Below, one piece after another: positions 1-64,000 of a stretch of DNA of 64,000 nucleotides. The position numbers were made by a program, and so were the translations under genes. Under the pieces are notes generated by a model that saw only the letters and a list, made by a program, of their open reading frames with translations, was not told the origin of the DNA and did no database searches. Every line of letters begins with the position of its first letter. Position 1 is the first letter of the stretch. This stretch comes from Paracoccus seriniphilus (GTDB lineage: Bacteria; Pseudomonadota; Alphaproteobacteria; Rhodobacterales; Rhodobacteraceae). The stretch is from positions 1,408,501 to 1,472,500 of the forward strand of contig NZ_CP067129.1 of NCBI RefSeq assembly GCF_028553745.1, written 5' to 3'.

Positions 1-202
1 GCAGTTGCAGATCGCTTGCCGATTCGCGACCGTCGCGGCCCGATTGCAATTCATAGCTGATCTTCTGATTGTCCTGCAGGCCGGTCAGCCCGGCGCGTTC
101 GACTGCAGAAATATGCACGAACACGTCCTTGCCGCCGTCATCAGGTGCGATGAAACCATAGCCTTTGGTGGCGTTGAACCATTTAACCGTTCCGGTCGCC
201 AT
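1..202 (-). CDS. cspA: Cold-shock protein (CspA family), 3' end cut by window
   Basis: Single-stranded nucleic-acid-binding RNA chaperone of the CspA family. The visible 67 codons read leftward from an ATG at 202 and begin [20 protein letters not shown], which carries the RNP1-type KGYGFI motif, followed by DVFVHIS (RNP2). A strong AGGAGA ribosome site precedes the ATG. The C-terminal end of the roughly 70-residue domain runs off the window at base 1. Which of the several CspA paralogues this is, and whether it is cold-induced, cannot be told. Confidence 0.93.
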
Positions 203-355
203 AACCGTCTCTCCTTCAAGTCATCCCGACGCTGGATTGCGCCAGGTCGTGCAGCCCGCTTTCGGTATTCCGGCAGCCCATGAAGGGAGGCGGTAGAAAG
301 TCCTTGCTCACAATTCAGGAGGATGACCGAATCGCTAAAAAAGGCAAGACAGAAC

Positions 356-379
356 CGCCCGCAAAATGTAATGCGGGCG
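356..379 (-). terminator. Candidate intrinsic terminator of thrS
   Basis: A 7-bp perfect inverted repeat (CGCCCGC / GCGGGCG, 10-nt loop) lies about 27 nt beyond the thrS stop. Read leftward it is followed by a T-rich but interrupted stretch ending in six T. The U-tract is not immediately adjacent, so efficiency is uncertain. Confidence 0.45.
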
Positions 380-405
380 TGAAGTTGCTGTAACAAAGCC
401 TGTTT

Positions 406-2352
406 TCAGCGCAGATCCGGCGCTGTTGCCTCGGCTTTCAGGGCCTGTGTCACCTCTTCCAGCGACAGCGTGCGGCTGCCCTGCTGGTCCAGACGGCGCA
501 TGGATACGGTGCGGTTCTCGACCTCTTTCATGCCGATGGCCAGAATCGCGGGCACCTTGGCGACCGAATGTTCGCGCACCTTGTAGTTGATCTTCTCATT
601 GCGTGTATCGGCTTCGGCGCGAATGCCGGCAGCCCGCAGGGTCTCGACCACCTCTTGCACGTAATCGTCGGCATCGGAAACGATCGAGGCCACCACGACC
701 TGACGCGGAGCCAGCCAGAAAGGCAGCTTGCCGGCACTGTTCTCGATCAGGATGCCGATGAAACGCTCAAAGCTGCCCAGAACCGCGCGGTGCAGCATGA
801 TCGGCCGGTGCTTGTGCCCGTCCTGGCCGACATATTCGGCATCCAGCCGCTCGGGCAGGTTCGGATCCACCTGCAGGGTGCCGCACTGCCAGTCACGCCC
901 GATGGCGTCGGTCAGCACGAATTCCAGCTTTGGTCCGTAAAAGGCGCCTTCGCCCGGGAAGATCGTGTAATCATAGCCGGCGGCCTTGCAGGCGTTGCCA
1001 AGTGCGGCCTCGACATGATCCCAGCTTTCGTCCGATCCGATGCGCTTGTCAGGACGGGTGGACAGTTTGATGCGCCAGCCTTCGAATCCCAGATCGGCAT
1101 AGATCCCGGCAAGGAACTCGATGAATTTCCTGGTTTCCGATTCGATCTGGTCTTCGGTGCAGAAGATATGCGCGTCATCCTGCGTAAAGCCGCGCACCCG
1201 CATGATGCCATGCAGCGCGCCCGAGGGCTCATAGCGGTTGCAGGACCCGAATTCGGCCATCCGCAGGGGCAGGTCGCGATAGGACTTCAGACCGTGGTTG
1301 AAGATCTGCACATGACAGGGGCAGTTCATCGGTTTGAGCGCGTTGACGGTCTTGGTCTTGGCGTGCTCCTCGTCCACCTCGACGATGAACATGTTTTCCT
1401 GGTAGTTTTCCCAGTGGCCCGATTCTTCCCACAGCTTGCGGTTCACCACCTGCGGCGTATTGACCTCGACGTAACCATCGGCGCGCTGCTTGCGGCGCAT
1501 GTAGTCCTGCAGCGTGGTATAGATGTTCCAGCCGTTGGGGTGCCAGAAGATCTGGCCGGGGGCCTCTTCCTGCATGTGGAACAGGTCCATCTCGCGGCCC
1601 AGCTTGCGGTGGTCGCGCTTGGCTGCCTCTTCCAGCATGTGCAGATGTGCCTTCAGCTCGTCCTTGTTGCGGAAGGCCACGCCATAGATGCGCTGCAGCA
1701 TCGGGCGGTCGGAATCGCCCAGCCAATAGGCCCCGGCGATATGGGTCAGCTTGAAGGCATCGGCGGGCAGCTGGCCTGTCGATTGCAGATGCGGACCGCG
1801 GCACAGATCCTGCCAGTCGCCATGCCAATACATCCGCAGTTCCTCGCCTTCGGGGATGCGGTTGATCAGCTCGACCTTGAAGGGTTCGTTCGCGGCCTCG
1901 TAATGGGCGATCGCGCGGTCGCGGTCCCAGACCTCGGTGCGGACCGGCTCGCGCGCGGCGATGATCTGCTTCATCCGGGTCTCGATCTTGCCCAGGTCTT
2001 CGGGGGTAAATGGCTCGGCACGGTCGAAATCATAGAACCAGCCATGATCGCGGACCGGGCCAATGGTGACCTTGACGTCCTGCCAGATTTCCTGGACGGC
2101 ACGGGCCATCACATGGGCGAAATCATGGCGGATCAGTTCCAGCGCCTGTTCCTCATCCTTCATGGTGTGGATGGCAATGGAACCGCTGGTATTGATCGGC
2201 CAGGCCAGATCAATGTGCTTGCCGTCAAGGCTGGCGGAAATCGCGCGTTTTGCCAGGCTGGGGGCAATGCTTTGTGCCACGTCGCCAGCGGTGATCCCGG
2301 CGGGGTATTCGCGCGAGTTGCCATCGGGGAAGGTGAGGGAAATCAGGGACAT
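406..2352 (-). CDS. thrS: Threonyl-tRNA synthetase
   Basis: Class II aminoacyl-tRNA synthetase charging tRNA-Thr in the cytoplasm; 648 aa, a usual length. Order: N-terminal TGS domain (about 1-65), editing domain with HxxxH-type motif (HDFAH) and the CRGPH segment, class II catalytic core with zinc ligands (Cys in MNCPCHVQ, His in the DDAHIFC and LHRAVLG segments), and C-terminal anticodon-binding domain. The start at 2352 ([11 protein letters not shown]) is chosen because an AGGAGGA ribosome site lies 5 nt upstream; an upstream in-frame start at 2433 has no such site and adds 27 unconserved residues. Single-gene unit between cspA and the hydrolase pair. Confidence 0.97.
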
Positions 2353-2580
2353 CAAGTCCTCCTCGTCGGTTTGGCGCCCACGGAACGCCCGGTTGCAAGT
2401 ATATGTGCCGCCCAAATGAACCCGCGACAACATGGTGTCAAGCCCGCGCCCCTCCCGCGCGACGTCAAAGGGGCTTCATGGTCTTGAGGTAATATGCCAC
2501 AACATGAAGCGATCGATGCCGTTTTTTCCGCCTTCGGTACCGGCGACGATCTTGATTGCAACTGAACGGGATTTCGGGTC

Positions 2581-3321
2581 ATGGCGCAGTTTCTGGATAC
2601 GGCCTCGGGGCGTCGCATCGCTTATCATCGCCGGACCGGGCAAGGGCCGGGCGTGGTGTTTCTGGGTGGTTTCAAATCCGACATGACCGGCACGAAGGCC
2701 GTGCATCTGGAAGAATGGGCGCGCCGCCATGACCGGGCCTTCCTGCGCTTTGACTATTCCGGTCACGGCGAGAGCAGCGGCGATTTCGAAGCAGGCTGTA
2801 TCGGCGACTGGGCCGAGGACGCGCGCGCCGCGATCACCCAACTGACCGCAGGCCCCCAGGTTCTGGTCGGCTCCAGCATGGGCGGCTGGATCAGCCTGCT
2901 GCTGGCGCGGGCCATGCCCGAGCATATCGCGGGGCTGGTGACGATTGCCGCCGCCCCCGATTTCACGCAGCAGGGGTTCTGGGCTGGTTTCAGCGAGGCG
3001 CAGCGCGAGATCATTCAGCGAGATGGCCGCCTGGAACTGCCAAGCGAATACAGCGACTCGCCCTATGTGATCACCCGCCGTCTGATCGAGGATGGTCGCG
3101 ACAACCTGATCATGGACAAGCCCCTGTCGCTGCCGTTCCCGACACGGATGCTGCAGGGTACCGATGACGCGGATGTGCCCATGGATTGGGCGGTGAACCT
3201 GCTGAACCATGCGCAGGGTGATGATATCCGTCTGACTCTGGTGAAGGGTGCCGATCACCGATTTTCATCCGATGACTGCCTCTCTCTGATCGAGCAGGCG
3301 GTTGAAGATGTTCTGGGGTAG
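2581..3321 (+). CDS. Alpha/beta hydrolase
   Basis: Soluble 246-aa alpha/beta-fold hydrolase, probably an esterase or thioesterase. The nucleophile elbow is G-S-S-M-G with Ser at residue 99. The acid is probably the Asp in QGTDDADVP, and the His lies in KGADHRFS near the C-terminus. No signal peptide. Length and layout resemble the ABHD10-like group. Its 3' end overlaps the start of the next hydrolase by 14 nt, so the two are likely cotranscribed. Substrate unknown. Confidence 0.88.
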   Translation: MAQFLDTASGRRIAYHRRTGQGPGVVFLGGFKSDMTGTKAVHLEEWARRHDRAFLRFDYSGHGESSGDFEAGCIGDWAEDARAAITQLTAGPQVLVGSSMGGWISLLLARAMPEHIAGLVTIAAAPDFTQQGFWAGFSEAQREIIQRDGRLELPSEYSDSPYVITRRLIEDGRDNLIMDKPLSLPFPTRMLQGTDDADVPMDWAVNLLNHAQGDDIRLTLVKGADHRFSSDDCLSLIEQAVEDVLG

Positions 3322-4282
3322 GAACGCCGCCAGAATTCTTGTTGCCCTGATGGTCGGGCTTGTCCTGTTTTGCGTGTTCGGTCCCAAGGAAGCCGTCACC
3401 CTCGACACGCCGACAATCACCTTGCCCGACGATCTGGATGGTTGGCTTGCCGAAAGAGAGGCCGGGATCGCCGCCAGCAAGGCGGCATGGATCGACTGGC
3501 GTGGACAGCCGGGACAACGGACTGATCTGGCATTGATCTATATCCATGGTTTTTCGGGGAATCCCTCTGAACTGAACCCCGTCCCGCATGAGGTGGCCGA
3601 GGCCGTGGGTGCCAATCTCTACTCGGTGCGGCTGGCCGGGCATGGCGGCGCCGACGAGACGCTGGCGCGTTCTCATGTCGCTGACTGGTGGCACGACGTT
3701 GCCGAGGCCGTGTCCGTCGGAGAGCGGCTGGGACACAAGGTCGTCCTGATGGGGCTGTCCACCGGCGGGACTCTGGCCGCACTGGCGGCGCTGGATGGTG
3801 AATTGGGCGCACGAATTGACGGGGTCGTCCTGCTGTCCCCGAACTTCGGGGTCAATGACCGCTATATCCGGGTGCTTGATCTGCCATTCGCCCGCCAGAT
3901 CGTCCGCCTCGTCTTGCCGCAAAACCGTTGCGGCGGCTCTGAGGACGTCAATTCAGACGCGGGCTTGATGGCACCCTGTCCGGCCATCGAAGCGGCGATC
4001 CCCATGGCCGCGCTGGTGCGCAAGGCGCGGGCTGCCGATTTCTCCAAGGCAGATCAGCCGGCTTTCTTCATCTGGTCCTATGACGACAGCATCGTTCGGC
4101 CCGAGGCGACCAGCGAGGTGGCGGAGGAATGGGGTGGGCGCGTCACACGTCTCAACGTCACGCCCGGAAAGCGGGACGATCCCTATGGTCACATGCTTGC
4201 CGGGGACAGCTTTTCCCCGCGCCTGTCACCCTTGATGGCCAAGGCCATCACGCTGTGGCTGACGCAGCTTGGCGCAACGTAA
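3308..4282 (+). CDS. Membrane-anchored alpha/beta hydrolase
   Basis: 324-aa alpha/beta hydrolase with an N-terminal hydrophobic helix (about residues 9-24), so probably tethered to the inner membrane with the catalytic domain in the periplasm. The nucleophile elbow is G-L-S-T-G with Ser151, preceded by an oxyanion-type IHGFSG motif (80-84) and a C-terminal GHML histidine. The ATG at 3308 lies inside the upstream hydrolase gene; a TTG two codons earlier is an alternative. The overlap suggests translational coupling. Substrate unknown. Confidence 0.85.
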   Translation: MFWGRNAARILVALMVGLVLFCVFGPKEAVTLDTPTITLPDDLDGWLAEREAGIAASKAAWIDWRGQPGQRTDLALIYIHGFSGNPSELNPVPHEVAEAVGANLYSVRLAGHGGADETLARSHVADWWHDVAEAVSVGERLGHKVVLMGLSTGGTLAALAALDGELGARIDGVVLLSPNFGVNDRYIRVLDLPFARQIVRLVLPQNRCGGSEDVNSDAGLMAPCPAIEAAIPMAALVRKARAADFSKADQPAFFIWSYDDSIVRPEATSEVAEEWGGRVTRLNVTPGKRDDPYGHMLAGDSFSPRLSPLMAKAITLWLTQLGAT

Positions 4283-4298
4283 GCGCCAAGCCCCTTTT
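4268..4298 (+). terminator. Candidate terminator at the end of the hydrolase pair
   Basis: An 8-bp perfect stem CTTGGCGC / GCGCCAAG (loop AACGTAA, which contains the stop codon) is followed by CCCCTTTT. It sits in the short convergent gap between the hydrolase gene and phaZ. Confidence 0.55.
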
Positions 4299-4312
4299 CG
4301 CGATCCCTGAGA

Positions 4313-5662
4313 TCAGACTGCGATCTTGCCGTTTTCACCGACCGATTCATCGGGTCCGCAATCGGCAGCTGCGCCGCCGATAGCCCTGCGTTTGCGCGGG
4401 GTGGAGTTGTCCTTGCGGGCCATGTGCTCGTCAATGAAGTCCAGAACAAGCGGTCGGATGTTCAGCCGCCAGGACTTGCCGGCGAAGATGCCGTAATGGC
4501 CTGCGCCGGGTTCCAGATGCTGTTTCTTGAGTTCGTCCGGAACGCCCGAACAGAGATCCAGGGCGGCGACACATTGGCCGGGGGCCGAGATGTCATCCTT
4601 GCCGCCTTCGACAGTCATGACCGCGACATTGGTGATTTTCGAGATGTCGGCCTTCTTGCCCTCGACCTCGAAACGGTTCTGCGCGATCTCGAGATTCTTG
4701 AAGATGCGCTCTACCGTGGACAGGTAGAATTCGGCGGTCATATCCATGACGGCCAGATATTCGTCATAGAAGCGGTTGTGCTTGTCGCCCTCGGACCCGG
4801 TGCCGCGCCCTTCGTCAAAGATCTTGTTGACGAAGGCACGGGTGTGGGTTTCTGCGTTCATCGAGATGAACGAACTCAGCTGGGCAAGGCCCGGATAGAC
4901 CATCCGGCCCGCGCCGCGGTATTTGAAGCCGACCGATTGAATGACCAGATGCTCAAGCTCGCCCATGGTCACGCGATTGCCGAAATCGGTGACATCGGTG
5001 GCGGCAGCATCCGGATCGATCGGCCCCCCGATCAGCGTCAGGGTGAGAGGCTGGGACTCGGGTGCTTCCTCGGCAAGGATCGCTGTCGCGGCCAGCGCAA
5101 GCGGTGCGGGCTGACAGACGGCGATCACATTGGTGTCCGGCCCCAGATGCTTGATGAACTCAATCAGGTAGCGTGTGTAATCCTCGACGTCGAACTTGCC
5201 TTCGCTGACCGGAATGTCGCGGGCATTGTGCCAGTCGGTGACATAGACCTCGCAGTCGGGCAGCAGCGAGGTCACGGTCGAACGCATCAGCGTCGCGTAA
5301 TGGCCCGACATGGGCGCGATCAGCAGCACCTTGCGCGGCTGGGGCTCGCGGCGCGCGACCCGGAAATGGATCAGATCGCCGAAGGGACGTTTGAGCTTCG
5401 GTTCGACATAGACGATATGGTCCTGACCGTCCTCGCCAGCAATCGCGGGAATTTCCCAGTCCGGCTTGATCACCATGCGCGCAAAGCTGCGTTCGGTGAC
5501 GCGCCCCCAGGCACTCATCAACTTGAAGGCCGGATGGGGAATCAGCGCAAACGCTGGATAAGAACCAATCGCCCGTGCCGTCGCGCCCAGCCATTCATTC
5601 GTGTTTCGAATCGTTTCCATCGCATCATAGGAAATAATTCCCTTGGCCCCTTTGATCGGCAT
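4313..5662 (-). CDS. phaZ: Intracellular polyhydroxyalkanoate depolymerase
   Basis: Degrades native intracellular PHB granules; about 449 aa. It has the PHB_depolymerase C-terminal family layout and the Cys-containing elbow VCQPAPL, where intracellular PhaZ enzymes use Cys instead of the Ser of secreted ones. The C-terminal GAGHYGIFAGKSW carries the likely catalytic His. The start at 5662 (MPIKG) is preferred: it has a GGTGGA ribosome site and leaves a perfect CTGC-N3-GCAG site (5677-5687) in the untranslated leader. An in-frame ATG at 5698 would add 12 residues. Divergent from phaC, matching the Paracoccus pha cluster. Confidence 0.93.
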   Translation of the reverse strand: MPIKGAKGIISYDAMETIRNTNEWLGATARAIGSYPAFALIPHPAFKLMSAWGRVTERSFARMVIKPDWEIPAIAGEDGQDHIVYVEPKLKRPFGDLIHFRVARREPQPRKVLLIAPMSGHYATLMRSTVTSLLPDCEVYVTDWHNARDIPVSEGKFDVEDYTRYLIEFIKHLGPDTNVIAVCQPAPLALAATAILAEEAPESQPLTLTLIGGPIDPDAAATDVTDFGNRVTMGELEHLVIQSVGFKYRGAGRMVYPGLAQLSSFISMNAETHTRAFVNKIFDEGRGTGSEGDKHNRFYDEYLAVMDMTAEFYLSTVERIFKNLEIAQNRFEVEGKKADISKITNVAVMTVEGGKDDISAPGQCVAALDLCSGVPDELKKQHLEPGAGHYGIFAGKSWRLNIRPLVLDFIDEHMARKDNSTPRKRRAIGGAAADCGPDESVGENGKIAV

Positions 5663-5676
5663 GAATCCACCATTTG

Positions 5677-5687
5677 CTGCGCCGCAG
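5677..5687. promoter_or_regulatory. Candidate PhaR operator between phaZ and phaC
   Basis: Exact CTGC-GCC-GCAG, the CTGC-N3-GCAG pattern reported for alphaproteobacterial PhaR. It lies 15 nt upstream of the chosen phaZ start and 103 nt upstream of phaC, so it could affect either. Not shown to be bound here. Confidence 0.5.
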
Positions 5688-5789
5688 TCCTGCGGCATTC
5701 GTCACGGTTCGGGGGTCAATAGGGCGAATTGTCCGCTTTACCCAATGCCAGCCCTGAGCCTATCATCAAGTGATTTTTAGGGAGATTTT

Positions 5790-7979
5790 GTGGTCATGGC
5801 AAGCAAGACGGACGAATCGGGACGGAACGTTACGCGCAGCACTGGCTCGAAGACTGCTTCCGCAACGACAGAAACGCAGGCTGAAACCGGCAAGTCGCAA
5901 GCTGCTTCCGACCGTGCCGGCACAGCCTCGAAGGGAAAAACCGCCAAAGAGAAAACCGCGCGCCCCCGGGCCGCATCGGCTGCCAAGAAGCCGGCAGCAC
6001 CGCGTCGCACCTCGGCCGCGACGGTTCAGGCAGATGCCGCAAAGAAGCCGACACGGAAACGGGCGCCCGCAAAGCCAAAGGCACAGGTAGCAGCCCCGGC
6101 AGTTCAGGCCCGCAAGGCCGTGCCAGAGGATGAAACGGCCGCTGCCGGCAAGGAAATGGCCGGCAAGGAAACGGGTGCCTTGCCCGCGACGGACAAGTCA
6201 AAATCTGCGGAGATGGATCTGCCCTCGGCGCGCAAGCTGACCGAAAACATCGAAAAGATCGAGACACTTGGCCATCGACTGGTCGCGGCTCTCAGTGAAA
6301 GGGCCACGCCCAATCCGGGTGTCGAAGGTCCGGGGCCGGATCTGATGCTGACCACGGCGAGCGCCTGGATGAAGTCTCTGGCAGAGCAACCGACGAAGCT
6401 GATCGAACAGCAGGTCAACTATTGGGGCGAGACATTGCGCAACTATTCCGACGCGCAAATGGCGCTGGCCCGCAGCCAGAAGTCGACATCGGATGACGCG
6501 CAAGAGGTCCCCGACAAGCGGTTCAAGAACCCGCTTTGGCAGACCCATCCCTTTTTCAGCTATGTGCGCAAACAATATATGACCAATGCCAAGGCCATTC
6601 AGGAGGCCGTCAGCGATCTGGACCTGCCTGACGAGGTGGCGCGTCGACGTGTCGACTGGATGACACGTCAGATCATCGACATGATGTCCCCGACGAATTT
6701 CCTGGCCACCAACCCCGATGCGCTGGAAAAAGCCATCGAGACCGAAGGACAAAGCCTTGTGCAGGGGTTGGAAAACCTTGTGCGGGATGTCGAGATGAAC
6801 GGCGGTGAAATGGTTGTTTCGCTGGCCGATCGCGACGCGTTCACGGTCGGCGAGAATATCGGCACGGCTGAAGGCAGTGTGGTCTATCGCACGCATCTGC
6901 TGGAACTGATCCAGTACAAGCCCACGACCGAGCAGGTCCATGAGACGCCGCTGCTGATCTTTCCGCCCTGGATCAACAAGTTTTATGTTCTTGACCTGAA
7001 GCCACAGAACAGCCTGATCCGCTGGCTGGTGGGGCAGGGGCATACGCTCTTTGTCGTCAGCTGGAAGAATCCCGACACCAGTTATGCCAAGATCGGCATG
7101 GAAGACTATGTCGCTGCCTATCTGGATGCGATGGACAAGGTGAGGGAACTGACCGATCAGCCCAGACTGAATGTCGTCGGTTACTGCATTGCCGGCACGA
7201 CCCTGTCGCTGACACTGGCGCTGTTGGACCGTCTTGGCGATGATCGCGTCAATTCGGCAACCCTTCTGACCACGCTGACGGATTTTTCCGATCACGGTGA
7301 ATTTACCACCTATTTGCAGGATGATTTCATCAACGGCATCGTCGAAGAGGTTCAGCGGCACGGGCTGATGCGTGCGCAGCTGATGTCGCGCACCATGAGC
7401 TTTCTGCGCGCCAATGATCTGGTCTGGGGACCGGCGATCCGCAGCTATATGCTGGGCGAGACCCCTCCCGCCTTTGATCTGCTGTATTGGAATGGCGACA
7501 GCACCAATCTTCCGGGCCGCATGGCGCTGCAATATCTGCAGGGGCTTTGCCAGAAGAACGAATTTGCCGGTGAGGGCTTTGAACTGATGGGTCATCGGCT
7601 GCATCTCGGCGATGTCAAGACGCCGCTTTGCGCCGTGGCCTGTGAAACGGATCATATCGCGCCCTGGGCGGATTCCTGGCGCGGGGTTGCCGCCATGGGC
7701 AGCCGTGACAAGAGCTTCATCCTCTCTGAATCCGGCCATATCGCCGGCATCGTCAATCCGCCCAGCAAGAAGAAATACGGCCATTACGCAGGGGGTGCCG
7801 GATTCGACAAGGGGCATGAGGCCTGGCGCGAATCAGCCAGCTTCTTCGAGGGCAGCTGGTGGCCACGCTGGGGCGACTGGCTGGCCGAAAGGGCAGGGAA
7901 AATGGTGCCTGCTCGCGAGATCAAAGATGAAATCTGTCCCGCTCCTGGAACCTATGTGCATGAACGCGCCGTTTCCTGA
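5790..7979 (+). CDS. phaC: Class I polyhydroxyalkanoate synthase with long Lys/Ala-rich N-terminus
   Basis: Polymerises 3-hydroxyacyl-CoA into PHA on the granule surface. The catalytic domain is complete: nucleophile elbow G-Y-C-I-A-G with Cys466, the Asp segment CETDHIAPW and the His segment SESGHIAG. At 729 aa it is about 130-150 residues longer than ordinary class I PhaC. The excess is an N-terminal tail rich in Ala, Lys, Thr and Pro, resembling a disordered basic tail. GTG at 5790 has AGGGAG 5 nt upstream; ATG at 5796 is an alternative start two codons later. Divergent from phaZ, followed by phaP and phaR. Confidence 0.95.
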   Translation: MVMASKTDESGRNVTRSTGSKTASATTETQAETGKSQAASDRAGTASKGKTAKEKTARPRAASAAKKPAAPRRTSAATVQADAAKKPTRKRAPAKPKAQVAAPAVQARKAVPEDETAAAGKEMAGKETGALPATDKSKSAEMDLPSARKLTENIEKIETLGHRLVAALSERATPNPGVEGPGPDLMLTTASAWMKSLAEQPTKLIEQQVNYWGETLRNYSDAQMALARSQKSTSDDAQEVPDKRFKNPLWQTHPFFSYVRKQYMTNAKAIQEAVSDLDLPDEVARRRVDWMTRQIIDMMSPTNFLATNPDALEKAIETEGQSLVQGLENLVRDVEMNGGEMVVSLADRDAFTVGENIGTAEGSVVYRTHLLELIQYKPTTEQVHETPLLIFPPWINKFYVLDLKPQNSLIRWLVGQGHTLFVVSWKNPDTSYAKIGMEDYVAAYLDAMDKVRELTDQPRLNVVGYCIAGTTLSLTLALLDRLGDDRVNSATLLTTLTDFSDHGEFTTYLQDDFINGIVEEVQRHGLMRAQLMSRTMSFLRANDLVWGPAIRSYMLGETPPAFDLLYWNGDSTNLPGRMALQYLQGLCQKNEFAGEGFELMGHRLHLGDVKTPLCAVACETDHIAPWADSWRGVAAMGSRDKSFILSESGHIAGIVNPPSKKKYGHYAGGAGFDKGHEAWRESASFFEGSWWPRWGDWLAERAGKMVPAREIKDEICPAPGTYVHERAVS

Positions 7980-8044
7980 AAGCTGGCTTTGTCAGCCTTC
8001 TCAACCTGTTGCATGACAGGCTGCGTCACAATGTATCAGACGTG

Positions 8045-8083
8045 CTGCACTGCGGCGAAAAGACTTGAAATGCTGCGCTGCAG
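8045..8083. promoter_or_regulatory. Candidate double PhaR operator upstream of phaP
   Basis: Two TGC-rich dyads 28 bp apart: CTGC-ACT-GCGG at 8045-8055 (one mismatch) and exact CTGC-GCT-GCAG at 8073-8083. They lie 85-123 bp ahead of the phasin ATG. PhaR is known to repress phaP at such TGC-rich palindromes until it is titrated by PHA granules. Confidence 0.6.
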
Positions 8084-8167
8084 CATGCATATTGGGATAC
8101 GTTGATGACACGCAGTGCAACCTCTTTTCCCTGATGGTTGATCGCTGCGCATACAGGAGTGATCACT

Positions 8168-8623
8168 ATGGCGAAGACCCCGGATTTCACCAAGACCATG
8201 CAAGACATGATGGCCAATTTCCCGATTGATACCTCGTCCTTTCAGGACGCGATGAAATCGCAAAGCGCCTTTGGCGAGAAACTGGCCAAGGTTGCGCTGG
8301 CAGCTGCCGAGCGTTCGACCGAGATCTCGGCCAATTGGGCAAAAGACAGCATCTCCCGCATGGGTGAACTGGCTGTGGTCAAGGAAGAGCCCGCCGAATA
8401 CGCGAAGGCCGTTTCCGACTATGCTTCGGCTGCTGCCGAAGTTGCTGCCGAGCACATGGCTTCCTTTGCCGAGGTTGCCAAGAAAGTTCAGATGGATACC
8501 GTCGACCTGATGATGACGGCTGGCAAGGATCTGGCTGCTGACGCACAGAAGGTGGCCGAAAAGACCGCACGCGAAACGCAAAGCGCTGTCCGCAAGACCA
8601 CCGCTGCTGCAGCCGCGAAGTAA
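8168..8623 (+). CDS. phaP: Phasin (PHA granule-associated protein)
   Basis: 151-aa amphipathic helical protein coating PHA granules and controlling their size and number. The sequence is typical phasin_2: long Ala/Glu/Lys-rich helices, no Cys, and a KTTAAAAAK tail. ATG at 8168 has AGGAG 8 nt upstream; in-frame codons further upstream lack a ribosome site. It sits between phaC and phaR, has its own candidate PhaR operators, and is followed by a strong terminator, so it can be expressed separately at high level. Confidence 0.93.
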   Translation: MAKTPDFTKTMQDMMANFPIDTSSFQDAMKSQSAFGEKLAKVALAAAERSTEISANWAKDSISRMGELAVVKEEPAEYAKAVSDYASAAAEVAAEHMASFAEVAKKVQMDTVDLMMTAGKDLAADAQKVAEKTARETQSAVRKTTAAAAAK

Positions 8624-8649
8624 TTTCTTCCTGCCGGTCAGGAAGCGAA

Positions 8650-8673
8650 GGGGGCGTTCATCGCCCCCTTTTT
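8650..8673 (+). terminator. Intrinsic terminator after phaP
   Basis: Perfect 7-bp GC stem GGGGGCG / CGCCCCC with a 5-nt loop, followed at once by five T. It starts 26 nt after the phaP stop. This is the clearest factor-independent terminator in the window. Confidence 0.9.
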
Positions 8674-8771
8674 CATGCTCTGCTGCTTCCAGTCGCGGAT
8701 ATTCGAGGCTGTTTCGATCGAACCGGATGCGATGAGGCGGGGCGAGAGGGGAAATTTTCTTTGCGTTTTCG

Positions 8772-8782
8772 CTGCGCTGCAC
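8772..8782. promoter_or_regulatory. Candidate PhaR autoregulatory site
   Basis: CTGC-GCT-GCAC, one mismatch from CTGC-N3-GCAG, 37 bp ahead of the phaR ATG. The position suits autorepression, which is known for PhaR in Paracoccus. Confidence 0.45.
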
Positions 8783-8819
8783 TCATCATGTGCAAAAGTC
8801 ATCGAAAGAGGCCCTGCAT

Positions 8820-9452
8820 ATGGCCGCCGACGCCAAGACCCTTCTGATCAAGCGCTACGCCAGCCGGCGGCTCTACAATACCGAAACCAGCGACTATGTA
8901 ACCCTGGACGATATTGCACGATTCATTCGTGAGGGCCGCGATGTGAAAATCGTCGATCTCAAGTCCGGAGATGATCTGACGCGGCAATATCTGCTGCAGA
9001 TCATTGCCGAACATGAGGGCAGGGGAGAAAACGTCCTGCCGATCGACGTGCTGACCGATCTGGTGCGCAGCTATACGCCCAACGCGCAATCCGTGGTGCC
9101 GCAATTTCTGGCCGCCAGCTTCGAGATGCTGCGCGACGGTCAGTCGAAGATGATGGAAAACATGTCCGTCATGCCCAATCCCATTGCGAACATGCCGGGG
9201 TTCGAGGCATTGCAGCGTCAGCAGCGCATGTTCCTCAAGGCGATGATGGGCGGATGGACGGCGACGAGCACCGGCGCAGAACCGGATGATGCATCTGAAG
9301 AGGCGGGTGATTCGGGCAAGGCGGGATCGGAATCTGCTGCCGGATCTGCTGATCCGAAGCCGGCAGCCCCTGCAAAAGGTGGCGAAACCGAGGATATGGC
9401 CGAGATCCGGCGACAGTTGGCGGAACTTCAGAAACGAATTTCCAACCTCTGA
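8820..9452 (+). CDS. phaR: PHA synthesis repressor
   Basis: 210-aa PHA-responsive repressor. The N-terminal PHB/PHA accumulation regulator DNA-binding domain (about 7-70) begins KRYASRRLYNTETSDYVTLDD, the family hallmark. It is followed by the PHB-binding region and a Pro/Ala/Gly-rich linker, ending in a short coiled-coil (EIRRQLAELQKRISNL). The ATG at 8820 has AGAGG 8 nt upstream; a GTG at 8790 would add ten residues. The protein binds both DNA and PHA granules, coupling polymer presence to phaP expression. Confidence 0.95.
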   Translation: MAADAKTLLIKRYASRRLYNTETSDYVTLDDIARFIREGRDVKIVDLKSGDDLTRQYLLQIIAEHEGRGENVLPIDVLTDLVRSYTPNAQSVVPQFLAASFEMLRDGQSKMMENMSVMPNPIANMPGFEALQRQQRMFLKAMMGGWTATSTGAEPDDASEEAGDSGKAGSESAAGSADPKPAAPAKGGETEDMAEIRRQLAELQKRISNL

Positions 9453-9491
9453 CTTGCACCTGCGATCATCCCGGTCTAAACGCTGCATAAC

Positions 9492-9581
9492 GGAGCGGTG
9501 GCCGAGTGGTCGAAGGCGCACGCCTGGAAAGTGTGTAGGCGGGGAACCGTCTCGAGGGTTCGAATCCCTCTCGCTCCGCCA
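9492..9581 (+). tRNA. tRNA-Ser(GGA): tRNA-Ser (anticodon GGA), CCA encoded
   Basis: 90 nt including encoded CCA. The acceptor stem GGAGCGG pairs with TCGCTCC, with discriminator G. The anticodon stem CACGC/GTGTG encloses loop CTGGAAA, giving anticodon GGA. There is a long class II variable arm and a T stem GAGGG/CCCTC around TTCGAAT. It sits at the edge between core genes and the accessory region, a common integration site, but no direct repeat of its 3' end was found downstream. Confidence 0.96.
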
Positions 9582-9928
9582 CTTGCCTTTGTGAAATCGC
9601 TCTCCCCATCCGGCCGCAGCCGGATTTTTCCGTTGTTTTCGAGGGTTATGCGGGAGGGGCTATTCACCACCGGCGGCGCGAGACGGCCAAAATCGGTCTC
9701 TCCGGACCAATATTCTCTGAACCTGTTGCCTGCGCCGGTTTGGTGAATTTTTCGCAAGTAATTGATCGGGCTCGGAAAATATGTAGCGCGACCTGAACAC
9801 TTCGATTGCGGTGGCAACACCGGAAAAGCGACCGGCACCGGACGTTCGCCAACAAGTGCATGCCCGGCGTGAACCCTAATGTTCGCTCCGGGCTGCTCCT
9901 CTTTCCGGCAATTTCGCCCCTGGCGACG
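9582..9928. repeat. Gene-free spacer holding degenerate repeat copy A (about 9680-9830)
   Basis: No convincing gene. From about 9680 the spacer resembles the stretch at about 35595-35745: both contain CGGTCTCT, then ATTCTC, then TGCGCCG followed by TTTGGTGAAT, then AAAAT, and finally a CTGA(A/G)CACTT motif ending GGTGGC. Identity was judged by eye to be clearly above chance but degenerate. Origin unknown; it may be a remnant of the same mobile unit. Confidence 0.4.
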
Positions 9929-10287
9929 TCAATCGGTAGCCTTCTCAAAACCAAGTGGTAGCGGCGTGATTCCAAGCTCTTTCAGATACCTATTATGCGT
10001 CGCGGCCGCCGAACTGATTTGCGTCTGGAGATCCGAGAGGTGTTTATGCACACTGACAAGATCGACCTCTTCCTCGGGCTCAGCAGTACTGACGTATCGA
10101 GAGATGTTGAGGTTGAAATCATGCTCTTTTTCAATCTCGTCGAGACTCACGACTTGCGAATAGCGGTCCTCTTCTTTCCTGTGCTGATAGGTTTCTACGA
10201 TTTTGTTGATATGCTCCTGCAGCAGCGTGTTTTGCCGTTTTCCCGGTTGGTAGTGCTCGGCCGCATTGATGAAGAGAACGTCATCGG
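9929..10287 (-). pseudogene. hsdM C-terminal fragment (type I restriction-modification methyltransferase)
   Basis: About 119 codons read leftward from the IS3 left end to a TGA at 9929. The sequence carries the conserved HsdM C-terminal features DDVLFINAAEHY, GKRQNTL, EEDRYS and NLNISRYVSTAEPEEE. The N-terminal methyltransferase domain with the NPPY/F motif is absent. It is cut by the insertion element at 10288, and the far side of that element carries a different gene, so the rest of hsdM was lost rather than displaced. Confidence 0.85.
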
Positions 10288-10357
10288 GGTAATCCCCCCC
10301 GATCTTAGGGGGCTGCGGAAGTAGAATTTTCTCGGCAGGATGAACGAGGAGATACCG

Positions 10358-10621
10358 ATGAAGAAGACACGTTTCACAGAAGCCCAGATCATGGGCGTGC
10401 TGCGCCAGATGGAAGGCGGCGTTCCTGCTGCCGAGTTGTGCCGTGAACATGGCATGAGCAGTGCCACGCTTTACAAATGGCGGGCCAAATATGGCGGTAT
10501 GGATGCGAGCCTGATCAGCGAGATGAAGGCGATGGCCGAGGAGAACCGCCGCCTGAAGCGTATGTTCGCTGATGTCAGCATGCAAAACGACCTGCTGAAG
10601 GAGGCGCTCGGAAAAAAATGA
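10358..10621 (+). CDS. IS3-family transposase OrfA
   Basis: 87-aa helix-turn-helix protein that recognises IS ends ([37 protein letters not shown]) followed by a leucine-zipper-like region. It ends in GGAAAAAAATGA: the TGA overlaps the orfB ATG (ATGA), and the run of seven A is a plausible -1 slippery site for an OrfAB fusion. Start chosen at the ATG at 10358, with AGGAG just upstream. orfA is intact; its partner orfB is not. Confidence 0.9.
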
Positions 10622-11173
10622 AGCGGCCAGCTCAACGCCGAGAGTTGGCCGTGAAAGCGGTGGCGATGAAGGGCGTCAGCATCGCACTGGCGTGCCGGGC
10701 ATTTGATGTCAGCGAGACCTGCTACCGATACAGCCCGAAGCTGGACGATGAGAACGAGCAGATCGCCGACCTGCTGCTTGGGCTGACGAAGGCGAAGAAG
10801 ACCTGGGGCTTTGGCCTGTGCTTTCTCTACCTGCGCAATGTCCAGGGCCATGGCTGGAACCACAAGCGGGTCTACCGGATCTACCGCGAGCTGGAGCTGA
10901 ACCTCAGGATCAAGCCGCGCAAACGGCTGAAACGGGAGAAGCCCGACGAGTTGGCCGTGCCAGAACAGCCGAACGAAGTCTGGTCCATGGCCTTCATGGC
11001 AGATCGCCTCGGGGACGGACGCCAGTTCCGGCTGCTGAATGTCCTGGACGACTTCAACCGTGAAGGGCTGGGTATCGAGGTCGACTTCTCGCTACCCGCG
11101 GAACGCGTCGTCAGGGCGCTGAACCAGATCATCGAATGGCGTGGTGCGCCTCGAACCATACGAGTCGACAACG
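10618..11173 (+). pseudogene. IS3-family transposase OrfB, 5' part (split by IS110)
   Basis: N-terminal part of the DDE integrase: HTH_21-like region, then the rve core start ending ...[10 protein letters not shown], just before the second catalytic Asp region would continue as GPEYISG. Reading into the inner element adds nine foreign codons to a stop at 11200-11202. The remainder resumes at 12802. The transposase is therefore inactive unless the inner element is excised. Confidence 0.9.
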
Positions 11174-11408
11174 TCCTATGTCAGGAAAATCTGGCTGCTT
11201 AGGTCAGCAGGTCGTGTGGCATCCGGCTGTCCGGATACCCTGATAAGGTTGCCCAGACGGGCTCTGCCGTCAAGAAATGATCTCATCCATAGCAAACACA
11301 GGGTACGCGCGCTGGCGGCCCTCACCGTCCTTAATACGAGATCCCAAATCCCAAGCAGAAGGCCCGAACATTATCTACGAGGTCAGATTGACTGCCTCCA
11401 CGGCTCAG
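11174..11408 (-). other. Non-coding end of the IS110-family element, candidate bridge-RNA region
   Basis: 235 nt with no open reading frame of merit, downstream of the transposase. In IS1111-type elements this end is reported to encode the structured bridge RNA that pairs with target and donor DNA. A 7-nt match to the right half of the present target (GCCCAGA) occurs at 11251-11257. This is suggestive only, since a 7-mer match in 235 nt is weak evidence. Confidence 0.35.
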
Positions 11409-12665
11409 TCAGAGAGAGGTCCTTCCGCCTGGGCTCACCCCCTCGAAGAAGGGGCGATAGGGTTCGCCGTGATTGACCACAGCGTGTACGGTGCGCGCCA
11501 TCTTGGCCGCGATCGCGGTGTAGGCCTTGCGGCGCAGATGAGCGTTGTGTCGGTCTTTCGAGATGTAGCGTTCGAACTTGTCCCGAAAGCTGTTGGTCTT
11601 TGTCTGGACCGCCGTCTGGCCGGCCATCCATAGCGTGCGGCGCAGCCGGGCATTGCCGTACTTCGAGATCCGGCTCTGCCCGCGAAACATGCCGGACTGC
11701 ACGGTGGCAAGATCCATGCCGCAGAACTTCAGGAACTGCCGATGATGCCGAAATCGGCGTAGGTCACCGGCCTCGGCCAAGATGGTCATGGCATTGATCG
11801 GACCAATGCCGGGGATGGTTGTCAGTAGCTGATAATCCGGCAGATCGGAGAGCAGCGCGACCGCCCGGGCCTCGATCTCGTTGCGCTGGCGGACGAGGCT
11901 TCTACCTTCGGAAAGGACCAGGCGGAACATGCGAACGGCGTCGGAATCCGGTTCCACGGGCAATCCAACAGAGTTGACCGCCGTAGCGTAAATATCTGAA
12001 AGCAGGCGCTCCTTGGCGACCTTCCTGCCCACCACCTGCCAAGCGTCTGCGATGAAGGTTTCCTGGCTCATGGCCGTGATCATCGTCGGTGTCGGATACT
12101 TCTCGAGGAAGGCCAGGAACCAATCGGTTCGTGAGCTTCGGTGAAACCGTTCGGCCTCTGGGAAATAGAGCGGCAGGTAATGGGTCAGGATGCGGTGCCA
12201 GAGCTCGGTCTTCGAGCGTGAAACGATCTCGTGCGTCTTTGACAATTCCTGGATGTCGGCGGTCCCGACGACCAGCGGATCATGAAAGAACTGCACGGCG
12301 CCAATCTCCAGCATGTGCAGGATGACCTGGGCATCCTTCGGGTCGTTCTTGTCCCAACTGTTGTGCAGGGCCTCGCGCGTCCGGGCGAGCCCGACAGAAG
12401 GGATGAGCTTCAAGTCAAACCCGGCCTGCCCGAGATGATGTGCCAGTGGCCTGTGATAGTTGCCGGTCGCCTCGAACCCGACCCGCACAGGCAGGCCGTA
12501 GCTGGCCAGGCTCGCGGACAAGCGCTGGAAGTCTTCCAACGTGTTCATGATCGTCATGCGACGACGGCGCTTCTTGCCCGGTACCTCGATCAAGACCTCG
12601 TGGCGGTGCTTGGAAATGTCGATGGCGACAAGCACAGTCGCAGCAGTAGAATGGTTGGCGGGCAT
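11409..12665 (-). CDS. IS110-family transposase (DEDD recombinase)
   Basis: 418 aa. N-terminal RuvC-like DEDD domain starting VAIDISKHRHEV with GFEATGNYHRPLAHHL and WDKNDPKDAQVILHML; C-terminal Transposase_20 domain with TTIPGIGPINAMTILAEAGD, the QFLKFCGMD segment and the conserved SKYGNARLRRTLW. It lacks a DDE triad, consistent with the family. Start at the ATG at 12665; an in-frame extension upstream to 12731 runs through the terminal palindromes and is unlikely. It appears intact and possibly active. Confidence 0.93.
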   Translation of the reverse strand: MPANHSTAATVLVAIDISKHRHEVLIEVPGKKRRRRMTIMNTLEDFQRLSASLASYGLPVRVGFEATGNYHRPLAHHLGQAGFDLKLIPSVGLARTREALHNSWDKNDPKDAQVILHMLEIGAVQFFHDPLVVGTADIQELSKTHEIVSRSKTELWHRILTHYLPLYFPEAERFHRSSRTDWFLAFLEKYPTPTMITAMSQETFIADAWQVVGRKVAKERLLSDIYATAVNSVGLPVEPDSDAVRMFRLVLSEGRSLVRQRNEIEARAVALLSDLPDYQLLTTIPGIGPINAMTILAEAGDLRRFRHHRQFLKFCGMDLATVQSGMFRGQSRISKYGNARLRRTLWMAGQTAVQTKTNSFRDKFERYISKDRHNAHLRRKAYTAIAAKMARTVHAVVNHGEPYRPFFEGVSPGGRTSL

Positions 12666-12719
12666 AGCCGGTCTCCTCAGCGGTGTGGTTCTGCAAAACC
12701 ACTGTTGAGACCTGAGACC

Positions 12720-12770
12720 GGTTATGGCCACACGCTGCGCTATTTGGGGGCTACGCGCGTGGCCATAACC
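12720..12770. repeat. 12-bp perfect inverted repeat at the IS110 end
   Basis: GGTTATGGCCAC (12720-12731) and its exact complement GTGGCCATAACC (12759-12770) enclose 27 nt. A second nested hairpin lies just inside it (GGTCTC...GAGACC around GTGGTT/AACCAC, about 12670-12719). The two palindromes fill nearly all the upstream non-coding end, between transposase start and element boundary. Confidence 0.75.
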
Positions 12771-12801
12771 TTAAAACAGCGCTTCTTCCCGACGTGCTAC
12801 G

Positions 12802-13073
12802 GCCCAGAATACATCAGCGGCACCCTCATGGAATGGGCCGAAAACAAGGGCATCTCCTTGGCCCACATACAGCCGGGGAAACCGCAGCAGAACGCTTATG
12901 TCGAGCGCTACAACCGGACGGTCCGGCACGAATGGCTGGACCTCCACATCTTCGAAAGCATCGACGAGGTGCAGCAGATTGCCACCGAATGGCTCTGGTC
13001 CTACAACAATGAACGCCCGAACATGGGCAACGGCGGGATGACACCCGCACAGAAACTGAGAATGGCCGCGTAA
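12802..13073 (+). pseudogene. IS3-family transposase OrfB, 3' part
   Basis: Continuation of the split orfB: GPEYISGTLMEWAENKG, the HIQPGKPQQNAYVERYNRT segment with the last catalytic Glu (VERYNRT), and the usual NNERPNMG...P end. It has no start of its own; a longer reading frame entering from the inner element is an accident of the insertion. Confidence 0.9.
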
Positions 13074-13112
13074 ATTCTACGACCAAGCCCCCGTAAAAAC
13101 GGGGGGATTACC

Positions 13113-13324
13113 CGGCGTCGAAGAGCGCCGATGGCACGTAAAATCTCGACGAAGTCGCACTTGGATTTTTTGCAGTCGAGCAGGAGGCCGAACCGGCCGT
13201 CACTCAAGGTTAATGCGTTCTGATCTGCGCGACATTCTGGTTGGCAAATCGGGCAGGGGGCAGTTCCAGTATTGCCATTCCATCGCCCGCCCAAGGCACC
13301 CGTCAATTCCTGGGCCTCACTCAT
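13113..13324 (-). pseudogene. Primase/toprim-type protein, N-terminal zinc-finger fragment
   Basis: About 70 codons from an ATG at 13324 (MSEAQELTGALGG) leftward to the IS3 right end. It contains CPICQPEC, a following LLLDCKKSKCDF, and the pattern 'GRW...CPxC...GxxGLLLxC', typical of the zinc-binding start of plasmid and phage primase-like toprim proteins. It is truncated at 13113 by the insertion element; nothing of the catalytic domain remains in the window. Confidence 0.6.
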
Positions 13325-14023
13325 GGCTCGACCTCGTTCGAGATATGGTGGCTGAGGCTGGGTATGCGCCCGATTTGAATGAGGTTTCTCTCTCGTTGGG
13401 CCGCTTTTTCGCACACGAAACATATGGCCAACCGCAGCCAACGCGCACCACAAAAGCGGCTTTGAAATCTCGTAAGAGTTGATAGCGCATAGTAGGGTCC
13501 TCCTGTCACGCTCTACGCTCATTCCAGGGTTTTGGGAGCGTTCACGTTGACAGGACTGGCGCGTTATATGGGTTGGTCAAACATGAAATTACGCACGGAT
13601 GGACGGTAGTCTGAACTGGGCGTTTCGGGATGAGACTGTGTGCAACGCAGAGAAACACCGTGAAACAGCTGGCTTGATTGGAACTTCACGAAATTGTGAT
13701 TGACCTGTCCCCTATTGGTCCCCCGTTCATAACGAGAGTCTGCAGTTTAGAATTTGGTAGTCGGGTTCGCGTCGAGCGCTTGAACAGATCAATGTTGGCG
13801 CGGCCATACGTCTGACGTTTCAACGTATTCAATCGATTGATCTGGCCGTCTGTCTGTCGGTTCGACCATGGTTCACGCAAAGCGGCTGCAACGGTGGCAA
13901 GAGGTGGTCGCGAGATTTCGGAACAGTTTCTGTCTCCTTCATAGCAAACATTGCTCGAACGAGACCGGAACTAAACCGTGACAAGACCACCCGGAGCGCC
14001 GCCCGTCGTCGTTCCGCGAAAGG
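13325..14023. other. Gene-poor scar region between two insertion elements
   Basis: No intact gene. It holds the ISL3 transposase tail described separately (13686-13919) and, at about 13700, a TGACCTGTCCCC string resembling the end of another insertion element. The rest (13325-13685, 13920-14023) shows no recognisable coding, RNA or repeat signal. Confidence 0.5.
13686..13919 (-). pseudogene. ISL3-family transposase C-terminal fragment
   Basis: Reading leftward the frame gives ATVAAALREPWSN, then DGQINRLNTLKRQTYGRANIDL, matching the conserved C-terminal 'EPWSNGxxEGQINRLKxLKRxMYGR' block of ISL3 (IS204/IS1001-type) transposases. Upstream catalytic domains are missing. An N-terminal ISL3 fragment on the same strand lies at 48745-49269. 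Confidence 0.75.
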
Positions 14024-14074
14024 TGAACTGCCCCGGGGTTTGCCGGAGAGTAAAACCCTCAAAGGATGAGCCCT

Positions 14075-14407
14075 ATGACAAAGCAGAGATTCATCCCCGC
14101 CTATCCGGCCGAGCTTCGCGAACGCGGTGTTCGGATGTTTCGAGAGAACCGTGCCGATTATTCCAGCGATACGGCCGCCTATAAGGCGATCGCGCCGAAG
14201 CTTGGCTGTTCGCCGGACAGTCTGCGGGTCTGGTGCCAGCAGGCCGAACGCGACACCGGTCAGCGCGCTGGCCTCACGAGCGCCGAGAAAGACCGGATCA
14301 AGGAGCTGGAGCGCGAGGTCCGTGAACTGCGCCAAGCCAACGAGATCCTGAAGAAGGCCAGCGCATATTTCGCAGCGGCGGAGCTCGACCGCCCGTTCCG
14401 CAAATGA
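14075..14407 (+). CDS. IS3-family transposase OrfA (element 2)
   Basis: 110-aa HTH_Tnp_1-type protein ([38 protein letters not shown]) with a C-terminal leucine-zipper stretch ending [23 protein letters not shown] at 14075 has AAAGGA about 9 nt upstream; an ATG three codons earlier lacks that spacing. Its TGA overlaps the orfB ATG (ATGA). Intact but orphaned, since its orfB is cut. Confidence 0.88.
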
Positions 14408-14740
14408 TCGCGTTCATTGATGATCACCGTTGTGTCCATGGTGTCGGGCCGATCTGCCGGATTCTGGAGATCGCACCATCGACGTATTACGCCTTCAAGG
14501 CCGTGGAGCGTGATCCCGATCTTGCCTCGGGCCGGGCCAGGCAGGATCGGCAGGACATGGCTGTGATCAAGCAGGTTTTCGATGGCAGCCGGGGACGATA
14601 TGGCGCGCGCAAGGTCTGGCACCAGCTACGCCGCAGCGGCCATGATATCGCCCGCTGCACGGTGGAGAGGTTGATGCAGGTCATGAGAATACAAGGCGTT
14701 GTGCGGGGCAAGAAGGTGATCACTACCAACCCCGATGCGG
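14404..14740 (+). pseudogene. IS3-family transposase OrfB fragment (element 2)
   Basis: N-terminal HTH_21-type region: FIDDHRCVHGVGPICRIL, APSTYYAFKA, YGARKVWHQLRR, CTVERLMQVMRIQGVVRGKK, then TTNPDAAQP. The catalytic core that should follow is absent; from about 14741 the frame runs through phage sequence to a stop at 14872-14874. Confidence 0.88.
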
Positions 14741-15092
14741 CCCAGCCAGCCGCCCGGTCAGCGACGAGACCTATGTGGCGCAGACTTTCACGCCCGAAGG
14801 CGCCGGGCTGCGGCCGTTCTCAGTCGCCCATGTCGAGGAGCCGTGGCGCACGCCGCGCACGCCCGGCGATCTGACGATCCGCTGGACGCGCCGGTCGCGC
14901 GTACTCGCGGCCGACAGCTGGGGCGGGCTCGAGGTACCGCTCGAAGAAGAGCTCGAAGCCTACGAGGTCGAGATCCTCGACGGCGCGACCGTGAAGCGGG
15001 TGCTGAGCACGACCACCGCTAGCGCGGTCTACACCGCCGCCCAGCAGACCGCCGACTGGGGCGCGCCCAAGACCGTCACGCTCACGCTCTGA
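14741..15092 (+). pseudogene. Phage tail/baseplate 'megatron' C-terminal fragment, copy 1
   Basis: Frame ending at 15092: SDETYVAQTFTPEG, then RTPGDLTIRWTRRSR, SWGGLEVPLEEELE, and VYTAAQQTADWGAPKTVTLTL. This is the C-terminus of large baseplate-hub proteins of Rhodobacterales phages and gene transfer agents (GTA gp15-like). The N-terminal part was replaced by the IS3 remnant. Compared with copy 2 (35798-36105) it lacks 20 codons exactly between two GGGGCGCGCC repeats. Confidence 0.75.
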
Positions 15093-15102
15093 AAGCCAAC
15101 CG

Positions 15103-16179
15103 ATGTCCGACGCCACGACCCATCTCCTGTTGCCCTACATCCTCGCGGCACAGGCCCAGAAGCACATCACTCACAACGAGGCACTGCGGATCCTCGACGG
15201 GCTCGTCCAGCTTTCGGTCCTCGACCGGGATCTCACGGCGCCGCCCGGAAGCCCAGCCGATGGCGACCGCTACATCGTCGCCTCGGGCGCGACCGGCGAC
15301 TGGGCAGGCTGGGACCTGAACGTGGCGCTTTGGACGGACGGCGCGTGGCTGCGCCTGCCGCCGCGCACCGGATGGCGGGCGTGGGTCGAGGACGAGGGCC
15401 TACTGCTGGTCTACGACGGTGCGGGCTGGGTCGGGACTAACCCCGCGGCGCTGCAGAACATGTCGCTGCTGGGGCTGGGCACAACGGCGGATGAGTCGAA
15501 CCCGTTCTCGGCCAAGCTCAACGCGGCGCTCTGGACGGCCAGGACCGTGGCCGAGGGCGGCACGGGCGACCTGTTCTACACCATGAACAAGGAGGCCGCG
15601 GGCGACGATCTCGGCCTGACGCTGCAGACCGGCTTCGTGACCAAGGCGTTGGCGGGGCTCTTCGGCTCCGACCGCTTCCGGCTTGCCGTCTCCGCCGATG
15701 GCAGCACCTTCTTCGACGGGCTCAGCGTCGACAACGCCACCGGCGTCGTCGACCAGCCCCGGCTGCCCCGCTTCAAGGCCTGGACGAACTACGACAACTA
15801 CGTGGGCGTCGGAACTTGGACGAAGATCGCCATCAACAACACCGACTACAACGATCAGGGTGCCTTCGATGCCGCCAATAACCGGTTTGTAGCGCCTGCG
15901 GACGGCACCTACCTCTTCGGCGCGACACTGCTCTACAAGGTGAACGCCAGCACGTCGGCGCGGATGAGCGGGCGGCTCGTCCTGAACGGCGCGACCGAGA
16001 TCCGCGGCTCGCGGGGCGAGATCAGCGGCGCGCGTGTCTCGGAGGCGACGGTGCTGTGGCTGCAGACGATGGCCTCGCTCACCACCGGCGACACCGTCGA
16101 GTTGCAGGGCAACTTCCGCGCCGCGGATGGCTACTTCGCCGCCGACCACACCTCGTTCTGGGGCGCCAAGATCGGCTGA
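15103..16179 (+). CDS. DUF2793 phage tail protein, copy 1
   Basis: 358 aa. The N-terminal DUF2793 domain starts with the family motif HLLLPYILAAQAQKHITHNE, with ILDGLVQLSVLDRD and PPGSPADGDRYIVA (about 1-130). The middle is a receptor-binding-like region, and the C-terminal domain resembles C1q-type tail-tip folds (AANNRFVAPADGTYLFGA, DTVELQGNFRAADGYFAAD). It probably forms a tail fibre or tip. Full length and uninterrupted, but stranded without other tail genes. Copy 2 at 36116-37192 is nearly identical in layout, and copy 3 is a C-terminal stub at 29768-29971. Confidence 0.9.
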   Translation: MSDATTHLLLPYILAAQAQKHITHNEALRILDGLVQLSVLDRDLTAPPGSPADGDRYIVASGATGDWAGWDLNVALWTDGAWLRLPPRTGWRAWVEDEGLLLVYDGAGWVGTNPAALQNMSLLGLGTTADESNPFSAKLNAALWTARTVAEGGTGDLFYTMNKEAAGDDLGLTLQTGFVTKALAGLFGSDRFRLAVSADGSTFFDGLSVDNATGVVDQPRLPRFKAWTNYDNYVGVGTWTKIAINNTDYNDQGAFDAANNRFVAPADGTYLFGATLLYKVNASTSARMSGRLVLNGATEIRGSRGEISGARVSEATVLWLQTMASLTTGDTVELQGNFRAADGYFAADHTSFWGAKIG

Positions 16180-16191
16180 GGAAAGGCCGAC

Positions 16192-16250
16192 ATGGCCCCA
16201 CAACGCCCGGAAGACGGCTTCGTCCGCATCCCAGATCACGAGATAGCGTG
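16192..16250 (+). pseudogene. DUF6127-like small phage gene, N-terminal stub, copy 1
   Basis: ATG at 16192 starts a short reading MAPQRPEDGFVRIPDHE that matches the start of the gene following copy 2 of DUF2793 (M-x-P-x-R-x-x-x-GFVR-[IM]-PD). The family assignment is from memory of Rhodobacterales phage gene order. After about 18 codons it diverges into unrelated sequence ahead of the WYL regulator. Confidence 0.5.
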
Positions 16251-16303
16251 GTCAATGGCGGCGAAACCAAGAACCCAGCCGACATGCCGCGGCGTCGCAG
16301 TCG

Positions 16304-17017
16304 TTAAGCGTATCGAACGGGTTGCACACCAGAATCAAACCGGACGCGCCTCGATCGAAATGCGGTTCCGTCGATGACGTCGGGTTGGATGATCCGGTCC
16401 ATGCGGAAATGACGGAAATCGTCGCGCGCCGGGTCCCAGGCGACAAGGTACCAAAGCGGCGGTAGGATCAGCATGGCCTGCGGTTCGACCTGCCGTTCCG
16501 ACTCGACCCCCTGGGCATCGCGGTAGCGAAAACGTAGAAATCGGCGGCTGAGGAAAAATGTCTCGAACGCTGGCAGAAGGGCGGGGTCCATCTCTCCAAG
16601 GTTCGATATATCGACCTGGGGTGCGAGGGGGCCAATATAAAGGCAGTCGAGGAGGCGGCGCAGATCACGCAGTTTATCCGCTGGCAGCGCCTTCTCTATC
16701 TTCGCGACGCCGGCGTCCGCGAGGCTGGAGAACGGAAGCGTCCGGGCCGCTCGCATGCTCGCCACGCCGATGATGAGAGCGAACACTTCGACGACCGACA
16801 GCCGTGCCGTGGCCTGTACGGAGCTCGGATCGAGGTGCAAGCCGCCGCCACGGCCCTGTTCGGTATGGATCACATAGCCCTCATCGCGCAGCGCCGAGAG
16901 GTCTCGCAGGATCGTGCTGCGCGATGCGCCGACGTCCCGGGCCAACGCATCGACTGTCGTCGTGCCGGTGCGGCGCAGGGTCCGCACGATGGCGTCTTGT
17001 CGACTGTGATTCTTCAT
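16304..17017 (-). CDS. WYL-domain transcriptional regulator (YafY/DeoR-type HTH)
   Basis: 237 aa. N-terminal winged helix (about 1-58: SRQDAIVRTLRRTG, GASRSTILRDLSAL), then a WYL domain whose namesake motif appears as LWYLVAWD, with the nearby HFRMDRI. WYL proteins sense ligands through this SH3-like domain. The gene is divergent from the epoxide-hydrolase-like gene 88 nt away, its likely target. The 3' end lies about 50 nt from phage remnant copy 1, so the last residues could be altered by that junction. Confidence 0.88.
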   Translation of the reverse strand: MKNHSRQDAIVRTLRRTGTTTVDALARDVGASRSTILRDLSALRDEGYVIHTEQGRGGGLHLDPSSVQATARLSVVEVFALIIGVASMRAARTLPFSSLADAGVAKIEKALPADKLRDLRRLLDCLYIGPLAPQVDISNLGEMDPALLPAFETFFLSRRFLRFRYRDAQGVESERQVEPQAMLILPPLWYLVAWDPARDDFRHFRMDRIIQPDVIDGTAFRSRRVRFDSGVQPVRYA

Positions 17018-17104
17018 GGCGGATCTCTACCACACAAAGGTGTCAGCTTTTGGATTGTTTTTGGCATAGGCCGGCTCCGAGACAACCAAGAAGGAGTGAC
17101 TGCC

Positions 17105-18049
17105 ATGACCATCAACGCCCATTTCGCCTCGCCCACGCTGATCACGCTCGGAGATGTCGACCTCGAGGTCTTTGAGGCCGGCCGGGAGAACCGGGGAAAC
17201 CCGATCGTGCTGTGCCACGGATGGCCCGAACATGCCTGGTCATGGCGCCACCAGATGCCGGCGCTCGCGGCCGCGGGCTACCATGTCATCGTTCCCAACC
17301 AGCGTGGCTACGGGAATTCGTCACGTCCGCCGGCGGTCGAGGACTACGACATTGTCCATCTGACGCATGATCTCGCCGCGCTGCTCGATCATTTCGGCTA
17401 CGACGCGGCGACCTTCGCCGGGCACGACTGGGGCGCGAACGTCGTCTGGAGCATGGCGCTTCTGCATCCGGGTCGCGTCAGACGGATCATCAACCTCGCA
17501 CTGCCCTATCAGCTCCGCACGCCAGTTCCCTGGATCGAGTTCATGGAAAGCGTGTTCGGGCCCGACAACTATTTCGTCCACTTCAACCGCCAGCCCGGTG
17601 TCGCCGACGCTATCCTCGATGCGAACACCAGTCGCTTCTTGAGCAACCTGTTCCGCAAGAACGTGCCGGCCGTACCACCCGAACCGGGCATGATGATGAT
17701 CAACCTCGCCACTGCCAGTGCGCCCTCGGGCGATCCGGTGATGAGCGAGGAGGATCTTGCCGTCTTCATCTCGTCTTTCGAGCCATCGGGCTTCACGGCG
17801 AGCATCAACTGGTACAGGAACATGGACCGCAACTGGCGCATTCTGGCGGATGTGGACCCCATCGTCCGCCAGCCCGCGCTCATGATCTACGGCACGCGGG
17901 ACATGATCCCGCCATCGGAGACCCTCGCGGAATTCGTCCCGAACGTGGAGGTGCTCAGCCTCGACTGCGGTCACTGGATCCAGCAGGAGATGCCCATCGA
18001 GACCACCCGGGCGATGCTGGACTGGCTTGCCGTTCGGCAGGCGGCTTAG
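17105..18049 (+). CDS. Epoxide-hydrolase-like alpha/beta hydrolase
   Basis: 314 aa. Nucleophile elbow G-H-D-W-G with Asp108, the hallmark of epoxide hydrolases and haloalkane dehalogenases rather than esterases. The oxyanion motif is HGWPE (38-42), and the C-terminal catalytic His lies in LDCGHWIQQE. A cap domain lies between. ATG at 17105 has AAGGAG upstream; an in-frame extension into the WYL gene is not credible. Probably controlled by the divergent WYL regulator. Substrate unknown. Confidence 0.87.
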   Translation: MTINAHFASPTLITLGDVDLEVFEAGRENRGNPIVLCHGWPEHAWSWRHQMPALAAAGYHVIVPNQRGYGNSSRPPAVEDYDIVHLTHDLAALLDHFGYDAATFAGHDWGANVVWSMALLHPGRVRRIINLALPYQLRTPVPWIEFMESVFGPDNYFVHFNRQPGVADAILDANTSRFLSNLFRKNVPAVPPEPGMMMINLATASAPSGDPVMSEEDLAVFISSFEPSGFTASINWYRNMDRNWRILADVDPIVRQPALMIYGTRDMIPPSETLAEFVPNVEVLSLDCGHWIQQEMPIETTRAMLDWLAVRQAA

Positions 18050-18161
18050 CCGATAGCTCACGGCCCTCCGGCGAGATAGGAGGGCCTTTCGTTCGGTCCG
18101 GGATATCCGGCCGGGCCGAGTGGACAGAGGTGCCGTTTTTGCGCCCGCTGGGGTCCGTTGT

Positions 18162-19301
18162 TCAAGCCATGCCGAACAACTGTTCCGCCTGTCTCGATTG
18201 ATTGGACCGGCTCAGCTTCATGCTCCCCCACAGGCTCGCGGCGATCCCGTTGTTCGACAGGATCGCGCAGGCCGCCCGGCGTTCCGGACAGACGTAGAGG
18301 GCACAGGTCGATCCCGCCGTTCCGCCGCTGGCGTGAAGGATTTCGGGTGAAGGTCTCGTGCGTATCCAGCCGGAGCATTGGGCCGAAGTCTCCATCGCGC
18401 CGCCGCGGCCGAACCCCATGATCGGAACGGCGGAGCGGCAGATCGCGCGATCCAGCGCAGCCTCCGGTGCGACAAGAGCCTGCGTCAGACGCTTGGAAAA
18501 CTGCGCGAGATCGCGCGCCGACGAGCGCAGACACCCCGCTGCCGCAAGGGCCTGGAAGGTCCAGGGTGCGACGGCGCGTCCCTTGGTGTTTCTGGGCTGC
18601 GCGAAGCGGCATTGTTGTTCTTTGCCAAGGCTGTCGGTCGTGTCCGTCAAACCGAGCGGGGCGATGACCTTTTCGGTGAGCAGGTCGATGAAAGGCCTTC
18701 CGGCCTGAATGGCCATGGCCTCGCCCAACAGTCCGACGCCGAGGTTCGAGTAGGCGTGGCGGAGCGCACGCGCCGGCTTGCCCTTCCAGTTCTGCAGCCA
18801 CCGCACCAGGTCGGCGCGTGAGAAATCGGCATAGGGCCCCTCGGGCATCGACGTGATCGCCGCCTGCCAGATGGGCATGTAGATGTTCGGCAATCCGCTC
18901 GTATGCGAGATCAGGCGCTCGGGGGTCAGATGCTGAGGCACGTCCGCCAGGTCTCCTGACATCTCAGCCAGTGGTGCGCGGGGGTCGACCTTGCCTTCCT
19001 CGACCGACAGGCACAGCAGGAGTCCGGTGAACACCTTGGTGATCGAGCCGATTTCGAAGATCACGTCTTCGGGCGGGACGTCGGTCAGTCGAACGCCAGA
19101 GTGAAGAAACCCGGTTGCCTCGCCGTGCAGGTCAAAGGCGACGACACTGTGGTGGGCGCTCGCATAGGTTTGCATCATCGCGCGGAGGCGATCCTGCCTT
19201 CCATCATGGTCCGTCTGTACGCGCCGCACCTCATTGTCCTTCGACAGGGTCGGACGGATGCCTGGGCATGCGGCCCGGGCAAGGTCGGATGACCGAGCCA
19301 C
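18162..19301 (-). CDS. Serine hydrolase, class C beta-lactamase-like (operon gene 6)
   Basis: 379 aa from a GTG at 19301. It carries S-x-x-K as S86-I-T-K89 (EIGSITKVFTG), Y-S-N (HAYSNLG) and a degenerate KTG-type box as HASGGTAG. This motif set defines the beta-lactamase class C / DD-peptidase / esterase superfamily; real beta-lactamase activity is not implied. No clear signal peptide at the chosen start; ATG codons at about residues 42-43 are alternatives. The GTG begins one base after the stop of the upstream hydrolase gene, indicating coupling. Confidence 0.83.
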   Translation of the reverse strand: MARSSDLARAACPGIRPTLSKDNEVRRVQTDHDGRQDRLRAMMQTYASAHHSVVAFDLHGEATGFLHSGVRLTDVPPEDVIFEIGSITKVFTGLLLCLSVEEGKVDPRAPLAEMSGDLADVPQHLTPERLISHTSGLPNIYMPIWQAAITSMPEGPYADFSRADLVRWLQNWKGKPARALRHAYSNLGVGLLGEAMAIQAGRPFIDLLTEKVIAPLGLTDTTDSLGKEQQCRFAQPRNTKGRAVAPWTFQALAAAGCLRSSARDLAQFSKRLTQALVAPEAALDRAICRSAVPIMGFGRGGAMETSAQCSGWIRTRPSPEILHASGGTAGSTCALYVCPERRAACAILSNNGIAASLWGSMKLSRSNQSRQAEQLFGMA

Positions 19302-19302
19302 C

Positions 19303-20295
19303 TCAGATGTCCCCGCTCAGAAAGGCGCGGATCGCCGGAATCGCTGCGGCGGGAGTGTCCCAGACGACATCGTGGCCGGCGTCCGGGATGACCTGTAGCC
19401 TCGCGTCGGCAAACAGCGCCACGTGACGCCTCTGAAGCGGGGCGCCCGTCCAGTCGTTGCAGCCACCGGCAAGGAACAGGACAGGGCCCGGATATTCGGT
19501 TCCCTGCGCGATGCGATCCAGTTCGGTGTCGAGGGCATCCCGCCACAACGCACTCGCCAAGGACCCGAACCGCCAGGTCGGCGCGGTATAGCCCGTGCCG
19601 CAGTGATAGGGGTTCTCGGGATGGCTTACGAAGACCCCTATCATCTGCCCGATCAGGAAGTCGTCGCTGGCCAGGTCGTCCGGTCCGGTCACGTGGGCCG
19701 CGCGAAAGCCATTCAGGACGGCGTTCAGCGCATAGTCCACGCCCGACATGAAGTCGGCCGCGCGTGCATCCCATGCCACCTTGCCATCCGCCTCCAGATC
19801 GCCCGGCTCGATGAGCACGGCGCGCGCAACCCGGTCCGGATGCGCCCCGAGATAAGCCGACGCGAGCATCGCCCCCCAGGAATGACCGATCAGCACGACC
19901 GGTCGGCCCGGGTATGTGAGCGCGATGACGGCGTCCAGTTCCTCGAGATAGCCGTCCAGCGTCAGGAGCTCCGCCGGTACGCGTTCGGACAGGCCCGCGC
20001 CGCGCTGGTCGTAGAAGACGACGCGGTGCGTGTCGGCCAGGCCCGAGAGACCCAGCAGGGAGCGGAAGTCGCCGCCCGCGCCGCCATGGAGGACGACGAT
20101 GGTCTGCGCATCGGGCGGACCTTCCTCGATCCACATGTGAAGTCTGACATCGGCGATCTCTCGAGATGGCAGCGTGCCGTCTTCGGTCACCAAGTCAGCC
20201 ACCGCGTAGTCACCGCGCATCGCTATGAAGAGGATGACGACAAGGGCGATCAGACCGGCAATTCCGCCTGAGAGCCATTTCAGAATCGACATCAT
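19303..20295 (-). CDS. Membrane-anchored alpha/beta hydrolase, proline-iminopeptidase-like (operon gene 5)
   Basis: 330 aa with an N-terminal membrane helix (about 8-27), so probably facing the periplasm. Oxyanion motif HGGAGGD, strand-turn VFYDQRGAGLSE as in prolyl iminopeptidases, nucleophile elbow G-H-S-W-G, and C-terminal DAGHDVVWD with the catalytic His. The start at 20295 (MMSILKW) overlaps the preceding stop; a longer in-frame reading to 20547 runs antisense-like through the neighbour and is rejected. Leaving groups and substrate unknown. Confidence 0.85.
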   Translation of the reverse strand: MMSILKWLSGGIAGLIALVVILFIAMRGDYAVADLVTEDGTLPSREIADVRLHMWIEEGPPDAQTIVVLHGGAGGDFRSLLGLSGLADTHRVVFYDQRGAGLSERVPAELLTLDGYLEELDAVIALTYPGRPVVLIGHSWGAMLASAYLGAHPDRVARAVLIEPGDLEADGKVAWDARAADFMSGVDYALNAVLNGFRAAHVTGPDDLASDDFLIGQMIGVFVSHPENPYHCGTGYTAPTWRFGSLASALWRDALDTELDRIAQGTEYPGPVLFLAGGCNDWTGAPLQRRHVALFADARLQVIPDAGHDVVWDTPAAAIPAIRAFLSGDI

Positions 20296-21341
20296 GCGCG
20301 GCCCCCATGCGTCTCGATGGCTTTCAGCACCTGCAGCATGAAGCTGAAGGGGCGCTTCGGCGCATCGGTCTGGTTGAAGGTGCCGACGAGGAACACGTCC
20401 GGCTCCGGTGCGTGATAGGCAAAGGATCCACTGGCTCCGGAATGCCCGATCAGCTCGGGCGAGCGCCACCAGAGCGTCATCCAGCCTGGCAGCCTGAACC
20501 GCATAAGCCCCCCGCCGTACTGCAGCGGGAACTGCATTTTTCGCCACTGGTGCAGCGCGCTTGTGTTCTCGGGGCGGAACAGGCGTCCCTCGGTGAAGGC
20601 GCGCAGGAAGGTCATCAGGTCGCCGGTGTCCGACACGATGCCGCCGTCCGGACCCATGCTCGACAGGAGGCCCGGAATGGCGAGGCGCTTGTCCTTGTGC
20701 CAGACCGGCAGCGTCCTTCCGTCGCCGTCGCGTGCCGCGTCGTAGAGCGCCGTCCGTGTCAGGCCCAGGGTCTTGCAGATCCGCTGCTGCACCGCCTCGC
20801 CGTAAGACATGCCGCAGGCGGCTTCGATGACCGTGTCCAAGAGCTGGAAGTTCGTGTCGGAGTAATGCGCGCGGCCGCTGTCGGGCGCGGCAAACGGGCG
20901 TCCTGCCCTGGCCCAGGCAAGGACGTCCGAAAGGTCATAGGCGTAGTCCTTCGACCGGATCAGGTCGCGGCCCACGCCGCCCTCATAGTAGTCAGCAAGG
21001 CCGGAGGTCTGGAACAGAAGCTGGCGGATCGTCAGATGCGGGCCGTGATCGACGCCCTTCACCACGTGCAGGCCGCCCAAGTCGACGCCGGGCAAGGCGC
21101 TCTGCACCCTCTGGTCAAGATCGAGCGCCCCCTCATCACACAACTGCACGATCAGGGCTGCGGTGAACATCTTCGAGATGCTGGCGATGGGAAAGCGGAT
21201 GTCGGGATCCGCTGCCCCGGCCGCGCCCTTGAAATTCAGCCGCCCGTCCGCCGACCGGACATGAAGCAGCAGCCCATGCACCTTGCCGCGTGCCTGTTCC
21301 CTCTCGACCAGGCGCTGCAGGGTTGCATCGAGGACCGTCAT
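20292..21341 (-). CDS. Serine hydrolase, beta-lactamase family (operon gene 4)
   Basis: 349 aa, no signal peptide evident. S-x-x-K as S54-I-S-K57 (PIASISKMFT), tyrosine motif Y-S-D (AHYSDTNFQ), and HSG in place of KTG (LIGHSGASGSF), as in class C-type esterases and D-aminopeptidases. It starts in an ATGA overlap with the membrane-protein gene upstream and ends in an overlap with the next hydrolase, so it is firmly inside the operon. It is a distant relative of the second serine hydrolase in the same operon. Confidence 0.86.
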   Translation of the reverse strand: MTVLDATLQRLVEREQARGKVHGLLLHVRSADGRLNFKGAAGAADPDIRFPIASISKMFTAALIVQLCDEGALDLDQRVQSALPGVDLGGLHVVKGVDHGPHLTIRQLLFQTSGLADYYEGGVGRDLIRSKDYAYDLSDVLAWARAGRPFAAPDSGRAHYSDTNFQLLDTVIEAACGMSYGEAVQQRICKTLGLTRTALYDAARDGDGRTLPVWHKDKRLAIPGLLSSMGPDGGIVSDTGDLMTFLRAFTEGRLFRPENTSALHQWRKMQFPLQYGGGLMRFRLPGWMTLWWRSPELIGHSGASGSFAYHAPEPDVFLVGTFNQTDAPKRPFSFMLQVLKAIETHGGRA

Positions 21342-22024
21342 GCGACGCGTCCTCCTGGGTCTGCGGGGGCGACGCCGTCGCGCAGCGTGAGCGCCACGCC
21401 CACCGCGATGAACCAGGCAATGGCGCCCAACCCGAAGACCGCGCCGGCCGTATCACCCAGGGCTGGGAAAACCGTCACGAGCCCGCCCAGCCCGGTCAGC
21501 ACGCCCAGCGCGTTCGCGATGCGGGGCAGCAGGCCGGCCCGGGCGGCGGCGATGCTGACGCAGAGGATCCAGACGCCGCCGGCGATCTCGTTGCCGCCGC
21601 CGAGGCCGAGTTCGACCGCGTGAAGCGTCGTCCAGATATCGGCGGCCGCTTCGGGATCGTCGGGGAAGATCTGCGTCGCGCGCTCCACGCCGACGTTGGC
21701 GATCATGCCGGCGCCCAGCACCAGCGCCGCCCAGATCAGGCCGAACGCGCGCGTGACAGCAGCCCAGCCCGGCAGAGGCGACAACCGTTCTGACAGGGCG
21801 ACTACGAGCACGGCGAGCGCGAGCGCGTTTATCACGTAGATCGTCGTGTTCCATGCGATCATCAGGCCCGAATTCACATGGATGAATTCCACGACCGCGG
21901 CGGGGTCGATCTGCCCGGTGCCGAAGCCCAGCGGCGCCAGCAGCGTGACGAGAAGCGCGAAGCCGATCAGGTAGGTGGCGGCGCAGATCAGCGAGGCGAG
22001 GCCGCCGATGCGGGAGAGGGTCAT
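21338..22024 (-). CDS. DUF4386-like multi-pass membrane protein (operon gene 3)
   Basis: 228 aa with about six hydrophobic segments (for example LICAATYLIGFALLVTLLAP and VINALALAVLVVAL). The pattern and length resemble DUF4386 membrane proteins. Starts at 22024 with AAAGGAG upstream and overlaps the next gene by ATGA. No catalytic motif seen. Confidence 0.65.
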   Translation of the reverse strand: MTLSRIGGLASLICAATYLIGFALLVTLLAPLGFGTGQIDPAAVVEFIHVNSGLMIAWNTTIYVINALALAVLVVALSERLSPLPGWAAVTRAFGLIWAALVLGAGMIANVGVERATQIFPDDPEAAADIWTTLHAVELGLGGGNEIAGGVWILCVSIAAARAGLLPRIANALGVLTGLGGLVTVFPALGDTAGAVFGLGAIAWFIAVGVALTLRDGVAPADPGGRVA

Positions 22025-22054
22025 GGGGAAAGCTCCTTTGAGAATGGTTTGCTC

Positions 22055-22897
22055 CTATGGAGACAGGGTCGCGTAATGGTCTTGCAGGCGGTGAGTTCCG
22101 AACGGCGTTCCGACCATGTCGCGCGACAGCGCGGTAAGGAAGAACTGTGCCGGGCCGTGGACGCGGCGTGGCGCGATACGCGGCAGTAGCCTCAGAGCCG
22201 CGCGTCGTATCCAGTCTGGCAGCAGCGTGATGCGCGCGGGCCGCCCGACCGAGGCGGCCGCCAGACGGGCAAGCTCGAGATGCGTGAAGGTCTCGGGCCC
22301 GCCGACATCGAGCCAGTCGGTCCCGGCTTCGGTCGCCTCGGCCGTCGCAGCGGCAAGGTCCGCGCCGTGGATCGGATTGATCCGGGCGGTGCCGGGCGCG
22401 AAGAGCCAGACGCGGCCCGACCGTGCCATGGAGATGAATTCGCCCATGTCCGAGAAGTAGCCAGACGGCGCGATCACCGTCGACGGCAGGGCGGATGCGT
22501 GCAGCGCGTCGACGAAGGCGACCTTGGCAGCGACGAGCGGGACGTGGTTCATGACGTCCGCGTTCAGGACATGGACATAGGCGAAGCGGCCCACGCCCGC
22601 GCGCTCGGCCTCGTGCAGCAGGTTCAGGTTGGCCCGATAATCAACGTCGCGATACGTCAGCCCGTCCGCCTGCCGGGTGATCCCGAGCGCGGAGATGACG
22701 AGATCAACACCGTCCATGACACCGGAGAGGACCTCTGGCCGCGTGGCCTCGGCAGCGATCAGGGTATCGGCGGCCAGATTGTCCGCGCGCTCCCTGTCGC
22801 GGACCAATGCGGTCACATACCAGCCGCGTCGGCTGTATTCGGCGCAGAGATGGCGCCCAAGATAGCCGGTGGCCCCGGCGATGAAGACGGTCTTCAT
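22055..22897 (-). CDS. NAD(P)-binding NmrA/atypical SDR protein (operon gene 2)
   Basis: 280 aa. N-terminal Rossmann motif G-A-T-G-Y-L-G (FIAGATGYLGRHL), an acidic/polar turn after strand 2 (ALVRDRERADNL), then VISALGIT and the YVHVLNAD region. It lacks the YxxxK of classical SDRs, so it is of the atypical NmrA / NDUFA9-like type, possibly a redox sensor. AAAGGAC precedes the ATG. 30 nt separate it from the DUF4386-like gene. Confidence 0.85.
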   Translation of the reverse strand: MKTVFIAGATGYLGRHLCAEYSRRGWYVTALVRDRERADNLAADTLIAAEATRPEVLSGVMDGVDLVISALGITRQADGLTYRDVDYRANLNLLHEAERAGVGRFAYVHVLNADVMNHVPLVAAKVAFVDALHASALPSTVIAPSGYFSDMGEFISMARSGRVWLFAPGTARINPIHGADLAAATAEATEAGTDWLDVGGPETFTHLELARLAAASVGRPARITLLPDWIRRAALRLLPRIAPRRVHGPAQFFLTALSRDMVGTPFGTHRLQDHYATLSP

Positions 22898-22910
22898 GTG
22901 AAACGTCCTT

Positions 22911-23285
22911 TCAAAGCAGCGCGAGGCCGAACGCGGCAGCGCTCATGGCAAGCGTGACGGGCCCCCAGAGCAGGCGCTCCGGACACGAAGGGGTGGCGAT
23001 ATTGGCAATCGTCGTCAGCACGGTCAGCGCAAGCGCCACCCAGAAAGCCACGTCAGGCAGGCCAAGGCGCAGCACGCCGCCGCGATCCAACATCGCGCAG
23101 GCCATCGCCACGAGGAGCGATGCCTGCACCAGTGCCAGCGCCTGCCAAGGCCCTGGTAGACGACCGGGGAACCGCCCGCCCACCGTGAAACGCCCCAGCG
23201 GTGCCCCCGCGGCCAGCGCGAACTGCATTGCAGTCGGCAGACCAGCGAGGGCGGCATAAAAAATGGCAAGGGTTGTGGGTGTCAT
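22911..23285 (-). CDS. Small four-helix membrane protein (operon gene 1)
   Basis: 124 aa, almost entirely hydrophobic, with four probable transmembrane helices. Starts at the ATG at 23285 (MTPTTLAIFYAALAG). Only 13 nt from the NmrA-like gene, so the likely promoter-proximal member of the leftward operon ending at 18162. Function unknown. Confidence 0.7.
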   Translation of the reverse strand: MTPTTLAIFYAALAGLPTAMQFALAAGAPLGRFTVGGRFPGRLPGPWQALALVQASLLVAMACAMLDRGGVLRLGLPDVAFWVALALTVLTTIANIATPSCPERLLWGPVTLAMSAAAFGLALL

Positions 23286-23301
23286 GTCGCTCCCTCCCGG
23301 A

Positions 23302-23493
23302 TCAGTGGCTTGCGTGATGCGCCAATGCCATGAGCGTGATGCGCGAAGGCCGGATTGGAGCGGTGGTGGGCTCCGGCAGGCCGACGTCGCGACACAGGTG
23401 CGCGCTCTGTGGCAGAGACCGGGCGTCATGGCCGGTCAGCAGGGTAAACAGCGCATCGAAGCGGTGGCGGCGATAATGCAGGATGTCATGCAT
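23302..23493 (-). CDS. Small His/Arg-rich protein, DUF1127-like
   Basis: 63 aa from an ATG at 23493 with a near-perfect AGGAGGA ribosome site 6 nt upstream, which supports a real gene. The basic start (LHYRRHRFDALF) and the later LCRDVGLPE resemble DUF1127 proteins (Arg-rich, ending in a 'LxDIGL' element), but the match is loose. It could be the first gene of the operon beginning at 23285. Confidence 0.5.
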   Translation of the reverse strand: MHDILHYRRHRFDALFTLLTGHDARSLPQSAHLCRDVGLPEPTTAPIRPSRITLMALAHHASH

Positions 23494-23505
23494 TGCGGAT
23501 CCTCC

Positions 23506-23868
23506 TCAGCCGACGACGCGGTGGCCGCGGCCACGCAGGCATTCGCAAACGATAGCCTCGCGCCGTCCGCTCGCATTGACGGCTCCGGACACGCCACCCG
23601 CCAGCGCACCGGCGACGGCGCCTTCGAGAGCATCGCTGTCATCGTCGAATTCGCCAAGCAGTGCCCCGGCACCCGCGCCCATCACGGCCGCAGCGGCAGT
23701 TTCCTGATCGAACTGCCGCTGGTCGCGGGCCAGAGACTGGCACGCGGCAAGGTCGCTTTGGAAGGCAGGCGTCGGGGTGCCGTCCAGAACGGGTGTGTAG
23801 TTCGCGCCGCTGTCGGCGCAAGCGCCAACAACCCCCGCCACGGCGATGATTGAAATGATGTGTTTCAT
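23506..23868 (-). CDS. Glycine-zipper lipoprotein
   Basis: 120 aa. The lipoprotein signal MKHIISIIAVAGVVGAC places the modified Cys in the V-G-A-C lipobox. It is followed by a linker and a glycine-zipper stretch (AAVMGAGAGALLGEF, AVAGALAGGVSGA), as in YMGG/YmfA-type envelope proteins. Probably an inner-leaflet outer-membrane lipoprotein. ATG at 23868. It lies next to the disrupted outer-membrane protein gene. Confidence 0.8.
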   Translation of the reverse strand: MKHIISIIAVAGVVGACADSGANYTPVLDGTPTPAFQSDLAACQSLARDQRQFDQETAAAAVMGAGAGALLGEFDDDSDALEGAVAGALAGGVSGAVNASGRREAIVCECLRGRGHRVVG

Positions 23869-23937
23869 GGACCTGATCCAGTGCGGTGACCGCGCCCCGG
23901 GCCCCGGCCGGACGGGACCGGGCACTGTGGCGGCGGT

Positions 23938-24138
23938 TCAGAACGTGTAGGCTGCGCCAAGATTGATGCTCGACGAGGCATTATCGATGGACACCCGCGC
24001 GCCGCTTGCGTCGGTCAGCTTCGTGTCCTGCCAGGCGCGATATCGATAGTCGGCAAACACGCGCAAGTCGTTGGTCAGCTGATACCCGAGACCAAGGATG
24101 GCCTGCGCGCCCCAGACCGTATCGGACCCGTCGACCAT
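23938..24138 (-). pseudogene. Outer-membrane beta-barrel protein, C-terminal part (split by IS30)
   Basis: The last 66 codons read VWGAQAILGLGYQLTNDL, FADYRYRAWQDTKL and end SINLGAAYTF, the aromatic C-terminal strand that BAM recognises. It continues the N-terminal part at 25226-25631 once the IS30-family element and one copy of CCAT are removed (native reading ...GATAMVDGSDTVWG). Confidence 0.88.
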
Positions 24139-25225
24139 GGAGGCTCAAGGGTCGTTGCGACGCTTCCTGCTATCCTAGCTTCATGAGTTCGTCCCTGAAG
24201 GCTTCAGCCGGTGTGCGCCATCCGAGGCATTTTCTGGGTGTGCCGTTCAAGCGGTCGCAAATCGCCTTCATTGAGCGATTTGAGAGCGCGGCCACAGGCG
24301 TATCCCGTGGCAGATAGCGGCGGGTCCGCTTGTTGAGGTTCTCGACGGATCCTTTCTGCCAGGGCGCTTGGGGATCGCAGAACCACGCTTCCGTTCCGAT
24401 CCCAGGCTTGAGCTTGCGCCAGTTCCGGAACTCGATCCCTCTGTCGAAAGTGATGGAGCTCCGCGCCGGCTGGGGCAGGGGTTCCATGACGTCCATCAGC
24501 CGGTTCATCAGGTGTGTGGTGCTCCGGTCCTGGTTTCTGAACAAGACGGCAAACCGCGTCTTTCGCTCTACAAGCGTGGCCACGTTGGCATTGCCCTGAG
24601 CGCGTTCGAAAATCATCAGATCGCCTTCCCATTCACCAAATGTCTCGCGGGACTTCACGTGCTCCGGGCGCTGATGAATGGAGCGCTCCGGCGGGAAAAC
24701 AAGGCCGCGCGGCCTGCGCGCATAGCGCGGCTGCCGTTTCTTGCGCCGGCTCGGCAGGTGGCGCGCCAGTTCTTCGGATTGGCCATCGGGGCCATAGACG
24801 TAAGCGTAAATGGTCTCGTGGCTCACGCGCACCGGTTGGCCTTCAAACCAAAGACGGCCGGCAATCTGCTCTGGTGACCAGCCTTCCTTCAATTGGGTGA
24901 TCACTGCTTTGCGCAGTTCTTTCAATCGCACGAGCTTGCGCCGGCGCATGCGTCTGGCGGCCGCGGCTCGCTGCGCGTTCACACCGTAGTAGCCGTTCAG
25001 ATATGGCAGTTCATTGTCTTCAAAGCGGTTGCGCTTGATTTCCCGGTAGACAGTAGAGCGATGCCTGCCGAGCGAAGCCGCGATCTTGCTCACGGGCGTC
25101 TTTGCGTTCAGCATATCCTCAATTGTGCGCCGTTCTCGCAAATCCAGCTCTATGTGGGCCATCTTCCATTCTCCTTGCTTTCCAGCAAGATAGGGGAACT
25201 GTCGCAACCCAATCTAGAATGTGCC
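24139..25225 (-). mobile_element. IS30-family insertion sequence
   Basis: 1,087 bp, with imperfect terminal inverted repeats whose inner parts share GTTGCGAC. It is flanked by a CCAT direct repeat (24135-24138 and 25226-25229), a target duplication of the short kind typical of IS30. It carries one intact transposase and interrupts an outer-membrane protein gene; the target repeat is still exact, suggesting a recent event. Confidence 0.88.
24170..25162 (-). CDS. IS30-family transposase
   Basis: 330 aa. N-terminal HTH_38-type domain (HIELDLRERRTIEDML, SKIAASLGRHRSTVYREIKRN), then the DDE core with GEWEGDLMI (first Asp), TFDRGIEFRNW (second Asp region) and PWQKGSVENLNKRTRRYLP (catalytic Glu), all as expected for the family. 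ATG at 25162; a 15-codon extension upstream lies in the terminal repeat. Intact. Confidence 0.95.
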   Translation of the reverse strand: MAHIELDLRERRTIEDMLNAKTPVSKIAASLGRHRSTVYREIKRNRFEDNELPYLNGYYGVNAQRAAAARRMRRRKLVRLKELRKAVITQLKEGWSPEQIAGRLWFEGQPVRVSHETIYAYVYGPDGQSEELARHLPSRRKKRQPRYARRPRGLVFPPERSIHQRPEHVKSRETFGEWEGDLMIFERAQGNANVATLVERKTRFAVLFRNQDRSTTHLMNRLMDVMEPLPQPARSSITFDRGIEFRNWRKLKPGIGTEAWFCDPQAPWQKGSVENLNKRTRRYLPRDTPVAALSNRSMKAICDRLNGTPRKCLGWRTPAEAFRDELMKLG

Positions 25226-25631
25226 CCATAGCCGTCGCGCCAGTCCGATAATCATTGTATTCGATCCGGCCGCGTCCGACCCCGACACCGATATACGGGA
25301 TCCAGACGGCGTTTTCTTGCATGTCGAAATCATGGTACGCGTTCAGAAACGTTGCATCTTCCGAATAGGTGCCGTTGTCCGCGCCTGGCCCGTGCGGTTC
25401 AGACTCCCGACCCGAGAACTGAAGTTCGGTGCGCAGTGACCCCGCACCACCGATCCGACCGAAATTGTAACCTGCAAAAACGCTCAGATCGACGCCGGCA
25501 TCGAAGTCTTCATCGTGGTTGCTGACGCCCCCGACCAGACCGCCGATGTAGAAGCCGTCATCGGCATGGGCGGCCGCAGCGGCCGTGATAGCCACGAGCG
25601 TTGCCGCGGCGATGGCTGGCATGTATTTCAT
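25226..25631 (-). pseudogene. Outer-membrane beta-barrel protein, N-terminal part (split by IS30)
   Basis: Starts at the ATG at 25631 with a signal peptide MKYMPAIAAATLVAITAAAA ending AHA, then DDGFYIGGLVGGVSNHDED and barrel strands typical of the porin-like Omp25/Omp31 (OMP_b-brl) family. The reading runs through ...YNDYRTGATAMG and is cut by the IS30-family element. A truncated protein with 32 foreign residues would be produced; it would lack the C-terminal targeting strand. Confidence 0.88.
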
Positions 25632-25763
25632 GATGTGTCCCTTTTCTATGAAGTTGCCGGACGTCATCGTCCGAGCCGCACCAATAGAGGGTTCGGGCAT
25701 CGCGCCCCATGACGGCAGGGATCAAGGAGTTGACCCTGCGTATCATCGTGGGACCGTCCCGCG

Positions 25764-26789
25764 TCAGGACATCCGGTCGAGATAGGCTGTCGGGCTTTGT
25801 CCGGTCCAGCGATTAAAGGCCCGCACGAAAGAGGACGCTTCCGAAAAGCCGAGCAAGTAGGCCGCCTCGTTGACCGACACCTTGCGCGCGGTCAGGTAGT
25901 CCAACGCCATGCGTCGGCGCAAGTCGTCATGGATCTCGGCGAAGGTCTCGCCCTCGGCCTTCAGACGGCGATAGAGCGTCTGGCGGCTCATGCCGAGAGC
26001 ACGCGCAAGCTTGTCCATCGACAGCGACCCCTCGTGCAGATCGGGCAGGATCGCCGCCTCGATCCTGTCGCGAAGCCGGTCGGAACGCCCGAGCGTGTCG
26101 AGCAGGGCATCGGCGTGACGGGTGAAGATGCCGAAGCTGTAGGCATGACCCGGCTCGAAGTCAGACTCGGCGGTCAGCCAAACAGGATCGATCCTGAGAG
26201 CGTTGCGCGCCGCATCGAAGCGAACCGGAATGCGAAACAGGGTCGGATACTCGGCCGCGTGCGGCGGGGGTGGATAGGTAACCTCCATCTCCAGCGCGAA
26301 GGGTACATCCGGAAAGGACCGGCGGAATTCACTGATGAAGCGCGCGAAGGAGGCCTCGAGCCCAATGTAGTCAGGCCCAGCAACAGCGATGTGATCCACG
26401 ATCCAGACCGCACCACCCTTTTGCAGTAGTTCGAAGCGGTCGCGCCCACCGACCGTGTCGACCTCTGCCATCAGGCGCAGATAGCGATTCAGTTGCGCGA
26501 TCGAATGGGCGAGGGACTGCGAGGAATGCACGATCTGCCCGACAACTGAAATCGTCTCCAACCTCGAGTCGAAGGTGTGTCTCAGTAACAGCGCCGTATC
26601 GCCCGTGGCCTCGATTCCCGCCACGATCAACGCCTGGTAGGCCGCCACCGGCACGCGCGCGTCCTGATTCGCGAGGTCTCCCGCCGCCAGTCCCGACGCA
26701 GCCAGCAGTTCCGCACGAGGCGCGCCACGGCTTTCGGCATAGTCAAGAAACGCCGCGGCAAACCCGGCCGCCATCGTCGGTTGGGCCAT
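25764..26789 (-). CDS. AraC-family transcriptional regulator (leftward of a divergent pair)
   Basis: 341 aa. N-terminal Arabinose_bd-type ligand domain (about 15-200), then a C-terminal AraC double helix-turn-helix with LARALGMSRQTLYRRLKAEG and VNEAAYLLGFSEASSFVRAF followed by W-TGQSPTAYL. The ATG at 26789 has only a weak ribosome site; a GTG three codons upstream is possible. Divergent from a second AraC gene 156 nt away; together they resemble OruR/ArgR-type regulators. Targets are not evident. Confidence 0.88.
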   Translation of the reverse strand: MAQPTMAAGFAAAFLDYAESRGAPRAELLAASGLAAGDLANQDARVPVAAYQALIVAGIEATGDTALLLRHTFDSRLETISVVGQIVHSSQSLAHSIAQLNRYLRLMAEVDTVGGRDRFELLQKGGAVWIVDHIAVAGPDYIGLEASFARFISEFRRSFPDVPFALEMEVTYPPPPHAAEYPTLFRIPVRFDAARNALRIDPVWLTAESDFEPGHAYSFGIFTRHADALLDTLGRSDRLRDRIEAAILPDLHEGSLSMDKLARALGMSRQTLYRRLKAEGETFAEIHDDLRRRMALDYLTARKVSVNEAAYLLGFSEASSFVRAFNRWTGQSPTAYLDRMS

Positions 26790-26945
26790 CCCGAACACCC
26801 TGCAAGAACCTCTCCATATTTCCAAACCTATGGAACTTCGGCGGAAATCACAAAGATATCTCGGACAAGCGACGGCTGCTTTTCGCACGCCACCAACGCT
26901 CTTCGGAGTTACTTGCCTCTCTTTCTTCGGTGTAAGCTGTCCGAC

Positions 26946-27950
26946 ATGGGGTATGTCACGTCACTTTTTGCGCGGAAGATGGTTGCTGCGGCGGGTGACG
27001 GCATCGATGCGTCCACGCTCCTGGCGGTGGTCGGGATCGACCCCGACGGTCCCTGGGCCCCCAAAGCGATGATCCCGGCCGCGGCCTATTACGACATGCT
27101 TGAACGCATTGCCCGGCAGATCGACGCCACTGATCTGCCGGTGCGCGTCGGTGCGACCATGCGGCTTGATGAATACGGAGCGCTGGGGCTGGCGTTCAAG
27201 GCGGCGACCACGCTCGGCGCCTCCTATGCGCGCGTGGAACGGTATGCCCGTCTCTGGACCAGCGTGGTGGAGTACGAATTGCGGCCCGATCCGCGCGGCA
27301 CGATTTTTATCCTGCACCGTCCCGGCGAACGGCGTCTTGGAATGCGTCTGTCGAACGAGGCGACGTTGGCGAGTGCCATCTCGATCGCCCGGCAGGTCAG
27401 CCCGGTGCCCGTCGCCCCGCTGGAAGTCCTGATCCGGCATCCCGCGCCCGCATCGATCAAGGCGCACGAGGATTGGTTTGGCTGCCCCGTTCGATTTGGG
27501 TCGGATCTCGACGCGATCCTCTTTTCGCGGGAGACGCTGGCGCAGCCGAACATCCTCGGGGATGTGGGAATCTCCAGCTTCCTCGTCTCGCATCTCGACA
27601 AGGAACTGTCGGAAATAGCCGACGAGGCGCCGCTGGTCACCGATACGAAGGACGCCATCGCACAGGCGCTCAGCGAGGGCGCGCCGAAGATGGCCGACAT
27701 AGCGCGAGGTCTCGGGCTCAGCGCGCGGTCGTTTCACCGGAGGCTCTCCGAACACGGGATGAGCTTCCAGACCCTGACGGAGGAAACCCGGCGCGAATTG
27801 GCGGAGGGGCTCCTGTGCGACGAAGGTCATTCCTTGGCGGAGATCGCCTTTCTGACCGGGTTTGCCGAGCAGAGCTCTTTCACTCGCGCGTTCAAACGTT
27901 GGGTCGGCATGACGCCGGCAAGCTACCGCAAGGGGCGCGGCCGGCTTTGA
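26946..27950 (+). CDS. AraC-family transcriptional regulator (rightward of a divergent pair)
   Basis: 334 aa with the same architecture as its divergent neighbour: Arabinose_bd-type domain (about 20-200) and a C-terminal AraC domain (IARGLGLSARSFHRRLSEHG, LAEIAFLTGFAEQSSFTRAFKRW). Sequence identity to the neighbour is modest, so this is an old paralogy or shared family, not a recent duplication. ATG at 26946 was preferred over a 55-codon in-frame extension that overlaps the intergenic region. Confidence 0.88.
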   Translation: MGYVTSLFARKMVAAAGDGIDASTLLAVVGIDPDGPWAPKAMIPAAAYYDMLERIARQIDATDLPVRVGATMRLDEYGALGLAFKAATTLGASYARVERYARLWTSVVEYELRPDPRGTIFILHRPGERRLGMRLSNEATLASAISIARQVSPVPVAPLEVLIRHPAPASIKAHEDWFGCPVRFGSDLDAILFSRETLAQPNILGDVGISSFLVSHLDKELSEIADEAPLVTDTKDAIAQALSEGAPKMADIARGLGLSARSFHRRLSEHGMSFQTLTEETRRELAEGLLCDEGHSLAEIAFLTGFAEQSSFTRAFKRWVGMTPASYRKGRGRL

Positions 27951-28044
27951 AGCACCACGGCAGGCGCCCCTTCACTGAAGGTTGGGCCAGTGTCGGCTGT
28001 GCGGACGACACGGAGTTCTATCCGGTTCGTCCGCCTCTGTTCAC

Positions 28045-29046
28045 CTACAATTGAAACAGACCCAAGGCACTCACCACATCGCGCTTTGTCGCCTCGGTGC
28101 GCTCTCGCGCCCGTTCCGTGCCTTCTTTGATCACGTCAATTATGTATCCGCGGTCCGCGGAGAACTGTGCCCTACGTTCGCGAATTGGGGCAATGAGCTC
28201 CTGAAGGATGGCTTCCAGACGTGCCTTGATCTTGCCATCGCCAATTCCGCCTCTTTGATACTGGGCCTTTAGCTTGGCAAGCCCGTCCTGGTCCTGATCG
28301 AAGGCGTCGAGATAGGTGAAGACGACATTGCCCTCGATGCAGCCCGGATCTTCGACACGCAGGTGATTTGGATCAGTGAACATCGCCCTGACAGCGCTTC
28401 GGATCTCCTCAGGCGACGCGGACAGCGCAATGGCGTTACCACCGGATTTGGACATCTTGGCCTTGCCGTCGATTCCGGGCAATCGGCCCGCGCTGGGGAT
28501 GATTGCCCGAGCCTCGGGCAGCACGGTGCTGCCTGCGGTTGCGTTGATGCGCCGCACGATCTCGTTTGTTTGTTCAATCAGCGGGGCCTGATCCTCGCCG
28601 ACAGGCACGACCGTCGCCTTGAAGGCCGTGATGTCCGCCGCCTGTGCCGCCGGATAACACAGAAATCCGGCGGGAATGTCGCGCCCGAAGCCACGTGCGC
28701 GGATTTCGTCCTTGATCGTCGGGTTCCGTTCGAGCCGCGCGACCGTGACAAAGTTCAGGTAGAGCATCGACAGCTCCGCCAGCGTCGACAGGTGCGATTG
28801 CAGACAGATGGTCGTGCGCGCGGGATCGATGCCCACGGCCAGATAATCCAGCGCGACCTCGATCACGCTACGCCGCACCTTCTCCGGATCATGGGCGTTG
28901 TCGGTTAGGGCCTGAGTATCCGCCAGCAACAGAAATTGTTCATGACTGTCCTGATAGCGCAGCCGGTTTGCAAGCGAGCCTGCATAGTGCCCAATGTGAA
29001 GCGGCCCTGTTGTGCGGTCGCCGGTTAGAATGGTTGGTTTGTTCAT
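28045..29046 (-). CDS. trpS: Tryptophanyl-tRNA synthetase
   Basis: 333-aa class I synthetase: HIGH motif at 17-20 (GPLHIGHYAGS), KMSKS at 197-201 (GKAKMSKSGG), and the AxxQAAD segment of the active site (YPAAQAADITAF). GGGGAAGA precedes the ATG at 29046. The short length and sequence fit the TrpRS form that often occurs as a second, regulated copy. Upstream lie a 15-codon leader with tandem Trp codons and a terminator, indicating control by charged tRNA-Trp. Whether the genome has another trpS cannot be seen. Confidence 0.95.
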   Translation of the reverse strand: MNKPTILTGDRTTGPLHIGHYAGSLANRLRYQDSHEQFLLLADTQALTDNAHDPEKVRRSVIEVALDYLAVGIDPARTTICLQSHLSTLAELSMLYLNFVTVARLERNPTIKDEIRARGFGRDIPAGFLCYPAAQAADITAFKATVVPVGEDQAPLIEQTNEIVRRINATAGSTVLPEARAIIPSAGRLPGIDGKAKMSKSGGNAIALSASPEEIRSAVRAMFTDPNHLRVEDPGCIEGNVVFTYLDAFDQDQDGLAKLKAQYQRGGIGDGKIKARLEAILQELIAPIRERRAQFSADRGYIIDVIKEGTERARERTEATKRDVVSALGLFQL

Positions 29047-29090
29047 TTACGTCTTCCCCAATAACGAGAGGCGGCGCATCGGGAAGCTCG

Positions 29091-29120
29091 GAAAACAAAA
29101 GGCCGCCCATGCGGCGGCCT
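29091..29120 (-). terminator. Transcription attenuator upstream of trpS
   Basis: Read leftward: stem AGGCCGCC / GGCGGCCT with loop GCATG, followed by TTTGTTTT. It lies 31 nt past the leader peptide stop and 45 nt before the trpS ATG, where premature termination would switch trpS off. A GGGTGGCC upstream (near 29140) could pair with the GGCCGCC arm to form an antiterminator with one mismatch. Confidence 0.85.
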
Positions 29121-29150
29121 CGGAATGCGTTTGGTCATCCGGCCACCCTG

Positions 29151-29198
29151 TCAGGAGGCCAGCCACCAAGTCATTGCGATAATGATCGTGTTTTCCAT
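29151..29198 (-). CDS. trpS leader peptide with tandem Trp codons
   Basis: A 15-residue open frame, MENTIIIAMTWWLAS, ending in TGA at 29151-29153. Its two consecutive Trp codons lie four codons before the stop. A GAGGA ribosome site lies about 12 nt upstream. Position, length and Trp doublet are those of a ribosome-mediated attenuator: a ribosome stalled at TGG-TGG when charged tRNA-Trp is scarce would favour the antiterminator and allow trpS transcription. It is too short for ordinary gene calling. Confidence 0.85.
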   Translation of the reverse strand: MENTIIIAMTWWLAS

Positions 29199-29505
29199 GA
29201 AACGCTGCTTATCCTCGGCGAAGTCACCCGTCAATCAAATGATAGAAACGGCTCCTTCCGGCCATGCGTCAAGCCGGCATGGAAACCTCGGTTCGGCCTC
29301 GCCAGGCTTCTCTCACGGCGAGGAGCAGAACTCCGACGCATGCGCTTCGTTGACCTGCGAGGTCACGGACCGGATGACGCGACACACACGCGGGCCGCGG
29401 GCGGCAACTGGCATCGCCGGTCAAAACGCTGGCGATCCCGGTCAATACCGAGGCCGCAACGGTCGCCTATCCCTTGGTCGTCAACTCGAACCAAGGGAGA
29501 GACCC
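29199..29505. other. Intergenic region upstream of the trpS leader and NmrA-like fragment
   Basis: Must contain the leftward trpS promoter; TTGATT on the minus strand (about 29234-29239) could be its -35 element, but no convincing -10 was seen. A ribosome site AGGGAG precedes the NmrA-like ATG at 29506. No gene recognised. Confidence 0.35.
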
Positions 29506-29767
29506 ATGCAAGACCACCCCATCCTCGTCATCGGCGCCACCGGCAAGACCGGGGCCCGCGTTGCCGCCAAGCTGGAAGCGAAGAAACTGCCTGTCCGCCG
29601 TGGCTCGCGCAGGTCCGCCATTCCCTTTGACTGGGAATCGCCGGAGACTTGGGCCCCAGCACTTCGCGGTGTCCGGGCATCCTACGTCACCTACTTTCCC
29701 GACCTCGCTTTCCCCGGTGCAGTCGAAAAGCTCGAGTCCCTCGTCGAGACCGCAAAAGATGCGGGCG
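29506..29767 (+). pseudogene. NmrA-family NAD(P)-binding protein, N-terminal fragment
   Basis: Starts MQDHPILVIGATGKTGARVA with the NmrA glycine motif GATGKTG and continues through ASYVTYFPDLAFPGAVEKLE to ETAKDAG. At that point (about 29767) the sequence switches to the C-terminal coding part of DUF2793, in a different frame. About 85 of an expected 280 residues remain, so it is inactive. A good ribosome site AAGGGAGAG precedes the ATG. Confidence 0.82.
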
Positions 29768-29971
29768 TTGGTGCTGAACGGCACGACCGAGATCCGGGGC
29801 TCGCGGGGCGAGATCAGCGGTGCGCATGTCTCGGAGGCGACGGCGCTTTGGTTGCAGACCATGTTGGCATTGGCGGCTGGCGATACCGTCGAGCTGCAGA
29901 GGTATTTCCGCGCCGCGGACGGGTATTTCGCGGCGGATCAGACGTCGTTCTGGGGGGCGAAGGTGGGGTGA
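29768..29971 (+). pseudogene. DUF2793 phage tail protein, C-terminal stub, copy 3
   Basis: Frame ending at 29971 reads VLNGTTEIRGSRGEISGAHV and DTVELQRYFRAADGYFAADQ, the last ~68 residues of the DUF2793 proteins at 15103-16179 and 36116-37192. It is joined to the NmrA-like fragment at its 5' side and to non-coding sequence at its 3' side. Confidence 0.9.
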
Positions 29972-30228
29972 CGGGAAATTCCACTTTTGGTGAGTACTTG
30001 TGATCGTGTCCAGAAGCCCCGGGGCAGAATTCACTAATCGGCTTGTGCTGGTAGCCTCCTGCCGTGTGGTGCAGGAGTTCGCGGGCGAAGCCATTGGCGA
30101 TTGGCGTCCGCGCCAACTTGAGGGCGAGCTATGTTGGAATTTGGGTGACGCGACCTAGTTAAGCGGCATGGTTTGCGGAGGCGCAGGCAGCACCGTTTTG
30201 GCCGGTCAGCAGTTTCGCGCAGCCGCCC
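29972..30228. other. Gene-free spacer after DUF2793 copy 3
   Basis: About 257 nt without a recognisable gene, RNA or insertion end. It separates the phage stub from the LuxR gene and probably contains that gene's promoter. Confidence 0.4.
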
Positions 30229-30248
30229 TTGACACCGACGGTCCCGTT

Positions 30249-30284
30249 CCTGACCCTGACCCTGACCCTGACCCTGACCCTGAT
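30249..30284. repeat. Hexanucleotide tandem repeat upstream of the LuxR gene
   Basis: Five perfect CCTGAC units followed by one CCTGAT, ending 4 nt before the likely ATG of the LuxR gene. Because the unit is 6 bp, a change of copy number would alter promoter-to-start spacing (or a Thr-Leu run, if translation begins upstream) without a frameshift. Confidence 0.9.
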
Positions 30285-30288
30285 CACG

Positions 30289-31242
30289 ATGACGGAGACT
30301 AAAGGCGCCGTGGAGAACAGCGATTTTCTACTGGAACTTTACCATGACGCCTCAGAATGCTGCCCGGATGAATTTCGCCTGCGTGTGCTTGCCAATCTGC
30401 AACGGCGCATCCCCTTTGACTTTGGCGTCTGGGGCGGCGGTTGGGCGGATGGGCGGCTGGTGACGGACTTGTCCGTTCTCAATCAAAGCGAGGCAATACT
30501 CGGCGATTGGGAGGTCGTTGCCCAGCAGGATGCCTTTTGCGACCTGACGCTTGACCGTCTGGGGGAGACGGCCCGATTTGACGATGTGCCGGGCTATCGC
30601 GACAGCCTGGCCTTCAACGAGCATTGGCAGCGCTTCAATGCTTCGCACATGATGGCGACGATCGTTGGCGAGGAAACGGATGGCTATGTCAGCTTCGTGG
30701 GGCTGTGCGCCGAGCAAAGGCCAAAGCCGTTTTCAAACGAAGAACGCTCCTTCAAACAGGCCATCATGCCGCATCTGTCGCAAGCCCTGCGGATGAATCG
30801 CGAGCTATGGGCGGGCCGCGCGATCATGGAGCAGGATGAGGTTATCCTGGTGGACCGCGCCGGTTGGGTCTTGTCGGCCCAAGGTGCGTTTCGTGACCTT
30901 GCCGAAGGCGAATGGGACGGGCGGCTTGCGCAATTGCCCGGGCGGGTCATGGACGCGCTCAGGGCGGGGCGGCGGTGGCGTGGCAAAACGCTGGAAATGC
31001 GGATGAGGCCCTTCGGCAGCAACTATCTGGTCCATATGACGAGCCAGCATCTGGCCCTGTCTGCCCTGTCAGCGCGCGAACGCGAAGTGGCCGAATTGTT
31101 CGCCTCGGGCCAGACCTACAAGCAGGTCGCCCGCGCCTTGGAGAAATCGCCATCCACGGTGCGAAATCAGGTCGCGCGGATCTACGAGAAACTGGGAATT
31201 TCCAACAAGGCCGAACTTGCATCGGTTCTCGCCGCAAGGTGA
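30289..31242 (+). CDS. LuxR-family transcriptional regulator
   Basis: 317 aa from the ATG at 30289. The N-terminal two thirds are a PAS/GAF-like sensory region without the acyl-homoserine-lactone signature residues. The C-terminal LuxR HTH is clear: LSALSAREREVAELFASG, KQVARALEKSPSTVRNQVARIY, KLGISNKAEL. The start is uncertain: ATG 30289 directly follows the hexanucleotide repeat and lacks a ribosome site, whereas a GTG at 30310 has AAAGG just upstream. The two genes downstream, exported proteins, may be its targets, since a palindrome lies between. Confidence 0.88.
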   Translation: MTETKGAVENSDFLLELYHDASECCPDEFRLRVLANLQRRIPFDFGVWGGGWADGRLVTDLSVLNQSEAILGDWEVVAQQDAFCDLTLDRLGETARFDDVPGYRDSLAFNEHWQRFNASHMMATIVGEETDGYVSFVGLCAEQRPKPFSNEERSFKQAIMPHLSQALRMNRELWAGRAIMEQDEVILVDRAGWVLSAQGAFRDLAEGEWDGRLAQLPGRVMDALRAGRRWRGKTLEMRMRPFGSNYLVHMTSQHLALSALSAREREVAELFASGQTYKQVARALEKSPSTVRNQVARIYEKLGISNKAELASVLAAR

Positions 31243-31266
31243 GGCAATAGAGCATCTGCCCTATTT

Positions 31267-31284
31267 CAAGGGTACACACCCTTG
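31267..31284. promoter_or_regulatory. Palindrome between LuxR gene and exported-protein gene
   Basis: CAAGGGT-ACAC-ACCCTTG, two perfect 7-bp arms, 25 nt after the LuxR stop and 52 nt before the next gene. No T-run follows, so it is more likely a protein-binding site than a terminator. It may be the operator for the adjacent LuxR protein, but this is inference. Confidence 0.4.
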
Positions 31285-31335
31285 GGGATATTCCGGGTCG
31301 TCCGCAGGACAAGAGCGGAGATGATCGGAGGATGT

Positions 31336-32148
31336 ATGTTGGGTAGTGATTTGCGGGGGCGGGTGCAGGTGCTTGCGGCCCTTGTCCTGCCGCTATTCGT
31401 ATCGGTGGCACATGCCGAGATCGACGGTCACGGCCCCGATGCGTGGCGCGTGACGGGGGTTGCCGCCAATGACGTTTTGAATGCCCGTATGGGGCCGGGA
31501 ACCAGCTATCCGGTGATCGAGACCTTTGCCCATGACGAACGCGGATTGGAGGAAATCACCTGCGTCCCGTTCTATTCGCCCGCGCATTACATGGCGATGA
31601 GCGAGGCGGAAATCGCGGCCCTGCCTGCGCGTTGGTGCCTGATGCGTTCGGCAGACATGACAAGGGCGGGCTGGGTCGCGCAACGCTATCTGACGGCCGA
31701 TTTCGGGGGCGATGGGGACGCTGCGGCCTCTCCTGTGCCGCCCGCGCCGACGGCTGGACCGCAGGCATGGACGAGCGACGCCCTGATCGACCATGCTCGT
31801 GATCTTGTTGCTGCGCTTTATCGCCATGATGATCCCGCTCTGGGCCGAAGCCCCCTGGCCCCGGACGCGCGCGATGCGTTTTTCTCCAGCGATTTCGTCG
31901 CGGCCTTGGAAACTCGCCCGCCCGGAGCCGACCTGCTGACCGGCGCGCAGAATTTCGAAGGCACGGTTTCTGCGCCCAAACCTGACCCCGATCAACCGAT
32001 GTTTCGTGGAATGATCACGATCACCGTCGATGTCGTGAATTTCGGGCAGGCACATACGGTCGTCTTCCGCCTTCGCGGTGATACCACGCGCCCGAATGCG
32101 CCGCTGCGCATCTTCCGCATCGAGCATGACGGCTGGTCGTTCCCGTAA
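31336..32148 (+). CDS. Exported protein with SH3-like domain
   Basis: 270 aa. The signal peptide MLGSDLRGRVQVLAALVLPL ends AHA, then a bacterial SH3-like (SH3b) domain: WRVTGVAANDVLNARMGPGT and SYPVIETF, with W/Y-rich follow-up including a C...C pair. The C-terminal half (after a Pro/Ala linker) is a separate domain of unknown type. ATG 31336 has GGAGG just upstream; ATG 31321 is an alternative. Probably periplasmic; function unknown. Confidence 0.72.
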   Translation: MLGSDLRGRVQVLAALVLPLFVSVAHAEIDGHGPDAWRVTGVAANDVLNARMGPGTSYPVIETFAHDERGLEEITCVPFYSPAHYMAMSEAEIAALPARWCLMRSADMTRAGWVAQRYLTADFGGDGDAAASPVPPAPTAGPQAWTSDALIDHARDLVAALYRHDDPALGRSPLAPDARDAFFSSDFVAALETRPPGADLLTGAQNFEGTVSAPKPDPDQPMFRGMITITVDVVNFGQAHTVVFRLRGDTTRPNAPLRIFRIEHDGWSFP

Positions 32149-32172
32149 CAATCCCCCCGAAAGGAGTTCACC

Positions 32173-32721
32173 ATGAAATCGCATGTTCGATGGCATGTTG
32201 CCGGTATTGTCGGACTTACACTTTGCTTGTCTCAACCCGTTATGGCGCAGACCGAGAAAGTCGCCGTCGGCACGATCGTCGCCAGCATCGGCGCGACTAC
32301 CTATGAAGGCGAGACGCTGGACGTGCCGTCCGACGGCACGGCGACCGCCGAGTTTCGGACGTTCGGGCCGATGAGATCCGTCAGCATTCAGGGGCATGAT
32401 CCGAATGCGGAAAGCATCATGCGCAACGTTCTGACCCTCGATCTCATGGTGATGGGCAATGACGCCTCGGCAACCGTTTCTGATGCGACGGTTGCGTATT
32501 TCCCCGAAGGGATGAGCGCGCCCTTCTATCACAGCGAGCAAAGTGCGCCTCCTGCGCAGATCGTTTTAGACACGCTCTCCTTCGAAGATGGCGCGGCCAG
32601 GGCAACGGGCAGCTTCACCGCGCTTGTCTGCCGCAAGGACGATTACTTTTCGGAAGCAGATGAAAACGATTGCTTGCCCGTCGAGGGAAGATTCGACACT
32701 GCCCTGCGCGACTCGGGCTGA
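32173..32721 (+). CDS. Exported protein of unknown function
   Basis: 182 aa. The signal peptide MKSHVRWHVAGIVGLTLCLS ends VMA, then a beta-rich domain. Two Cys (LVCRKDDY and ENDCLPVEG) near the C-terminus could form a disulphide. AAAGGAG precedes the ATG. It follows the SH3-domain gene by 24 nt, so probably the same transcript. No family recognised. Confidence 0.7.
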   Translation: MKSHVRWHVAGIVGLTLCLSQPVMAQTEKVAVGTIVASIGATTYEGETLDVPSDGTATAEFRTFGPMRSVSIQGHDPNAESIMRNVLTLDLMVMGNDASATVSDATVAYFPEGMSAPFYHSEQSAPPAQIVLDTLSFEDGAARATGSFTALVCRKDDYFSEADENDCLPVEGRFDTALRDSG

Positions 32722-32750
32722 ACCGGATGGGGGAGAGACGCAGCCGCGAT

Positions 32751-33152
32751 TCACCCCGCCTCGGCGCGGCAGATCCGTTCCCATTCGGGGCTGTCGGGGC
32801 CTACGACGCAGCGGCCGTCCTTGCGCAGGCTCAGGCGCAGGTGGCAGCGCTTGATCTCGTCCTCGAATTCGCTTGGCTGGATTGCGCGCACGGCGTCGAA
32901 AATGCTGCGGTGAAACGGGTCGTCCTTGGGGTTGAGGGTGTAGAACACCCATTTGCCATCCTTCTCGGCCCGGACCAGATCGGCCCTGAGCAGGATCTTC
33001 AGGTTGCGGGAGACGTTGTAATGGGTCTCGCCCAGCACATCCATTGCCTCGGCCACGCAGATGCGTTCGTTGACCTGCAACAGCAGCCAGAACAGCCGAA
33101 GGCGGTGCGGCTCGGCTATGGCCTTCAGCACTTCGACATAGCGGTCATCCAT
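32751..33152 (-). CDS. ArsR-family winged-helix regulator
   Basis: 133 aa. Core ArsR fold: LKAIAEPHRLRLFWLLLQ, ICVAEAMDVLGETHYNVSRNLKILLRADLV, KDGKWVFYTLN. Cys in NERICVAEA and a C-terminal HLRLSLRKDGRCVVG could serve as metal or arsenite ligands, but the classic ELCVCDL site is not present. It is the last gene of a leftward operon with an ArsP-like permease. A candidate operator lies upstream of the permease. Confidence 0.9.
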   Translation of the reverse strand: MDDRYVEVLKAIAEPHRLRLFWLLLQVNERICVAEAMDVLGETHYNVSRNLKILLRADLVRAEKDGKWVFYTLNPKDDPFHRSIFDAVRAIQPSEFEDEIKRCHLRLSLRKDGRCVVGPDSPEWERICRAEAG

Positions 33153-33225
33153 CCCGTTCTTCTCCCGGCAATCCGTGGCGCGAGACTATCCAGACCCGGG
33201 GCGGACGGCAACGCGGCGATGGGGT

Positions 33226-33498
33226 TTAGCGGCTGGCGCCGTCTTTCGTCATGGAGGCCAGCATCATCACGATTCCGATCAGGATCACGATGCCGGAATG
33301 GGTGGCGTGGAAGAGGAGTTCGCCCTTGCCCGCTCCGCTGAGCAGCGCGATCCAGAAAAAGGGGCAGAACAGCCCGAGCAGCGCGATACTTGCGCCGGGG
33401 CGGGCGGATCGTGGCAGGCTGCGCGTCGTCACCGCGTGTTTCGCGGCCCGCCACAGATGGGTGTAGGGGCACAGGTTCAGCAAACGGGCGGGTTTCAT
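33226..33498 (-). CDS. Small membrane protein
   Basis: 90 aa with a basic N-terminus and two hydrophobic segments (ASIALLGLFCPFFWIALLSG and GIVILIGIVMMLASM). The ATG at 33498 overlaps the amidotransferase stop in an ATGA, so it is cotranscribed and probably coupled. Cys in FCPFF. Unknown family; likely an accessory to the permease. Confidence 0.7.
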   Translation of the reverse strand: MKPARLLNLCPYTHLWRAAKHAVTTRSLPRSARPGASIALLGLFCPFFWIALLSGAGKGELLFHATHSGIVILIGIVMMLASMTKDGASR

Positions 33499-34259
33499 GG
33501 TCCGGTGGGCTCCCTTGTGGTTTGCGGAGCGGCAAAGAGGAAATCGCGCATGACGCGGCGCATGCCGGTGCTGTCTGCGGGCTGGTGCAGGCTGGCGCGG
33601 GCGCTCTGCAGAAGGTGGGGGTCAAAGCGATGGGAAATGGCCGACAGAAAGGCATCGAGGAACGGAATGGTAAATTCAGGATGCCCCTGGAGCGTCAGCA
33701 CCCGGCCCTCTTGCCCGGTGAGGTAGTTCGGGCAGAAATCGGAACCGGCATAGCGGTCAAGGCCGGGGGCAGGGCACACCACCTGATCCTGATGCATGGC
33801 CGGCAGCGACAGGTTCTGCCTGACCGGCAGGCCGGGCATTTTGCGGCTCAAACCCACGGAATAGACGCCAAGGCCCCAGCCCTGTGTCGCGCGTTCGACC
33901 CGGCCGCCAAGGGCATGGTGGATGATCTGGTGGCCGAAACAGATCCCGGCAAGCCGCCGTTTCGCGGCATGGGCACGCCGGAGGAAGGCACCAAGCCGCA
34001 TGATCCAATCGTGCCGGTCCAGAACGCTGGCCGGGCTTCCCCCGACAAGATAGGCATCGGCCTCGTGGGTATCGCGGGGAAGCTCGCCCTTGTGGACGTT
34101 CCAGACCTTGATACGCGCCTGCCCGAGCCGGAACATCCGCACGAGGCATTCGGCATAGGTGCCGAACTCGGCTTGCAGGGCCTCGGGCGTATCACCGCAG
34201 AGCAACAGGCCGATGTGGGCGCGGTGGTGCTCCTGCGGTGATATCCCTTGAGCGCCCAT
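33495..34259 (-). CDS. Class I glutamine amidotransferase-like protein
   Basis: 254 aa. GATase1 fold with the nucleophile elbow G-I-C-F-G-H (catalytic Cys), the GGxP-like VGGSPASV, and a C-terminal LQGHPEF with the catalytic His and Glu. This subgroup resembles GMP-synthase-like amidotransferases and gamma-glutamyl hydrolases (PuuD/GAT1_GMPS_like). Starts one base after the permease stop. In an arsenic- or metal-type operon it might act on glutathione or a gamma-glutamyl conjugate, which is speculation. Confidence 0.85.
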   Translation of the reverse strand: MGAQGISPQEHHRAHIGLLLCGDTPEALQAEFGTYAECLVRMFRLGQARIKVWNVHKGELPRDTHEADAYLVGGSPASVLDRHDWIMRLGAFLRRAHAAKRRLAGICFGHQIIHHALGGRVERATQGWGLGVYSVGLSRKMPGLPVRQNLSLPAMHQDQVVCPAPGLDRYAGSDFCPNYLTGQEGRVLTLQGHPEFTIPFLDAFLSAISHRFDPHLLQSARASLHQPADSTGMRRVMRDFLFAAPQTTREPTGP

Positions 34260-34260
34260 G

Positions 34261-35340
34261 TCAGGCGACGACCACAAAGAACGCCCCTCCGATCATGGCC
34301 AGCGTCAGCACGGTGACGACAAAGGCCACCACGGCCTTGGGCTTGAGGATCGACGAGATGATCGCGATTTCGGGCAGGCTGGCACCCGTGCCACCGATCA
34401 GCAGCGCCATGGCCGCCCCCATTCCCATGCCCTTGGCGATCAGCACTTGCAGCAGGGGCAGGGCCATCTCGATGCGCAGGTAGAGCGGCACGCCGATAGC
34501 GGCGGCAATCGGGATCGCATACCAGCTGTCGCTGCCGACATATTTTTCAACGATGTCGGCGGGCAGGAAAGCAGCCGACAGGGCGCTGATCACGGCGCCG
34601 ATCAAGACGTAAGGGATGATCCGTTTGAACAGCGCGATTGCAAAGGGCATCGCGGCGCGGATGCGTTGGGCGTGGGGCAGCGTGGCATGGGTGGTGATGG
34701 CCGTGCCGTCGGACATGATGATCGGCATTGCGGTATCGTCGCAGCCCGTTGCCGGCATGGCGGTGCAGCTTGCCGTGGCGAGGGCGGGTGTCGCGCCGCC
34801 GCATGTGGGGGCAGGGGCCGGACTGCAAGCCGAGGCAGCGGCAGGAGCAGGGCTGCAAGCCGAGGCCGGGGCAGCATTACAGCTGGTTGCGGGCGCGGTC
34901 AGGTTGCGCCGAACGGCATTTTTCAGCGGCGTCAGGCCGATCAGATAGCCCGCAAGCACCGCCCCGCCCAGCGTGATGACGACATAGACGAGCGTGACCT
35001 GCGCCCCGAAGGTCGCGAGGATCAGCCCCACCACCACGAAATTGCACAAGGGCGCCGAGATCAAGAATCCGAAGATCGTGCCCATCGAGGCCCCCACCTC
35101 GGCCATGCCCATGACCACCGGCACCATCGAGGCGCTGCAAAAGGGCGTGAGCGTGCCCAGCAGCGCGCCCATCAAGGGCCCGCGCTTTTCATGTTTGGCC
35201 AGTTTTTTCTGAAGTTTCTCCTGCGGGATATATTCGCGTACGATGCCGGTAAGCACCGACACGACGGCGATGATGAGGACGAGCGCGCCTCCGACATGGA
35301 GGAACTCGTCAAATGCGATCTTCCAGGGATTTTCTTGCAT
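34261..35340 (-). CDS. ArsP/UPF0718-family permease with Cys-rich loop
   Basis: 359 aa with about eight membrane helices. The conserved TPFCSASMVPVVMG block of the ArsP/DUF318 family is present, and a second block GGTGASLPEIAIISS follows in the C-terminal half. Family members export organoarsenicals or are linked to metal and thiol stress. The unusual part is the central cytoplasmic loop (about 150-200), with Ala/Pro-rich repeats SACSPAPAxA and six regularly spaced Cys. ATG at 35340 chosen; upstream codons overlap the promoter. First gene of the operon. Confidence 0.85.
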   Translation of the reverse strand: MQENPWKIAFDEFLHVGGALVLIIAVVSVLTGIVREYIPQEKLQKKLAKHEKRGPLMGALLGTLTPFCSASMVPVVMGMAEVGASMGTIFGFLISAPLCNFVVVGLILATFGAQVTLVYVVITLGGAVLAGYLIGLTPLKNAVRRNLTAPATSCNAAPASACSPAPAAASACSPAPAPTCGGATPALATASCTAMPATGCDDTAMPIIMSDGTAITTHATLPHAQRIRAAMPFAIALFKRIIPYVLIGAVISALSAAFLPADIVEKYVGSDSWYAIPIAAAIGVPLYLRIEMALPLLQVLIAKGMGMGAAMALLIGGTGASLPEIAIISSILKPKAVVAFVVTVLTLAMIGGAFFVVVA

Positions 35341-35369
35341 CTTGCGACCATGTTGTTGCGATTCTATTA

Positions 35370-35404
35370 TTCGCATATTAGCGCGAACGTGCATATAATC
35401 AAGA
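35370..35404 (-). promoter_or_regulatory. Promoter and candidate ArsR operator for the permease operon
   Basis: On the minus strand a -35-like TTGATT (35399-35404) is followed, after about 16 nt, by TAATAT as -10. The inverted repeat TTCGC-N8-GCGAA (35370-35387) overlaps the -10 region, the arrangement seen for ArsR repressors. The start codon is 30 nt further on. Confidence 0.5.
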
Positions 35405-35797
35405 CGAGTCCCACGAACTCTGTCACATGCCTCGGGTTGCGTGCCGATGCGGTGGGGGTCTCTTGGCTATTGGTGCTGCCGGTGCATTTGGGCAACGGCA
35501 CAATGCTGTCCGAGAACTGCAACCTGCGGCACAAGCGGTCTATTCTGGAGGTCGAACCCATGGATGCTGGCGCGGCGTTGAACACCGCCCCTTGCGCCAG
35601 ATGAGCCGAAGGCGGTCTCTCAGGGCCGACATTCTCCGGACCTCATGACTGCGCCGATTTGGTGAATAGCTTGTAATCGACAGAAAATGTTGAGGTTTTT
35701 TGAGGGCGCAGCTGAGCACTTGGATGAGGGTGGCGTTCTTGAGATGGAACAGAAATCGAACTGTTGCACTCATCATCAGACTTGCCTTTGGGCTCAT
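35405..35797. repeat. Gene-free spacer with degenerate repeat copy B (about 35595-35745)
   Basis: No intact gene. The first half shows nothing recognisable. The second half is the counterpart of the repeat at about 9680-9830 (CGGTCTCT, ATTCTCCGGACCT, TGCGCCGATTTGGTGAAT, GAAAATG, GAGCACTT...GGTGGC). It leads directly into phage module copy 2. Confidence 0.4.
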
Positions 35798-36105
35798 GGC
35801 GCAGGCCGCGCACGCCCGGCGATCTGACCATCCGCTGGACGCGCCGGTCCCGCGCGCTCGCGGCCGACAGCTGGACCGGGATCGAGGTGCCGCTGGTGGA
35901 AGAGCTCGAAGCCCACGAGGTCGAGATCCTCGACGGCGCTGCCGTGAAGCGGGTGCTGAGCACCGCCACCACCAGCGTGGTCTACACCACCGCCCAGCAG
36001 ACCGCCGATTGGGGCGCGCCGCTGGACAGCCTCGACATCCGAATCTACCAGCTCTCCGCCCTCGTGGGGCGGGGCGCGCCGAAATCCGTCACGCTGATAC
36101 TCTGA
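35798..36105 (+). pseudogene. Phage tail/baseplate 'megatron' C-terminal fragment, copy 2
   Basis: Frame ending at 36105: RTPGDLTIRWTRRSRAL, SWTGIEVPLVEELEAHE, AQQTADWGAPLDSLDIRIYQ and LSALVGRGAPKSVTLIL. It keeps the 20-residue segment that copy 1 lost. The 5' boundary is near 35798, slightly inside the start of copy 1, so the two copies are independently truncated. Confidence 0.75.
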
Positions 36106-36115
36106 AGGCGACCCG

Positions 36116-37192
36116 ATGCCCGATAGCACGACCCATCTCCTGCTGCCCTACATCCTGGCGGCGCAGGCCCAGAAGCATGTCACCCACAACGAGGCGCTGC
36201 GGATCCTCGACGGGCTGGTGCAACTCTCCGTCCTCGACCGGAACCTGACAGCACCACCGGCGAGCCCCGCCGATGGCGACCGATACATCGTCGGCTCTGG
36301 CGCTACGGGCGACTGGGCGGGCTGGGATCTGAACCTCGCGCTCTGGACCGATGGCGCATGGCTGCGCCTGCCGCCACGGACCGGCTGGCGGGCATGGGTC
36401 GAGGACGAGGGATTACTGCTAGCCTATGACGGCGCAGGCTGGGTTGGTACCGCGCCCGCGGTGCTACAGAACCTTGCGCTGCTGGGGCTCGGCACGACGG
36501 CAGACGCCTCGAACCCGTTCTCGGCCAGGCTGAACGCCGCGCTCTGGACGGCGAAGACCGTGGCCGAGGGTGGCACCGGCGACTTGTTCTACGCGATGAA
36601 CAAGGAGGCTTCGGGAGACGATCTCGGCCTGACACTGCAGACCGGCTTCGTAACCAAGGCGCTGTTGGGGCTCTTCGGCTCTGACCGCTTCCGCCTTGCC
36701 GTCTCGGACGACGGCAGCACCTTCTTCGACGCCCTCACCGTCGACAACGCCTGTGGTATCGTCGACCAGCCCCGGCTGCCGCGGTTCAAGGCCTGGACCA
36801 ACTACGACAACTATGTCGGCGTCGGGACCTGGACGAAGATCGGCATCAACAACACCGACTACAACGACCAGGGGGCGTTCGATGCCGCGAACAACTGCTT
36901 CGTCGCGCCCTCGGACGGCACTTACCTCTTCGGCGCGACGCTGCTCTACAAGGTCAATTCCAGCACCTCGGCACGCATGAGTGGGCGGTTGGTGCTGAAC
37001 GGAACGACCGAGATTCGCGGTTCGTTCGGCGAAATCAGCGGGGCGCATGTCTCGGAAGAGACGGCCCTCTGGCTGCAGACCATGGTGGAGCTGGCGGCGG
37101 GCGATACCGTCGAGCTGCAGGGGTATTTCCGGGTTTCGGACGGCTACTTCGCGGCGGATCAGACGTCGTTCTGGGGTTGCAAGATTGGTTGA
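36116..37192 (+). CDS. DUF2793 phage tail protein, copy 2
   Basis: 358 aa, exactly the length of copy 1 at 15103-16179 and differing only by scattered substitutions. Same order: HLLLPYILAAQAQKHVTHNE start, PADGDRYIVGSG, and a C1q-like C-terminus (AANNCFVAPSDGTYLFGA, GYFRVSDGYFAADQ). The distribution of differences, with the reading frame kept open, indicates both copies evolved under coding constraint before being stranded here. Confidence 0.9.
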   Translation: MPDSTTHLLLPYILAAQAQKHVTHNEALRILDGLVQLSVLDRNLTAPPASPADGDRYIVGSGATGDWAGWDLNLALWTDGAWLRLPPRTGWRAWVEDEGLLLAYDGAGWVGTAPAVLQNLALLGLGTTADASNPFSARLNAALWTAKTVAEGGTGDLFYAMNKEASGDDLGLTLQTGFVTKALLGLFGSDRFRLAVSDDGSTFFDALTVDNACGIVDQPRLPRFKAWTNYDNYVGVGTWTKIGINNTDYNDQGAFDAANNCFVAPSDGTYLFGATLLYKVNSSTSARMSGRLVLNGTTEIRGSFGEISGAHVSEETALWLQTMVELAAGDTVELQGYFRVSDGYFAADQTSFWGCKIG

Positions 37193-37212
37193 GCGGCGCA
37201 AGGAGGTATCCA

Positions 37213-37282
37213 ATGACACCACCCCGATCCGATCAGGGTTTCGTGCGCATGCCGGACGCCGAGTTCGAGGCGAACTGGGCGC
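37213..37282 (+). pseudogene. DUF6127-like small phage gene, N-terminal stub, copy 2
   Basis: AAGGAGG followed by ATG at 37213: MTPPRSDQGFVRMPDAEFEA, then N-W-A-R-V-A before unrelated sequence. It matches the stub after copy 1. The intact family (about 90 residues with a C-terminal membrane helix) normally follows DUF2793 in such phage modules. Confidence 0.5.
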
Positions 37283-37284
37283 GT

Positions 37285-37990
37285 GTTGCTTTCGCAATAC
37301 CAGTAGATGTCAGCGAGATCTTCGCGATGGGGAACCTCTCCTGCCATCGTGCGCTGCAGTGTCTGACGGATAGCCGGGGTGGTCAGACCATGGCAGCGAA
37401 GATATGGCTGATCCGGATCCGCCTTGCACCGCCAGACCGGTCCATGATCGTCATGCAGGCAAACCACGGCTTCGCCACTGATCTGGAACGATACTTCGCC
37501 GGCGGTCAAGGCGTTGAAGAACGCGGCACGCCGGACGGGATTGGCAAGGCGTTCCGTGACACCGTCCCGGTTAACCAGGAGATCGGTCAATCTTGCGCAG
37601 GCCGCCGGCCGAGCGATGGCGACATCGTTGTCGATGAACAGACGTATCAGACGGTCCACCGTGTCCTTGACCTGTTGCTGCGCTTCATCGTGGCTAGTGT
37701 GGATGATTTATCGACAAACTTTGCTTCGCCCACCTGTAGGAACACTCGGATCGTCGCATTGTCATAGTCGCTGGTGACGGCGATGGCATCGGCGACCCGC
37801 CCCTTCTCGGACATGAACCAGCCGCGGTGCACGCGGAAGAGGTTGGCCGACCTATGCCTCTTTTTGGGGTATGGGTCGTCTGAGAAACGGAGCCAGAGCC
37901 ACCGACGTTGCATTTCCGTAGCTAAGAGACTATGTGAAAGATACAAAAGTTGCGGTTCTCTGCGGCAAAGGCGCATCAGCCTGCCAGAGC
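37285..37990 (-). pseudogene. PD-(D/E)xK-like nuclease or helicase-associated protein, frameshifted remnant
   Basis: Two leftward frames overlap near 37650-37660. The upstream one reads FRVHRGWFMSEKGRVADAIA and VFLQVGEAKFVDKS. The downstream one continues SHDEAQQQVKDTVDRLIRLF and DNDVAIARPAACARLTDLL. Joined, they form one plausible protein with a GEAK motif resembling the E-x-K of PD-(D/E)xK nucleases, as in large DNA-restriction ATPase/nucleases. A frameshift separates them, and the 3' end is replaced by phage sequence. The family assignment is tentative. Confidence 0.5.
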
Positions 37991-38065
37991 GGTCCACAAC
38001 CCTCCATCATGAAAATTCAGCTGTCACGTCCTTTAGCAGGGGTTTGAAGTCTGGGAAGGTTGCCG

Positions 38066-38353
38066 ATGTCATCGCGCACGACCACTTCAGTTGTGGCATT
38101 TCTTCATCCGTTTTTGGTCGCGGGCGACTACGAAGTATTGGCCGACGAAGACATCATGTCGAGCCGCGGCTTTGCGGCATGCCGACGGACAGCAACGTTT
38201 CTATTGATCAATTGGCATGCTGGAAAGTGTGAGCTGCGCGCAGTGGAACACCGAGACCTGGAGTTTACCCTGGCGCAGGATCACGCCAATGCAAACACGA
38301 ACGCAATGAAAAATGGTGCGGCGGCGCTTTCTCCGTCAGAGGAACAAATATGA
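38066..38353 (+). CDS. Small protein of unknown function
   Basis: 95 aa. GGGAAGG lies 6 nt before the ATG, and the stop overlaps the next gene (ATGA), both supporting expression. VAFLHPFLVAGDYEVLADED recalls the start of the 177-aa protein at 43884 ([20 protein letters not shown]), and CRRTATFLLIN follows; they may share a family that carries a short beta-rich 'LPAGxYEV' domain. It could be slightly degraded. Function unknown. Confidence 0.6.
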   Translation: MSSRTTTSVVAFLHPFLVAGDYEVLADEDIMSSRGFAACRRTATFLLINWHAGKCELRAVEHRDLEFTLAQDHANANTNAMKNGAAALSPSEEQI

Positions 38354-38703
38354 CATTTCCCGAATGGACGAAATCCGGTGTTTACGGTGCTTTGGTTGGC
38401 GCAGTCGCTGTCTCTATTCTTGGCTTCGGCTGGGGCGGCTGGACAACTGCAGGCGGTGCGGAGGAGATGGCTGACAACTTTGCCGCAGAGCAAGTCACCT
38501 TGGCGATGGTGCCGGTCTGTCTGGGCCTTTCAGAAGCGGATGCGGAACGCGTCGAAATACTGGCAACGCTTCGAGAAGCTTCCAGTTTTCAGCAGCGCAA
38601 AGCGATGATGGATACCGGCTGGGCCACATTGCCGGGCGCTGATGCCCCGAGCCGGGATCTGGCAGACGCATGTCTTGCGGAGCTCGCTTTAGATGGATCA
38701 TAA
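38350..38703 (+). CDS. Single-pass membrane protein with periplasmic domain
   Basis: 117 aa. One N-terminal membrane helix (about 10-32: SGVYGALVGAVAVSILGFGW), then a soluble alpha-helical part with two Cys (VPVCLGLS, ADACLAELA). Starts in an ATGA overlap. This type of small alphaproteobacterial protein is widespread but uncharacterised. Confidence 0.75.
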   Translation: MTFPEWTKSGVYGALVGAVAVSILGFGWGGWTTAGGAEEMADNFAAEQVTLAMVPVCLGLSEADAERVEILATLREASSFQQRKAMMDTGWATLPGADAPSRDLADACLAELALDGS

Positions 38704-38773
38704 ACCGCATCTTGCAGAGCCTCGCGGTCCACATGCAATCGCTGCCTGCACCCCTGCACAAACACCAACGACC

Positions 38774-39532
38774 ATGACCCTTTTTTGGGGTTCGATATTG
38801 GCGGTCATACTGCTTTTGACGCCTGCATTTGCCCAAACCGCTTCGCAGCCAATTCCTGAGAATGCCAGTGCCAAAAGTTACGGTGATGGATGGGAATGCA
38901 ACATCGGGTTCCGCCTGAACGAAGATACCTGCGTCGCTATTGTTGTGCCGCAAAACGCATACGACACGAATCGGTCCTACGGAGCCGGATGGGAGTGTCT
39001 GCATGGGTTTCGCAGAACCGATGACGCTGCATGTGTTGTAGTAGAGGTGCCCGAAGGTGGGTTTTTGGACCCGTCAGGCGAACGTTGGCGTTGCTTGCGT
39101 GGCTTCAACAAGGTCGATGACACGTGCCAGGAGATCGTGCTGCCAGCGAATGCATACCTGGCAGATGCCTCATATGGCTCCATGTGGACGTGTGAACGCG
39201 GGTTTGAAGCAACTGACGACCGGTGTACTGCCATTGCGGTTCCGGCCAACGCCTATCTGAATGGGTCAGGATACGGTCAGCCCTGGACATGTGAGCGCGG
39301 CTTCTTTGAACGGGCCGGATTGTGCGAAGCCGTCGTGATCCCCGCAAATGCATACTTCGACGACGCAAGCTATGGCTCAGGGTGGAAGTGTGATCGGGGA
39401 TACGCCGCCTCTGCCGAGACATGCGAATTATTAAGTGTTCCCGAAAATGCCCATCTGGACAGGTCGGGAAACCGCTGGGAATGCAACAATAGTTTCCAGA
39501 AATCGAAAGGGCTGTGCGTCCTTAAGAATTAG
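38774..39532 (+). CDS. Exported seven-repeat Cys/Trp protein
   Basis: 252 aa. Signal peptide MTLFWGSILAVILLLTPAFA, then seven tandem repeats of 31-34 residues with consensus VPxNAYxxxxSYGxxWxCxxGF followed by xxxxxxCxxI. Each repeat has two Cys (14 in all), one Trp and one Gly-Phe/Tyr, suggesting a string of small disulphide-stabilised modules outside the cytoplasm. An earlier in-frame ATG at 38693, overlapping the previous gene, would bury the signal peptide and is less likely. Binding role inferred only from repetition; no catalytic motif. Confidence 0.75.
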   Translation: MTLFWGSILAVILLLTPAFAQTASQPIPENASAKSYGDGWECNIGFRLNEDTCVAIVVPQNAYDTNRSYGAGWECLHGFRRTDDAACVVVEVPEGGFLDPSGERWRCLRGFNKVDDTCQEIVLPANAYLADASYGSMWTCERGFEATDDRCTAIAVPANAYLNGSGYGQPWTCERGFFERAGLCEAVVIPANAYFDDASYGSGWKCDRGYAASAETCELLSVPENAHLDRSGNRWECNNSFQKSKGLCVLKN

Positions 39533-39618
39533 GCGAGAGCCACGGCGCCAATCCCATTCAAAAATACGTATGAGAGAGCAATTCTGCCCTCAGTGCCAAC
39601 CTATAAAAGAGAACCAAA

Positions 39619-40818
39619 ATGGAAACCAAGTTTGAAACTGTCGACACCATCCGCCGTCCCGTCAGGGGCGCGCAAGCGCCTCCAGTGAAACAGATCAAAC
39701 CTGCAGGCTTGACGTCAGGCGGGCGGATCACAGGCACACCGACGGCAGTCGTCTATTGCGAAGGGAATTTCGCGCAAATCGATGGCAAGACGGCAAATGG
39801 CCTTGTGCGCCATTCTCAAGCGTATCGCATCCTTTCCGTCATCGACAGCACCTGTAGCGGACAAGACAGCGGATCCGTTCTGGACGACGTTGGCAACAAC
39901 ATACCAATCTTTGGCCATCTGGACGCCGCAGTTGCCCATGAAACCGCCCCTCCCGATACGTTGATCTATGGGATGGCCCCTTCAACAGGTCGTCTCTCGA
40001 GTGCGGACCGAGGCGCCGTTCTGCGCGCGATTGAGCTTGGCATGAACATCGTGAGCGGGCTGCATGAATACCTGAGCGATGACAGCGAAATAGCCGACGC
40101 TGCATCGATGCGGAATGTCACGATCCGCGACATCCGAAAGCCGAAACCCAGCAAGGACATGCGCCTGTTCGATGGCAGTGTCGCTGGTATAAAAGCGCTG
40201 AGGATTGCCGTTCTTGGTACTGATTGCGCGATCGGCAAGCGGACAACGGCGACCGTTCTGGCGCGCGCACTGAATGCGAGGGGCATCAAGACAGTGCTTG
40301 TCGGGACGGGCCAGACCGGCCTGATGCAGGGCGCAAAATACGGTATCGCGATGGATGCCGTGCCGCCCCAGTTCTGCTGTGGCGAGCTTGAAGGCGCGAT
40401 TGTTGAGGCGTCTGAAACCGAACACCCCGATGTTATTCTGATCGAAGGCCAGGGCGCGCTCAGCCATCCCGCGTTTTGCACATCTGCCTTTATTCTGCGA
40501 GGAAGCCAGCCGGATGCTGTCATCCTTCAGCACGCGCCCAAGCGCGCGCATCGCTGCGACTTTCCCAATATGCCGATGCCTTCTGCCGCCAGTGAGATCG
40601 CCTTGATCGAAGCCTTTGCCGATACAAAGGTCATCGGTGTCACGCTCAACCACGAAGGGATGTCCGAGGCCGAAATCACCCAGACCATCGCGGCCCAATC
40701 CCACAAACTCGGGCTACCAGTCACTGATGCACTGGCCAGACCCGATGCACATCTGCTTGCGATGGTGGTCGCTGCATATCCGAGGTTGATGCAAGGGGCG
40801 CCCGTGGCCGCGATATGA
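39619..40818 (+). CDS. DUF1611 (DgcN-like) protein
   Basis: 399 aa. N-terminal Rossmann-like DUF1611_N domain (AVVYCEGNFAQIDGKTANGL) and C-terminal P-loop domain with GTDCAIGKRTTA (about 198-209) and ILIEGQGALSHPA. One DUF1611 member, DgcN, is reported as an acetyl-CoA-dependent N-acetyltransferase acting on D-glutamate. The gene overlaps the downstream racemase by 4 nt (ATGA), which fits D-amino-acid metabolism. Exact substrate not deducible. Confidence 0.85.
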   Translation: METKFETVDTIRRPVRGAQAPPVKQIKPAGLTSGGRITGTPTAVVYCEGNFAQIDGKTANGLVRHSQAYRILSVIDSTCSGQDSGSVLDDVGNNIPIFGHLDAAVAHETAPPDTLIYGMAPSTGRLSSADRGAVLRAIELGMNIVSGLHEYLSDDSEIADAASMRNVTIRDIRKPKPSKDMRLFDGSVAGIKALRIAVLGTDCAIGKRTTATVLARALNARGIKTVLVGTGQTGLMQGAKYGIAMDAVPPQFCCGELEGAIVEASETEHPDVILIEGQGALSHPAFCTSAFILRGSQPDAVILQHAPKRAHRCDFPNMPMPSAASEIALIEAFADTKVIGVTLNHEGMSEAEITQTIAAQSHKLGLPVTDALARPDAHLLAMVVAAYPRLMQGAPVAAI

Positions 40819-41936
40819 GTTGCCCGCGCATCGAAGTGGACCTGGCCAAGATACGCCGCAACACGCAGACCCTTGTCAGTCGCCTGGGCCCACGCGGGAT
40901 CAGCGTCACGGGCGTGACCAAGGCGGTCTGCGGACATCCTGCCGTCGCCAGGGCGATGCTTGAGGGTGGCGCTGTGGGGCTTGCCGATGCGCGTATCACA
41001 AACGTGCAAAGGCTGCGTGCAGCAGGGCTGACAGACCCCATCACCCTGATCCGCACCCCGATGTTGAGCCAGGCCGATCAAGTGGTTCAGTCATGCGAAG
41101 TGAGCTACAACACAGAGACTTTGGTCATTTCGGCACTGGCATCTGCCGCGATCCGCAATGGTGCAGTCCACGGTATCGTCCTAATGGTCGAGATGGGCGA
41201 TCAACGGGACGGAATACTGCCCGAGAACTTGGCAGGTATTGTGCAGCAGGTCATGCATATGCCTGGGGTTGCGTTAAAAGGGATCGGCGCAAACTTTGCC
41301 TGTCTGAGCGGGCTTGCCCCGACTACGTTGCAAATGTCCAATTTTTGTGACCTCGCGAATGAGATCGAGCATAGATGCGGCCCAATCCTCAATGTGGTAT
41401 CCGGTGGCAGCTCAGCTAATTTGCCCTGGGCACTTGGCGGACACGCGACGGGTCGCGTCAACGACCTCCGTTTGGGTGAGGCGATCCTTCTGGGTATCGA
41501 GCCGGTGTCCGGGGACCGGATCGAAGGGATGCACACAGACGCCTTCACGCTTGTTGCCGAAGTTATCGAAACGGGCGCAAAATCCACGCCTTCCGCTACC
41601 GCTCTGGTCAATCCAACTTTGGCAAGACGTCGCATCGCGCAAGCCAGTGGTGTTTCCAAGCGCTCTATTGTCGCTATGGGACATCAGGACACCGACATTC
41701 TGGGGCTTGCAATGCCTTTTGGAAGCACATTGATCGGTGCGACCAGCGATCATCTTGTCATTGGAACGCCCGGCACCCCACCGACGCTGGGTTCCGAGGT
41801 AAGATTCCAGATGAATTACAATGCGCTGATGCATGCCATGGCCGCACCAGACATCGAAGTGGCACTTGTGGGCGACCCACCCACACCACCAGCACAACAT
41901 ACCCAAGGCAAGGTCGGACACTTGGCGCTGGTTTGA
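40815..41936 (+). CDS. PLP-dependent ornithine/alanine racemase family protein
   Basis: 373 aa. Alanine racemase N-terminal-type barrel: IEVDLAKIRRNTQTLV start, PLP-binding Lys in SVTGVTKAVCGHP (about 38), and the phosphate-binding SGGSSANLPW. Length and sequence are closest to ornithine-racemase (Orr) or YhfX-like fold type III enzymes rather than classical Alr, since the C-terminal beta-domain is short. It is cotranscribed with the DUF1611 gene through an ATGA overlap. Confidence 0.85.
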   Translation: MSCPRIEVDLAKIRRNTQTLVSRLGPRGISVTGVTKAVCGHPAVARAMLEGGAVGLADARITNVQRLRAAGLTDPITLIRTPMLSQADQVVQSCEVSYNTETLVISALASAAIRNGAVHGIVLMVEMGDQRDGILPENLAGIVQQVMHMPGVALKGIGANFACLSGLAPTTLQMSNFCDLANEIEHRCGPILNVVSGGSSANLPWALGGHATGRVNDLRLGEAILLGIEPVSGDRIEGMHTDAFTLVAEVIETGAKSTPSATALVNPTLARRRIAQASGVSKRSIVAMGHQDTDILGLAMPFGSTLIGATSDHLVIGTPGTPPTLGSEVRFQMNYNALMHAMAAPDIEVALVGDPPTPPAQHTQGKVGHLALV

Positions 41937-41985
41937 AAGACCTCGCTTGGCCCGGCCGGCCTGAAACAATAATGGAAACTGAAAA

Positions 41986-42222
41986 TTGACGAAACTCACA
42001 AAAAGCAATCTGTTCAAGGTGTATGACTCGAAACCGGAAACCCCGATGGATAAGACGACGCGTGTCGTCAGGCAAATGGTCGATGAAGAAGCGGAACAAC
42101 GACAAGCCAAGAATTCCCGACTGCGCAATGCTCGCCTTGAAAGAGAAGCACACACGCCACCTGTATCAAAAGATTCAGCAGCGTCTAAATCGCGTCGCTC
42201 GAAAGCCGCTTCCACCCGGTAG
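41986..42222 (+). CDS. Small basic helical protein
   Basis: 78 aa from a TTG at 41986 (or 58 aa from the ATG at 42046). Contains MDKTTRVVRQMVDEEAEQRQ and a Lys/Arg/Ser-rich tail, predicted mostly helical and charged. Similar short proteins occur widely in Rhodobacterales, with no known function. Confidence 0.6.
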   Translation: MTKLTKSNLFKVYDSKPETPMDKTTRVVRQMVDEEAEQRQAKNSRLRNARLEREAHTPPVSKDSAASKSRRSKAASTR

Positions 42223-42348
42223 TCAAACTTCGGCGGCTCTGTTTGCGTGATGTGCACCGCCGGGCAATGGCCACTTCAATTTGGCGGGAATCGGCCAGGG
42301 CTGCTCCCAGAACTTCCAATCGTCCCTGCCGATCACAAGGAACCATCC

Positions 42349-42630
42349 ATGACAAACGCAGAGCGATCCCCAGAAAAAAACCACTATATATGCCAGACTT
42401 ATGTTGAAGCGAAGGCTGGGCGCAACGGGCAGACTGGCCTGAAAATTGCCAGGCAGCTCGAATATACCACAGCTTCTGAAGCACAAAACAGAGCCGAACG
42501 AGAGTCTCAATCAGAGGGTTGCGCGGGCGCGGACGCCTACATGGTGACTGAAGATCCGGCCAGTGGAGAAATTGGCGAACCGAGCTTCCTCGTAAGGCTT
42601 GGGAAGGTTCCAGAACTTGACGATTTCTAG
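42349..42630 (+). CDS. Small soluble protein of unknown function
   Basis: 93 aa from an ATG with AAGGA 6 nt upstream. Contains NHYICQTYVEAKAGRNGQTGL and ENxSAEAQ-like helical stretches, ending EPSFLVRLGKVPELDDF. The composition is acidic and not repetitive. No family recognised. Confidence 0.62.
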   Translation: MTNAERSPEKNHYICQTYVEAKAGRNGQTGLKIARQLEYTTASEAQNRAERESQSEGCAGADAYMVTEDPASGEIGEPSFLVRLGKVPELDDF

Positions 42631-42707
42631 AATCCTGAAAATGGCCGCAGTCTATTGGGACTTCCGGCTCTCCATCGGGGCGTGCAGTCTTGGACGGTGA
42701 TCGTGAC

Positions 42708-43541
42708 ATGGCAAAGCGCAGCCGCGCGTCTGGCATGCGCGTCAGCATCGGGTGTCGCCTGCGATACAGCTTCCCGCAGCCGACGCCGCTGATCGCGCTG
42801 CTGAACGTCCACTATTCGCGTTTCGGCGATCTCGAACGCGCCGATCACCTCGTCACCTCGCCCAGCGTGCCGCTGGAAAGCTACCGCGACGGTTTCGGCA
42901 ACTGGTGCACGCGCCTTCTGGCGCCGGCGGGCGAGTTCTGCCTGACAACGGATGGCATCTGCCGCGACAGCGGCCTGCCTGACGCCGCCTCTCCGGGCGC
43001 CTGGCAGCACGCGGTCCAGGATCTGCCTTTCGATACGCTCGTGTTCCTGCAAGGCAGTCGGTATTGCGATACCGACCTTTTGTCCGAGGAAGCATGGAGC
43101 CTGTTCGAGGCCACCGAACCCGGGTGGTCGCGCGTCCAGGCGATCTGCGACTTCGTGCATGGACATGTCCGCTTCGACTACATGCAGGCGAAGGCGACGC
43201 GCACCGCGTCGCAGACCATGGCCGAGGGGCAGGGGGTCTGTCGCGACTTCACCCATCTCGCCGTTGCCCTGTGCCGCTGCATGAACATTCCGGCCCGCTA
43301 CTGCACCGGCTACCTGAGCGATATCGGTGACCCGCTGCCTCACCCGCCGGGGGATTTCGCGGCGTGGATGGAGGTATTCCTCGGGGGCGAATGGCACATG
43401 TTCGATCCGCGCAACAACAAGCCGCGGATCGCAAGAATCCTGAACGCGCGCGGCCGCGATGCCGCCGACGTGCCCCTGACCCAGACATTCGGGCAAAACA
43501 CCCTGACCGAATTCAAGGTCTGGACGGACGAATTGGCCTGA
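42708..43541 (+). CDS. Transglutaminase-like protein 1
   Basis: 277 aa. Transglutaminase-like core with the Cys motif GQGVCRDFTHLAVALCR and the Asp region WHMFDPRNNKPR. The position usually holding the catalytic His (H-A-W-x-E) reads DFAAWMEVF here, so the His is replaced by Ala. Members of this subgroup often vary there, and it may be non-catalytic or use another residue. Start chosen at the ATG at 42708; ATG 42738 (MRVSIGCRLRY) is also plausible. First of a cluster with a second, triad-complete transglutaminase. Confidence 0.85.
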   Translation: MAKRSRASGMRVSIGCRLRYSFPQPTPLIALLNVHYSRFGDLERADHLVTSPSVPLESYRDGFGNWCTRLLAPAGEFCLTTDGICRDSGLPDAASPGAWQHAVQDLPFDTLVFLQGSRYCDTDLLSEEAWSLFEATEPGWSRVQAICDFVHGHVRFDYMQAKATRTASQTMAEGQGVCRDFTHLAVALCRCMNIPARYCTGYLSDIGDPLPHPPGDFAAWMEVFLGGEWHMFDPRNNKPRIARILNARGRDAADVPLTQTFGQNTLTEFKVWTDELA

Positions 43542-43669
43542 CGGCCATTTCCTTTTCGGCGCGCCATCGCAATTCGGCGCGCCAACCCCCATATGTATGA
43601 CACCGCTGCCAATCATCCCGGTCCGACATGGACGAGGAGTTGGCACCGACCAATCAAGGGATTGATGAC

Positions 43670-43807
43670 ATGTCCTTCAAGGACCTCACAGCCAGGGCTG
43701 CGGCCGCAATGAAGCCGACGCCCGCAGAGACCGCGAAGACCCCCGCCGAAAAGACCGAGACCAAGGCCGACGCCAAGGCAACGCCCGCGAAGTCCGGCAC
43801 TTCCTGA
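43670..43807 (+). CDS. Small Lys/Ala/Thr-rich protein
   Basis: 45 aa: starts MSFKDLTARAAAAMKPTPAE and continues with AKTPAEKTETKADAKA. AAGGGA lies 8 nt upstream of the ATG. An in-frame ATG at 43628 would add 14 residues. The low-complexity basic/acidic composition suggests a disordered helical peptide. It sits inside the transglutaminase cluster, where Lys side chains could be substrates for cross-linking (inference). Confidence 0.6.
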   Translation: MSFKDLTARAAAAMKPTPAETAKTPAEKTETKADAKATPAKSGTS

Positions 43808-43883
43808 GACGCGCACAACCCACGCGCCCCATCACCGGGGGCGCGCGGATTACCCCACAGCACCAAGGGAGAGGATCAAGCCA

Positions 43884-44417
43884 ATGGAAGATCTGACGAG
43901 CAAGTCCGTTGCGGTCTTTTCCCGACCGTTCACCGTTCTGGGCTTTGCCGAAACGCTCCCGGCGGGAGAGTATGAGATCGAAACGGAGTTGGTTTCACCC
44001 CCGGATCAAGAGGATCCCGAAGCGTGGAAGGCCTCCGTCCTTGTGAAGCTTCACCCCCGGATATCGCATCCCGGACTTGAGCGGACTCTGACCGTTTCCC
44101 TTGCCGAACTCGACCACGCACGTGCGAGGGACAAGCTGACGGGCAAGGCGGTGTCCGACCTTTTTCTCGAGGAAATGCTGGCTGACCCGATGGTGCGCCT
44201 CGTGATGGAGGCCGATGGCGTCTCCGAAGCATATCTGCGGCATCTCTATTCAGGCCGCGGGAGGCCCGATCCCGATCTGAATGTGCCGGCGTCGACGACG
44301 ACCACCCAAAGGAACCGGGGCGATGTGTCAATCCAGGCCGCCGAAAACGAAGGCATGCCTTCAATATCGGAAACACTGTCGCGATCGCTAGGCCGTCAAG
44401 TCGCGGGACAGATTTGA
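43884..44417 (+). CDS. Protein of unknown function in transglutaminase cluster
   Basis: 177 aa. N-terminal beta-rich part [20 protein letters not shown] with EYEIETEL, a helical middle, and a polar C-terminal tail ([10 protein letters not shown]). The N-terminal motif resembles that of the 95-aa protein at 38066. GGGAGAGG precedes the ATG. Its TGA overlaps the next ATG (TGATG), indicating coupling. No known domain. Confidence 0.68.
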
Positions 44418-44626
44418 TGTCGGACGAGGCCATGGCCAAAGCCGAACGGCCATACATTGTGACCGTTCGGGCCCGGCGCGACGTTCCGCAGGAACGCCAT
44501 TGCCTGCGGTGCGAAACCCTTTTCTGGAGCGAAGGGTTCGGAGAGCGGATCTGTCGGCGCTGCAAAGGGTTGAACGCCTGGCAAAACGCCGTGCCCGTCA
44601 GTCCGGGCGCATCACGCCGTCGCTGA
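44417..44626 (+). CDS. Small zinc-ribbon protein
   Basis: 69 aa with two CxxC knuckles (CLRCE at about 35 and CRRCK at about 53), a typical single zinc ribbon. It starts within the stop of the preceding gene (TGATG). Part of the transglutaminase cluster. Role unknown; such ribbons usually mediate protein or nucleic-acid contacts. Confidence 0.68.
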
Positions 44627-44676
44627 TCCACATCGACGCGCGTGCCGTCTTCCTCGAACCACACTGGACCCCCATT

Positions 44677-45600
44677 TTGGCCTGCCTCGACATCGTTCAT
44701 ACCACGACCTACCAATACCGTCATGCGGTCTCTCTCGGACCGCACAGGCTAATGCTGCGTCCGCGCGAAACGCGGGAACTGCGACTGTTCTCGCACGATC
44801 TGTCCATTACGCCGACGGCAGCCGTTACCTGGGCGCATGATGTGGCTGGCAACGCCATCGCCACGGCCATCTTTGACGGTCCGACAGATCATCTGGTGAT
44901 CGAAAGCCGCGCCAGCGTGGAACTGACCGCGCCAGCCTGGCCGGTCTTTGCCATCGCGACCTCGGCCATCCAGTACCCCTTTGTCTACGCCGCCGACGAA
45001 TGGACGGACCTTGGTGCGTTGACGGTGCCACAATACGGCGATGTCGATGGCCGCCTTGCCAGATGGATCGACGGCTTTGTCATGGCGCGTCCGACCGACA
45101 CGCTGTCTTTGCTGAAGGACATCAGCAATGGCGTGTTCATACAGATTTCCTATCAGAGCCGAGATGACGAAGGCACCCAGTCGCCCAACGAGACTCTCGA
45201 AAGGGGATGGGGCTCGTGCCGCGATTTCGCGGTCCTGCTTGCAGAGGCAGCCCGCCGTCTTGGCCTGGGGGCCCGCATCGTCTCGGGCTATCTCTCCGAC
45301 CCCGAAACAAGCCTCGTTGGGTCGGCGGGTTCAGGATCTACACATGCCTGGGTCGAGATATTCATCCCCGGCGCCGGTTGGATTGCCTTCGATCCAACGA
45401 ACCGGAGCGTCGGGTCCGGAAACCTGGTGCCGCTTGCCGTTGCCCGGAACATCGCGCAGGTCACCCCGGTGGCTGGCACGTTCCTTGGTTCGACTTCCGA
45501 TCTTCTTTCGATGGAAGTCGTGGTGAGGGTGAAGAATGCTTCGTCCCCAAACGACTCGTTTCCAGCCCAAAGCGGAAGGGCGGACATCGCGCTTGCCTGA
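44677..45600 (+). CDS. Transglutaminase-like protein 2
   Basis: About 307 aa from a TTG at 44677; homologues typically begin just before [20 protein letters not shown], and no ATG exists nearby. A longer frame to 44500 overlaps the zinc-ribbon gene and is unlikely. N-terminal Bact_transglu_N domain ([15 protein letters not shown]), then the transglutaminase core with a full Cys-His-Asp triad: [26 protein letters not shown]. It probably acts in the cytoplasm, as no signal peptide was seen. Confidence 0.85.
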
Positions 45601-46090
45601 AGAGGTTAAGCAAGGGGTGGCTTGCAGAGCCTAGTCTAAAGAAAATTAATATCAACGGCTTAGCTTCTAGAGAACGTTCGATCCCGGTCCCGTCCCCTCC
45701 GCCATCATCACCATTGCGAACCAGTTCAGGCCGCCCGCCCGAGGCGAAATTTCTCCTGTTTTCAAAGGGGTTTCCGGGTGGGTGCGAACCGCTGAGACGC
45801 GGGTATGCAGCGATTTCCGTCTCTGAATGGCATCCCGTCTCTGGTCGGGCGAACCGCGCCGATTCCGGTTAGGTCGAAAAATTCCTTGCCTTTACAATGT
45901 ACTAATCCGAAACACCGCCAAAACGTTGTGCCCTGTTTTCATCGCTATCGACCGAAACAGAGACCGAACAGGCAGGAGGCGCAGGCCGTAGAACTGGAAC
46001 GGGCGAGCGCGTAGCGGAGCGTTTCCATCGGCAGCGGGTTTGGCGAAACCATTGATGACAAATGCGCATTCCGCCTTTAGCCTGGCCGCG
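45601..46090. other. Intergenic region with tRNA-like 3' end motif
   Basis: No gene in 490 nt. At 45676-45703 the string GTTCGATCCC...CCCTCCGCCA looks like the T-arm and acceptor end of a class II tRNA, without the rest of the tRNA, and may be an attachment-site remnant. The remainder shows no feature. Confidence 0.35.
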
Positions 46091-46927
46091 ATGTCGAAAG
46101 TGCCCTGGACCGATGAAGAAAACGATCTGATCGTCGCGGATTACTTCGCGATGCTTGCCGATGATCTGGCCGGGCGACCCTACAACAAGGCCGAGCATCG
46201 AAGGGCACTCCTACCGCTGCTGAACGACCGCTCGGAGGGATCGATCGAGTTCAAGCACCAGAACATCAGCGCGGTGCTCAAGGGGCTCGGCGAGGACTGG
46301 ATCGCCGGCTACAAACCCGCCTTCAATTTCCAGACATCCCTGATCGACGCCGTAGCGCGGTGGCTGGCGCTACATCCGGATTGGCTGGGCCGGTTGCCTG
46401 GCGCGCGCTCTGCGGACGGCCTGCGCGAGGCCGCGCAGATCTGGATTGGTCCTCCGCCGACGCTCTCCAACCAGCCTCCGCCGCAGGAGCTGGACCAGAT
46501 GCTGCACATCGCCAGGAAGTTCGACGTTGCCGGTCGGGACGAGCGCAACCGCGCTCTCGGCCGTGCCGGCGAAGAGCGCGTGCTGGCACATGAGCACGCC
46601 ACGCTGAAAGCCGCGGGGCGCGATGACCTGGCGCGCAAGGTGCGGTGGGTGTCGGAAGAGGATGGCGACGGTGCGGGCTATGACATCGCCAGCTATGCGC
46701 CCGATGGCCGGCCGCGACTGATCGAGGTGAAGACGACGAACGGCTGGGAGCGCACGCCGTTCCACATCAGCCGCAACGAACTGGCCGTGGCCGAGGAGCT
46801 GCGCAAGGAATGGTGCCTGTTCCGGCTCTACCGGTTTTCCCGCGAGCCCAAAGCCTTCGAACTACGCCCGCCGCTCGACGCCCACGTCTCGCTGATACCG
46901 ACGACGTTTCAGGCGAGCTTTCATTGA
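46091..46927 (+). CDS. DUF3883 domain protein (restriction-endonuclease-like)
   Basis: 278 aa. The N-terminal half begins MSKVPWTDEENDLIVADYFA with RYNKAEHRRALLPLLN-type residues (here PYNKAEHRRALLPLLND) and EFKHQNISAVLKGLG. The C-terminal DUF3883 domain has a PD-(D/E)xK-like core: DGDGAGYDIASY and RLIEVKTTNG (E-x-K). Such proteins occur in defence and DNA-processing contexts. The start at 46091 is supported by domain onset; ATG 46055 and TTG 46040 are in frame. Convergent with a broken serine recombinase. Confidence 0.8.
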   Translation: MSKVPWTDEENDLIVADYFAMLADDLAGRPYNKAEHRRALLPLLNDRSEGSIEFKHQNISAVLKGLGEDWIAGYKPAFNFQTSLIDAVARWLALHPDWLGRLPGARSADGLREAAQIWIGPPPTLSNQPPPQELDQMLHIARKFDVAGRDERNRALGRAGEERVLAHEHATLKAAGRDDLARKVRWVSEEDGDGAGYDIASYAPDGRPRLIEVKTTNGWERTPFHISRNELAVAEELRKEWCLFRLYRFSREPKAFELRPPLDAHVSLIPTTFQASFH

Positions 46928-46930
46928 GGA

Positions 46931-47784
46931 TCACTCAAATACCTTCACCACCTGTTCCTCCCACGGCAGCGAAGCGACGAAGCAAAGGTCGTAGAGGCTG
47001 ATCGCGCAGGGCGCGCGGCGCACGACCAGGCGCTCGAGCCCGTCTTCGCCCACCGTTACGCGCCCCACGAGCAGCTGGACGACGCGGGCCTGCTCGGCCG
47101 AGATCAGCGCCTTCCAGAGATCGTCGAACTGCGTGAGTGCCGCGGTCACGGTGCCTTCATTGAGGTCGGGCCGCTCGTTTTTCAGCTTGCGGGCGGTGCG
47201 CGCGATGATCTCCGGCATGCGCAGCAGCCGCCGGATTTCCCCGATGACCGCTTCCTCGACCATGGCTGCGGGGAGCCGTTGGGGGCCGCGCAGCTCGGCC
47301 GTCGGCCGCTCCTAGATCACGTCCATCGACACGTAGTAGCAGTACCGCTTGTTGTCCTTCCTCGTGTGGTGCGGGGTCATCGCGGCGCCGGTCTCGGTGA
47401 AGATCAGCCCGCGCAGCAGCGCCGGCTCGGTGCTCCGGGAGCGTCCGGCGCGCTGGTTCCGATTGCCGGCCAACACGGCATGCGCGGCGTCCCACAGGTC
47501 CGCATCGACGATGGGCTCGTGCATGCCGGGTTAGGTCTCGCCCTTGTGGGTGATCTCGCCGCGGTAGATGCGGTCGTGGAGCAGCTTGTAGAGCGCCCCG
47601 TGATCGATGGGCCGGCTGCGCTTTGACCGGGTGCCGCGGGCGTTCAGCTCCCGGATCACGGCGGCGGTGGAATCCGACCGCGCGAAGAGCTCGAACATGG
47701 TGCGAATCTGCGCCGCCTCGGCCTCGTTCACGATCAGCTTGCGGTCGACCACGTCGTAGCCGAGCGGCACGTAGCCGCCCATCC
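46931..47784 (-). pseudogene. Large serine recombinase, truncated with two nonsense codons
   Basis: One continuous leftward frame: MGGYVPLGYDVVDRKLIVNE (recombinase domain), YRGEITHKGET-stop (TAA at 47531-47533 where Tyr is usual), MHEPIVDADLWDAAHAVLAG with the zinc-beta-ribbon start, RKDNKRYCYYVSMDVI-stop (TAG at 47312-47314), then the coiled-coil C-terminus EVIGEIRRLLRMPEII-like to 46931. The catalytic N-terminal resolvase domain (Ser nucleophile) is missing, cut at about 47785 by an IS3 remnant. Dead integrase of a former island. Confidence 0.85.
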
Positions 47785-48710
47785 CCGGGACAGCAGGTGT
47801 TTCTCAGGAAGGCGGCAATCTTCTTCGCGGGTCAAAAGCAATGAGATTTCAGTTCATTGCGCATTACCGCGGGGATTTGCCACGCAGCCATTTGTGTCGC
47901 CTGATGCAGGTGACGGATCGTGGTCTTCGGGCCTGACGGCACAGGCCGCCGTCACGCCGCCAACGTCGGGATATGGTGCTCTTGGCGCATGTTCGAGAGC
48001 AGCATTGCTTGAGCCTGGGTAGCTACGGTCGTCCGCGCATGACGCAGGAACTCGATGAACTTGGCATCCATGTCGGGCAACGCCCTGTGGCGCGGATCAT
48101 GCGTGATAACGGCATCCTGGTGCTGCGCAGCCGCAGGTTCAAGCGCACGACCGACAGCAATCACACCTTCAATATCGCGCCCAACCTGTTGCGTCAGGAT
48201 TTCACCGCAAGCGCCCCGAACCAGAAGTGGGCGGGAGAGATCACCTATCTTTGGACCCGCGAGGGATGGGCCTGTCTTGCCGTGATCATCGACCTCTATT
48301 CGCGACGGGTGATCGGATGGGCCGTGAGCAACCGCATGAAACAGGATCTGGCCTTGCGCGCTTTGGACATGGCGATTGCCCTGCGAAAGCCGCCCCCGGG
48401 CTGCATCCACCACACTGATCGCGGCGGCCGATACTGTGCCCACGAGTATCAAAAGCATCTGCGCAAGCACCACTTGGTGCCGTCGATGAGCGGAAAGGGA
48501 AATTGCCATGAAAATTCGGCCGTCGAGAGCTTCTTCAAGTCGCTGAAGGCCGAATTGATCTGGCGCCGGACCTGGCAGACCCGCAGAAAGGTCGAACTGG
48601 CCGCCTTCGAATAAATCAACGGCTTCTACAACCCACGCCGACGGCATTCGGCCATCGGCTGGAAATCACCCGTGGCTTGCGAAAAGATCGCCGCCTAACA
48701 TGAGCTACAC
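47785..48710 (+). mobile_element. IS3-family element 3, left end missing, decayed
   Basis: Begins inside the orfA tail (VFLRKAAIFFAGQKQ, stop 47842-47844) next to the serine recombinase remnant, continues with a full-length but nonsense-bearing orfB, and ends shortly after it, where an ISL3 remnant begins. The left inverted repeat and most of orfA are lost. It belongs to a different IS3 subgroup than the elements at 10288 and 14024. Confidence 0.75.
47841..48699 (+). pseudogene. IS3-family OrfB with two in-frame nonsense codons
   Basis: ATG at 47841, overlapping the orfA stop. The reading MRFQFIAHYRGDLPRSH continues to a TGA at 47934-47936 (consensus Trp), then RRHAANVG-free in-frame sequence RRQRRDMVLLAHVREQHCLS and the rve core. 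A TAA at 48612-48614 interrupts FE-stop-INGFYNPRRRHSAIGW (consensus Tyr). The first catalytic position reads AGEITYL (Glu for the usual Asp). The ends otherwise match full-length OrfB, so decay is by point mutation. Confidence 0.82.
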
Positions 48711-48744
48711 ACCGGAACGAAAACGGTGCAGGTCCAATGCCGCT

Positions 48745-49269
48745 CCAGATCGCAGATCAACGTGCCGTATCTCTGCCCCTTGCGCCATGCCCGGTCGTCC
48801 ATGCCGATGACGCGGAGTTCGCGGGTCGCTGCCACGGTCGTGTCTCGAACGCTCCGCAGGAATGTGTCCTTGCTGAACTGCAGAAGGGGCCGTCCGGCAA
48901 GCGCTTGGGCGGGGCGGCCGCCGAGAGCAAGGCCCAAATGACGGACCAGCCCTTGCAGGCGTGGCGTGCGCCGCGCATGTGACCGGGTTACGGCAGGCGG
49001 AAACCGCTCGGCGAATATCCTGGCAGGGCACGGCATCGAAATCATCGGACCAACAAGACCAGTTCCACCGCCCGGCCATACGCCGGAAGGTCGGCAGGCT
49101 GACGCCGATATCGGCTATGTATATGGCGTGAAACCGTATCACAGCGCGGACAGGTCGCCGCGGTTTTAGCGGAACGGGCGTGGACCCGGATTGTGTTCCC
49201 AATCAGTTCAACCTGTTCGGCACTGAGTCCTGCGGGCCGAAAATCCCCTCGAGAAAACCATGACATCAT
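48745..49269 (-). pseudogene. ISL3-family transposase N-terminal fragment, frameshifted
   Basis: From MSWFSRGDFRPAG near 49269 leftward: SAEQVELIGNTIRVHARS, then zinc-finger CPRCDTVSRHIHSRYRR and YGRAVELVLLVR. After a frameshift near 49040 it continues ARIFAERFPPAVTRSHARRT, then LVRHLGLALGGRPAQ, SKDTFLRSVR, ELRVIGMDDRAWRKGQRYGT and LICDLER. It stops at the boundary with IS3 element 3. The matching C-terminal ISL3 block is at 13686-13919. Confidence 0.82.
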
Positions 49270-49397
49270 CCACAACCTTTTCCCAAGATTGTCGAAATAT
49301 AGCGTCAGCATACCGGAACTGCACCAAATCCGCGTCAGACCCACCTTGGCACATCGATGCCGTCGGAGGGCGGTTACATCATCAAAGCTCCTTTCGA

Positions 49398-50285
49398 CTA
49401 GCGCACATGTTCCCTCAACATCTCGATAAAGATCCTTGCGGGCTGAGATTCCACTTGTGATCCGGGCAGAACCAGCTTCAGTTCGCAAGGAATGCTGGGG
49501 CTGAAGGGGCGGATTTCAATGTCCAGATCCGAATAGGCGTCGGCGGTCAGGAAATCCATGACCGAAACGCCCATCCCGCTGGCGACCAGGCTGCAGATCG
49601 GGCCGGTATAGGTCGATTCCATGATGACATTGGGTTGCACCTCTGCCTCCTTGAAGGCCTGCAGCAGGCGCTTGCGCATGAGGCTGTTCTCGGAAATCAG
49701 CAGCAGCGGAATACCGTCGAGATCCTGTGGCGTGACCTTTTCGCATTTTTCCAGGGGATGGGCCTTGGGCATGACGCAGACAAGGTTTGTCTCGGGCATT
49801 TCGCGGATGACCACCCCGTGCACCTCCGGGGGCAGCAAGGCCAGCCCGATATCGCTTCGGCCTCTTTCGATATGTTCGACGACCTCGGAAGAGGACCCGC
49901 TGCGCAGATTGATGACGACATCGGGACAGCGGGCATGGAAGCTCTTGATCACCTCGGGCAGGAAGAAATAGGAATGGCCCACGATCGCGGCGATGCGCAG
50001 CCGGCGGCGTCGAAATGACCCCAGATCGGTGGCGAATTTGACCATCTGCTCCAGTTCACCATAGCATCTTTCGACCTCGGCATGCAGGGCAATCGCGTCC
50101 TTGGTGGGTTCGATGCGTCCGGCCTGCCTGACGAAAAGCTGCAGCGAATATTCCTCTTCGAGATCGCGGATGAGACGGCTGATGGCCGGCTGGGTGACGC
50201 CCAGCAACTCTCCGGCCAGGGTCATGTTGCCGGTCTGAATCACCGCGCGGAAAGCTTCGATCTGTCTCAGGTTGAAACGCAGCAC
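49398..50285 (-). CDS. LysR-family regulator of the catabolic operon
   Basis: 295 aa from a GTG at 50285 with GGGAGA 8 nt upstream; the next in-frame ATG codons are far upstream and lack conservation. N-terminal wHTH: RFNLRQIEAFRAVIQTGNMT, AGELLGVTQPAISRLIRDLE. LysR substrate-binding domain from about 90. Overall closest in appearance to OccR/NocR-type members. It is transcribed away from the ABC importer gene 203 nt off, the usual arrangement of a LysR regulator and its target, so it likely responds to the imported compound or an intermediate. Confidence 0.9.
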   Translation of the reverse strand: MLRFNLRQIEAFRAVIQTGNMTLAGELLGVTQPAISRLIRDLEEEYSLQLFVRQAGRIEPTKDAIALHAEVERCYGELEQMVKFATDLGSFRRRRLRIAAIVGHSYFFLPEVIKSFHARCPDVVINLRSGSSSEVVEHIERGRSDIGLALLPPEVHGVVIREMPETNLVCVMPKAHPLEKCEKVTPQDLDGIPLLLISENSLMRKRLLQAFKEAEVQPNVIMESTYTGPICSLVASGMGVSVMDFLTADAYSDLDIEIRPFSPSIPCELKLVLPGSQVESQPARIFIEMLREHVR

Positions 50286-50323
50286 GGGCAGAATCTCCCA
50301 TAAAGTTTTGTGATGGGGGAATG

Positions 50324-50337
50324 AAATTATTGAATTT
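50324..50337. promoter_or_regulatory. Candidate LysR operator dyad
   Basis: AAATT-ATTG-AATTT perfect dyad in an AT-rich patch of the divergent intergenic region, 39 bp upstream of the LysR GTG and 152 bp before the importer gene. The position suits a regulator recognition half-site, but LysR boxes (T-N11-A) are common by chance in AT-rich DNA. Confidence 0.35.
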
Positions 50338-50488
50338 GCATTATGCCGATGCTGGGGTGAAACTCCAGACAAATAGGTTTTCCGGGCTGAGATCACATGC
50401 GGTTGATGACCCGATCTGACCGATCGCGAGGAGGCGGTCGCAAGCAGTCGAGGGGAACCTGGAAAGAATACCTGGGAGGAGATATCAG

Positions 50489-52018
50489 ATGAAATTCGGC
50501 TCCACGGCCCTTTGGGCTGCGCTTGTGTTGACGACGGCCCTGCCCGCAGTGGCGGGCAAGGCGGATGACACGCTGAACTGGGCGACGGACAAGGAGGTTG
50601 CCGTTGTCGACCCCTATTTCAGCGTCACCCGAGAGCTTGTCATCATGGGGCAGATGGGTTGGGATGGCCTGGTCCTGTTCAACAATGAGACCGGTGAATT
50701 CGATCCCCTGCTGGCCAAGAGCTGGGAATGGCAAAGCAATACCGTCGTGGATTTCGATCTGCGCGACGACGTCGTGTTCCATGATGGCAGCAAATTTGAT
50801 GCTGACGATGTGGTCTATACGATCAACTTCCTGGCAGATCCATCCAACGGAGTTCCTGCCCAGTCCGTCGTGAACTGGATGAAGGGCGCGACCAAGCTGG
50901 GCCAATACAAGGTGCGGCTGGAACTGCGCGAACCCTTTGCCAATGCTTTTGCCTATCTGGCGAATGAAATCATGATCATGCCCGAGGGGTTCTATGACAA
51001 CGCTCCGGTCGGTGCGGATGGAACGCGCGATCTTTCGGCGCTGACCCCGACAGGGACAGGCCCCTACAAGGTCGCGGACATCAAGACCGGCGACTACATC
51101 CTGTGGGACAAGAACGACGACTATTTTTCCGGTGGCCCCAAGGGCACGCCTGAAATTGGCCATATCAATTTCCGTGCCATCAAGGAATCCAACACCCAGC
51201 TTGCCGAACTGATGACCGGGGGGCTGGACTGGGCATGGGATGTGCCCAAGGAACAGGCCGACCGGCTGGAACAAAGCGGCCAGGTCACGGTGGTCAATGA
51301 AAAGACGCTGCGCATCGCCTATCTGGCCTTTGATGTCGACGGAAGCTCGGGGCAGACATTCTTCACGGATCAGAAGGTGCGCGAGGCTGTGGCCCATGCC
51401 ATCGACAGGGATTCCATCGCGGTGGAACTGGTTGGTGCCGCGTCCGAAGCAATCGACTCGGCCTGCCATCCCGATCAGTTCGGCTGCACGCAGGATGTCG
51501 TGCATTACGACTATAACCCCGAGAAGGCGAAGGAACTTCTGGCCGAGGCCGGCTATCCTGATGGTTTCGAGTTCGATCTATATGGCTATCGTCAGCGTGA
51601 AATCGCGGAAGCCATCATCGGCGATCTGTCTGCCGTCGGCATCAAGGCCAATCTGAACTGGCTTCAATACAGTTCGCTGCTGGAAAAGGTCCAGGACGGC
51701 AAGACGCCGGTCAATTTCATGACCTGGGGTTCCAGTTCGATTTACGATGTCGCGGCGATCACCAGCCATTTCTTCAAGGGCGGGCCGGATGATCCGGCAA
51801 AGGACCCGCGCACGGCCGAGGCCCTGCAACGCGGTGACACTTCCATTGATCCCGAGGTCCGCAAGGAGGCCTATGCCGAAGCTCTGGGGATCATTGCCGA
51901 CGAGATCTATTGGCTGCCGCTGTTCTCCTATGCGAAATACTATGCCTTCTCGAATGATCTGGAGTTCACCCCGACACCGGACGAGATTCCCCGGCTCTAT
52001 GCCGCCAGATGGAAGTGA
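50489..52018 (+). CDS. ABC transporter substrate-binding protein (peptide/opine type)
   Basis: 509 aa, SBP_bac_5 family. Signal peptide (about 1-22, ending LPAVAG), then the peptide/nickel-type lobes; TPTGTGPYKVADIKTGDYIL and RIAYLAFDVDGSSGQTFFTD lie in conserved regions. GGAGGAG precedes the ATG. First gene of the rightward operon and delivers substrate to the two permeases. Such proteins bind peptides but also sugars, opines and other small compounds, so the ligand is open. Confidence 0.93.
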   Translation: MKFGSTALWAALVLTTALPAVAGKADDTLNWATDKEVAVVDPYFSVTRELVIMGQMGWDGLVLFNNETGEFDPLLAKSWEWQSNTVVDFDLRDDVVFHDGSKFDADDVVYTINFLADPSNGVPAQSVVNWMKGATKLGQYKVRLELREPFANAFAYLANEIMIMPEGFYDNAPVGADGTRDLSALTPTGTGPYKVADIKTGDYILWDKNDDYFSGGPKGTPEIGHINFRAIKESNTQLAELMTGGLDWAWDVPKEQADRLEQSGQVTVVNEKTLRIAYLAFDVDGSSGQTFFTDQKVREAVAHAIDRDSIAVELVGAASEAIDSACHPDQFGCTQDVVHYDYNPEKAKELLAEAGYPDGFEFDLYGYRQREIAEAIIGDLSAVGIKANLNWLQYSSLLEKVQDGKTPVNFMTWGSSSIYDVAAITSHFFKGGPDDPAKDPRTAEALQRGDTSIDPEVRKEAYAEALGIIADEIYWLPLFSYAKYYAFSNDLEFTPTPDEIPRLYAARWK

Positions 52019-52110
52019 CTTTCCAGACCCAAGGGGTCGGGTCTTTCGGGGGCTTGCGCCCGAGGGATCCTCTCGTCCTTCACGATTCCCAAACCGCGCG
52101 AGGCTGACAG

Positions 52111-53028
52111 ATGTTGGCGTTCCTTTCCAAGCGGATAGCCGTTGCCATTCTGGTTGCGTTGACGGTGTCCATGATCACGTTCTCGATGAATTATCTGACC
52201 GGCGATCCGGCGATTGCCATGGCGGGCGAGAATGCGACCGAAGCAGATCTTGATGCCATCCGCGAGTTCTATGGCTATGACCGGCCGATCCCGGTGCAGT
52301 ATTTCAGTTGGCTGACAAATGCGCTGCACGGGGATCTGGGGCATTCGCACTACCTCAACCAGCCCGTCACGGATGAGATCATGGCCCGATTGCCGGCCAC
52401 CATGACGCTTGGTCTGTTCGCGTTGATCTTTGCACTTGCCCTGTCCATTCCCCTGGGTGTTCTGGCGGCAATCCGGCCAAACAGTCTGCTGGACCGTATC
52501 GCCCTGACCACCGCCGTGGTGGGGCAGGCGATGCCAAGCTTCTGGTTCGCGCTGACCATGATGCTGTGGTTTGGCATCAACTGGCAGATCCTGCCGGTAT
52601 CGGGGGCCGACACCTGGGCGCATTTCGTCATGCCTTCGATCGCGCTTGGCTATTACATCACCCCCGGCGTCATGCGACTGACCCGTGCGGGGATGCTGGA
52701 TGTCCTGCGCTCGGATTACATCCGCACCGCGCGTGCCAAGGGTGTCAGCAAGTTCTCGCTTCTCTTCAAACACGCTTTGCGCAATGCGATCATTCCGGTC
52801 GTCTCTCTGGCGGCGGTGCAGTTCGGCTTCATGCTGGGCGGCTCGATCGTGATCGAGACCATCTTCTCGATCAACGGCCTTGGGTACCTGGCCTGGGAAT
52901 CGATCCAGCGGGCGGATCTGCCGATGATGCAGGCAATCGTGCTTGTGCTGAGCTTCTTCTATATCGCGCTGACATTCCTTGCCGACGTTCTGAACGCCTG
53001 GCTGGACCCGCGCATAAGGATGGGATGA
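52111..53028 (+). CDS. ABC transporter permease (DppB-like)
   Basis: 305 aa, six membrane helices, BPD_transp_1 family. The N-terminus has the DppB/OppB-type first helix followed by TGDPAIAMAG; the EAA-like loop reads DYIRTARAKGVSKFSLLFKH. ATG at 52111 follows CTGACAG with a weak ribosome site. Forms the heterodimeric channel with the next gene, one base downstream. Confidence 0.93.
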   Translation: MLAFLSKRIAVAILVALTVSMITFSMNYLTGDPAIAMAGENATEADLDAIREFYGYDRPIPVQYFSWLTNALHGDLGHSHYLNQPVTDEIMARLPATMTLGLFALIFALALSIPLGVLAAIRPNSLLDRIALTTAVVGQAMPSFWFALTMMLWFGINWQILPVSGADTWAHFVMPSIALGYYITPGVMRLTRAGMLDVLRSDYIRTARAKGVSKFSLLFKHALRNAIIPVVSLAAVQFGFMLGGSIVIETIFSINGLGYLAWESIQRADLPMMQAIVLVLSFFYIALTFLADVLNAWLDPRIRMG

Positions 53029-53029
53029 C

Positions 53030-53944
53030 ATGAGCATTCTTGACAATGACAGCCTGACCGCCCCCGAGCATGAGACCGTTCTGTCACCGGGCCAGCTGAT
53101 GTTCCGCCGCGCGATGACGCATCGCGGATTGTGCCTGGGCGGCCTGGTGATCCTGGCCATCGTGGTGATCGCATTGCTGGCCCCCGTGATTGCGCCGCAT
53201 GATCCCTATGAACAGGTCCTGTCGGAAAAGCTGATCCCGCCGGTCTGGTTCGACAATCCCGCCACCAGCTGGAGCCACGTGCTGGGCACCGATCATCTGG
53301 GGCGTGACTACCTGTCGCGGCTGATCTACGGCGCGCGGATTTCCCTGCTGATCGGTTTTGCCGCCATGCTGATTTCGGGCGTGATCGGAACGGTTCTTGG
53401 GGTTTGCGCCGGATATTTCGGTGGCAGGGTCGATATGGTGATCAGCTTCATCATCACCACGCGCCTGTCGATGCCCGTGGTTCTGGTGGCGCTGGCCGTC
53501 GTCACGATTGTCGGCTCTTCGTTGTCGGTGGTGATCTGGGTCATCGGCCTGCTGATATGGGACCGCTTTGCCGTGGTGATGCGCAGCGCCACGCAACAGG
53601 TCCGCGGTCTGGATTTCGTCACCTCGGCACAGTCGCTTGGCAGTTCCACCGCGCGCATCCTGTTTACCGAGGTCCTGCCCAATATCTCGAACCAGATCAT
53701 CGTGATCGCCACGCTGGAAATGGCCCATGCGATCCTGCTGGAGGCGGCCCTGTCCTTTCTGGGGCTTGGGGTGCAGCCGCCGACGCCCAGCTGGGGGCTG
53801 ATGATTTCGGACGCAAAGGGGCTGATGTTCTTCGACGGCTGGCTGATCGCCGTGCCCGGGGTCGCGCTGTTCGTCCTGGTGCTGGCAATCAATCTGGTCG
53901 GCGACGGCCTGCGTGATGTCACCGCTCCCGAGGATCGCAACTGA
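53030..53944 (+). CDS. ABC transporter permease (DppC-like)
   Basis: 304 aa. DppC/OppC-type: an N-terminal OppC_N segment (FRRAMTHRGLCLGGLVILAI), HVLGTDHLGRDYLSRLIYGA, and the EAA loop GLDFVTSAQSLGSSTARIL. Starts one base after the DppB-like stop (TGACATG), so translation is coupled. Partner of the preceding permease. Confidence 0.93.
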   Translation: MSILDNDSLTAPEHETVLSPGQLMFRRAMTHRGLCLGGLVILAIVVIALLAPVIAPHDPYEQVLSEKLIPPVWFDNPATSWSHVLGTDHLGRDYLSRLIYGARISLLIGFAAMLISGVIGTVLGVCAGYFGGRVDMVISFIITTRLSMPVVLVALAVVTIVGSSLSVVIWVIGLLIWDRFAVVMRSATQQVRGLDFVTSAQSLGSSTARILFTEVLPNISNQIIVIATLEMAHAILLEAALSFLGLGVQPPTPSWGLMISDAKGLMFFDGWLIAVPGVALFVLVLAINLVGDGLRDVTAPEDRN

Positions 53945-53984
53945 TGTGGTCCGGGCAATTCACCTTCGCAAGATCGGCACGCAC

Positions 53985-55649
53985 ATGACGGATACAACCA
54001 CACCCATTCTTTCGATACGCAACCTGACGGTGGCGCTGCCGGTCAGGATCGAGCGTGACAATGCTGTCGACAACCTGACCTTCGACGTCAGACCGCGCGA
54101 GATCCTTTGCGTGGTTGGTGAATCGGGATCAGGGAAGTCCATCACCTCGCTTGCGACCATGGGGCTTCTGTCGCCCAGCCTGAAGGTGACGGGCGGAGAA
54201 ATCCTGTTCGACGGCCGCAATGTGCTGGAGCTTGAACCCGGCGAACACAACGCGCTGCGCGGCGACCGGATGGCGATGATCTTTCAGGAGCCAATGACCG
54301 CCCTGAACCCGGCATATACCGTCGGCCACCAGATCGAAGAGGTGTTTCGTGTTCACAGGTCACTTGGCGCGGCCGAGCGGCGCCAGCGGACGCTGAAACT
54401 GCTGGAGGAGGTCCGTCTTCCCGATCCCGAACGGTTGTTCGAATCCTATCCGCATCAGTTGTCTGGCGGCCAGCGTCAGCGGATCATGATCGCCATGTCG
54501 CTTGCGCTGGATCCCAAGCTGCTGATTGCCGACGAGCCGACGACCGCGCTGGATGTCACCACCCAGGCGCAAATTCTGCGGCTGTTGAAACAGCTGAATT
54601 CCAAACATGATGCGGGCATCATGTTCATCACCCATGACTTCAGCGTCGTGGCGGAAATCGCCGATCGCGTCGTGGTGATGCGTCAGGGACAGATCGTGGA
54701 GCAGGGCACCGCCGACGAGGTGCTGAACCATCCCAGGCACCCCTATACCAGATCGCTGATCGACGCCGTGCCCCGGCCTGCGGAAAGCCCCGACAAGGCG
54801 GCTGTCGAAAATCCCGTCGTGATTCAGGTGGATCATCTGCAAAAGACCTTTCACAGCGCGGGCGGGATGTTCAGCAAGGGGCGCAGCGTCGCCGCCGTGC
54901 GCGATGTCTCGTTCAAGGTGCGCCGGGGCGAGACCCTGGGCATCGTCGGGGAATCGGGGTCGGGCAAGACCACGCTGGTGCGCTGCCTGATGCGGCTGAT
55001 GGATCCCGACAGCGGCAGCATCAATATCTCGGGCGTGGATTTCGCCAGCAAGACCGCGGGTGAACTGCGCGCACATCGCAAGGATATCCAGATCGTCTTT
55101 CAGGATCCCTATGGCTCGCTCAATCCGCGCCGCACGATTGGCAGCCAGCTGATACAGGGCGCGGTAAATTTCGGTGTCTCGCGCAAAGAGGCATGGCGGC
55201 GCGTCTACGAATTGCTGGAAATCGTGCGGATGCCGAAATATTCGGTGCATCGCTATCCCAGCCAGTTCTCGGGCGGGCAGCGCCAGCGCCTGTGCATTGC
55301 CCGTGCCCTGGTGGTGAACCCCAAGGTTCTGATCGCGGATGAGGCGGTCTCGGCGCTTGATGTCTCGATCCAGCGCGAGGTGCTTAAGCTGATCAATGAT
55401 ATTCGCGACCGGCTGGGCCTGACAGTCATCTTCATCACCCATGATCTGCGCGTGGCCGCCCAGGTCTGCGACGAGGTGCTGGTGATGAAGCATGGCGAGG
55501 TGGTGGAACGGGGCGGTGTCGGGCAGATCTTCAAGGCGCCCCAGCATGACTATACCCGTGCCTTGCTCGCCGCGCAGCCAGGGCAGGATTGGGTCATTCC
55601 CGACATGGCGGAATTTTCTGAGCAAATGGACGAGGTCGTTGGGCAATGA
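53985..55649 (+). CDS. Dual-domain ABC transporter ATPase (DppD-DppF fusion)
   Basis: 554 aa with two ABC domains. Domain 1: Walker A GESGSGKS (45-52), signature LSGGQRQR. Domain 2: Walker A GESGSGKT (about 322-329), signature FSGGQRQR, each with Walker B ([16 protein letters not shown]) and HP-rich C-termini of the oligopeptide type. Replaces the usual pair of ATPase genes. ATG 53985 is preferred; an in-frame start at 53913 overlaps the permease gene. Its stop overlaps the GMC gene (ATGA). Confidence 0.93.
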
Positions 55650-57250
55650 GCAAGCCGGACTATGATTTCATCATCATCGGGGCCGGCTCGACCGGCTGCG
55701 TGCTGGCCAATCGTCTGTCGGCCAGGGCCGGGCTGCGCGTGCTGTTGCTGGAGGCCGGGCCAAAGGACCGAAATCCCTGGATCCACATCCCGATCGGATA
55801 CTACCGGACGATGGATGATTCCCGCATAAACTGGGGCTATCGCACCGAAGATGTGCCGAATTCGGCGGGCCGCAGTTTTGATTGGCCCCGCGGCAAGGTT
55901 CTGGGCGGCTGCAGTTCCATCAACGGGCTGGTCTATGCACGTGGTCAGGCCGAGGATTTCGATCACTGGCGCCAGCTTGGCAATACCGGCTGGAGCTACG
56001 AGGATGTGTTGCCCTATTTCCGCAGGGCCGAAGGGGCCACCATCGATGGCCTCGACGAAGACTATCACGGGCGTGACGGGCCACTGGGGGTCAGCCGCGC
56101 CAGCGCAAACCCGCTGTGCGATGCCTATATCGCGGCGGCAGAGCAGGCCGGAATTCCGGCCAACCCCGATTACAACGGACGGCAGCAGGAAGGCGCCGGA
56201 TATTTCCAGGTGACGACACGCAACGGCTGGCGCAGCAGCGCGGCCACGGCCTATCTGCGCCCGATCCGTAAACGGCCGAACCTGCATGTCCAGACCGATA
56301 CGATGGTGCGGCGGCTGATCGTCGAGGGGCGGCGGGTCTCGGGCGTTGAGGTCGAACACCGGGGTCGGATCAAGGTGCTGCGCGCCGGGCGCGAAGTGCT
56401 TTTGAGCGCGGGGGCCATCAATTCACCCAAGATCCTGCAGCTTTCGGGCATCGGCGAGGCCGGGATGCTGCGCAATCTGGGGATCGAGGTTCAGCACGAC
56501 CTGCCGGGCGTGGGTGAGAATCTGCAGGACCATTACACCTGCCGCAGCACCTATCGCTGCAGCCAGCCGGTCACCGTCAATGACGAGGTGCGCCACTGGA
56601 CGGGCAAAGTTGCCGTCGCGCTACGCTGGTTGAAGGATCGTGGCGGACCGATGTCGCTGAGCGCGGGGCAGGTGGGCGTATTCGCCCGCACGCGGCCCGA
56701 TGTCGTCTCGCCGGATGTGCAGTTCCATTTCATGCGCTTCAGCGCGCAGAAACGCGGGCGCAACCTTGATCGGCATTCTGGCTTTACGGTCACCATGTGC
56801 CAGCTGCGCCCCGAAAGCCGTGGCCATGTCCGCATCACCTCGGCTGATCACCGCGTGGCACCCTCGATCCAGCCCAATTACCTCGACAGCGGCACCGACT
56901 GCGAAACCATGGTTGCGGGCATGAAACTGGTGCGCCGGGTGGCCGCGCAGGAGGCATTGGCGGATTACATCAGCGAGGAAATCCGGCCCGGCCCGGATGT
57001 GACCCGAGACGAGGAAATGCTGGACTATGTGCGTGCCAATGGGGCCTCGATCTTTCACCCCAGCTCAACCTGCCGCATGGGCACCGACAGAGAAGCCGTC
57101 GTCGATCCGCGCCTGCGTTTGCACGGGTTGGCCGGGCTGCGGATTGCCGATGCCTCGATCATGCCGACGCTGGTGTCGGCCAATACCAATGCGGCCTGCA
57201 TCATGATCGGCGAAAAGGCTGCCGACATGATCCTGGCGGAGATCTCCTGA
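55646..57250 (+). CDS. GMC-family FAD oxidoreductase
   Basis: 534 aa. Glucose-methanol-choline oxidoreductase: N-terminal ADP-binding IIGAGSTGCVLANRLS, GGCSSINGLVYARG (GMC signature 1), GAINSPKILQLSGIG (signature 2), and C-terminal HPSSTCRMG with the active-site His, then NTNAACIMIGEKAADM. It oxidises primary or secondary alcohols, usually choline or sugar alcohols or related compounds. Overlaps the ATPase stop by 4 nt, so it belongs to the import operon. Confidence 0.93.
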   Translation: MSKPDYDFIIIGAGSTGCVLANRLSARAGLRVLLLEAGPKDRNPWIHIPIGYYRTMDDSRINWGYRTEDVPNSAGRSFDWPRGKVLGGCSSINGLVYARGQAEDFDHWRQLGNTGWSYEDVLPYFRRAEGATIDGLDEDYHGRDGPLGVSRASANPLCDAYIAAAEQAGIPANPDYNGRQQEGAGYFQVTTRNGWRSSAATAYLRPIRKRPNLHVQTDTMVRRLIVEGRRVSGVEVEHRGRIKVLRAGREVLLSAGAINSPKILQLSGIGEAGMLRNLGIEVQHDLPGVGENLQDHYTCRSTYRCSQPVTVNDEVRHWTGKVAVALRWLKDRGGPMSLSAGQVGVFARTRPDVVSPDVQFHFMRFSAQKRGRNLDRHSGFTVTMCQLRPESRGHVRITSADHRVAPSIQPNYLDSGTDCETMVAGMKLVRRVAAQEALADYISEEIRPGPDVTRDEEMLDYVRANGASIFHPSSTCRMGTDREAVVDPRLRLHGLAGLRIADASIMPTLVSANTNAACIMIGEKAADMILAEIS

Positions 57251-57286
57251 CATGACCCGAACTGCAGCCTGGAAGCGAACAGCAAG

Positions 57287-58477
57287 ATGAAACTCAAGGA
57301 TATCAAGACTTTTGTGGGCGGAAACAAATCGATCCACCGCGGCGGTCCCTATTGGGTATTCGTCAAGGTCACGACCGAATGCGGCATCGTCGGCTATGGC
57401 GAAATCTATGGCGTCGCCTTTCATCCCAAGGCGCTGACCGCGATGATCGACGACCTGTTCGAACGGCATTTTGTCGGGGCCGACCCCTTCAAGATCGAAC
57501 GTCATTTTCGTCTGGTCTATTCTGCGGGTTTCTCGCAGCGCCCGGATCCGACCGTGATGGGCATTTTCAGCGGCATCGAGATCGCGCTTTGGGATATCAT
57601 CGGCAAGGCGCTGGACAAGCCGGTCTATGAATTGCTCGGCGGACAGGTGCATGAGCGGCTGCGCAGCTACACCTATCTGAATGCGCCCCCCGAGGCAGCA
57701 TCGAACGAAAAGGTCTATAACGATCCCGATGCGGCTGCCGAACGGGCGCTGGAATATGTGGCGCAGGGCTTTACCGCGCTGAAATTCGATCCGGCCCGAC
57801 CCTATACGGCCTTTGATCCGCGTCAACTTTCCATGGAAACGCTGGATTTTGCCGACCGCTATACGGCGCGGGTGCGAGAGGCCGTGGGCACGACATGCGA
57901 CATCCTGATCGGTACGCATGGCGAGATGTCGCCCTCGGGCGCGATCCGGCTGGCGCGACGGCTCGAGGCTCATGATCCGTTGTGGTTCGAAGAGCCGACC
58001 CCGCCCGACAACATCGCCGGCATGGCCCGCGTGGCGGCGGGTACGCGCATCCCGGTGGCCACGGGTGAACGGCTGACGACGAAATACGAATTCGCCGATC
58101 TGCTGCGCCAGGATGCCGCCTCGATCCTGCAGATGAACCTGGGCCGGGTCGGCGGGCTGCTGGAGGCCAAGAAAGTGGCCTCCATGGCCGAAGCTTTCCA
58201 TGCCCAGATCGCCCCGCATCTGTTCTGCGGGCCGATCGTCGGTGCCGCCAATGTCCAGCTTTCGGCATGCAGCCCGAACTTCCTGATCATGGAAGGGATC
58301 GAGCAATGGGGCGGCTTTCAGGCTGAAATCCTGAAGACCCCGATCCGCTGGGAAGAAGGGCATATCATCCCGCCCACGGCCCCCGGAATCGGCGTCGAAC
58401 TGAACGAAGAGGTGGCCGAGGCCAACCCTTACAACGGCGAGCGGTTGCAACTGCGCATGCAGGATCGCCCGGCGTGA
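57287..58477 (+). CDS. Mandelate racemase/muconate lactonizing enzyme family (enolase superfamily)
   Basis: 396 aa. N-terminal capping domain and TIM barrel. Base segment ALKFDPARPYT on strand 2 (K-F-D as in the MR/galactonate group), ligand segments IGTHGEMSPSGAIRL, LWFEEPTPPDN and ATGERLTTK, and the H-containing AQIAPHLFCGP (His of a His-Asp pair). Family members dehydrate sugar acids or isomerise lactones. The GTHG reading on strand 3 replaces the usual Asp ligand in some members. Lies 36 nt after the GMC gene. Confidence 0.88.
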   Translation: MKLKDIKTFVGGNKSIHRGGPYWVFVKVTTECGIVGYGEIYGVAFHPKALTAMIDDLFERHFVGADPFKIERHFRLVYSAGFSQRPDPTVMGIFSGIEIALWDIIGKALDKPVYELLGGQVHERLRSYTYLNAPPEAASNEKVYNDPDAAAERALEYVAQGFTALKFDPARPYTAFDPRQLSMETLDFADRYTARVREAVGTTCDILIGTHGEMSPSGAIRLARRLEAHDPLWFEEPTPPDNIAGMARVAAGTRIPVATGERLTTKYEFADLLRQDAASILQMNLGRVGGLLEAKKVASMAEAFHAQIAPHLFCGPIVGAANVQLSACSPNFLIMEGIEQWGGFQAEILKTPIRWEEGHIIPPTAPGIGVELNEEVAEANPYNGERLQLRMQDRPA

Positions 58478-58500
58478 CCGATACAGACAGAGGAAGAACC

Positions 58501-59271
58501 ATGAAAAACCCATTTTCGCTGAACGGCAAGGTCGCGATCGTGACCGGCGGCAGCAAGGGAATCGGGCTGTCCATTGCCCACCATCTTGCGGCAATGGGCG
58601 CAAGGGTGGCCGTCGCCAGCCGCAAGATCGAAGCCTGCGAGGAAGCCGTCAGGGACATCCGCGCCGCAGGCGGTGAGGCCATGGCCATCGCCTGCAACAT
58701 CTCGCGCCGCGAGGAATGCGAGGCATTGGTGGCCAGGACCCATGAGGCATGGGGACAGGTCGACATCTTCGTTGCCAATGCTGCCGTGAACCCGGTTTAC
58801 GGTCCCCTTGCGGAATTGACGGATGAGGCCTTCGACAAGGTCATGACCTCGAATGTCCACAGCGCGATCTGGTTCGCCAATGCCGCCATGCCGCATATGG
58901 CCAGGGCCGGGGGCGGCGCCTTCATCATCGTATCCTCGATCGGCGGGCTGCGCGGCTCGGCCACATTGGGTGCCTATGGAATTTCCAAGACCGCCGATGT
59001 GGGCGTCACGCGCTCGCTTGCGGTGGAATGGGGACCGAAGAACATCACCGTCAACTGCATCATGCCGGGGCTTATCAAGACGGATTTCGCCCGCGCCCTG
59101 TGGGAAAACGACAGCCTGCGCGAGGACCGTATCGCCCGCACGCCAGTGAGACGGCTTGGCAACCCCGAGGATATCGGGGGCGTCGCGGCCTTCCTGGCCG
59201 GCCCCTCGGCCAGGTTCATCACCGGTGAGGTCATCGTGGTCGACGGCGGGACAACCATCGTCGGCCCATAG
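58501..59271 (+). CDS. Short-chain dehydrogenase/reductase
   Basis: 256 aa classical SDR: TGGSKGIGLSIAHHLAAMGA (coenzyme motif TGxxxGIG), NAAVNPVYG, and the catalytic S...YxxxK as IIVSSIGGLRG...YGISKTADVG. AGGAAGA precedes ATG 58501; a GTG at 58474 inside the previous gene is rejected. Reduces or oxidises a hydroxy/oxo group, most likely NADP-linked from the basic S-R-K after strand 2 (VASRKIEA). Confidence 0.92.
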   Translation: MKNPFSLNGKVAIVTGGSKGIGLSIAHHLAAMGARVAVASRKIEACEEAVRDIRAAGGEAMAIACNISRREECEALVARTHEAWGQVDIFVANAAVNPVYGPLAELTDEAFDKVMTSNVHSAIWFANAAMPHMARAGGGAFIIVSSIGGLRGSATLGAYGISKTADVGVTRSLAVEWGPKNITVNCIMPGLIKTDFARALWENDSLREDRIARTPVRRLGNPEDIGGVAAFLAGPSARFITGEVIVVDGGTTIVGP

Positions 59272-59386
59272 GTCGCGCCCAGGACACTGACAAACCCTGC
59301 TGCAAAAATCTGTAACGGCCGATTCAGGCCGCGGATTTCTGCTGCCTGACAATCGGCCCTTTGGTCGAGAAAATGGAGCTGAAACA

Positions 59387-60619
59387 ATGGATTTCGATCT
59401 AAGCCCGAAGGTCAAGGAACTCAGCGCACGGCTGAATGCCTTCATGGAAGAACATATCTATCCCAATCAGGATCTCTATCAGCAGCAGCTGCAAGAGATG
59501 GGCTATGGTATCGAGCACTGGGAGAACTGGGGTGCGGTGCCGATCATCGAAGAGCTGAAGCCCAAGGCGCGCGCGGCGGGGCTGTGGAACCTGTTCCTGC
59601 CCGACAGCGGCAAGGGCGGCGGTCTGAGCAACCTGGAATATGCCACCCTGTGCGAAATCATGGGACGGGCGCTGTGGTCGGCCGAGGTTTTCAACTGCTC
59701 GGCCCCCGATACCGGAAATATCGAAACGCTGGAGCGTTTCGGCACCGAAGAGCAGAAACGGCAGTGGATGGATCCGCTTCTTGCTGGCGAGATCCGCTCT
59801 TGCTTTGCCATGACCGAGCCCGATGTCGCCTCGTCGGATGCGCGCAACATCGGGTCGACGATCATTCGGGACGGCGATGAATATGTCATCAACGGCCGCA
59901 AATGGTGGTCCTCGGGCTCGGGCGATTCACGCTGCAAGCTGTTCATCTTCATGGGCAAGACCGATCCTGATGGGGCCGATGTCTATCGTCAGCAATCCAT
60001 GATCCTGGTGCCGCGTGATACGCCGGGCATCACCATCAAGCGCATGTTGCCGGTCTTTGGTTTCTCGGATGCGCCTCATGGCCATGGCGAGATCATCTTT
60101 GACAATGTCCGCGTGCCGGTCAGCAACATCCTGCTGGGCGAGGGGCGCGGATTCGAGATTGCCCAGGGGCGGCTTGGGCCGGGGCGGATTCACCACTGCA
60201 TGCGGCTGATCGGCCAGGCCGAAGTGGCGCTGGAAAAGATGTGCAAGCGCGCCTTGCAGCGCCATCCTTTCGGAAAGCCGCTGGCCGATCAGGGCGTCAC
60301 GCGAGAGCGCATCGCGCAATCGCGCATCCTGATCGATCAGGCCCGGCTGCTGGTGCTGAACGCCGCCGACAAGATGGACAAGGTCGGCAATCGCGAGGCC
60401 CGCAAGGAGATCGGCATGATCAAGGTCGCTGCGCCGAACATGGCCTGTCAGGTCATCGACTGGGCCATCCAGGCGCATGGCGGGGGCGGTGTCTCGAATG
60501 ATTTCGGGCTGTCCTATGCCTATTCCCGCGCCCGCGCGATCCGCCTGGCAGATGGCCCCGATGAGGTCCATCGCGATCAGATCGCGCGGCTGGAACTGCG
60601 TCAATACAAGACCCAATAG
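59387..60619 (+). CDS. Acyl-CoA dehydrogenase
   Basis: 410 aa. N-terminal helical domain, middle beta domain with [20 protein letters not shown] (FAD/substrate contacts, MTEPD hallmark), and C-terminal helical domain ending [19 protein letters not shown] motif and [12 protein letters not shown]. Length matches the ACAD family. Expected to introduce an alpha-beta double bond in a CoA thioester, passing electrons to ETF. 115 nt after the SDR gene. Confidence 0.93.
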
Positions 60620-60629
60620 GAGCATCGCT

Positions 60630-61502
60630 ATGTCTGCACCCACCACAATCGGCTTTGTCGGACTTGGTCAGATGGGCGAGCCCATGGCCGCTTTCATCGC
60701 CCGTGGAGAGACCCCTCTGATCTGCTATGACCGGGTACCGGGCCGCGCACCGGAGGGAGCGATCGAGGCCGGGGAACTGGCCGAGGTCATCGCACGCGCG
60801 GATACGATCTTCCTGTCATTGCCGGATGGCAAGATCGTGAATGCCGTTGCTGCCGAGATCGCCGCGATGGATGATGTCGCCGGCAAGGTGATCATCGATA
60901 TGTCGACCATCGGCCCGGCGGCGGCCAAGGAGGCCGCGGCAACCCTGACCGCTGCCGGAATGACCTTTATCGACGCGCCGGTCAGCGGTGGACGGCAGGG
61001 CGCGCTGAAGGCGTCGATCACCATCATCTGGGCCGGACCCCAGGCCGAGATGGCCCGCCACCGCCATATCATCGACCTGTTCTGCGCCAATGCCTTTCAC
61101 GTGGGTGATCAGCCGGGGCAGGGGCAGGCGGTCAAGCTGCTGAACAACTTTCTTTCCGCGACCGCCATGGCCGCTTCCTCCGAGGCAGTGCTGTTCGGGC
61201 TGGCCCATGGGGTCGACATGAAGACCATTCTGGACGTGGTGAAGGTCTCGACCGGCAATAACACCGCCATCGAGGACAAGTTCCCCCGTCGCATCCTGAC
61301 CGGCAGCTATGACGCCGGGTTCTTTGCCGAACTGCTGAACAAGGATGTCCGGCTTTACAACCAGTTCGTGCAAGAGGCTGGCACCTCGAACCTGATCGGC
61401 GCGCGGGTGGCCGAAGTCTGGCAGCAGGTCGAAGAGGCGCTGCCGCCGCAATCGGACTTTACCCGTGTCTTCGAGGTTCTTGAAAAGAGGACGCTGCCAT
61501 GA
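60630..61502 (+). CDS. NAD(P)-dependent beta-hydroxyacid dehydrogenase
   Basis: 290 aa of the 3-hydroxyisobutyrate dehydrogenase family: GFVGLGQMGEPMAAFIARG (coenzyme), DAPVSGGRQGALKASI (signature 2), and KLLNNFLSATAMA with the catalytic Lys. Could also be a tartronate-semialdehyde reductase-type or 6-phosphogluconate-like enzyme. TAGGAG precedes the ATG at 60630. Its stop overlaps the CoA-transferase start. Confidence 0.92.
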   Translation: MSAPTTIGFVGLGQMGEPMAAFIARGETPLICYDRVPGRAPEGAIEAGELAEVIARADTIFLSLPDGKIVNAVAAEIAAMDDVAGKVIIDMSTIGPAAAKEAAATLTAAGMTFIDAPVSGGRQGALKASITIIWAGPQAEMARHRHIIDLFCANAFHVGDQPGQGQAVKLLNNFLSATAMAASSEAVLFGLAHGVDMKTILDVVKVSTGNNTAIEDKFPRRILTGSYDAGFFAELLNKDVRLYNQFVQEAGTSNLIGARVAEVWQQVEEALPPQSDFTRVFEVLEKRTLP

Positions 61503-62671
61503 GTTTCGAAAAACCATACGAAGGGTTGAAGGTCGTCGATCTGTCACAGGGGCTGGCAGGCCCCTATTGCGGAATGTTGATGGCCCAGCAGGGTGCGGAT
61601 GTGATCAAGATCGAGCCTCAGGGCGGCGACTGGGCCCGGCTGATCGGTGGTGTCTATGGCGATCACACGGCCTATTCCATCGTTGCCAACATGGGCAAAC
61701 GCGCGCTGGCGGTGAACCTCAAGAGCGAACCCAGCGGCCAGATCGTCGATCGGCTGATCGCGGATGCGGATGTCTTTATCGAAGGCTATCGCCCCGGCGT
61801 GGCCGAGCGGCTTGGCTATGGATATGACCGTTTGCAGGCGCTGAACCCGGGGCTGATCTATGTTTCGGTGTCGGGCTTCGGGCAATGCGGGCCGATGCGT
61901 GATCGCCCGGCAATGGATCCGATGCTGCAGGCGTTCAGCGGTTTCGTTGCCGAAAATACCGGTATGGATGGAACGCCCCATCATACGCCGGTGAGCTATT
62001 TCGACATGTCCACGGGGCTCTATGCCCAGCAGGCACTGGCCGCCGCTCTCTATGCCCGTCGTGACGGTGCCGAGGGGCGCAAGATCGAGGTCAGCCTGCT
62101 GGAGGCCGCGGCCAGCATCCAGGCCGTGAGACTGCTCAGCGGCTATCGCACCGGACCGCGCCGCGCCTCGACGGCACCTTCGGGAACCTTCAGGACCAGC
62201 GACGGCCATATCCAGATCAATATCGTGCGCGATCACGAATTCGAGACCTTCTGCAAGCTGCTGGATCTGGACGAACTCTGGCAGAACCAGAAATACCGCA
62301 GCATTGCCGGACGGCTGGAGGATATCGACATCCTCAACGATCACGTCCGCGCCATCACCGAGGGCTGGAAGGCCGCCGAACTGTCCGATCTGCTGAGCGG
62401 GGCCGGTCTGCAGAACGAGGTGGTGCAGACCTATCGGGATCTGGTCCGCCATCCGCAGGCCGAGGCCGTCGGCGTCTTCTCTTGGCTGCAACAGGAGGGC
62501 GCGGATGATCCATGGCCGGTGCCCAATATCCCCGGATTGCCGGCTTTCGTTCCCGGTGATGCGGCGGCCCAGTCTCCGCGGGTCGGCCAGCACACCCGAC
62601 AGATCCTGACCGAGCTTGGCTACGCCAAAGACCAGATCGACGCGCTTTATGCACAGGGCGTGGTCGCATGA
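61499..62671 (+). CDS. Class III CoA-transferase (CaiB/BaiF family)
   Basis: 390 aa. VVDLSQGLAGPYCGMLMAQQGADVIKIEP N-terminus (written here as overlapping fragments VVDLSQGLAGPYCG and QQGADVIKIEPQGG), EAFLKNL-like segment ALAVNLKSEP, and the catalytic Asp in DRPAMDPMLQAFSGF. These enzymes move CoA between carboxylic acids without ATP. ATGA overlap with the dehydrogenase indicates coupling. Supplies the CoA thioester for the acyl-CoA dehydrogenase. Confidence 0.92.
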   Translation: MSFEKPYEGLKVVDLSQGLAGPYCGMLMAQQGADVIKIEPQGGDWARLIGGVYGDHTAYSIVANMGKRALAVNLKSEPSGQIVDRLIADADVFIEGYRPGVAERLGYGYDRLQALNPGLIYVSVSGFGQCGPMRDRPAMDPMLQAFSGFVAENTGMDGTPHHTPVSYFDMSTGLYAQQALAAALYARRDGAEGRKIEVSLLEAAASIQAVRLLSGYRTGPRRASTAPSGTFRTSDGHIQINIVRDHEFETFCKLLDLDELWQNQKYRSIAGRLEDIDILNDHVRAITEGWKAAELSDLLSGAGLQNEVVQTYRDLVRHPQAEAVGVFSWLQQEGADDPWPVPNIPGLPAFVPGDAAAQSPRVGQHTRQILTELGYAKDQIDALYAQGVVA

Positions 62672-62708
62672 CATCGCCCTTGGGCGCAGATCAGAAGGAA
62701 ACAGACAG

Positions 62709-63104
62709 ATGAATGACAAATTGTTCGAACTTGGGCTGGAACAACGCAAGGCGGTTGTCGGCGCGGAATATGTCGAAAGGAACCTTGCCGCTGCGGATGA
62801 TTTTTCGCGCCCATTTCAAGAGGCGATGACCGCATGGTGCTGGGGGTTTGGCTGGGGCGATGAGACCATTGACCACAAGACACGCTCGATGCTGAACCTC
62901 GTGATGCTGGCGGCTCTTGGCAAGATGCATGAATGGGAAATTCACTGCAACGGCGCGATCAACAACGGCGTCAGCAAGGAAGAAATCCGCTCGATCATCC
63001 ATATCATCGGTATCTATTGCGGTGTCCCCCAGTCGCTGGAGTGCTTTCGCCATGCGCGCAAGGTGCTGGAAGAACGCGGGCTGCTGGATGCGGCCGACTC
63101 GTGA
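62709..63104 (+). CDS. Carboxymuconolactone decarboxylase-family protein
   Basis: 131 aa, CMD family: GDETIDHKTRSMLNLVMLAA and HCNGAINNGVSKEEIRSIIHII, with the conserved H-x2-G-A pattern. There is no CxxC as in AhpD, so decarboxylase- or hydrolase-like activity on a lactone or related compound is more likely than peroxide reduction. ATG at 62709. Confidence 0.88.
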   Translation: MNDKLFELGLEQRKAVVGAEYVERNLAAADDFSRPFQEAMTAWCWGFGWGDETIDHKTRSMLNLVMLAALGKMHEWEIHCNGAINNGVSKEEIRSIIHIIGIYCGVPQSLECFRHARKVLEERGLLDAADS

Positions 63105-63133
63105 CCCGCAAAGCAAAGCATCAGGAGCCAAGC

Positions 63134-64000
63134 GTGACGACAGTTGACAGACATTACATTGACGGGGTTTGGGTTGCCGGTCAGGGCGGCAGAACCGTGC
63201 CGATCATGAACCCCGCGACCGAGGCACCGATCGGCTCGGTCACGCTTGGCTCCCCGGCGGACGTGGATCTGGCGGTCGCTGCCGCAAGCCGCGCCTTCGA
63301 GGGCTTTTCGCGCACTGCGAAGGCAGAGCGGCTGGACCTCTTGCGCGCATTGCAAAGGGCCCTTGAGGCGCGCATCGAGGATATGGCGCAGGCCATAAGC
63401 CAGGAGATGGGCGCTCCCATTACCTTGGCGCGCAATGCGCAGGCCGGTTGCGGTCCGCGCCATGTGGCGGCCTTCATTGCCGCGCTTGAGGCGCTGGAAG
63501 AAGAATACTCCCTGCCCAATGGCGATACCATCCGCAAGGAGCCGATCGGGGTCTGCGGGCTGATCACCCCGTGGAACTGGCCGATCAACCAGATCGCGCA
63601 GAAGGTCGTGCCGGCACTGGCAGTCGGGGCGACATCCGTCCTCAAACCCTCGGAACATACCCCGCTGTCGGCGGAGATCTTTGCGCAATGCGTGCATGAG
63701 GCGGGCTATCCGCCGGGCGTGTTCAACATGGTCTTTGGCGATGGCGCAGATGTGGGCAGTGCCATGTCGCGCCATCCCGATATTGCCATGATGTCCTTTA
63801 CCGGGTCCACCCGCGCCGGGGCGATGGTTTCGCGCGACAGCGCCGAAACCGTCAAGCGTGTGGCGCTGGAACTGGGGGGGAAATCGGCCAATCTCGTCTT
63901 TGCCGATTGTGATCTCGAGACATGTGTTCCGGCATCGGTCAGGCGCTGCTTCCTGAACACCGGGCAGGGCTGCAATGCGCCCACGCGCATGCTGGTCGAA
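63134..64000 (+). CDS. Aldehyde dehydrogenase, 3' end cut by window
   Basis: At least 289 residues visible from a GTG at 63134 with AGGAG 6 nt upstream. ALDH signatures present: TPWNWPINQIAQKVVPAL, FTGSTRAGAMV (NAD-binding turn), ELGGKSANLVFADCD with the general base Glu, and NTGQGCNAPTRMLVE with the catalytic Cys near the window end. The reading remains open to base 64000. Probably oxidises the aldehyde made by the GMC oxidoreductase or another step of the operon. Confidence 0.93.
   Translation, partial: MTTVDRHYIDGVWVAGQGGRTVPIMNPATEAPIGSVTLGSPADVDLAVAAASRAFEGFSRTAKAERLDLLRALQRALEARIEDMAQAISQEMGAPITLARNAQAGCGPRHVAAFIAALEALEEEYSLPNGDTIRKEPIGVCGLITPWNWPINQIAQKVVPALAVGATSVLKPSEHTPLSAEIFAQCVHEAGYPPGVFNMVFGDGADVGSAMSRHPDIAMMSFTGSTRAGAMVSRDSAETVKRVALELGGKSANLVFADCDLETCVPASVRRCFLNTGQGCNAPTRMLVE

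Follow-up and report, generated by a model that had tools for sequence, protein, structure and literature searches.

A predicted ribosome-mediated attenuator with a Trp-Trp leader peptide upstream of an auxiliary tryptophanyl-tRNA synthetase gene of Paracoccus seriniphilus, and a covarying pairing between its terminator apex and the trpS ribosome-binding region

A stretch of 64,000 nucleotides of Paracoccus seriniphilus DNA (the window) contained an auxiliary tryptophanyl-tRNA synthetase gene, trpS-II, preceded by a short leader peptide with two adjacent Trp codons and by an intrinsic terminator. Judged from sequence comparison and folding models, the region is very probably a ribosome-mediated attenuator, which would sense charged tRNA-Trp and control the auxiliary TrpRS. 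Attenuation of trpS of this kind had been proposed in an earlier note on the same DNA, and the proposal gained support from the conservation of the leader, the pairing of the helices and the ribosome-masked folding described below. In addition, the apex of the terminator hairpin was complementary to a segment near the trpS ribosome-binding site, and the two covaried among relatives. A broader reading, in which a two-tier attenuator has spread with the auxiliary TrpRS across Pseudomonadota and acts as a purely translational stall switch in relatives lacking a U tract, is put forward tentatively, with confidence a little short of even.

All elements of the attenuator and of trpS-II were located on the minus strand of the window. 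The leader ORF (MENTIIIAMTWWLAS followed by a stop; 29151–29198) was composed of 15 codons, with its ATG at 29198 and its TGA ending at 29151. The tandem Trp codons UGG UGG (TGGTGG in the DNA; 29163–29168) were invariant in a 35-row alignment. Segment 1 (CUGGCC, 29157–29162) was the partner of segment 2 (GGGUGGCCGG, 29139–29148), and segment 2 could pair with either segment 1 or segment 3 (GAGGCCGCC, 29113–29121). Segment 3 formed the 5′ arm of the terminator and segment 4 (GGCGGCCUU, 29099–29107) the 3′ arm. The terminator stem, GAGGCCGCC-GCATG-GGCGGCCTT (29121–29099), had 9 bp and ran into a U-rich tract (UUUUGUUUU; DNA TTTTGTTTT; 29092–29100) that served as its tail; hairpin and tail together spanned 29121–29092, and an intrinsic terminator was called there in the window. 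The order given in the earlier note, a 15-residue leader with two adjacent Trp codons followed by a terminator and then by trpS, was borne out by the sequence. The spacing between the leader stop and the stem also had the layout described, with a gap of 29 nt in place of the 30 nt claimed. The element GGGTGGCC was positioned at 29148–29141 (minus strand), within segment 2. The pairing of segment 2 with the terminator arm stood as well (GGTGGCC : GGCCGCC, 7 bp), and the supposed mismatch proved to be one G-U wobble.

The 171-nt region folded with a z score of -2.55, and 3 of 200 shuffles were equally stable. In the minimum-energy fold, the start of the leader ORF, GGAAAACA (29198–29190), was paired with UGUUUUCC (29098–29091) from the U-rich terminator tail. 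When a 281-base segment was searched against Rfam, the Trp_leader family RF00513 matched below threshold, with 32.4 bits against a gathering cut-off of 41 (E 4.7e-5). The leader region resembles RF00513 in its working, yet lies outside the membership of that family. At gathering scores the T-box covariance model matched nothing in the window, and it was absent from the matches of the leader region up to E 5. No family was returned at E 5 or below when a single type-B leader, L046, was searched against Rfam.

A strict leader was defined as TGGTGG with a stop 3–9 codons on, an ATG or GTG 6–17 codons upstream, and the stop 60–200 nt before trpS. Such a leader preceded 100 of 157 distinct TrpRS-II loci, whereas 100 dinucleotide-shuffled sets averaged 0.13 such leaders per set and never had more than 1. 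The Trp doublet, whose absence from related leaders the earlier note would have counted against attenuation, was therefore found to be conserved in the leaders of trpS homologues. The 57 loci with no strict leader included 15 from Acinetobacter, 7 from Cupriavidus and, in the class sample, 17 from alphaproteobacteria with genomes of 0.6–2.1 Mb. The number of TrpRS copies was counted in 42 picked genomes with a TrpRS-II match using an E cut-off of 1e-20, and the split hits of the long Burkholderiales TrpRS were tallied by hand as one. Of 36 genomes with at least two TrpRS hits, 31 had the WW leader in front of TrpRS-II, as did one (G1069) of the six with a single hit (Fisher p 0.0016 for these hand-picked and hand-tallied genomes, a value that overstates their independence because the genomes are related). 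Among the remaining five multi-copy genomes, three (G630, G1148, and G1386) had a leader that shared this layout but contained a single Trp codon, and two had no leader. In the sequences compared, the leader tracks auxiliary TrpRS copies. Two genomes carried two TrpRS-II copies each: one copy had a WW leader and the other had none in G1410 (L156 and L177), and both copies had one in G500 (L096 and L105).

The 106 leader loci (of 177) were thinned to 56 diverse representatives at 80% identity. Alignment A1 contained 35 of the 38 type-A leaders; L007, L025, and L045 were omitted, mostly for longer spacers. Hairpins were located by script, and a few assignments were doubtful (L054, L151, L163, and L172). 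In the 35 leaders, pairing reached 96.8% in the 3:4 (terminator) helix, 94.7% in the 2:3 helix, and 92.6% in the 1:2 helix, and compensatory cells numbered 5, 5, and 6, respectively. The slid controls were at most 72, 70, and 62% paired, respectively, with a lowest value of 8% across the three helices. The compensatory cells represented few events. All five of the 2:3 helix and five of the six of the 1:2 helix came from one clade (L006, L096, L097, L098, and L105), in which concerted C-G to U-A and G-C to A-U changes kept both helices, and those of the 3:4 helix were contributed by L023 and by L024/L031/L038. Over the 35 leaders, the count of pairs with both sides changed showed no excess over shuffles in the 2:3 helix (1 versus 1.1) and no clear excess in the 1:2 helix (2 versus 1.1). 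Compensatory changes, which the earlier note had suggested looking for in the leader stems, were thus present, though as few events in a close alignment. When the duplexes of the 56 diverse leaders were compared with non-cognate combinations, the cognate 1×2 duplex had a z score of -7.6 and was better than the median in 46 of 56 leaders, and the cognate 2×3 duplex had a z score of -3.2 and was better in 36 of 56.

Ribosome-masked folding was performed on transcripts ending just past segment 3, and a 2:3 helix was scored when at least 4 expected pairs formed. Masking of the Trp codons by the ribosome gave a 2:3 helix in 49 of 56 leaders, and placing the ribosome at the stop codon gave one in 2 of 56. 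Ribosome-free transcripts formed the 2:3 helix in 10 of 56 leaders and the 1:2 helix in 44 of 56. The expected pairs in the window were 7.8 for 1:2 with no ribosome, 7.0 for 2:3 with a stalled ribosome, and 1.0 for 2:3 with the ribosome at the stop. The mutually exclusive 1:2, 2:3, and 3:4 hairpins that the fold check had called for were found, and the modelled folding logic is that of the classical attenuator arrangement. With these helices conserved and covarying, with the leader present at 100 of 157 loci against 0.13 expected, and with its association with auxiliary copies, it is scarcely credible that the ORF with the WW doublet arose by chance or has no function and simply precedes the constitutive terminator of another transcript.

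A putative leader promoter was composed of a -35 box, TTGACG (29229–29234), identified by a promoter-pair script, and a -10 box, TAAGCA (29206–29211), separated by a 17-nt spacer. The -10 box matched the consensus weakly, and the leader ATG was located 7 nt downstream of it. A simple sigma-70 scan of the window returned no promoter upstream of the leader, because this -10 box is atypical. The script found a -35/-10 pair in 29 of the 56 diverse leaders and none in 27, and 19 of the 29 promoter-like pairs placed the -10 box 6–7 nt ahead of the leader ATG. Since the window ATG is only 7 nt past the putative -10 box, the transcript probably starts no more than a few bases from the leader AUG, and the leader would then be leaderless. 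A transcription start downstream of 29151 had been named in the earlier note as an observation that would speak against attenuation; the putative promoter was predicted upstream of the leader.

In the mechanism proposed here, transcription would begin at the leader AUG or close to it. With ample Trp-tRNA, the ribosome would reach the leader stop and cover segment 2, the 3:4 terminator would form, and trpS-II would be off. When Trp-tRNA is scarce, either through Trp shortage or through inhibition or failure of the housekeeping TrpRS, the ribosome would stall on UGG-UGG. Segment 2 would then capture segment 3, the terminator would be blocked, and trpS-II would be transcribed. The helices and the folded states were computed in this study, and from them we infer termination, stalling, and induction in the cell.

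The trpS-II gene (28045–29046, ATG at 29046) encoded an auxiliary tryptophanyl-tRNA synthetase of 333 aa. Its product scored over the TIGR00233 cut-off, and the best solved relatives were the D. radiodurans TrpRS II structures 2a4m (E 9e-110) and 1yi8 (E about 1e-109), with the next-best solved match at E 5.4e-61. By these matches, the window synthetase belongs to the TrpRS II type. It is regarded as auxiliary because a second TrpRS was present in the same genome, which was 31% identical to the window copy and whose gene had no Trp-Trp leader in its upstream region.

In the TrpRS of B. stearothermophilus, replacement of H43 with Asn confers indolmycin resistance (PMC4899734). The equivalent residue, whose position was judged by eye, was Gln in the window TrpRS-II and His in the housekeeping enzyme. 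Gln was found at this position in 106 of 106 leader-bearing loci (duplicates included) and also in all 66 readable ones of the 70 loci lacking a leader. This candidate resistance residue was ruled out as a marker of leader-bearing copies: it is family-wide, present with or without a leader, and so is not diagnostic. Indolmycin-insensitive auxiliary TrpRS enzymes are summarised in PMC9437257 and PMC6804068, and a backup role for trpS-II when the main TrpRS is inhibited is plausible. As with indolmycin-insensitive copies, the physiological trigger would most likely be the loss of housekeeping TrpRS activity. The attenuator might instead operate as described with a trigger that is not a TrpRS inhibitor, TrpRS-II having a role such as Trp nitration linked to nitric-oxide synthase (NOS). 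The closest solved relative, 2a4m, fits this alternative, and Deinococcus TrpRS II has been linked to nitric-oxide synthase (PMC9437257), but no neighbour recurred in more than 7 of 58 loci in a general count of neighbouring genes, and we regard such a role as unlikely.

Besides the four segments of the attenuator, a fifth segment was recognised downstream of the terminator. Segment 5 (CCCGAUGCG, 29075–29083) was complementary, with one bulge, to the terminator apex (CGCAUGGG, 29113–29106). It was overlapped by an anti-Shine–Dalgarno (anti-SD) sequence, CUUCCC (29081–29086), which paired in the minimum-energy fold with the SD-like sequence of trpS, GGGGAAG (29053–29059). When relatives were placed side by side, the segment just upstream of the trpS SD could pair with the apex of the 3:4 hairpin, and the two sides changed together. 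The SD of trpS was located in a hairpin whose 5′ strand adjoined or overlapped segment 5.

The pairing was evaluated independently of any alignment: the duplex energy of an apex with the downstream region of its own locus was set against its energies with the downstream regions of other loci. The cognate combination of apex and segment 5 was better by 5.1 kcal/mol (z -13.9), with 49 of 56 leaders better than the median. Wider regions gave a z score of -11.3 (52 of 56), and the loop plus two bases alone gave -5.7 (41 of 56). The control with the region upstream of the leader had a z score of 0.8; that with the reversed downstream region had one of -4.3, and part of the signal is therefore compositional. 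The cognate preference of segment 5 for the SD was weaker (z -4.0, with 32 of 56 better than the median). The window itself had a weak apex:5 pairing, at -24.3 against a non-cognate median of -23.4.

The U-tract criterion was passed by 22 of the 56 diverse leaders and failed by 34, and the hairpin end carried at most three consecutive U in 32 of the failing leaders. The apex:5 z score was -7.4 (reversed -1.2) in the 22 leaders with a U tract, -10.1 (reversed -4.1) in the 34 leaders lacking one, and -9.8 (reversed -3.7) in the 32 leaders with no run of more than three U. For the leaders lacking a U tract, alignment A2 contained 26 of 30 type-B leaders; L032, L054, L059, and L068 were omitted because of long gaps or unusual spacing. 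The columns of the 11-pair 3:5 helix were chosen after inspection of that alignment. The helix was 92% paired in the 26 leaders, and its compensatory cells numbered 22, compared with 8.4 in shuffles. Slid controls for the type-B 3:5 helix were 31–63% paired, and the helix had 4 pairs with both sides changed, near the shuffled value of 3.1.

Two other arrangements of segment 5 were considered. For type-B leaders, a pairing between segment 2 (GGAGC) and CUCC in segment 5 was rejected by eye, because L054, L135, and L153, with altered segments 1/2, kept the CUCC or changed it independently. A pseudoknot between the loop and segment 5 in the off state was disfavoured, because 4-nt loops (L140 and L141) paired with segment 5 through both arms. 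Separately, L161, L162, L163, L166, and L167 from the Burkholderiales sample had other hairpin cores and kept the complementarity between loop and segment 5, as seen by eye.

Covariation among the leaders supports the apex:5 pairing; release of the SD is its putative effect, to which folding points weakly. In equilibrium folds, from which three leaders with no start codon by script were left out, SD accessibility was the same under the stall and stop masks (36 of 38 type-A and 29 of 30 type-B leaders). Among the 56 representatives, it did not change with segment 3 absent and the loop free (0.215 to 0.217), and it increased from 0.214 to 0.234 with segment 4 blocked (p 0.005), a condition in which the cognate apex was no better than the non-cognate ones (0.217, p 0.65). 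When the 3:5 helix was forced, the mean SD accessibility rose from 0.22 to 0.27 (p 0.012). Shifts larger than 0.1 opened the SD in 17 of 56 leaders and closed it in 5 of 56, and in the window the value changed from 0.11 to 0.38.

Segment 5 is unable to affect termination because it lies downstream of the terminator, and it would therefore act on the full-length RNA. Formation of the 2:3 helix would open the hairpin and leave the apex free while segment 5 is being transcribed. Because segment 5 is made before the SD, the apex:5 pairing would form first and hold the anti-SD away. The freed apex may thus pair with segment 5 and compete with the SD-hiding hairpin as a second, translational tier of control, a possibility to which we give slightly less than even weight. 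In relatives with no U tract, the translational tier would be the whole switch.

Control might also consist of transcription attenuation only, with the apex:5 pairing a relic or an element of mRNA stability and the SD hairpin constitutive. The equilibrium folds, in which no stall-dependent opening of the SD occurred, agree with this simpler scheme, as do the slight effect of blocking segment 4 and the weakness of the apex:5 pairing in the window itself. Against it, the 34 leaders that fail the U-tract criterion keep the leader and a covarying apex:5 pairing, for which reason intrinsic termination alone is insufficient for them, and the type-B 3:5 helix had its 22 compensatory cells. On this evidence, control by transcription attenuation only is judged rather unlikely. 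A terminated leader RNA might, alternatively, act in trans, its terminator loop pairing with segment 5 of the full-length trpS-II mRNA and repressing translation. The cognate complementarity of loop and segment 5 would suit such an RNA, and S. meliloti rnTrpL, an attenuator-derived leaderless sRNA, destabilises the trpDC mRNA in trans (PMC7298713). However, leaders with no U tract should yield no intrinsically terminated RNA, yet they covary likewise, and the pairing reaches both hairpin arms (median 11 pairs), which must open; action in trans is accordingly considered very unlikely.

TrpRS-II was distributed patchily. It was detected in 7 of 198 genomes of the family (E <= 1e-90) and in 21 of 390 genomes of the order (E <= 1e-60), among which the genome of the window was the sole member of its genus. 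Further samples contained it in 25 of 289 genomes (class), 18 of 299 (phylum), and 15 of 347 and 24 of 200 (two other orders). Leader-bearing loci came from Cupriavidus, Paraburkholderia, and one Steroidobacter MAG as well as from Rhodobacterales and Rhizobiales.

When 40 further genomes of the genus were compared with the 2-kb flank upstream of the leader (29300–31260), 23 shared short pieces of it, 17 had no match, and none contained it at full length; this fits the accessory region in which the earlier note had placed the gene. Neighbours were counted over 58 named loci from open frames of at least 120 aa and the top 25 clusters. Besides trpS and frames overlapping it, the commonest clusters occurred at 7 of 58 loci and none was higher; one was spread across several genera, and the others were rhizobial or from Cupriavidus. 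The leader and trpS-II look like a stand-alone module that has spread horizontally.

Several further features were observed around the module. A piece of about 200 bp at 29763–29955 had three further copies in the genome at 80–95% identity, two of them inside the window (about 15968–16184 and 36983–37176), and matches of 73–90% in other genomes of the genus mark it as a dispersed repeat. An ALIL pseudoknot (RF01497) was found on the plus strand at 14362–14478 of the window with 102.2 bits; ALIL elements are frameshift signals of IS3-type transposase genes. Downstream of trpS (24170–25207 and 25764–27950) were an IS30 family transposase and two AraC-type regulators, whose best NCBIfam match was QhpR, below cut-off. 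Seven rhizobial loci (L035, L040, L044, L046, L050, L055, and L060; six from Rhizobium) shared one common trpS-II neighbourhood, which included a protein with an alanyl-tRNA synthetase-like start, as judged by eye.

If the two-tier model holds, one ribosome stall would control both the transcription and the translation of trpS-II. Leader and auxiliary TrpRS form a compact module found in several proteobacterial lineages, with no widely common neighbours in the loci compared, and its regulation would report failed tRNA-Trp charging, which would suit a backup enzyme. The covarying pairing between the apex and the ribosome-binding region suggests a route from a transcription attenuator to a translational one.

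Among the known systems compared with the window attenuator, an auxiliary trpS gene of Streptomyces was reportedly the subject of experimental work by Vecchione and Sello in 2010. Another system, pheST, encodes a housekeeping synthetase. According to PMC1262725, attenuators have been predicted at Streptomyces trpS and leuS, including S. avermitilis trpS2, and gamma-proteobacterial pheST is cited there. Attenuation of a synthetase gene, as proposed in the earlier note, is of a kind already known from these genes. The trpS gene of S. lividans has the leader trpL2 (MMTRTCTQLWRAA); trpL2 forms two hairpins, lacks a U-rich tract, and is leaderless (PMC8079986). As proposed here, a Trp leader peptide and hairpins control trpS in Streptomyces, whereas the phylum and the leader are different. 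The tandem Trp codons and the intrinsic terminator are features of the window, unlike Streptomyces trpS, and the covarying pairing of the apex with the trpS ribosome-binding region is unmentioned for Streptomyces trpS in the accessible portions of PMC1262725 and PMC8079986.

The proteobacterial Trp operon leaders share Trp codons and alternative terminator and antiterminator structures with the window (RF00513; PMC7298713, PMC10117765), and S. meliloti rnTrpL is leaderless, as the window leader probably is. Those leaders control biosynthesis through trpE(G), whereas the window leader would control a synthetase and scores below the RF00513 cut-off. Gamma-proteobacterial pheST, as presented in PMC1262725, likewise has leader-peptide attenuation of a synthetase operon; its attenuator reads Phe, whereas that of the window would read Trp. 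A putative small leader CDS on the Caulobacter crescentus trpS mRNA was obtained from ribosome profiling (PMC4117421), and this alphaproteobacterial trpS resembles that of the window in its short leader CDS. The LEU element of actinobacterial leuA combines a leader peptide with long-range pairing to the Shine–Dalgarno box, as proposed here, but in that element the Leu codons themselves pair with the SD, a candidate pseudoknot is formed, and the gene is biosynthetic (PMC1262725). A literature search by title and the start of the abstract, covering few subscription journals, returned no Trp leader at an auxiliary trpS of Pseudomonadota and no pairing between an apex and a ribosome-binding site, of which an earlier description may exist elsewhere. 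Attenuation of an auxiliary trpS is already known from Streptomyces, and the new element here is the covarying pairing between the terminator apex and the ribosome-binding region.
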